Below, piece by piece: positions 1-15,069 of a DNA stretch of 15,069 nt; the first letter of the stretch is position 1, and the number at the start of each line of letters is the position of its first letter. The position numbers were made by a program, and so were the translations under genes. Below the pieces are notes generated by a model, which was not told the DNA's origin, did not search any database, and saw only the letters and a program-made list of their open reading frames with translations. Source of the DNA: Candidatus Hodarchaeota archaeon (lineage in GTDB: Archaea > Asgardarchaeota > Heimdallarchaeia > Hodarchaeales > Hodarchaeaceae); the NCBI GenBank assembly GCA_016840305.1, contig JAEOSP010000590.1:1-15069 (forward strand), given 5' to 3'.

Positions 1-108
1 AGGCTTTTGTCATATTCACACCCGAATATGAGATGCGAAAAAGAGAAAAAACCCAATCAAATTCCATTGAAATATTACCATATTTATATCTCAATTTCTG
101 GTGAAATC

Positions 109-1590
109 ATGACAGAATCTTTTTCTGATGAACGTCTTAATGAGTTATACTCTGAATTTGAAAAATATGAAATCATTCTTTCTGAACATCGTTATAACCA
201 AGTTGCTGGTTTGAAGTATGACAAAGATGTAATGCAATCAACAAGTGAGACGTTAGTTGCTCTTAGTAGTGAGTTTTTGAAAACTTATCAAGAACCACGA
301 CCTTTCTTCCTTTTTTGTATATCAAGTATTGCTCAAGCAAGGAAATTACCAGTTTCACTAGAATTATTTGAACAAAGGACGACGTTATTATCAACTGATG
401 AGTTTAAGATACACGATAGACCTGTTAATTGGGGTTCTTGGAGGCAGTTCAATGCAACAGAAACAAATGATGGGAATAGACAAAAAGTTTACGATGATTT
501 TATTCAGAAAGCACCTCAACTAGCTCCATTAATAATGAAACGCTTTAATATATCAAAACAGGTATATTCTTTGTATGATTCCACTCCGTTAGACGCCTAT
601 CTGGAAAAAGAGTTCTTAACTTATGACCAGTTAAAGGATTTTATTACTATATTGGGAGATGGAGCAAGAAAAACCTTTTTAGCAGCAGCAGAACATTTTG
701 CTCCCGAAATTCTTGAAAAAGAGGCATTTAATTATTATGATGATTTTTATCTTACACGAGGTCGAATTTATTCCCCTCTGAATGAACATTTCACCAAGAA
801 AAATCCACAAAAAGCCATTGAGAGAGTTTTAACACAATTAGGGTTCGGTAAGGATCTTCAAAGGATAAAAATAGATAAAGAGGACAGGGAGAAGAAATCA
901 CCAAGTGCTTTTTGTTTCGGTATTCAAATTCCAAATGATGTCAGGATTATTTATAAACAGGTGTCACCATTTAGTGATTTTACGAGTATATTCCATGAAT
1001 TTGGGCATGCTGTTCATGGTACATCTGGTGTAGAAGGAGACCCTTTTTGGAAAAGATATAATGTTCCAATGAGTGTGGCAGAAACTTTTTCAATCTTCTT
1101 TGAGATGCTTCTTCAACAACCTTTATTTCTAAAACATGAATTAGGGCTAACAGATGATGTTATACAAGAAATTCTTGATCGGCGTTACTTCATGAACCTG
1201 TATTTCCTTGTTTTTTACGCTAGTAATGCTTTGATGAAAATAGATTTTTGGAAAAGAGATTATTCTTTTGAAGACGCTTCCAAACGATTTCAAGAATTAA
1301 CAAAGCGATTTTATTGGGAAATACCTGGAGATTACTGGTTAATTCATCACATTATGCCTGATTATGATGTTTATGCCCCTTCGTATATGCTTGCGAGTGT
1401 TAGAGTTAAGGAGTGGATGAATCAGATGATAGATGAGTTTGGGGAAGAGTTTTGGAGAGGTGAAGAAGCGAAACAAGCAGGTACTGTGATTCGTGACCTT
1501 GCTGCAACTCGCGCAGCTTTTGATTTGTCAGTCTGGGATATGAATCCCCGTCCCTATTTAGATGAACAATCTCAGCTTTCGTTCCTATAA
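109..1590 (+). CDS. M3-family zinc oligoendopeptidase
   Basis: A cytoplasmic metallopeptidase of the thimet oligopeptidase/PepF (M3) type, expected to cleave short peptides. With the start used here it is 493 residues. The zinc site is HEFGH at residues 296-300. The third ligand is Glu325 in VAETF, 29 residues after the first His, the same spacing as in thimet oligopeptidase. The lead-in FSDFTSIF and the trailing AVHG are typical of M3. Near the C-terminus, HHIMPDYDVYAPSYMLA resembles the His/Tyr substrate-binding segment of the family. I chose ATG 109 because GGTGA lies just upstream (about 100-104) and the peptide starts MTESFSDERL. The frame stays open to a TTG at 7, but that extension looks non-coding and contains a TATA-like TTTATATC (83-90). 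M3 enzymes are usually about 600 residues or more, so this is a compact member. No signal peptide or membrane segment is seen. The gene converges on the minus-strand gene that ends at 1604. Family confidence is high; the substrate is unknown. Confidence 0.9.
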   Translation: MTESFSDERLNELYSEFEKYEIILSEHRYNQVAGLKYDKDVMQSTSETLVALSSEFLKTYQEPRPFFLFCISSIAQARKLPVSLELFEQRTTLLSTDEFKIHDRPVNWGSWRQFNATETNDGNRQKVYDDFIQKAPQLAPLIMKRFNISKQVYSLYDSTPLDAYLEKEFLTYDQLKDFITILGDGARKTFLAAAEHFAPEILEKEAFNYYDDFYLTRGRIYSPLNEHFTKKNPQKAIERVLTQLGFGKDLQRIKIDKEDREKKSPSAFCFGIQIPNDVRIIYKQVSPFSDFTSIFHEFGHAVHGTSGVEGDPFWKRYNVPMSVAETFSIFFEMLLQQPLFLKHELGLTDDVIQEILDRRYFMNLYFLVFYASNALMKIDFWKRDYSFEDASKRFQELTKRFYWEIPGDYWLIHHIMPDYDVYAPSYMLASVRVKEWMNQMIDEFGEEFWRGEEAKQAGTVIRDLAATRAAFDLSVWDMNPRPYLDEQSQLSFL

Positions 1591-1603
1591 TAACTATAAG
1601 GGA

Positions 1604-4207
1604 TCAGCTTGAGAATATTTTCCATTCTAATTCCTCCATTTTATTAAGAATTAGTGTTAGCTGATCCAAATGGCTTTGAAGGATAGCACCTTCCGTATCA
1701 AGTTGTATTATAAGATCTAAACATGCTTCTGCATTCATATAGATAGAATTGGTTGAAGTATTGGTCGTATCTCCTTTCAGAAGGTTCTGCCAATTAATAA
1801 TCGAAGTTTCGTTGAGTATATGAGAGGTAATATTTTCAAGAATATCAAAGGTATTATTTGCCATCAATTGACTCTGTGTGAAATTAGCTTGTGCTTCGGT
1901 ATAATTCTCCTCAGAGGTTGTATTAGTAATTAGATCTTGAGTCATTGTTTGGTTTAGTGCCTTAACACCTGATGATAAAAGTGAAATTGAATCTAAGGTT
2001 CCATCTAAGGCATCAAAATATTTATTTACGATATCAAAGCTTTCTGTAGTATTATCTACAAAGAGTATCAGTTCATCAAAAAATTCATTCAACTCACCAA
2101 ATTCTAAAGGAGTTTGGGAGTTCAAAACTGAATTCATACTATTCAAGCTGTCCTGTGTTGAATTCAAAAGAGTAGATGTCAAATCAAGTTCGTTCCTAAT
2201 ATCATCCCAAATCGGGCTATCAATATTGGATGTATTTGTGAAGTCAATGTCATCAAAAAGGCGTAGTGTGCTATTTAGCTGACTAAACATCTGCGTTCCA
2301 TTTTCCATTGAGTAAAGGAAATATTTTGTAACGGAATGAAGTCCTAAACTAAAATCTACCAAATCACGAATGGGGATTGTGGTCGTTTCGGGGATCGAAA
2401 GGACATCAATATCAAGAATTGAGGATGATCTTTCAAAATCAAGAGATGCGCTACTTAAATACTCACTTGAGAATTGAAAATCGAATAGATCATCGAGAAC
2501 TAATGATAATTTATATGTACTATTGATCCATGGAGAAATACTGTCCAAAATTGTAATTAAAATTGGTAAAGCTATCTCAATTTCGGTTAACACCGTAGAT
2601 ATTTCAGCAAAGACGGAATAATCAAGTTTTTCTTTGACTTGATCAAATAAATTAATTAACGGATTTTGAATTACTGATAGATTATTTGTCCCCAAAGTCA
2701 GCAATTGTAATGCATCTTTGAGGGTAGGGTCATAATCAGCGGACATAGCAGCACCAGTACCACTAATAGGAAATAATCCAACAGAACTTTGAAGAATAGA
2801 GAATGAGAGATTAATTCCTGATTGGAGATTGTTTAAAGCCCAAAAAATGTTTGGGGTGTACTCTAAAGAGCTAGAAAGAACATAAGTAAGATTCAAAATT
2901 CTCGGTAAATCTTTTAGCGGTATACCTGCAACTTCGGGAATTATAGAGGGAATAAGGTAGGCTATCAAAGGATTTTCGGCAAATTGGAGAAAAGAATTTC
3001 CTGCTTTATTCAAATTGAAGGTTGCACTTTCAATTAAGGCCATTAATTCATCGAAATTTGTTTCCAAATCAGTTATGAATCGTTCTGAAAAAATTTCTGT
3101 CGTTTCTGACATACCGATACCAGCATATAATGTTCCTTCCATCCCTTTACCGAATGCATGGTACGCTGTAGGAAGTAAGATTATGAAAATGATGAATAAT
3201 GATAGAAAAAATGTTTTAACAGTAAATGTGCGAACACTAACTTTCTTATTTACCTTTTCAACGAGTCCTGAAAGACTTGCTCCAATCGTAAATGGTATAA
3301 GACTCAGAAGAATAACATCAAGAAACGGAACAATCACTGCCAAAAGATCAAATCCAATAAAAAGTTGAGGACCAATTGCTGCTACAATAGGCTGACTTTT
3401 CAGTATTCCTACTAAATTCTGACGAGATATGTTGTTAAAAATACCCCAAGGATTGATTCCATCGATTAAAAAGTTCACATGTATCATTGACTCAACTATT
3501 AGGTAAGAAGCTACCAAAGAAAGTAATGATAGAGGAGCATGTCTTATAGATCTCTTTAAAATAGGATAAAGGCAGACTAGAACTGATAAAAGAACTAGTA
3601 CTAATATATACGAGCTCATTGTATCTAGCCATGATAGAGGGAGGACAATAACAACCACTGTAGGTAAAATGACGCTTAATGCAAAAGCTAAACTATTTCC
3701 TTCCACTGTATCAAGAAATGGGACATAGGATTTCTTTCTTTCGATTTCATCAGCATTTGAGGCATGGTATATTGCCTTTATTTTCCCAAGCCCTTTTATG
3801 GGTTCAGATTCAGGTTTTATGGTCTGGATCAATAGATTAACAATCGTTTGGTAGCCTATGTAGTTATACTGGGAATCCATTCCCTCCAAAACCAAGTATT
3901 CAAATTTATTGCTAAATACGAAGGAGACGGGTCCAATTTTTTCTAGTATGATCATGAGGATATGAATTTCGTCTGTATAACTTAAATCAGGACATTTCTT
4001 CATTTTCAGGTTCTTCAATTGACCACTCGCGTATTTGTATCTCTTATCGTTTCCGTGAAGTCGTAAAGCGCGTAATATTTTTTCTTTTGGAAAACTAGGA
4101 TATTCTTTACTCGGATCTTTTAAAGCATTCACTTCAAAGTTGAAAGATTCTGATTTATGTGTGTCCTCAGCATATAAATCGAAACGTATTTCCCAGTTAT
4201 CAGTCAT
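1604..4207 (-). CDS. Five-helix membrane protein with large sequon-rich extracytoplasmic domain
   Basis: I do not recognise the family. With ATG 4207 it is 867 residues. Residues 1 to about 165 are a soluble mixed alpha/beta region. About five hydrophobic helices follow: roughly 172-193, 199-217, 224-243, 280-312 (long) and 331-350. The tail of about 510 residues has no further membrane helix. Positive clusters KK before helix 1, KR..R after helix 2, and K..KK...R between helices 4 and 5 place the N-terminus inside and the tail outside. The tail holds 17 N-X-S/T sequons (about 439 to 816), and one more lies in the predicted outer loop between helices 3 and 4; none are in the cytosolic part. 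Heptad-like Leu/Ile/Ser repeats suggest a helical-bundle or stalk-like surface structure. A GTG at 4216 would add MIN, but it has no SD, whereas GTGAT sits just before ATG 4207. The start is 1 nt after the stop of the acyl-CoA synthetase gene, so the two are probably translationally coupled. A surface adhesin, sensor or scaffold is possible. Confidence 0.8.
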   Translation of the reverse strand: MTDNWEIRFDLYAEDTHKSESFNFEVNALKDPSKEYPSFPKEKILRALRLHGNDKRYKYASGQLKNLKMKKCPDLSYTDEIHILMIILEKIGPVSFVFSNKFEYLVLEGMDSQYNYIGYQTIVNLLIQTIKPESEPIKGLGKIKAIYHASNADEIERKKSYVPFLDTVEGNSLAFALSVILPTVVVIVLPLSWLDTMSSYILVLVLLSVLVCLYPILKRSIRHAPLSLLSLVASYLIVESMIHVNFLIDGINPWGIFNNISRQNLVGILKSQPIVAAIGPQLFIGFDLLAVIVPFLDVILLSLIPFTIGASLSGLVEKVNKKVSVRTFTVKTFFLSLFIIFIILLPTAYHAFGKGMEGTLYAGIGMSETTEIFSERFITDLETNFDELMALIESATFNLNKAGNSFLQFAENPLIAYLIPSIIPEVAGIPLKDLPRILNLTYVLSSSLEYTPNIFWALNNLQSGINLSFSILQSSVGLFPISGTGAAMSADYDPTLKDALQLLTLGTNNLSVIQNPLINLFDQVKEKLDYSVFAEISTVLTEIEIALPILITILDSISPWINSTYKLSLVLDDLFDFQFSSEYLSSASLDFERSSSILDIDVLSIPETTTIPIRDLVDFSLGLHSVTKYFLYSMENGTQMFSQLNSTLRLFDDIDFTNTSNIDSPIWDDIRNELDLTSTLLNSTQDSLNSMNSVLNSQTPLEFGELNEFFDELILFVDNTTESFDIVNKYFDALDGTLDSISLLSSGVKALNQTMTQDLITNTTSEENYTEAQANFTQSQLMANNTFDILENITSHILNETSIINWQNLLKGDTTNTSTNSIYMNAEACLDLIIQLDTEGAILQSHLDQLTLILNKMEELEWKIFSS

Positions 4208-4208
4208 G

Positions 4209-5642
4209 TTAATCACTTTTTTTTAGATGTTGTTTGTTTTTAAGATATTGCGCATATTCAGTAATTTTTGCGAGACTTCTAACGCATGTTCTCGGTTGAG
4301 CATACGTTGGAATCTCTAATCGTTCAAATTGGGATCTAAGAACTTCAGCTTCTTCTCCACCCATAGTTAACGCTATAAATGGTTTTTCTTTAACCCAATC
4401 TGATTTTTTGGGGTCAGAGAGATAACTCCTCATTTGCGTAACAAGTTCCATTGGATCAATATAAGGAGGGGCTGTTAGCACAACGAAAATAATAGAATCA
4501 ACATTTGGGTCAATAGCTACTTGTTCTAAGGTTAAAAAGAATTGTTCATTGGTAGAACTACCAGTTAGATCAACTGGATTGGTTTTAACGTATAGAGGAG
4601 GCAATAATGAATTTAAGTGATCAACTGTTTCATTAGAAAAATCTGCTAATTCCATTCCTTCCATAGATATTGCGTCTGATGTCATTACTCCTACACCACC
4701 GCCATTCGTAATAACAGCTACTTTATGTCCCTTTGGTAACGGTTGTGTCGCAAATACTTTACTAGCATTAATCATTTCTTCCCAATCATTAACTCGAACA
4801 ATCCCTGCTGCTGAAAGCAAATTTGAGGTAATACTGTCATTTGATGCTACACTCGCTGTATGAGAGGTAGCAGCTCTTGCACCAGCAGCAGTTCGATTTC
4901 CTTTTATGAGGATGATTGGTTTTTTCAATGAGATTTTCTCTGCTGCAGTTAAAAATCTTGCTGCATTCCTAAAACCCTCAATGTAACCGAGAATGACTTT
5001 AGTTTCATCATCATCCCCAAGGAATTCAAGAACATGTCCTTCGTGAATATCGGCTGCGTTACCAAAAGCTACAAACTTACTAACCCACCTTCCATATCCT
5101 AAATGATAAATTTCAGATAGAAAGGCTGCCCCAAAGGCACCACTCTGTGTAAAAAAGGCCATTGGTCCGTGAGTAGGACGTCGAACTTTATATCGAGGCA
5201 AAAAAATAGTATCGATTGCTTTATCAGGTACATAGATACCTAAACAGTTGGGTCCAATGAATCTAATATCATATCGATGTGTAACATCAAGAAGCTGTTG
5301 TTCGAGGATTTTTCCCTCAGAGCCAACTTCTGAAAATCCTCCTGAAAGTATCACTAATCTCTTGATTCCTTTTTGACCGCATTCTGCTGCGATATTTGGA
5401 ACCAGTCTTACTGGAGCAACAACAATACCTAGATCAGGGGTTTCTGGCAGCTCGGTAACTGATGGATAAACTTTTTTAGTGAAAAGTCGTTTCAACCGTG
5501 GATTTACAAAAAAACAATCTCCTTCAAAAGATGATTCAACAAAGTTCTTGGCAATAATGTGACCAGGAGCATCTGGTCTTTTAGAAGCACCAATCACTAC
5601 AACCGAATCAGCAGAGAAAAAGTCGTGAAGAAGATGAGCCAT
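4209..5642 (-). CDS. ADP-forming acetate/acyl-CoA synthetase, alpha subunit
   Basis: This is the CoA-ligase-type subunit of the NDP-forming acyl-CoA synthetases, which convert acyl-CoA + ADP + Pi to acid + CoA + ATP. It is 477 residues, the usual size of a stand-alone alpha subunit. The N-terminal CoA-binding Rossmann domain (about 8-135) has VVVIGAS at 14-20 and IGPNCLG at 129-135. The succinyl-CoA-synthetase-like flavodoxin domains follow, with FTQSGAFG at 164-171, FGNAADI at 193-199 and DDETKVILGYIEG at 211-223. The phosphorylated catalytic His is His261 in ATSHTAS. The third domain begins near 305 with VAVITNGGGVGVM. The ATP-grasp beta subunit is not fused and is not in the window, so it must be encoded elsewhere or beyond it. 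The enzyme is cytosolic and gives substrate-level ATP in archaeal peptide or sugar fermentation; acyl specificity cannot be read from the sequence. ATG 5642 has a TATA-like box about 50 nt upstream. It is the first gene of a coupled pair with the membrane protein. Confidence 0.9.
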   Translation of the reverse strand: MAHLLHDFFSADSVVVIGASKRPDAPGHIIAKNFVESSFEGDCFFVNPRLKRLFTKKVYPSVTELPETPDLGIVVAPVRLVPNIAAECGQKGIKRLVILSGGFSEVGSEGKILEQQLLDVTHRYDIRFIGPNCLGIYVPDKAIDTIFLPRYKVRRPTHGPMAFFTQSGAFGAAFLSEIYHLGYGRWVSKFVAFGNAADIHEGHVLEFLGDDDETKVILGYIEGFRNAARFLTAAEKISLKKPIILIKGNRTAAGARAATSHTASVASNDSITSNLLSAAGIVRVNDWEEMINASKVFATQPLPKGHKVAVITNGGGVGVMTSDAISMEGMELADFSNETVDHLNSLLPPLYVKTNPVDLTGSSTNEQFFLTLEQVAIDPNVDSIIFVVLTAPPYIDPMELVTQMRSYLSDPKKSDWVKEKPFIALTMGGEEAEVLRSQFERLEIPTYAQPRTCVRSLAKITEYAQYLKNKQHLKKSD

Positions 5643-5690
5643 TTTCGAAAGTGTCCCTAGATTAACTAAATGAAATCAATTTCACATACT

Positions 5691-5700
5691 TCTTATAGAA
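5691..5700 (-). promoter_or_regulatory. Putative TATA box for the acyl-CoA synthetase gene pair
   Basis: On the minus strand the bases read TTCTATAAGA, a TATA-like element about 50 nt ahead of ATG 5642. A start site about 25 nt downstream would leave a leader of roughly 25-30 nt. The SD is weak (AGGGAC, about 5649-5654). The site is called by eye. Confidence 0.4.
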
Positions 5701-5746
5701 TTCGAAATTCTTGATGTACTCCAAGTTTGAGAATCCTTTTAAGAAA

Positions 5747-5758
5747 ATAATTTTAAAA
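5747..5758 (+). promoter_or_regulatory. Putative TATA box for the GTPase operon
   Basis: The AT-only run AATAATTTTAAAA, with core TTTTAAAA at 5751-5758, lies about 50 nt ahead of GTG 5807. The expected transcription start is near 5780. It is back to back with the opposing TATA-like element at 5691-5700 in a 164-nt divergent spacer, so the two operons could share control. Confidence 0.4.
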
Positions 5759-5791
5759 GAATCAAGTGGAATTTGAATCTGTTATTACTAC

Positions 5792-5797
5792 AAGGAG
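5792..5797 (+). promoter_or_regulatory. Shine-Dalgarno site fixing the GTG start of the GTPase
   Basis: AAGGAG sits 9 nt before GTG 5807. It supports this non-ATG start, which gives the short basic N-terminus MSKKKGSKFAFK normally seen directly before strand beta-1 of Ras-like GTPases. Confidence 0.6.
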
Positions 5798-5806
5798 TCT
5801 GTTTTT

Positions 5807-6346
5807 GTGTCAAAGAAAAAAGGTAGCAAATTTGCTTTCAAATTGTTATTAGTGGGAGAACCTGAGTGTGGGAAAACCTCATTGATAAAGAGATATGTTG
5901 AGAACTTCTTCGAGGAGGGATACCAGATTACATTGGGAGTAGATTTCTTATCCAAAACGATCCAACTACCAGATGAAAACGGACAAGATCAGGAATTAAT
6001 TTACCAAATCTGGGATGTCGCGGGACAATCTGGATTCACAAACTTTCGTCACTTGTATCTCAAAAAAGCACACGGGGTTTTCTTGGTTTTTGATCTATCT
6101 CGCCCAGATGAGACTTTCGATAAACTCGACCGATGGCGGAAAGATGTTCAGGAACAAAGTCCCAATGCAAAAATCATAGTAATCGGAAATAAAGAGGATC
6201 TTGTGGATTTAGAAAATCTACCGATCTCTGAGAAGGAAGCACTTAAAAAACTTGAAGCTCATGGTTATATAACGACTTCAGCAAAAACTGGAGCAAAAGT
6301 AGAAGGAGCATTTGTTCAGATGGGAAAACTAATTCTAGGTAAGTGA
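5807..6346 (+). CDS. Rab/Ras-like small GTPase
   Basis: A single-domain small GTPase of 179 residues with every G motif in order: P-loop GEPECGKTS (17-25), switch-I Thr42 in QITLGVDF, G3 WDVAGQ (69-74) with the Gln61-equivalent Gln74, G4 NKED (128-131), and G5 TSAKTG (157-162). Rab-like features are W69 before the DxxG motif, the switch-II stretch FTNFRHLYLKKAHG, and VFDLSRPDETFDKLDRW. The P-loop has Pro19 and Glu20 where Ras has Gly12 and Gly13. The C-terminus ends LILGK with no Cys, so classical prenylation is not possible; membrane contact would need the Lys-rich N-terminus or a partner. It is first in a likely operon, 6 nt ahead of the longin/roadblock gene, which suggests that protein is its partner or regulator. 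Asgard archaea are known for many such GTPases. The cellular process is unknown. Confidence 0.95.
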   Translation: MSKKKGSKFAFKLLLVGEPECGKTSLIKRYVENFFEEGYQITLGVDFLSKTIQLPDENGQDQELIYQIWDVAGQSGFTNFRHLYLKKAHGVFLVFDLSRPDETFDKLDRWRKDVQEQSPNAKIIVIGNKEDLVDLENLPISEKEALKKLEAHGYITTSAKTGAKVEGAFVQMGKLILGK

Positions 6347-6352
6347 AGAGAA

Positions 6353-7141
6353 ATGGTTTCGTTTGATGAATTAGAGGTGTTTCTTGGTTTTTATGTCTTC
6401 ACTAACAAAGGACGTCCATTGATAACGAGAGATTTTCGTCCAGCAAAGGAAATAGTCGAATTTCCACCAAAGATGATATTCTCACTTCTCAATTCTGCAT
6501 TTGAAGTGAGTCAAAGTCTAAAAGAAGAATCAATCGAAAAAGGGCAAATTTTTCATGTTGATTTTGCTAGTATGCGAATAGCAGGAATCATGCGCAATGA
6601 GGGTCTTTTTACATTAATATCTTCTGCTTCTGCATCTCTTTTAGATTTAGAATTCAAATTAAGAACATTAATGACCTTGTTTTTAGGGAGTTTTTCATTC
6701 AAATTTGCACGAAAAACGATTCGCATAACAAAGAATGAACAACAAGATTTTGATGAGGCATTACTTACCGTTATGACTGGTGAGTCACGTTACATGGGAG
6801 AACCTATGAAAAAATCTGTGAAGGAACATCTTAATTTATGGATTGAGAGAGAAGTATCTATCAGAGGAGCCTGTGTATCTTCGTTCACCGGGGCAGTTAT
6901 AGTTAATCTTATGGATTCGAATATACTTCCTGCTGCAGTTCGTGCTATTCGTGGAGCGTTTGCTGCTCATTTGGAACAACCTTTATTCTTTTTAGCAGTA
7001 AGTGGAGTTTCAAATATAATCGTTTATATTTTAGGTGAAGGTCTACTACTGCTAATTGATGCTGATCCAAAAACAGACCCATCAACCACAATAACCGCTA
7101 TTTCTAAGGAAATTAGAGATATCAAACAACTGCTTCAATAA
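6353..7141 (+). CDS. Longin-like plus roadblock/LC7-like protein, probable GTPase partner
   Basis: The protein is 262 residues and appears to hold two folds. Residues about 8-140 look like a longin domain: strand GFYVFTNKGRPLITRDF (12-28), a helix around 40-56, strands HVDFASMRIAGIM and GLFTLISS, then a long amphipathic helix (95-115) ending FLGSFSFKF. Residues about 168-260 look like a roadblock/LC7 (MglB-type) domain: SIRGACVSSFTGAVIVN, helix ILPAAVRAIRGAFAAHL, strands FFLAVSGVSNIIVYILGEG and LLLLIDAD, then a terminal helix. In eukaryotes, longin and roadblock proteins form GTPase platforms and exchange factors (Mon1-Ccz1, TRAPP, Ragulator), and bacterial MglB roadblock is the GAP of MglA. 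With the GTPase stop only 6 nt upstream, a GEF, GAP or scaffold role for that GTPase is likely, but this is inference. No membrane helix is seen. Fold assignment is by pattern only; the roadblock half is the surer one. Confidence 0.75.
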   Translation: MVSFDELEVFLGFYVFTNKGRPLITRDFRPAKEIVEFPPKMIFSLLNSAFEVSQSLKEESIEKGQIFHVDFASMRIAGIMRNEGLFTLISSASASLLDLEFKLRTLMTLFLGSFSFKFARKTIRITKNEQQDFDEALLTVMTGESRYMGEPMKKSVKEHLNLWIEREVSIRGACVSSFTGAVIVNLMDSNILPAAVRAIRGAFAAHLEQPLFFLAVSGVSNIIVYILGEGLLLLIDADPKTDPSTTITAISKEIRDIKQLLQ

Positions 7142-7172
7142 GTAAAACTCTTCTGGACTGTGAAGAATAACT

Positions 7173-9263
7173 GTGTCATCTGAAAAAGGCGGGTCAGTCT
7201 TCTTTCCCATTGTATTTCATATGCATCAACCTTTGGGTAATTTTCCGTGGGTTTTTCAGGACTCGTATGAAAAATCTTACCTTCCCCTACTTGAAACTAT
7301 ATCTAAATATCCTGAGATAAAAGTTAACTTACATATTACTGGTCCACTACTTCTTTGGCTCAAAGATAATCAACCAGAATATCTAAATTTAATATGTGAC
7401 CTTTATAAGAAGAAACAAATCGAAATTGTAGGTGGAGGTTTTTATGAGCCTATTTTAGCTATTCTACCTGAAGCTGATAGACAAAAACAAATCCAAATGA
7501 CGATTGATTGGTGGGAATCCAACTACGAGATTATTCCACATGGTTTCTGGTTAGCAGAGAGAGTTTGGACACCTGATCTCCCGTTAACTCTCGCTAATTC
7601 AGGAATTGAATTTGTCTTTATAGATGATTATTTATTTCGGATGGCAGGGTTTTCAGAATCAGAAACATATTTTGCTTACAAAACTGAATTTCAGGGTAAA
7701 ACAGTAACTGTTTTTCCCATCAATGAACGTATTCGTTATTTCGTCCCGTGGAGAGAGGCAAAAGAAACAATCCAGTACCTTGAGAAAGCACGTGATAAGA
7801 ATAATGAACAAATTGTCGTCATGATATCTGATGCCGAAAAAATGGGAATCTGGCCCGCTGGTGATCGTACAACTCACGATATTTGTTATGTGAATGGATA
7901 TGATGGAAAACAGGGATGGATGCATAGTTTTTTTAAAGCCATCATCACACACAAATGGATAAAGCCTATTTTAATAAGTGACTACTTGAAAGAATACCAC
8001 CCGAGAGGGCTCATATATTTACCAACAAGTTCTTACGATAAAATGGCTACTTGGGCTTTACCTACTCCTCTTAGAAAGCGTCTCGAATTGTTACATGAAA
8101 AAGCGAAAAATGAGGATATGCCTTGTAGCAAGGACATTAAAATGTTCGCTACTGGCTCATTCTGGCAAAACTTTCTAGTGAAGTATCCACAAGCCAATAT
8201 CATGCATAAAAGAATGCTTTTTTGTAGAAATAAAATGGAGAAAATCCGTAAGATCCTCCCTGAGAATGAAAAACATCTCCTCGAACCTGCGTGGAATTTT
8301 ATCCTTGCAAGTCAATCCAATGATGTCTTCTGGCACGGTTTATTCGGAGGAGTTTATTATAGATTCTTACGACAAACTGCCCACAGGAATATTCTACAAG
8401 CGGAGGTTTTATTGGATTCCGTTGCTAATGAGTTTAATTTCACTTTCTACGGTAGTAAGATCGAAGATGTACTCCTTGATGGACATCCTGATGGAATTTT
8501 AGAGAATAAATATATTTCATGCTTTATTTCTTCTTTAAAAGGGGGATCTATCTTCTCCCTTAACTTAAAAGACAGGTATTACAATTTTTCGAACGTTTTA
8601 AGGCGTCAATTAGAAGCTTATCATACTGATAATGTCCCCGCAATTAATGATCGATTTGAAAAATGGTCATTTCAGGATCATTTCATTCAGTATCTAGATA
8701 CACCTGAATTATACCAAGATGATCAATACGTTGATATTGGAAATTTTGCAAATCAAAAATATAATATTGTGAAGAATTCCAATAGAACCATCTCTTTCAT
8801 TCGTAATGGTAATCTATTTATCAAAGAAAAACGAATATCAGCAAAAATAGTAAAGAATTACAGCCTTACTTCAACAGTTCTGAAGATTGAATATACTATT
8901 GAAATTTCTGAGAAATTAGGGGGTTTTGAGATTTATTTTGTGCCAGAAATGAATTTTATTGGATCCTCTTACCCATATAAAACGAATGGATATATTAATG
9001 AACAGAAATTCGATCTTGAAGATATTACAAATCAAACCGATTGTGAGTCAATTGAAATTAGGGATGAGAATGAGTTAGAAATGGCTTCTCTCTCTATTCA
9101 CTTTCCCTACGTAGTTGAGTGTATTATATTTCCTTTAATGTCCTTCCCAAAAAGTGAGTTAGGAATTGAAAAACAATATCAAGGCACTTCGATATTTCCA
9201 TTCATCAAAATCTCCAAGAAAAAGTCTGAATTTTCGATCGAAATAAACCTTAAATCCTTGTAA
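7173..9263 (+). CDS. GH57 4-alpha-glucanotransferase / alpha-amylase
   Basis: A glycoside hydrolase family 57 enzyme of 696 residues, close in layout to the Thermococcus litoralis 4-alpha-glucanotransferase (about 659). The conserved regions are in order: HMHQP (16-20), GGGFYEPILA (87-96), GFWLAERVW (124-132) with nucleophile Glu129, SDAEKMGIWP (219-228) with acid/base Asp220, and SYDKMATWALP (287-297). A helical domain follows, with FWHGLFGGVYYRFLR near 390, and a beta-rich C-terminal domain from about 430 to the end, as in DUF1925/DUF1926-bearing members. The enzyme would cleave and transfer alpha-1,4-glucans in glycogen or maltodextrin metabolism. No signal peptide is seen, so it is intracellular. 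Start GTG 7173 has no strong SD; the next ATG lies inside motif 1, so the GTG is needed. It begins 31 nt after the longin/roadblock gene with no TATA box between, so it is probably the third gene of that operon. Confidence 0.92.
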   Translation: MSSEKGGSVFFPIVFHMHQPLGNFPWVFQDSYEKSYLPLLETISKYPEIKVNLHITGPLLLWLKDNQPEYLNLICDLYKKKQIEIVGGGFYEPILAILPEADRQKQIQMTIDWWESNYEIIPHGFWLAERVWTPDLPLTLANSGIEFVFIDDYLFRMAGFSESETYFAYKTEFQGKTVTVFPINERIRYFVPWREAKETIQYLEKARDKNNEQIVVMISDAEKMGIWPAGDRTTHDICYVNGYDGKQGWMHSFFKAIITHKWIKPILISDYLKEYHPRGLIYLPTSSYDKMATWALPTPLRKRLELLHEKAKNEDMPCSKDIKMFATGSFWQNFLVKYPQANIMHKRMLFCRNKMEKIRKILPENEKHLLEPAWNFILASQSNDVFWHGLFGGVYYRFLRQTAHRNILQAEVLLDSVANEFNFTFYGSKIEDVLLDGHPDGILENKYISCFISSLKGGSIFSLNLKDRYYNFSNVLRRQLEAYHTDNVPAINDRFEKWSFQDHFIQYLDTPELYQDDQYVDIGNFANQKYNIVKNSNRTISFIRNGNLFIKEKRISAKIVKNYSLTSTVLKIEYTIEISEKLGGFEIYFVPEMNFIGSSYPYKTNGYINEQKFDLEDITNQTDCESIEIRDENELEMASLSIHFPYVVECIIFPLMSFPKSELGIEKQYQGTSIFPFIKISKKKSEFSIEINLKSL

Positions 9264-9473
9264 CGGATAGTCAATCAGAATTCTTCTCTGCTTTCAACTA
9301 TCAGAAAGATAAAGTGTTTTTGAAAAACTGAGAAATTGAATGTAAAAATAGATTTGCTGTAAGGATCTCTTTTCTCTTAGGAATTTACGACAGTAAAAAC
9401 AGGAGAAATAAAATACCAAAGAAGAAAATAAAAGAAACCCCATAAGTGAAAGAAAAGTCGATTATTATTTTGA

Positions 9474-9481
9474 TTTTTTTT
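9474..9481 (+). terminator. T-run, possible archaeal terminator of the GTPase/GH57 operon
   Basis: Eight consecutive T's follow ATTATTATTTTGA, about 210 nt past the GH57 stop. Archaeal RNA polymerase can terminate at U-rich stretches without a hairpin. The distance from the gene makes this tentative. Confidence 0.3.
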
Positions 9482-9523
9482 ACTACTTCCACTGGTTCTC
9501 TGAGTAACTATAGATACACCCCT

Positions 9524-9533
9524 CCTTATAAAT
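9524..9533 (+). promoter_or_regulatory. Putative TATA box upstream of the two-helix membrane protein
   Basis: CCTTATAAAT stands out as the most canonical archaeal TATA box in the window. A start near 9555 would give a leader of roughly 125 nt before TTG 9683. That is long for an archaeal mRNA, so a regulatory leader or an unrecognised second promoter is possible. Confidence 0.5.
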
Positions 9534-9582
9534 CCTTCTATGGTTAAACTCGAAATGTATCAGAATCTGGCTTTGTTTGCAT

Positions 9583-9598
9583 AAATTTTCAAAAATTT
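9583..9598. repeat. Short AT palindrome, possible operator
   Basis: AAATTTT (9583-9589) and AAAATTT (9592-9598) form a perfect 7-bp inverted repeat with a 2-nt spacer. It lies between the TATA box and the start of the next gene. In AT-rich DNA this may be chance; an operator is speculative. Confidence 0.25.
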
Positions 9599-9669
9599 GG
9601 TATCAAAAAGCTCAAAAGAAGGAAACTAGAACGTCTTTCTGACTAATAATTGTTATTTGCTAAAAATAC

Positions 9670-9676
9670 GAGGTCG
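9670..9676 (+). promoter_or_regulatory. Shine-Dalgarno site selecting TTG 9683
   Basis: GAGGTCG sits 8 nt or less ahead of TTG 9683, good archaeal spacing. The in-frame TTG at 9650 has no SD, so the SD argues for the shorter protein. Confidence 0.5.
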
Positions 9677-9682
9677 ATAAAT

Positions 9683-10081
9683 TTGCTTCAAGTTACGAAA
9701 AAACATCTAAGAGTTATAATTGACAGGGGAGCTAGATTACGTCAGTATTTTTTGAGAGGACATTCAAGTTGGTTTGCACTGGCGTTTTCCTTGATAAATT
9801 TTACTTTAATCTTCTACAATCTGCTTTTCGTGAATCTTTATTTCATTCCAGATATATTTAAGTCCTTTTCAGTTTTTTTCATAATATTTTCTTGTCTTTA
9901 TCTTCCATTTGCTTCTTTAATAGGTTATTTGGATTTTAAAAAAGGAACTTATAATGCGGAACAACAATTAACAAAAGAAGTTTCACCAGTTTGGCGTGAA
10001 GTATTTGCCAAATTTACTGTTCTAGAAAAACAAAACCAAGAATTATTAAATGCACTTCAAAATATCAACAATGAAAAGTGA
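9683..10081 (+). CDS. Small two-helix membrane protein with coiled-coil tail
   Basis: I do not recognise the family. From TTG 9683 it is 132 residues: a basic amphipathic N-terminus (LQVTKKHLRVIIDRGARLRQYFLRG), a first membrane helix in SWFALAFSLINFTLIFYNLLF, a second in VFFIIFSCLYLPFASLIGYL, then a soluble tail with a probable coiled coil (EVFAKFTVLEKQNQELLNALQNI). The basic N-terminus and the charged DFKKGTY after helix 2 place both ends in the cytoplasm, so the protein is a membrane hairpin. The start was chosen by the SD at 9670-9676; TTG 9650 would add 11 residues. It has its own TATA box and the gap to the next gene is 121 nt, so it may be monocistronic. A subunit-anchoring or oligomerising role is only a guess. 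Confidence 0.65.
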   Translation: MLQVTKKHLRVIIDRGARLRQYFLRGHSSWFALAFSLINFTLIFYNLLFVNLYFIPDIFKSFSVFFIIFSCLYLPFASLIGYLDFKKGTYNAEQQLTKEVSPVWREVFAKFTVLEKQNQELLNALQNINNEK

Positions 10082-10111
10082 AACATGAAGAATTTCGTTT
10101 GAATCCAACTG

Positions 10112-10117
10112 TTTTTT
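10112..10117 (+). terminator. T6 run after the two-helix membrane protein
   Basis: Six T's about 30 nt past the stop codon at 10081, in the 121-nt spacer before the next gene. It is a weak U-tract terminator candidate with no convincing hairpin. Confidence 0.25.
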
Positions 10118-10202
10118 AAAGGATAATATCAAACAGTCAGATAAGGAAGCAATAATAAGCCAAAAATTGCGTTTCTCTAGCCAAAAAAACGTTTCTTAAG
10201 AT

Positions 10203-11105
10203 ATGGGGATATCTATGGTAGTCGTTTCTCAAATTTGGATTCAACATCTTAACTGTATGCAAATAATTGGACATTGCCATTTACGATTAGGATCAGAATT
10301 AGAACCAAATTTGGGTGGGACATTATACACAGCACTTGTAACTGCTTTAGCTGAAATCGAACCTCCTCCAAATGAATATATAATGAGTGGTGTGTATGGT
10401 TTTAAAATACCTGATAATGAAGGGATCGGTTTTTTCACAATTCAAAATAAGAATTTTCGGATATTTTTTCTCTGTGAAGGCCTTTTCGGGACTGGAGTAC
10501 CATATCTGGCTGGTACAAAAATTTCTAAAAGCATTCGTGAACTTTTCAACTGGCTCGAAGCTGAAATATCTAATGATGATTGTCAATTAGCACATGTTAC
10601 AACGTTAGATGATTCCTCATGGTTTGATCTAATTACTTCACTTGAATTCGGACGCAATATTCCAATTGAACAGTATGAGGTAGTTTATCCTCTCCGTTAT
10701 ATTCGTATAAACATTTCTCGACCTGAACCTAGAAATGTAGTTATTAATGACCTTGAAACATCTGAAATTTTAGCGCCGATTTCTATCGGTTGGTTAGATA
10801 TTGATCGTGTGATAGCAGCGAAAATTCAAGGAATATTTAGCAAACCACATTTCAGTTTTCTAATATACGAAGCCTTGTTTAATCAAATTTCTGAGTTTGT
10901 ACCAAACTTTCAGCCGAATACAATAATATTAACTTATTCGAGGGGTGATCTTCTTGAGAACCAAGTGTCTATTGTATCATTTCTGAGTATTCAGGAGAAT
11001 TCCTTGACAATCAGGTACTGTCTACCTATACAGACAGGTCTCGGAATAGAGGGAAGTCAGAAAGTCCATTCGTATCTACGCTCAATATATTTAAATCCTC
11101 TCTAG
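10203..11105 (+). CDS. Hypothetical 300-residue alpha/beta protein
   Basis: No family recognised. It is a soluble protein of 300 residues, with no signal peptide or membrane helix. Residues about 8-120 alternate strands and helices: IWIQHLNCMQIIGHCHL, then helix GGTLYTALVTALAEIE, then strands YIMSGVYGFKIP, GIGFFTIQ and FRIFFLCEGLF, then helix SKSIRELFNWLEAEI. This order loosely recalls longin/roadblock-type folds, but I see no diagnostic motif. The C-terminal half (about 150-300) has IRINISRP, a helix DRVIAAKIQGIF and further strand-rich sequence. The start is uncertain: ATG 10203 has no SD, while ATG 10215 has GGGGAT four bases upstream and would drop MGIS. Codon use matches the neighbours, and the full-length open frame supports a real gene. 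Function is unknown. Confidence 0.7.
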   Translation: MGISMVVVSQIWIQHLNCMQIIGHCHLRLGSELEPNLGGTLYTALVTALAEIEPPPNEYIMSGVYGFKIPDNEGIGFFTIQNKNFRIFFLCEGLFGTGVPYLAGTKISKSIRELFNWLEAEISNDDCQLAHVTTLDDSSWFDLITSLEFGRNIPIEQYEVVYPLRYIRINISRPEPRNVVINDLETSEILAPISIGWLDIDRVIAAKIQGIFSKPHFSFLIYEALFNQISEFVPNFQPNTIILTYSRGDLLENQVSIVSFLSIQENSLTIRYCLPIQTGLGIEGSQKVHSYLRSIYLNPL

Positions 11106-11107
11106 AA

Positions 11108-11141
11108 AGAATTTTTCTGATTTAATTAGTTGAGAAATTCT
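11108..11141 (+). terminator. Imperfect hairpin after the orphan gene
   Basis: AGAATTTTTCT (11108-11118) can pair imperfectly with AGAAATTCT (11133-11141), a stem of about 9 bp, directly after the stop at 11105. There is no U-tract after it, so terminator function is doubtful. Confidence 0.25.
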
Positions 11142-11248
11142 GTAACCCGTATTGATTCACATATTAGTGAAATAAAACGAATTCCGCTCTTAACGACATA
11201 TTTACAACTGTAGAGTATCTTACTGCCCCAGCAGCTTTAAGAGTCGTA

Positions 11249-11257
11249 TTCTATATA
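11249..11257 (+). promoter_or_regulatory. TATA-like element upstream of the decayed gene
   Basis: TTCTATATATTG contains a good TATA-like core, about 50 nt ahead of the SD AAGGAGG. It may be the old promoter of the remnant and may now serve the oxidoreductase gene at 11550 through a leader of about 270 nt. Confidence 0.4.
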
Positions 11258-11302
11258 TTGTAAAATCTAACTTAATCTATTTCATTTCCAATTTGATTTG
11301 AC

Positions 11303-11309
11303 AAGGAGG
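11303..11309 (+). promoter_or_regulatory. Strong Shine-Dalgarno with no start codon
   Basis: AAGGAGG, the strongest SD-like match noticed in this window, is followed after 7 nt by GTT CCC AAT, where a start codon would be expected. The site appears orphaned by decay of the gene behind it. Confidence 0.5.
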
Positions 11310-11316
11310 GCCACAA

Positions 11317-11526
11317 GTTCCCAATAACAACTATTTTGATGAGTATGAGTAGGTTCGCAAGTTAGTAAAACAGGGACAGTTCTCCACCGCACTTGAGAAA
11401 CTTGAAAAACGTGAACTCAGAGAAAACCTATCTGGATATGAATTACTTTCTAGTCAATTATTAAAAGCAGATATTGAATCAAGGGTTGGTAACTACGATC
11501 AAGCATTGAAGAATCAAATTAGTTAA
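11317..11526 (+). pseudogene. Decayed N-terminal fragment of a TPR-repeat protein
   Basis: Read from GTT 11317, the frame gives V/M-PNNNYFDEYE, a TAG at 11350-11352, then VRKLVKQGQFSTALEKLEKR and ELRENLSGYELLSSQLLKAD, then IESRVGNYDQALKNQIS and TAA at 11524. The helix-turn-helix pattern with GQFSTALEKLE and GNYDQALK is typical of the first TPR units in archaeal TPR proteins. Three lesions are visible: GTT in the start position behind a perfect SD, an amber stop where Glu or another residue is expected, and loss of the 3' part, since the frame ends 23 nt before the next gene. No ATG, GTG or TTG lies between the TAG and the last few codons, so the fragment cannot be a shorter intact gene. The original downstream domain is unknown. 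Confidence 0.65.
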
Positions 11527-11549
11527 TCCTAAATAGTTAAGAGCAGGAA

Positions 11550-12086
11550 ATGATGTTGAAACCAACGAACAGTATCCCTAAACCTGGATCATGGATGTAC
11601 AACATGTGCGTGGAACCAAAATCTAGTAAACGATATCTGAAATTATTTAGAATTCTCAATAAGATCGTTGTTCCTCTTTATCGCATTAGATTACTTCCAA
11701 TGCTTGGATTTGGTATTCGGCTTCTTTTACTAACAACTAAGGGTAGAAAATCTGGAAAGCGTCGTAGAAATCCAGTAGAATATTTTAAAATTGAAAATGT
11801 GATTTATATTGTTTCAGGGTACGGACCGAAGGCACAGTGGTTTCGAAACATTACCGCTCATCCAAATGAGGTTCATGTTCAAGTTGGATTCCGAAGTTTC
11901 AATGCAGTTGTCGAAATCATTGAAGGTAAAGCTCTCGAAGAGTTTTTTCGCTGGTTGGTTGTGAAAAACCCAAAATACGCGAAAGCAGGCTTTGGGTGGG
12001 ATCCGAATGATGATCCTAATAGCGCTGATTTTTCGTATATTGCTAGTTTAATGCGAGTTATTAAGTTGAATAAACCTGTGACTTAA
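11550..12086 (+). CDS. Deazaflavin (F420)-dependent nitroreductase-family protein
   Basis: The protein is 178 residues with a split-barrel flavin-reductase-like fold of the DDN/nitroreductase family. The hallmark is LLLLTTKGRKSGKRRRNPVE (58-77), followed by strand VIYIVSGYG (84-92), QWFRNITAHPNEVHVQVG (96-113) and RSFNAVVEII, matching the order in Mycobacterium Ddn-like proteins that use F420H2. The N-terminal 45 residues are helical and basic (SSKRYLKLFRILNKIVVPLYRIRLLP), as in members that sit at the membrane surface. The C-terminal region has GFGWDPNDDPNSADF. F420 as cofactor follows from the family; the substrate is unknown. ATG 11550 is preceded by GAGCAGGAA. ATG 11553 is an equivalent alternative. 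The gene follows the TPR remnant by 23 nt and may use its promoter. Confidence 0.82.
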   Translation: MMLKPTNSIPKPGSWMYNMCVEPKSSKRYLKLFRILNKIVVPLYRIRLLPMLGFGIRLLLLTTKGRKSGKRRRNPVEYFKIENVIYIVSGYGPKAQWFRNITAHPNEVHVQVGFRSFNAVVEIIEGKALEEFFRWLVVKNPKYAKAGFGWDPNDDPNSADFSYIASLMRVIKLNKPVT

Positions 12087-12148
12087 TAATTTAAACGAAA
12101 AGAGTTACAGGGGGATTATCTCTACTTCAAATTGCATCAACCATATAC

Positions 12149-12155
12149 TTTATAG
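12149..12155 (+). promoter_or_regulatory. Putative TATA box for the hydrolase gene
   Basis: CTTTATAGA lies about 85 nt before TTG 12238. A second TATA-like stretch, TTATTTATAC (about 12188-12197), is closer and would give a leader of about 18 nt. I cannot tell which is used. Confidence 0.3.
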
Positions 12156-12237
12156 AATCAATTTTATCAATCAAACAAAATTTCCACTTATTTATACAAG
12201 GATTTTGATTCGAGCCGACACAAGGAATTGATAATTT

Positions 12238-13176
12238 TTGATTTTAGAGAAATACTGGGAACTATTAAGAAAAATATATCGATTATATGAAGCAGGAAAA
12301 TACACAGAAATCATTAATTATTTTGAAACCACTGATATTGAATTTCCATATGGAAAAGCCGCGCTCTACTACTCTTGGATTTGTGCTGCTACAAAACTAG
12401 GCCAATTTGAGGAAGCCATTCGAATTTTGAAACAGATAAATGATGAAGGAGGATGGTTTTCAGAATATATTCTGACCCAGAGTCCATCGTTGGAACCTCT
12501 TCAAAATATAACTGAGTTTAAAGTTCAATTACAGAGAAGTAAAGAGATTTCTGTTCAGGCCTTAAAGGAGGATCAAAATGTCACGCTTATTCCAGAAGTA
12601 AACAAACCTCCATATCCCTTAATGTTAGCTTTGCATGCGGATAGTGGTGTTATTGAGGAAGAAGTTGAATTTTGGAAGCCAATGACCGATAAGGGATATA
12701 TTTTAGGGATGCCTCGTTCAACTAATGTTTATTGGTCTGGTAAAGATTCTGCTTACTGGCCTGATCATGAAACTGCCGCAAAGCAAATAAAATCATACAT
12801 ACAGGAAATTGAGGAAGCATATTCTATTAACATTGATCAAACTGTAGTTGGAGGTCTATCTTCAGGAGCTGCCTTGGCTATTTGGCTCGCTTTATCTAAA
12901 ACAATACCCGTACGTAAGTTTGTAGCTGTTTCTCCAGGGGGTCAATGGATGAATGAGGTTGAGAAGTACCAACCTCTTATCGATGATCTATCTCCACATG
13001 AACTTAGTGGTATTATCATTCAAGGTAAGGAGGATAAAGTAGTGAATCATGAAAATATATGCATCCTTGTCAAGATGTTAACCGATGCTGGAATTTCTTG
13101 TGAACTTTATGAACCACCTAATGTAGGCCATTGGTACTCGCCAGATTTTACAACTAAACTATCTTCATTTCTTTAG
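12238..13176 (+). CDS. TPR-like helical domain fused to alpha/beta-hydrolase (esterase-like)
   Basis: The protein has 312 residues in two parts. Residues 1-110 are helical, with TPR-like pairs (YRLYEAGKYTEIINYFE at 14-30; AATKLGQFEEAIRILKQI at 50-67) and then SPSLEPLQNITEFKVQLQRS, a segment common after TPRs in such proteins. Residues about 125-312 are an alpha/beta-hydrolase of the phospholipase/carboxylesterase type: LMLALHADSG (128-137) with the oxyanion region, nucleophile Ser208 in GGLSSGAAL (G-x-S-x-G), acid Asp266 in IIQGKEDKVV, and His298 in NVGHWY. All three catalytic residues are present in order, so the enzyme is probably active on an ester or thioester; the substrate is unknown. 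It is cytoplasmic, with no signal peptide. The TTG start has AAGGAATTGAT upstream (about 12 nt), acceptable but not strong. The gene ends convergent to the minus-strand gene at 13231. Confidence 0.8.
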   Translation: MILEKYWELLRKIYRLYEAGKYTEIINYFETTDIEFPYGKAALYYSWICAATKLGQFEEAIRILKQINDEGGWFSEYILTQSPSLEPLQNITEFKVQLQRSKEISVQALKEDQNVTLIPEVNKPPYPLMLALHADSGVIEEEVEFWKPMTDKGYILGMPRSTNVYWSGKDSAYWPDHETAAKQIKSYIQEIEEAYSINIDQTVVGGLSSGAALAIWLALSKTIPVRKFVAVSPGGQWMNEVEKYQPLIDDLSPHELSGIIIQGKEDKVVNHENICILVKMLTDAGISCELYEPPNVGHWYSPDFTTKLSSFL

Positions 13177-13230
13177 ATTATAAAAAGTGTTTAATTTCCT
13201 TAAATCAGACTAATACTGTTGATAATACGA

Positions 13231-13932
13231 TCAGCTTGCCCTTTGCAAATATATTACCAAAATTAGTAATAGGAGAAGAAGGAATGGTATAAGGAGAATA
13301 TAAGGGTAAATTAGTATATTGAAAAACATATTCATCCATAATGGAATTAAGAGAACCCCTAGAACGAGAAATATTGTCGAAATATTCCTAAAAAATGAGA
13401 AAAGAGTAGATAATGGTTCTTCCTTAAAGCTGTCCTTCCTTTTTTCAATCAACTTCAAATGATTTTTAAATAACTTTAATGTTTCCTGTATATTTTTAGA
13501 TACAGGAACACGAGCTTTTGAGTAATGTAAATGCATTCTAATTATATACATACCAATAAACAGTCTTATCGTAATGAGTATACCTAATATCAAATTTATG
13601 GGTTCAGGAATAAGCCTTATTGTGAAAGAGTTAGTTATTACTAAATGAATGTATCCTACGAGGAATAATACTATGATTTGACTTAAGGGGACTGTTACCA
13701 GAGGATATTTCTCGTAGTTTAGTAATAAGAAAATTATACTCACGCTAGTAATTACTAGAGTAGCTACGGTTATTACTGATAGATTATACAATATCTCTAG
13801 AGTTACTATCCCGAAAATAATGAGCGTCAAGATCACGTCAAATCTTGAAATTACCCCTATTGATTCTGGAGATTGCTTTTTTGCCCAATATCCTGGAAAT
13901 TCTGGATTCATTGTATAGAGCTTCTTAGCCAT
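13231..13932 (-). CDS. Multi-spanning membrane protein coupled to a DUF58 gene
   Basis: Family not recognised. It is 233 residues with about six hydrophobic segments: roughly 32-50, 52-71, 79-98, 106-130, 186-206 and 208-230. The central loop (about 132-180) is basic and helical (FKNHLKLIEKRKDSFKEEP), so it is probably cytoplasmic. The N-terminus (MAKKLYTMNPEFPGYWAKKQ) is basic and likely cytoplasmic too. ATG 13932 directly follows the TAA of the DUF58 gene (TAAATG), with GAGGG inside that gene's last codons as SD, so the two are translationally coupled. DUF58 proteins are commonly encoded with MoxR ATPases and membrane partners, and this protein is most simply the membrane partner of the DUF58 protein. 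Its task is unknown. Confidence 0.75.
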   Translation of the reverse strand: MAKKLYTMNPEFPGYWAKKQSPESIGVISRFDVILTLIIFGIVTLEILYNLSVITVATLVITSVSIIFLLLNYEKYPLVTVPLSQIIVLFLVGYIHLVITNSFTIRLIPEPINLILGILITIRLFIGMYIIRMHLHYSKARVPVSKNIQETLKLFKNHLKLIEKRKDSFKEEPLSTLFSFFRNISTIFLVLGVLLIPLWMNMFFNILIYPYILLIPFLLLLLLILVIYLQRAS

Positions 13933-15069
13933 TTAGTAACCCTCCAGTACTAATTTCCTTGTTTCAGTTCCAAAAGTTTTCATCAATTCAAGCATCAGAT
14001 TTTGTTTGAGTGATGTGATTGGAATATAAATCCCCCCTAAATCTTCAAGAGTTTCTTTGATTATTTTTTCCCTAACCATATAATTTTCGTTCGACTGAGT
14101 GTGAGCTAGCTCAAGATTCTTGATTTTTTCTTCTGTATTAAGATTATAAGGGCCAATTGCAGAATCTGTCATTCCTAATAAGTCTCCTCGGAGGTCACAA
14201 AAAATTAGCTGATGTCCAAATTTACTTAGCTGAGTAACTGCTTTTAATTTAGTCTCTAGTACCCCTTCGGTATCACTAATGATAACCAATACCCCTTTTG
14301 TTCCTTTTAACGAAAATATATGTGGAACAATTGTATTGAAGTGACTTGGCCGATTTAACGCTTTCAAATCATAAATCAATTTCACAGTTTTTTCATACAG
14401 TCGAGAGCTCGTAATAGGTTTGAGAAACTTGACAGGTTGATCGGAAAATGCAATAAAACCAAAAGCATCATTATTTTGAGAACTCATCTCTGCTAACTCT
14501 AATAAGCTAGTTAATCCGTATTCTAATTTCCTAGCTCGCATGGTAAAGCTGACATCAATCGCCACTAATACCCGAAATGTTACTTCATCCTCATATTCAC
14601 GGCTAATCAATTTCCCTAGCTGTGCAGATTTCTTCCAGTATATTTTTCGTGGCTCATCTCCTCTAGCATAATCTCGAAGAGCAAAAAATTCGTCACCTGT
14701 GCCTTTACGTTTATATCCAAACTCCCCTGCTAGTTTATCTCGAACAACCCTCTTTTGTTTTTTACCCAATCTGACATGAGGTCTTGCAGGAATTACTTGT
14801 ACTTGGAAAATGTCTTCTATTTCAAGTGTATTTCGGTATAGTCCAAGTAAATCCCCCTTGTATACCTTTAATGGTTGAAAATTGAAATTCCCTCGTTTGT
14901 TTACAGTGAAAATGTAAGATAATTTCTTCTTTTCTCCTGGTTTTAGTTGAATTCTTTGAAGGGTCCATCCTTCAATTAAAATAATTGACTCATCGTATTC
15001 ATTATCTATTGTTATTGTAAGAGGAGTGGCATTAATATTTGTGATCTGAATTTCTAAATGTAGAAATCC
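13933..15069 (-). CDS. DUF58 (vWA-like) protein, 5' end beyond the window
   Basis: The gene is open at the right edge: the frame runs without a stop from 15069 to TAA at 13933, giving 378 residues. A TTG at 14769 is internal, because the upstream frame reads PGEKKKLSYIFTVNKRGNF, then KVYKGDLLGLYRNTLEIED and QVIPARPHVRLGK, the N-terminal beta region normal for this family. The DUF58 core follows: GTGDEFFALRDYARGDEPRK then IYWKKSAQLGKLISREYEDE. After it comes a vWA-like domain with LVAIDVSFTM, a MIDAS-like D-x-S-x-T, and VLVIISDTEG. DUF58 proteins usually act with MoxR-type AAA+ ATPases in assembly or maturation of other proteins; no such ATPase is in view, and the missing 5' side is where one would lie. 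The membrane-protein gene follows with no gap. Family confidence is high. Confidence 0.9.
   Translation of the reverse strand, partial: GFLHLEIQITNINATPLTITIDNEYDESIILIEGWTLQRIQLKPGEKKKLSYIFTVNKRGNFNFQPLKVYKGDLLGLYRNTLEIEDIFQVQVIPARPHVRLGKKQKRVVRDKLAGEFGYKRKGTGDEFFALRDYARGDEPRKIYWKKSAQLGKLISREYEDEVTFRVLVAIDVSFTMRARKLEYGLTSLLELAEMSSQNNDAFGFIAFSDQPVKFLKPITSSRLYEKTVKLIYDLKALNRPSHFNTIVPHIFSLKGTKGVLVIISDTEGVLETKLKAVTQLSKFGHQLIFCDLRGDLLGMTDSAIGPYNLNTEEKIKNLELAHTQSNENYMVREKIIKETLEDLGGIYIPITSLKQNLMLELMKTFGTETRKLVLEGY

Follow-up and report, generated by a model that had tools for sequence, protein, structure and literature searches.

We describe a conserved gene module of Asgard archaea in which a gene for a Rab-like small GTPase directly precedes a gene for a longin-roadblock (LR) protein. 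We propose that the two products form a cognate pair in which LR acts as a dimeric platform that binds the GTPase and drives its nucleotide cycle, a reading to which we assign a probability of roughly 0.7. Asgard archaea are often placed nearest to eukaryotes. Rab-like GTPases abound in their genomes, one of which gave 72 matches, and so do longin and roadblock proteins; passages of the paper on MK-D1 state that gene layout in that strain does not reveal which regulator belongs to which GTPase (PMC10933270). The module supplies ready one-to-one pairs in which the partner has the form of the two leading domains of Mon1 and Ccz1. Two small soluble proteins would thus be enough to put the origin of Rab exchange factors to a direct test.

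The module lies in a 15,069-nt contig of a Candidatus Hodarchaeota archaeon (the window), followed by a gene for a predicted glycoside hydrolase of family GH57 (Table 1). Re-reading the open reading frames reproduced exactly the three same-strand genes and the gaps of 6 and 31 nt given in a preliminary description of this DNA, and its Asgard assignment agrees with the closest LR protein (P0001, 97% identical), which is named Candidatus Hodarchaeales archaeon. Variants of the TATA-like stretch (CTTTTAAG or CTTATAAG/A) were seen by eye before the GTPase gene in the related loci L001–L004, L006, L008, and L009, and a less clear one in L005. Matches to orf143 follow the GH57 gene in L001–L005, L007, and L009, and the LR gene in L010. 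Further downstream, the strand pattern of orf300 (10203–11105) hinted at a longin/roadblock protein, but profile comparison from an alignment of just six rows gave no match (probability ≤0.2%), and we dropped this candidate as unsupported.

Table 1. Coordinates of the GTPase-LR module and adjoining features in the window.
Feature	Position	Strand	Basis
Candidate operon promoter, AT-rich TATA-like stretch CTTTTAAGAAAATA...TTTTAAAAG	5730..5775	+	By eye, upstream of GTPase
Rab-like small GTPase, 179 aa, without C-terminal cysteine	5807..6346	+	Pfam, solved-chain search, motifs
LR protein, 262 aa, longin then roadblock	6353..7141	+	AlphaFold2, Foldseek, VIA-align, family alignment
Predicted GH57 4-alpha-glucanotransferase, 696 aa	7173..9263	+	Pfam, 1k1w alignment
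orf143, small conserved protein, first gene past GH57; putative operon member	9650..10081	+	tblastn

Strict pairing of the two genes emerged computationally from a search of 227 genomes of the phylum with a profile built from type-1 LR sequences only. In 17/227 genomes it found relatives, namely type 1 itself, a type 2 that occurs in those same Hodarchaeal genomes, and other, scattered members; because the type-1 LR profile retrieved them, the type-2 and other paired loci were not picked by their GTPase. A wider LR profile matched 217/227 genomes, mostly with weak E-values. Upstream DNA of at least 300 nt was available for 24 close LR rows. In 23 of these the LR gene immediately follows a co-directional GTPase gene at a gap of ≤25 nt; the remaining row (L035) is the downstream LR in an operon of the order GTPase-LR-LR. 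Four of the 28 distinct close rows came without upstream DNA, and one of these, the first LR of genome G082 (gene order GTPase-LR-GTPase-LR), does follow a GTPase. For this count, L026 and L027 were merged with L024 (identical ends); L037 and L007 are two halves of probably one gene. By contrast, profile and motif searches placed a GTPase within 400 nt of 0/52 distant Asgard longin-roadblock rows, a set made up of 13 loci from the wider-profile search and 40 regions hand-picked from the rows listed, minus one identical; some rows with E up to 1e-14 are missing from it, among them rows in G083 and G081. End-to-end matches to both domains were present in 37/52 distant rows, and one row (L132) is itself a GTPase-longin fusion. 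The close and distant sets were split by A2, which contains 20 of the close family, and the E-values of the close rows are raised by construction. At the density of one 5.8-Mb genome, which has 72 GTPase matches, we roughly estimate that a GTPase neighbour would arise by chance in about 1 in 100 cases. The GTPase and LR genes form a conserved module; both the dedicated pair that had been claimed and its gene order hold in the relatives.

Both partners were inherited in common, as computed from matches, trees, and distances. The top two of 32 GTPase matches to the window GTPase in genome G005, and the top two of 72 in G082, were exactly the LR-adjoining ones. A GTPase tree was built from 80 rows: 24 paired GTPases plus 28 others from each of these genomes, taken among the 30 top-scoring matches of the 32 in G005 and of the 72 in G082. 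It united the 24 paired sequences with one long-branch other in a single set (SH-aLRT 96), so one background row lies inside the paired group; 32/77 inner branches of the tree are open. Forcing the 24 paired GTPases together gave a tree that was not rejected (p-AU 0.68). Pairwise distances of the GTPases and of the LR proteins (23 pairs) were correlated at r 0.96, to which species history contributes, and 0/9999 permutations reached as high a value.

The AlphaFold2 model of LR shows a longin domain (LD1, residues ~9–144) of the canonical type bb-a-bbb-aa, followed by a roadblock domain (LD2, residues ~150–262) of the type a-bb-a-bbb-a. Partial text on Mon1/Ccz1 gives the same topologies for their LD1 and LD2 (PMC8833172). 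Together with Foldseek and VIA-align, the model bears out the longin-then-roadblock fold that had been claimed for the 262-residue protein, and the Mon1-Ccz1 comparison proposed at the same time returned the best structural match: the top Foldseek PDB matches were MON1A-CCZ1, BLOC-3, Mon1-Ccz1, and CPLANE. Whole-chain superposition on Mon1 and Fuzzy gave a TM score of ~0.34–0.38 and an rmsd of ~11 Å, so the way the two LR domains are placed relative to each other finds no match there. The most conserved LR stretch reads DxEFKLRT, GESR, SFTG. VIA-align matched the longin domain with synbindin, and the roadblock domain with p14/MP1, Rag C-terminal domains, and Asgard Roadblock3 9jue and 7yh1. 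An LD3 of the lamtor type is absent from LR, in which the roadblock helix closes the chain at residue 262, and the model has no room for an aX-bX linker between LD1 and LD2 (only residues 143–149 lie between the last longin helix and the first roadblock helix), a linker described as a tri-longin-domain feature (PMC8833172). PF19036, the first longin of MON1/FUZ/HPS1, matched 10/20 LR family members at E≤0.01; none of these matches (best 2e-5) reached the curated cut-off, and the window LR gave no match at E 0.01. The same profile matched 170/227 Asgard genomes and 0/14 controls, many of the proteins being ~140 aa long. Asgard longins are thus generally MON1-like, which does not single out LR, and we discarded the PF19036 match as proof of a special MON1 kinship.

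The preliminary description had also called the upstream protein a Rab-like GTPase, and the searches agree. It matches Pfam Ras at E 1.1e-37; its best solved chains are YPT6 (3e-27), Rab6 forms, a Thorarchaeal Rab (9e-26), and Rab2; and the G1, G3, G4, and G5 motifs are present (P-loop GEPECGKT, DVAGQ, NKED, and TSAK). DVAGQ keeps its glutamine, which we take to be the catalytic position. A cysteine in the last 10 residues, a feature of Rab prenylation, occurred in 0/23 paired GTPases examined. Any membrane placing must therefore stem from the partner or from the basic N-terminus, and since the tail cysteine is absent, the GTPase itself is probably cytosolic or LR-recruited.

We infer that LR dimerises and physically binds the GTPase. 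Two LR chains would pair via their longin and/or roadblock faces into a flat platform, which would hold one GTPase and shift its nucleotide state. We favour this model because longin and roadblock dimers act in this way in Mon1-Ccz1, TRAPP, and MglA-MglB; GTPase-acting platforms are presented as a general behaviour of such dimers in sections of two papers (PMC10933270, PMC8833172). Whether LR would act on nucleotide exchange is an evenly balanced call. The LD1-LD2 match and the Rab-like partner put exchange ahead, a reading under which the GTPase would lie across a longin-longin interface; hydrolysis comes second because of the analogy with MglB. LR could accordingly be an MglB-like, GTPase-activating partner instead of an exchange factor; we regard this as somewhat unlikely, given that LR carries a front longin domain that MglB does not, that its partner GTPase is nearest to Rabs, and that its whole-chain top matches are Rab exchange-factor subunits. 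The roadblock matches to p14/MP1 and Rag C-terminal domains would suit a Ragulator-like role in which LR, as effector or scaffold, senses the state of the GTPase and leaves the cycle unchanged, yet strict one-to-one pairing should be more usual for a dedicated regulator, and we give this role still less credence.

The window GTPase and LR genes lie in the same frame, separated by a TGA, so the pair was modelled as a fused chain with a three-residue bridge. This model, containing a single LR chain, reached a pTM of 0.42 and a mean pLDDT of 70.5; pLDDT was low across the switch regions of the GTPase, and its Foldseek matches were just Rabs and Rags. Given the pTM and the low switch-region pLDDT, we set it aside as evidence for or against an interface. 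Of the suggested structural check of LR with its GTPase, the claimed LR fold stood; no interface was supported, and the exchange-factor role stays putative.

The third protein contains the full domain set of GH57 4-alpha-glucanotransferases (PF03065, PF09094, and PF09095) and aligns with the Thermococcus litoralis enzyme (1k1w) at E 6.2e-114, placing E129 and D220 opposite E123 and D214, presumably the catalytic pair of 1k1w. A catalytic Glu/Asp pair is described as general to GH57 in part of the literature (PMC6037648). The gene product is, as predicted from these matches, a GH57 4-alpha-glucanotransferase of alpha-glucan metabolism. Among the type-1 LR genomes (n = 10: G001–G009 and G052), nine gave a GT5 glycogen-synthase-like match, and eight a clear phosphorylase match, with a degenerate one in one more; on the strength of these matches, an alpha-glucan pathway is likely present.

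A GTP-controlled glucan enzyme had been suggested, and this link proved weak. In its favour, GH57 is the gene after LR in 9/11 type-1 loci (the window, L001–L005, and L007–L009), on the same strand and at a gap of 17–48 nt to the furthest upstream start. The long GH57 type occurred only beside type-1 LR, in 8 of the 14 genomes searched (by position and open frame). In L006, the frame after LR matches a GH77 4-alpha-glucanotransferase over its initial 196 positions (E 3.3e-62) and ends at an assembly gap; a second GH77 end piece, C-terminal and presumed to be the rest of this gene, lies elsewhere in the genome (G006), besides an ordinary full GH77 gene. Such a replacement, by a different family that catalyses the same reaction, is the outcome expected of a true functional tie, though it is one case. 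The L006 genome (bin272) consists of short contigs strung with 100-N gaps, and the GTPase, LR, and GH77 start share one 2.3-kb piece, possibly a chimeric contig. A wider search with the joined two-piece G006 query found close relatives only on contigs (longest 40,902 and 24,845 bases) other than those listed as longest for the LR clusters, so the swap stays a single case and was rejected as a repeated event.

Against these observations, GH57 is probably a mere neighbour, a housekeeping 4-alpha-glucanotransferase in a stretch of conserved gene order and functionally untied to the GTPase. The genes for a peptidase, an 870-aa membrane protein, and orf143 that flank the triplet on both sides are also kept in many of these loci. 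L010 has nothing coding between LR and orf143, and its genome (G009) gave no GH57 or GH77 match. No glucan enzyme was seen near type-2 GTPase-LR pairs in the 3.6–3.8 kb fetched, where acetyltransferase-like and peptidase-like ORFs (named by eye) lie downstream. Control of GH57 by the GTPase switch is therefore rather doubtful, and glucan control is one of several possible reasons for the three genes travelling together; if true, the link would give a switch of the Rab type a surprising task. A GTPase effect on a glucan enzyme came up nowhere in the analysis. The analysis lent no support to the glucan-associated compartment that had also been proposed.

A search of open-access literature, whose coverage leaves out most subscription papers and preprints, found no published description of a GTPase-LR module. 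What is new is the GTPase and LR as a conserved module, GTPase-roadblock pairs being known in bacteria. As a speculation that we hold to be quite improbable, LR might be a living remnant of the two-domain form from which the tri-longin Rab exchange factors of eukaryotes arose: it would work as an LD1-LD2 homodimer (or, in some Asgards, as a heterodimer of the products of two adjacent LR genes) that activates one dedicated Rab-like GTPase, and the Hodarchaeales switch would have been wired to alpha-glucan turnover. A Rab-type switch and its activator would then predate endomembranes and would have begun as metabolic or storage-granule control.

Published work already covers the roadblock, longin, and GTPase folds of Asgards, and passages of the same MK-D1 study (Tran et al. 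2024) place GTPase genes generally outside operons with roadblock/longin genes (PMC10933270). The 0/52 count among distant rows agrees with this remark; the paired LR family, whose genes do share an apparent operon with a GTPase and whose roadblock domain resembles the Asgard proteins of that study, is the exception. In bacteria, a small GTPase gene stands beside a roadblock gene in MglAB and in actinobacterial conservons, according to part of one account (PMC4316618). The module resembles these in gene adjacency and roadblock fold; it differs in the extra longin domain, which precedes the roadblock so that LR is no stand-alone roadblock protein of the MglB type, and in a GTPase that by its closest solved relatives is Rab-like, not MglA-like. 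With the TRAPP core longins, LR shares the synbindin-like longin domain. The putative GH57 enzyme has the Pfam domains and aligned catalytic pair of its T. litoralis counterpart, from which it differs in being Asgard, within a GTPase operon, and of predicted activity. The tri-longin Rab exchange factors (Mon1-Ccz1, BLOC-3, and Fuzzy-Inturned) are like LR in the succession of longin LD1 and roadblock LD2 and in the Rab-like partner, whereas LR, known from genes and models, is archaeal, 262 aa long, and built without LD3 or room for the aX-bX linker; in a few of its relatives, the operon contains two LR genes.

The small protein orf143 keeps its position after the GH57 glucanotransferase gene or the longin-roadblock (LR) gene in eight of the ten type-1 LR loci in relatives (L001–L010), the exceptions being L006 and L008. 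L006, L062 and L063 all derive from bin272 (CP070760), a "chromosome" of pieces chained with 100-N gaps spaced about every 1.8 kb in the one stretch examined; gene order spanning these gaps should not be trusted. Beyond orf143, orf300 shares 58–77% identity with its counterparts in five other loci and has no Pfam match. Its strand/helix rhythm had suggested a longin-like protein, but profile comparison with LR, on a six-row alignment, gave no match. Upstream of the GTPase, the 870-aa protein and CoA-ligase genes overlap by 8 nt; by tblastn, the latter was not detected in the corresponding stretch of L001–L004 and L008 and turned up only in pieces in that of L005.

Features flanking the apparent operon and a related frame
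Feature	Location	Strand	Remarks
870-aa protein	window 1604–4216	−	probably membrane-spanning (judged by eye)
CoA-ligase subunit gene	window 4209–5642	−	
orf143	window 9650–10081	+	conserved; weak SLATT_5 match (E 0.029, below cut-off)
orf300, 300 aa	window 10203–11105		
301-aa frame	L132 1644–2549	−	matches GTPase profile and part of LR profile

The L132 frame is an apparent GTPase-longin fusion. A second small-GTPase-like frame (L034 3073–3528) lies close to a GTPase-LR pair, on the opposite strand. The double-LR arrangements, GTPase-LR-LR in L035 and GTPase-LR-GTPase-LR in an Asgard genome (G082:C11:383672-386319), are possible heterodimer platforms.
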